Shown here piece by piece: positions 1 to 5,672 of a stretch of 5,672 bases of DNA. Under the pieces are notes generated by a model, which saw only the letters and a list, made by a program, of their open reading frames with translations, made no database searches and was not told the DNA's origin. The position numbers and the translations under genes were made by a program. Source of the stretch: Methanobacteriota archaeon (GTDB lineage: Archaea > Halobacteriota > Methanosarcinia > Methanosarcinales > Methanosarcinaceae); NCBI GenBank assembly GCA_030837265.1, contig JAUPKV010000116.1:1-5672 (forward strand). Reading direction: 5' to 3'. The number at the start of each line of letters is the position of its first letter. The first letter of the stretch is position 1.

Positions 1-83
1 ACATAAAAAACTATAAACTTGATTCAATATCCGAAAACCTTGATATTTGGCTTGATTTTAGACGTGGTTCTAAATTTCCTTGC

Positions 84-213
84 CCTAAGTACCCGCAGCG
101 AAATAACTTAGGTGCTTTTTTATACTGTTCCTAAATATTTTCGCAAACGAGCTCATTGATTTAGTTAAAATAAATTGTGTTTTGCCGAGGTTATTTCGTT
201 ACGACTCCTAAGT
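84..213. repeat. 7-bp target-site duplication CCTAAGT
   Basis: Direct repeats CCTAAGT at 84-90 and 207-213 immediately flank the 91-206 insertion. Only one copy is needed to restore the transposase reading frame across the zinc finger, as expected of a duplication made on insertion. Confidence 0.7.
91..206. mobile_element. 116-bp MITE-like insertion with TIRs
   Basis: A small non-coding insertion inside the ISL3 remnant. Its ends, 91-112 and 185-206, are imperfect inverted repeats matching at 16 of 22 positions, with an uninterrupted nine-base core, CGAAATAAC (99-107) and GTTATTTCG (190-198). It is flanked by the direct repeat CCTAAGT at 84-90 and 207-213, consistent with a target-site duplication. 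Removing the element and one repeat copy makes the transposase read KFPCPKCGKPNCSADD, restoring the CPxCG zinc-finger motif, so the insertion boundaries are well supported. It encodes no protein, so it would have been moved by a transposase elsewhere in the genome. The family of that transposase is not identifiable from the sequence. Confidence 0.72.
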
Positions 214-805
214 GTGGTAAACCGAATTGCTCAGCTGATGATACTAAAGAAAAAAGGGCTGCAGCATATCGACTACTTTAAATACTCCACCTATTTGCAT
301 TGTAGAGTTCCGCGGTAAAATGTAGCATTTGTGGAATTCTCCAAATAGAGGTTCCATGGGCTCGTGAACAAAGTGGTTTTACTCTTCAAATGGAAACCAC
401 GATCCTGGAGCTGGCAAAAGAATGCCAGTATCACAAGTCGGAAACTTGCTTGGAGAGCATGATACGAGGCTATGGAGAGTTATAAAATATTATGTTGACA
501 AAGCAAGATCCAAAGAAGACTTTGCTGACGTAGTCAAGATTGATTTAGATGAAACTTCACGCAAGAAAGGACATGAATACATAACTCTAGTTGCGGTATA
601 AAATATTCTAAAGTGATATTTGCTTGTGAGGGTAAAGACTCGTCTACTGTTACCAGTTTTAGTGATGATTTGCAAAATCATAATGGAAATCCTAGCAATA
701 TTAAATCAGTATGTTATGACATGTCCCCCTCATATGTCAGTGGAATTTCAAAAGAACTTCCACAAGCAAAAATCACATTCGATAAATTCCATGTGATGAA
801 AGCGA

Positions 806-819
806 TGAATGAAGGAGTT
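806..819 (+). other. Intron target pairing sites IBS2 and IBS1
   Basis: These are the last bases of the left exon. IBS1 is GGAGTT (814-819) and pairs with the putative EBS1 AACTCT at 1116-1121 (five Watson-Crick pairs plus one G-U). IBS2 is TGAATG (806-811) and pairs with CATTCG at 1022-1027 (five Watson-Crick pairs plus one G-U). Order and spacing fit a group II intron target, and support 820 as the first intron base and the ISL3 gene as a genuine homing site. Confidence 0.55.
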
Positions 820-1014
820 GTGCGACAAGAAAGCTAAAGCATGAATTGCAGAAATGCTATCCCTTCCATTTGGGATAATCCTACTATAACACGTGTTGAT
901 GACAACGTCAAGATGTGAAGCTTATAGGACAATATGGGGAAATTTGGAAGTCTAATCTAAACTATCTGTTAGGATAAGAATACTATGAAGAATGTAATGT
1001 GAACCATTGTAAGA

Positions 1015-1029
1015 GTCGTAACATTCGAC
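1015..1029 (+). other. Candidate EBS2 hairpin in intron domain I
   Basis: A GTCG/CGAC stem (1015-1018 with 1026-1029) presents the loop TAACATT. Bases 1022-1025 in the loop pair with 808-811 of the left exon; extending to 1026-1027 would compete with the stem. A target-recognition loop upstream of EBS1 is the normal arrangement. Confidence 0.45.
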
Positions 1030-1115
1030 AAGTGAAATTAGACTGATACACTTGAACCAAAAGGTGAAGAGTCAGACCATTATGGCTTACTCTACGTAAT
1101 GGGAAATGGACAAAG

Positions 1116-1121
1116 AACTCT
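1116..1121 (+). other. Candidate EBS1 in intron domain I
   Basis: AACTCT is complementary to the six bases immediately left of the intron (814-819), with one terminal G-U pair. EBS1-IBS1 pairing defines the 5' splice site and the insertion target in group II introns. Its position about 300 nt into the intron is usual for this class. Confidence 0.5.
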
Positions 1122-1315
1122 CGGCTTATAGATGGCTTCTAAGGTATTCATAATTATTTATGCTATAGAACTTGGTAAGCCCTATATGTTCCCTACTGGG
1201 TAGGAATTTCGTAAGGAATAACAAAGACATAGAGGGTATAGGAAAGGAGTAGAAAGCGAATGACAGACTGTAATAGTCGTGTATAGGGGTTCAAACTTTG
1301 CCCTGATCTGAAAGG

Positions 1316-2965
1316 ATGCAAACTTACTCCACGGTATCGAAACGTAAGAATGGAAGCAGGACGATGAAAGTAAGTCCTTCAATTACGCTAGACGATGAAA
1401 CGGATAAACTTATAGGAAATCCATCTTCCTGGAACGAACACAAATGTGTCAGTTCCCACAACAAAGATATTACCAGCAAGAGTCTACCCGCCGAATCACC
1501 TATTGAGAAGCTTACTAACATACAACTAAAAACCAGTTGGACCAATATCGACTGGCATAAAATCGAAGAATGTGTTAGTCGTCTGCAAGTCAGGATTACG
1601 AAGGCAGTTATTCAAAAGAAACGGAATTTAGTCAAAAGGCTGAGCTATTTACTAACCCATTCTTATTATGCAAAACTATTAGCAGTAAGAAAAGTAACTC
1701 AAAATAAAGGCAAAAGAACAGCAGGAATCGATGGAATTCGATGGAGAACACCAGAAGCCAAGATGAAAGCTGCTCTCAGCCTAACTGATAGACAATATAA
1801 AGCCAAACCATTAAAAAGAATATACATTGAAAAATATGGGAAAAAGGAAAAACGACCCTTAGGCATCCCAACAATGTATGACAGAGCTATGCAAGCTCTC
1901 TACACATTAGCACTAAATCCATATGCTGAAGCCACTGCAGACTCTACATCCTTCGGATTTAGAAAATACAGAAGTGCACAACATGCTTGTGCAACTATAT
2001 TCAACAGGATCAGTAGAAAATGCGATGCACAATGGATACTAGAAGGAGATATAAAGGGTTGTTTCGACAACATCAGTCATGAATGGCTTCTGGATAACAT
2101 TCCAATGGATAAATCAATTCTAAAACAATTCCTTAAAGCAGGTTATGTTTCAAAGCATAACCTCTTTCCAACAAACTCAGGAACAACGCAGGGCAGCATC
2201 ATATCACCAATTCTGTCTAACATCACACTAGATGGAATTGAGAAAATACTTGATATAAAATATCACAGTAAAAACAATAAGATCAATTGCCGCATAGCTT
2301 CAAAATATCAGGTAAACTTTGTCAAATATGCGGATGACTTCATTGTAACTGCCAGAACCAAAGAAATTGCGGAAGAAGTGAAAATCCTTATTGGAAACTT
2401 CTTAAAACAAAGAGGGCTAGAACTATCCAACGAAAAAACACAAATAACCCATATAAACGATGGTTTTGACTTTATAGGCTGGAATTTTAGAAAATACAAT
2501 GGAAAACTCCTCATAAAACCCTCCAAGAAATCCACACAAAAGATCACTCGAGAAATCAGTGATGTAATCCGAAATGGAAAGACATGGACACAACAAGACT
2601 TAATAAATACTCTCAATCCAATTACAACAGGTTGGTCTAATTATCATCAGGGAGTAGTGTCCAAATCCATATTCAGTAAAATAGACAGCAGAATATGGAA
2701 CATGTTATGGAAATGGGCAAAGAGAAGACATCCACATAAATCCAAGAAATGGATTGCAAACAAATACTGGCAAACCATAGGAAAAAGGAAATGGGTATTT
2801 GCTAGTGGAAATATTCAGCTTAAATATCTATCAAACACAAGAATTATAAGAACCATACCTATAAAACTGGATAAAAATCCTTACCTAAATAAAGACTATT
2901 GGTTTGAGTATAAAACCAAAGAAAGAAACCGCAAACTAATGGGGATGTATAAAAGTATGGGGTAA
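1316..2965 (+). CDS. ltrA: Group II intron reverse transcriptase/maturase, endonuclease-less
   Basis: A 549-residue intron-encoded protein that helps the intron RNA fold and splice, and copies it into DNA during homing. The RT-0/N-terminal block WTNIDWHKIEECVSRLQ lies at about residues 75-91. RT motifs follow: KRPLGIPTMYDRAMQALY (179-196), the first catalytic Asp in EGDIKGCFDNISH (D245), TQGSIISPILSN (291-302) and KYADD (337-341, D340 and D341 being the metal ligands). FIGWNFRKYNGK and GWSNYHQGVVSK mark RT-7 and maturase domain X (about 386-460). A basic DNA-binding region follows (WKWAKRRHPHKSKKW, 466-479). It ends without the Cys-containing HNH endonuclease found in many CL proteins, so homing would need another primer. 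ATG 1316 directly abuts AAAGG; ATG 1364, after GCAGGA, is an alternative start, and the true start is unresolved. The frame is intact. Confidence 0.93.
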   Translation: MQTYSTVSKRKNGSRTMKVSPSITLDDETDKLIGNPSSWNEHKCVSSHNKDITSKSLPAESPIEKLTNIQLKTSWTNIDWHKIEECVSRLQVRITKAVIQKKRNLVKRLSYLLTHSYYAKLLAVRKVTQNKGKRTAGIDGIRWRTPEAKMKAALSLTDRQYKAKPLKRIYIEKYGKKEKRPLGIPTMYDRAMQALYTLALNPYAEATADSTSFGFRKYRSAQHACATIFNRISRKCDAQWILEGDIKGCFDNISHEWLLDNIPMDKSILKQFLKAGYVSKHNLFPTNSGTTQGSIISPILSNITLDGIEKILDIKYHSKNNKINCRIASKYQVNFVKYADDFIVTARTKEIAEEVKILIGNFLKQRGLELSNEKTQITHINDGFDFIGWNFRKYNGKLLIKPSKKSTQKITREISDVIRNGKTWTQQDLINTLNPITTGWSNYHQGVVSKSIFSKIDSRIWNMLWKWAKRRHPHKSKKWIANKYWQTIGKRKWVFASGNIQLKYLSNTRIIRTIPIKLDKNPYLNKDYWFEYKTKERNRKLMGMYKSMG

Positions 2966-3082
2966 AAAAAAAAAGTCGCAAAGTATCTAACTAAGTCTAT
3001 ACACATATACATTGCCACAAACAATTTTGCAATAAATTCTAATTAAATAACTGCCGCCCTACATACGGGTTATGAGATGCTT
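2966..3082 (+). other. Intron domain IV 3' segment
   Basis: AT-rich, non-coding intron sequence between the maturase stop and domain V. It opens with the rest of an 11-A run (2964-2974) that begins inside the stop codon. Near its end CCC and GGG flank TACATAC (3057-3069), probably the closing part of domain IV, followed by the linker into domain V. No cysteine-rich HNH remnant was found in it. Confidence 0.5.
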
Positions 3083-3116
3083 GAGCTGTATGAAGCCAAA
3101 GTTTCATGTACAGTTC
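3083..3116 (+). other. Group II intron domain V (catalytic core)
   Basis: Exactly 34 nt, the canonical length. The lower helix pairs 3083-3091 with 3108-3116 and includes the catalytic triad AGC at 3084-3086. A two-base bulge AU at 3106-3107 is in the expected place. The upper helix pairs 3092-3096 with 3101-3105. The terminal loop is CAAA (3097-3100) where the family usually has a GNRA loop such as GAAA. Everything else follows the consensus. Confidence 0.92.
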
Positions 3117-3119
3117 TTA

Positions 3120-3157
3120 GGGGAGAAAGGAGGAGTAATCCTCCCGACTTACCCGAC
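3120..3157 (+). other. Group II intron domain VI and 3' splice site
   Basis: A six-pair hairpin GGAGGA-GTAA-TCCTCC (3129-3144) sits on a lower helix pairing GGG (3121-3123) with CCC (3152-3154). A3151 is left unpaired seven nucleotides from the intron end and is the likely lariat branch point. The terminal bases GAC place the splice junction after 3157; a one-base shift cannot be excluded. Confidence 0.78.
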
Positions 3158-4032
3158 ATTCAAGTGATGCAACACCGGTTTATGTGTTTACGGAGCCAGG
3201 ATCTTATAATGTTAATCATGTTGCAATCAATGAGAACGGGACCACCACAAAAACTACTACGATAACCGTATTAGAGGAAAGCTCAAGTGCCGGAAACAGC
3301 GGTGGAAGTGGAGGCGGGAGTGGAGGCGGCTCACCTGAATCTCAAGGAAATGTTGAAACAAAAGAACTCTCACAGACATTCATTGGAAGTGGACAATCTG
3401 TTATTTTCGCTTTCCCGCAAAAAAACACACCTGTTACGAACATAAGCTTTGATTCGAAGAAGACAGCTGGCAAGATAACAACTATAGTTGAGATGCTGAA
3501 AGGAAAATCCACTCTTGTTTCGGAACCACCTTCGGACGAAATCTATAAATTCCTAAACATCTGGGTCGGAAGCAGTGGGTTTGCAACTCAAAAAAATATA
3601 GAAAATGCAATTGTGAATTTCAAAGTTGAAAAAACTTGGATAAACGATAGAAATATTGACAAGTCTTTCATTACTCTGAATAGATACAGTGACAAGAAAT
3701 GGAACCCGCTAACGACCTGTTTATCTGGTGAAGATGATAATTACCTGTATTTTACAGCAAAGACACCTGGATTTTCTTCCTTTGCAATTACGGGAAAGAG
3801 TACAGCAAGTACGAATGGAATAAAGCCTTCAGCAGATAAAACACAGCCAGCTGTAGATACTCAGAATAATACAAGCACTGGAAGTGCAGTAGCTAATGCT
3901 GTACAGACATCGGAGCAAACTCAAAACTCAAACAAGTCTGGAAAAGAAAATACAAAAATGCCTGGTTTTGAATTTGCTTCTGGTTTCATCTGCCTGCTTT
4001 ATATATTCTTATACAAAAAAATGAAATATTAA
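3158..4032 (+). pseudogene. PKD / PGF-pre-PGF surface protein, 5'-truncated
   Basis: C-terminal part of a secreted cell-surface protein. It enters in the middle of a PKD domain (SSDATPVYVFTEPGSYNV, then NENGTTTKTTTITV to about 3272), passes a Gly/Ser linker (GNSGGSGGGSGGGS, 3292-3333), then a PGF-pre-PGF domain (about 3352-3795, ending TPGFSSFAITG). A Ser/Thr/Asn/Gln-rich stalk follows, then a C-terminal MPGF motif, hydrophobic stretch and lysines (3958-4032), the PGF-CTERM signal that archaeosortase processes for lipid anchoring. The open frame has no lesions, but the signal peptide and upstream domains are missing because the intron and a transposase remnant now sit upstream. GTG 3184 could serve as a start but would give a protein with no export signal, and no ribosome binding site is evident. 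Probably a recently beheaded gene. Confidence 0.85.
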
Positions 4033-4033
4033 A

Positions 4034-4168
4034 TGTGTAGTAGTGGAGGTGCATATTTAAATCTAGAATCAATGTAGGTACTGATAAGTCTATAGGAGCT
4101 GTATGATTATAGGTTCGACAGTAGCTGGAAAAATTATTATTCCTGGAGACTTGTCGGTGCCCACTACA
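4034..4168 (-). ncRNA. Candidate structured small RNA
   Basis: On the minus strand, a TATA-like box (4188-4197) with a purine-rich flank lies about 25 bases before 4168. Here a segment begins whose ends pair: TGTAGTGG from 4161-4168 with CCACTACTACA from 4036-4046, allowing a three-base bulge. Inside are hairpins closed by CGACA/TGTCG (4116-4120 with 4152-4156), containing GGAA/TTCC (4127-4130 with 4140-4143), and by CTATA/TATAG (4090-4094 with 4108-4112). A seven-T run (minus strand 4021-4015) follows the closing stem, like an archaeal terminator. The layout suggests an RNA of about 135-150 nt. The strand choice rests only on the promoter and terminator; no known family is recognised. Confidence 0.3.
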
Positions 4169-4187
4169 TAAAATAATTCACTGACCT

Positions 4188-4197
4188 ATTTATATAA
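4188..4197 (-). promoter_or_regulatory. TATA box, likely minus strand
   Basis: The minus strand reads GAAAAAG-TTATATAAAT, a purine-rich BRE-like element followed by a near-consensus archaeal TATA box. The box is nearly symmetric, so a + strand promoter is possible, but no gene follows on that side whereas a foldable segment follows on the minus side at the right distance. Confidence 0.35.
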
Positions 4198-4288
4198 CTT
4201 TTTCAAAGCATCCTTAAAAACCCTTCACATTTAAAACTATTTTTTAAGTAAATGATTACAAATAGCTATCATTTCCCTTCCGAATGTT

Positions 4289-4305
4289 AAAAAAGAAGAA
4301 AAAAA
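4289..4305 (-). terminator. Oligo-T terminator of zinc protein gene
   Basis: On the minus strand the sequence has T7, then CTTC, then T6, about 125 bases past the stop codon of the gene at 4431-4781. Archaeal RNA polymerase terminates at such T tracts without needing a hairpin. Confidence 0.35.
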
Positions 4306-4430
4306 TTATGAACGGAACTGAAAAATCAATTCTGTTTCTCCTATAGTATCATCTCGGGCACTAAACCCTGATTTTGCCCATACACTAAAAATTAAGGGCA
4401 GAATGGGAATAAAGTTTAGATAAACGGCGC

Positions 4431-4781
4431 TTATTTTTCCTTCTCTTCTTCATCCTCAACATTCATGAATTCTTCGAAACATGTGAGACATATACATGTA
4501 TCGTCAGCAGATGTTTCTTTAAAGTCCACGACAGTACCACCAGGTTTTAGGATTCCCAGCCTTAACACGTATAAATGCTCACCAAATTCGATTGGCTGCC
4601 CACATCTCGAACATAAGAAGGGCGGATTCTCAACCGAATCAGTCGCACAATCGACGCATATCAGATCGGATTTATCCCCGTGAACATCCTTGAATTTAAT
4701 TAATTTCATTTCCTGGCTGGTATCGACGACCAGCACATCTTCCAGTAGTTCCCGGCCACATATATTACAAAATTCCTTCAC
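4431..4781 (-). CDS. Small four-CxxC zinc-binding protein
   Basis: A 116-residue soluble, acidic protein. Four CxxC pairs are visible: C5/C8 (CNICGREL), C42/C45 (CVDC), C57/C60 (CSRCGQPIEFG) and C98/C101 (CLTC), with an extra C96. Spacing suggests two zinc ribbons or treble clefs, each built from two CxxC knuckles. The tail is strongly acidic (EDEEEKEK). There are no membrane segments, signal peptide or catalytic motif. The start is GTG 4781, fixed by a strong GGAGG ribosome binding site seven bases upstream. No specific function is recognised. It could be a nucleic-acid- or protein-binding zinc finger, or a metal-binding accessory protein. It stands alone, convergent with the surface-protein fragment, and its codons look undamaged. 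Confidence 0.82.
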   Translation of the reverse strand: MKEFCNICGRELLEDVLVVDTSQEMKLIKFKDVHGDKSDLICVDCATDSVENPPFLCSRCGQPIEFGEHLYVLRLGILKPGGTVVDFKETSADDTCICLTCFEEFMNVEDEEEKEK

Positions 4782-4788
4782 TTTGACG

Positions 4789-4793
4789 CCTCC
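4789..4793 (-). promoter_or_regulatory. Ribosome binding site deciding GTG start
   Basis: The minus strand reads GGAGG-CGTCAAA-GTG: a full Shine-Dalgarno match seven bases before the GTG at 4781. It makes that GTG the likely start, rather than the next Met codon (M25). Confidence 0.7.
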
Positions 4794-4880
4794 CTCATTA
4801 TGTTAACTCTTTTTTTTCAGAAAAATTCTCACAAATTCTGTATTAAGCCTGAAGCAGTTCCAATACTTCCGTTTTTCACT

Positions 4881-4890
4881 TAATTATATT
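4881..4890 (-). promoter_or_regulatory. Possible promoter of zinc protein gene
   Basis: The minus strand reads GAAAAGGGT-AATATAATTA, a BRE-like purine stretch and TATA-like box about 100 bases before the GTG start, implying a leader of around 80 nt. A short inverted repeat CCCT-TTTC-AGGG (4892-4903) overlaps its upstream edge. The AT-rich background makes false matches likely. Confidence 0.25.
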
Positions 4891-4951
4891 ACCCTTTTCA
4901 GGGCCTGTAATATTTTAATCGAACAAATTATTTAAAAATATTGGTATTTAA

Positions 4952-4980
4952 GGAAGATGTCACATGATTCAATATCTTCC
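4952..4980. repeat. Seven-pair inverted repeat
   Basis: GGAAGAT (4952-4958) and ATCTTCC (4974-4980) are perfect inverted copies 15 bases apart, upstream of the minus-strand gene. It could be an operator or a hairpin; no role is shown. Confidence 0.35.
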
Positions 4981-5213
4981 ACTCAAAATTATTCTTTCTC
5001 ACGAAAGTTTTACGAATAAAATTTTGATGAGCGTTTAACTACTGAAGATCCTTGATACATTAAATCTACTTGAAGTTACAATAAAGAAACAAAAGAGGGA
5101 TTTAAAAACAAGTTTCTCTGGTTTAAGGCTAATTTTACATTTTGCTAATTACTGGTTCTATATGCCCTTAGCTCTATAATTAGATATTCCAAGAGTATTA
5201 CTTTTAAGAAACA

Positions 5214-5247
5214 ATTATTCCGTTGTTTTTATATAATATGGAATAAT
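5214..5247 (+). promoter_or_regulatory. Inverted repeat enclosing TATA-like box
   Basis: ATTATTCC (5214-5221) and GGAATAAT (5240-5247) are perfect eight-base inverted repeats. Between them, TTTTTATATAAT (5226-5237) is a good archaeal TATA match. If it drives the gene starting at 5637, transcription would begin near 5260, leaving a leader of about 380 nt. A repressor bound to the two half-sites would block TATA access. This is inference from layout only. Confidence 0.3.
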
Positions 5248-5423
5248 ATTTCTGCACGCTATCATGAACCAGAAGATCCCCCTCCAAATAAAATAAGAAA
5301 AACTTCCATGCAGCATCACAAAGTCGGATGTTTCACGGGACCATAATTTATGCTGATTCAACCAAAGCATCTACTTACACCCCCCCACTACATTTTCGTT
5401 TCAGGAGTGCCCTTCTCACGATG

Positions 5424-5469
5424 ACGATTTTAGTATGAATACGAAGATTCTCAATTATTTGAAAATCGT
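5424..5469 (+). other. Leader hairpin
   Basis: ACGATTTT (5424-5431) and AAAATCGT (5462-5469) are perfect eight-base inverted repeats with a 30-base gap. TCACGAT (5416-5422) can alternatively pair with ATCGTGA (5465-5471), so two mutually exclusive stems are possible. It lies in the presumed leader of the right-edge gene. Confidence 0.3.
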
Positions 5470-5636
5470 GACTGAATCTTACAGATGGGAAGGGACTTCT
5501 CTTTTGCAGGAGAGGGTTCGACCAGGAAATAGTTGATAGATCTTTCAATTGCATTCATTTGTGAATTATTACAGGATAGGTAAGTACGTTCTGGATCAGT
5601 AACTGAATTGAGATTGATGAAATTAGGAGTTATATT

Positions 5637-5672
5637 ATGACCTCAAACAAAGAATTCATCTCCCAAACAAAA
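5637..5672 (+). CDS. Start of unidentified gene, cut by window end
   Basis: The first 12 codons read MTSNKEFISQTK and stay open to the last base. The start is supported by GGAG (5626-5629) seven bases upstream of the ATG, and by an in-frame stop at 5604-5606 with no other start between. Too little is visible to name a product. The hydrophilic N-terminus argues against a signal peptide. Confidence 0.6.
   Translation, partial: MTSNKEFISQTK

Follow-up and report, generated by a model that had tools for sequence, protein, structure and literature searches.

Exon shuffling through recombining group II introns has been published for the cyanobacterium Thermosynechococcus elongatus, in which, according to Mohr et al. 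(2010; PMC2882425), the 5′ exon of one of the introns TeI4f and TeI4g and the 3′ exon of the other are segments of a single pseudogene. In Methanosarcina acetivorans, copies of nested group II introns are said in a review (PMC4424553) to have been deleted by homologous recombination. In bacteria, multicopy group II introns, some of them located inside IS elements, are described as substrates of ectopic recombination and rearrangement (PMC3522654, PMC5894124). As far as the available text of these two reports goes, such recombination is treated as a cost or a likelihood and not through a case of the type found here.

We analyzed a 5,672-nt stretch of archaeal DNA (hereafter, the window) in which a group II intron lies between parts of two genes. 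As with TeI4f/TeI4g, the exons are drawn from different genes; in contrast to that cyanobacterial case, the intron belongs to an archaeal family, is represented in the window by one chimera only, and carries a visible mosaic in domain I. The nested M. acetivorans introns of the review cited above include a relative from this archaeal family; however, those introns home into one another, whereas the window intron joins two unrelated genes. The intron-encoded protein (IEP) lacks an En domain, as do RmInt1-type introns (PMC5894124), but in the window intron the loss looks recent. To the few described group II introns that act as gene-shuffling crossover points, the locus contributes an example from archaea, accompanied by a reciprocal-looking pair in another genome. 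Its features are as follows.

206–819, plus strand: 5′ exon, decayed and frameshifted 5′ half of an ISL3 transposase gene (PF01610; 88% to L132)
807–811, plus strand: IBS2, GAATG (5 of 5 pairs with EBS2)
814–819, plus strand: IBS1, GGAGTT (5 of 6 pairs with EBS1)
820–3157, plus strand: group II intron, 2338 nt (Rfam; ends from alignment)
820–1150, plus strand: domain I segment of an L103/L104-like lineage (95% to L103/L104; clade 100/100)
1022–1026, plus strand: EBS2, CATTC (identified by covariation with the 5′ exon across 57 copies)
1088–1093, plus strand: EBS1, TACTCT (covariation with 5′ exons in 24 copies, and again in 58 copies)
1151–1208, plus strand: inferred recombination break (maximum chi-square 33.3; 0 of 500 shuffles)
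1209–3157, plus strand: remaining intron, other lineage (66 to 83% to L103/L104 by segment)
1316–2965, plus strand: IEP (Pfam; alignment)
2995–3039, plus strand: likely HNH remnant (comparison with L107)
3081–3157, plus strand: domains V and VI (RF00029)
3158–4032, plus strand: 3′ exon, 3′ part of a PKD/PGF-pre-PGF surface-protein gene (profiles; G105 synteny)
4431–4781, minus strand: zinc-ribbon protein gene, convergent neighbor (75% amino acid identity in G105; weak Pfam zinc-ribbon matches)

The ends of the intron were set by aligning homologous copies, which placed its first base at 820 (GTGCGACAAG) and its final base at 3157 (..TTACCCGAC). Rfam models scoring above gathering identified the conserved D1 structure at 858–1017 (group-II-D1D4-7, RF02012; 55.8 bits) and domains V and VI at the 3′ end (Intron_gpII, 59.4 bits). 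The IEP of 549 amino acids combines a reverse transcriptase with a maturase, and its RVT_N, RVT_1, and GIIM matches were all above the Pfam cut-off. It has no HNH endonuclease domain at its C terminus, a domain that was seen in the relatives P0138, P0142, P0154, L103, L105, and L107. The stretch VYTHIHCHKQFCNKF at 2995–3039 is likely to be a remnant of the lost domain (compare ..AYTHIHCHRQYH.. in L107), and it is this remnant, together with the HNH-bearing relatives, that makes the loss appear recent. Judged by its predicted RNA structure, IEP domains, and EBS/IBS pairing, the element would qualify as a mobile group II intron.

The first-pass annotation had placed an ISL3 transposase against the left intron end and the middle of a PKD domain against the right end, and both assignments were borne out. 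On the left, DDE_Tnp_ISL3 was matched in 613–834 (E = 1e-18) and HTH_Tnp_ISL3, below the cut-off, in 383–598 (E = 2.7e-4); the closest DNA relatives of positions 206–818 were 88 and 86% identical. The window's own ISL3 half is frameshifted, and the transposase frame continued beyond base 819 in 15 of the 16 loci aligned out of 22 found (..GAAGGAGTC|AATGAAGTAAGG..), one of the 15 reaching a stop 13 codons past the joint. The one aligned locus degenerate at the joint, L151 in genome G086, was at first considered a parallel case, a second ISL3 stub broken off close to this position, and was rejected, as it reads as a degenerate ISL3 and has no intron match at the Rfam gathering score.

On the right, the 3′ exon opens with the end of a PKD domain (profile positions 48 to 80 of 80; E = 0.005, below the Pfam cut-off) and continues as a PGF-pre-PGF-type protein whose best relatives are 65% identical. 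The syntenic gene in genome G105 is a whole 661-residue ORF, within which the window junction maps to approximately residue 392, and the convergent zinc-ribbon gene adjoins the PKD gene there as well. Relatives therefore carry both genes uninterrupted through the junction points, as expected of intron-mediated exon shuffling, and the claim that one group II intron has exons from two unrelated genes stands. Among the collected loci, ISL3 was matched by the window's exon alone of 76 distinct 5′ exons, and PKD was matched by the window's exon alone of 113 distinct 3′ exons. When exons were joined in silico, both sides remained open for at least 30, 40, and 60 amino acids in 22, 17, and 15 of 44 copies (63 pairs minus 14 duplicates and 5 short-flanked ones), as compared to 28, 17, and 11% of mismatched joins; this is a weak control, because 12 of the 15 represent one ATPase-like site in gut Firmicutes. 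The window's exon join stays open for 35 amino acids, in a frame that is not that of PKD.

EBS1 and EBS2 formed 10 of 11 pairs with the ISL3 exon, with a T–T mismatch at position −1 in IBS1, and a fraction of 1.4e-4 of 517,018 sampled sites paired equally well. The IBS2/IBS1 site is conserved in ISL3 relatives (score of 9 to 11 in the 12 copies scored, out of 14). On the PKD side, 28 of the sites from 29 relatives scored 4 to 7 and one scored 9, these relatives being distant (47 to 61% identity), and the syntenic site in G105 scored 6. Because EBS1 and EBS2 fit the ISL3 exon and not most PKD-like sites, domain I probably arrived with ISL3 and the remaining intron probably with PKD. The pairing, being with the 5′ exon, also fits an ISL3 remnant that had previously come to lie next to the PKD fragment, for example through an earlier deletion, with a single later insertion of the intron exactly at the joint. 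We consider this improbable, as such a joint would have to match to the base a site conserved in ISL3 relatives and as it leaves the mosaic described below unexplained. No empty ISL3|PKD joint lacking the intron was seen in relatives.

Within the intron, domain I was 95% identical to L103 and L104, and the other segments were 66 to 83% identical; L103 and L105 were 86% identical in D1 and 86% in D2-3. The maximum chi-square of 33.3, which none of 500 shuffles equalled, placed a break at 1151–1208. The group of the window with L103 and L104 had a support of 100/100 in the D1 tree, and a clade of L103 to L108 excluding the window was rejected (p-AU = 0.0001). The tree path from the window to L103/L104 was 0.061 in domain I versus 0.58 for the remainder. 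Counting against a crossover, the same grouping was not rejected in the remainder tree (p-AU = 0.25; 0.054 for the IEP alone). The mosaic nevertheless indicates a crossover inside the intron, although it may have arisen before the exons were exchanged.

Taken together, we think that the chimera was probably made by a crossover between two variants belonging to a single family of archaeal group II introns, an ISL3 copy and a PKD copy. One variant, with a domain I suited to the ISL3 site, would have reverse-spliced into ISL3, and a second would have resided in the PKD gene. Homologous recombination near 1151–1208 would then have joined the two into the observed mosaic, with an inversion, deletion, or translocation as the outcome. 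Homologous recombination between an ISL3 copy and a PKD copy had been the initial proposal, and it remains the best reading in view of the mosaic, the EBS fit, and the chimera pair described below; its assumption that one and the same intron sat in both genes probably needs adjusting, as the parents look like different variants.

The same mosaic pattern would result if an assembler had passed from the ISL3 copy of the intron to the PKD copy through sequence common to both near the break, so that no such molecule exists. This is unlikely, yet it is the rival we take most seriously. Among the 15 best-scoring near-full-length IEPs (85 to 93%; two partial ones omitted), contig sizes were listed for 14, of which 10 had no contig longer than 1.8 to 3.6 kb, near the size of the intron, which suggests a repeat where assemblies end. 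The most conserved 60-nt window in the first 620 nt, 1122–1181, extends into the break interval from the left; however, it is barely more conserved than other stretches, and 1151–1208 itself is unexceptional (rank 265 of 562). Copies in other genomes are 69 to 96% identical to the window around the break, a level at which the parents need not have had a long k-mer in common. The similar GC content of the flanks (0.366 and 0.361) cannot tell one organism from two. Chimeras in metagenome contigs with multicopy introns thus need checking before they are believed.

Searches of 111 family genomes found neither a parental nor a reciprocal copy of the chimera, which counts against the crossover. The first-pass annotation had suggested looking for an intron in ISL3 with its own 3′ exon and for a PKD 5′ half at an intron copy; in these genomes there was no mismatch-free match to either ISL3–intron joint. 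Matches with one or two mismatches were about as many as for a reversed control pattern; of three one-mismatch matches in one ISL3-joint search, one corresponded to L104, the copy already known from G088, and the other two change the first bases of the intron. One intron-start pattern does not fit the starts of the window's intron, L103, or L104 and therefore says nothing about window-type introns. An earlier DNA search for parental copies scored two candidates per genome, and across 185 genomes of the order, again with two candidates scored in each, no long match to the IEP DNA exceeded 75%. In viral contigs, junction and intron-start patterns had 0 matches, and the IEP had two relatives (49 to 50%).

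A bacterial group II intron that trans-splices is treated in PMC6248898. By such an RNA-level route, a trans-spliced chimeric transcript containing the intron might have been copied back to DNA. We regard this as very improbable, since the PKD part runs into genomic 3′ surroundings that include the same convergent gene as G105 and that would hardly be expected in a copied transcript, and since the mosaic within the intron calls for a crossover.

If the crossover that scrambled the exons also made the mosaic, it would have built a new intron in which the targeting module of one lineage (domain I with EBS1/EBS2) is combined with D5-D6 and a reverse transcriptase lacking the endonuclease from another. 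These archaeal introns could then acquire new targets by recombining with one another, and such events would regularly contribute to genome rearrangement in Methanosarcinaceae. We offer this extension tentatively and regard it as doubtful, even if the domain I mosaic suggests that an intron may also be retargeted by crossovers of this kind.

A similar chimera pair was found in genome G070, in which the seven copies found from this intron family are all on a single 3.05-Mb contig, six of them differing by 0 to 1 bases. This argues against misassembly as the source of such structures, though a wrongly inverted segment would look alike. One copy (L260) has the arrangement X|intron|B, and another (L261), inverted and 26 kb away, has A|intron|Y. 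A|B is contiguous in L256, and of 32 loci examined, 18 (at 15 distinct places in 12 genomes) have X running directly into Y, so that L260 and L261 form a reciprocal-looking pair, though one that lacks clean target duplications. L256 to L259, the four copies with both element ends found, have perfect 8-bp target-site duplications; the A half (..GAAATAAC) and the B half show no direct match, and GAAATAAC recurs 31 nt farther out. No target duplication was seen by eye in six uninterrupted copies of the X|Y type, and X and Y have a common terminal inverted repeat (18 of 18 positions).

Alignment of homologous copies placed the ends of the group II intron at 820 and 3157, the same ends proposed in the first-pass annotation, which gives the following layout.

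Leftmost in the window, left of the intron: 5′ half of an ISL3 transposase, decayed
820–3157: group II intron, 2338 nt
Inside the intron: RT/maturase frame, open, 549 aa
Right of the intron: 3′ part of a PKD / PGF-pre-PGF surface-protein gene
Right of the PKD part, convergent: zinc-ribbon gene

Comparison with relatives shows that the two exons are parts of different genes, as had been proposed. The ISL3 frame runs on beyond base 819 in 15 of the 16 aligned loci (22 found). In genome G105, the zinc-ribbon gene adjoins an intact gene of 661 aa, whose product combines YVTN-like repeats with a PKD domain and ends in a PGF-pre-PGF-like C terminus (domain names assigned by eye). The junction corresponds to about residue 392 of this gene, and thus ~390 residues are absent from the window's PKD part. 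A further nine zinc-ribbon loci, including one shortened by a contig end, gave no PKD match; several relatives of the PKD part carry the name Methanosarcina. Because the ISL3 half stops at a codon boundary and the PKD half restarts at codon position 2, splicing would not join the two in frame.

The exon-binding sites were located by scanning for intron bases that vary together with the 5′ exon. At EBS1 (1088–1093, first detected in 24 copies), 80% of cells were paired across 58 copies, compared to 47% after exon shuffling; at EBS2 (1022–1026), the values were 83 and 40% across 57 copies. The window intron forms 5/5 EBS2 and 5/6 EBS1 pairs with the ISL3 exon, and this total of 10/11 was attained by 1.4e-4 of 517,018 sampled sites. 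In ISL3 relatives, the sites of the 12 copies scored (out of 14) gave 9 to 11; the homologous site in PKD relatives, obtained from 29 of 31 loci, scored 4 to 7 with a single 9, and that of G105 scored 6. On their own exons, the 57 scorable copies averaged 9.0, with seven at ≤4. By this measure, the targeting bases of the window intron suit ISL3.

We found that the similarity of the window's intron to the introns L103 and L104 (genomes G115 and G088) changes abruptly along its length: identity is 95% over 820–1180, 82 to 83% over 1181–1330, 68% over 1331–1600, 66 to 75% over 1601–2960, and 81 to 83% over 3040–3157. L103 and L105, in turn, share 86% in D1 and likewise 86% in D2-3. As the jump is present in the RNA domains alone, quicker change of the ORF is insufficient as an explanation. 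Maximum chi-square analysis placed the break at 1151–1208 (triplet with L107; left 45:2, right 164:157) and, in two more triplets, at 1125–1129 and 1162–1208, each with 0/500 shuffles. In trees of ten introns, domain I grouped the window's intron with L103 and L104 (support 100/100, path 0.061), while the remainder placed it outside L103–L108 with modest support (75/96, path 0.58), as did the IEP (91/97); a clade with L103/L104 was not rejected for the remainder (p-AU 0.25; IEP, 0.054). Over its final 90 nt, a short stretch, the intron shares 98% identity with L125 of G104. The comparisons with L103 and L104 show that the window intron is a mosaic. In G104, locus L264 (G104:C265) has several D5-D6 ends on one contig, as nested or tandem introns, and the end located at 3060 shares 98% identity with the final 90 nt of the window's intron.

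We favor, with some reserve, real recombination between intron copies as the source of the chimera. The two-copy recombination put forward in the first-pass annotation agrees with the mismatched exons, the mosaic, and the ISL3-fitting targeting; the intron copies it anticipated in an intact ISL3 or PKD gene did not appear among the exons of relatives. ISL3 among 76 distinct 5′ exons, and PKD among 113 distinct 3′ exons, occurred in the window alone, and a pattern search of 111 genomes for both ISL3-intron joints gave nothing over control level. This absence is weak, because in that Methanosarcinaceae family set (GTDB) each species is represented by a single genome and many of these are fragmented. 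The chief rival, an assembly chimera between two intron variants, would yield an identical mosaic; we consider it the less likely of the two. The best 15 near-full-length metagenome IEPs (85 to 93%) lie on contigs of ≤1.8 to 3.6 kb in 10 of the 14 cases of known length, as expected where a multicopy intron terminates assemblies, although short contigs are frequent in metagenomes regardless. The most conserved 60 nt of the first 620 (1122–1181, mean 81%) overlap the break interval on its left side; stretches elsewhere, however, are nearly as conserved.

Recombination between introns has precedents. In Thermosynechococcus, the exons of two introns were recognized as pieces of a single pseudogene, for which Mohr et al. 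2010 (PMC2882425) propose exon-shuffling homologous recombination. Parts of a 2015 review (PMC4424553) describe nested introns of Methanosarcina acetivorans balanced by homologous-recombination deletions, and sections of PMC3522654 and PMC5894124 regard recombination between copies as a source of instability. Thus, the process is already known.

Within the same family, genome G070 offers a comparable case. Its seven copies, found by start-pattern search, all lie on a single contig of 3,053,834 bases; six have a length of 2164 nt and 0 to 1 base differences, and the seventh, L256, is another variant. L257, L258, and L259 sit inside an IS-like transposase; its two halves, A and B, match, and the 8-bp target duplications are perfect. 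L255 retains just ~15 nt of B. The remaining two, separated by 26,089 bases, carry mismatched halves.

2,912,449–2,914,612, + strand: intron of L260, arranged X, intron, B
2,940,702–2,942,865, − strand: intron of L261, arranged A, intron, Y

Halves A and B adjoin each other in L256. When X and Y were joined by script, the composite matched a single uninterrupted element spanning the joint in 18 loci out of 32 (15 distinct places, 12 genomes, G070 among them); in two of these, the match extends just 11 and 24 nt beyond the joint. The terminal inverted repeats of X and Y match 18/18. By arrangement, L260 and L261 are the product pair that an inversion would leave, through a crossover between intron copies in opposite orientation; a segment inverted by assembly error in the contig would be the alternative. 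Clean target duplications of the recombined halves were looked for in G070 and none was found. Among the papers listed by a narrow search of the open literature, none reported this archaeal pair or a swap of domain I. Over 300 nt, L261 shares just 79 to 82% identity in its A half with L257, L258, and L259, of which L257 resembles L259; as the introns are near-identical, they entered diverged IS copies recently.

Other genomes showed further arrangements. G029 carries four twintrons (L251–L254), in which an 829-nt intron that could not accommodate an RT gene lies 158 nt into a related intron; their 5′ exons are near-identical, as are their 3′ exons, so any shuffling among them would be invisible. 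In G034 (L189 and L197), two intron starts are likewise 158 nt apart. In L122, L126, L128, and L129, each from a different genome, the 5′ exon is shared and ends in ..TTTCCGCAG or, with a slight variation, in TTCGGCAG (L129), possibly a conserved target; the downstream sequence differs in the three with 3′ ends read. Related introns of gut Firmicutes (L005–L012, L015, L018, L025, and L046) occupy one conserved site (DPE.E/Y, slash marking the insertion) in an ATPase-like gene (type by eye), with matching exons in 12 copies.

Last, the region 2966–3060 shows that the window IEP has lost the HNH endonuclease, apparently through an internal deletion, with a likely remnant, VYTHIHCHKQFCNKF, at 2995–3039. 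Three HNH-bearing relatives have IEPs of 589 to 597 aa; among the best 15 metagenome IEPs, 14 measure 533 to 558 aa and one 600 aa, and HNH is absent from all four that were aligned. This perhaps reflects a recent endonuclease-less clade that is still spreading.
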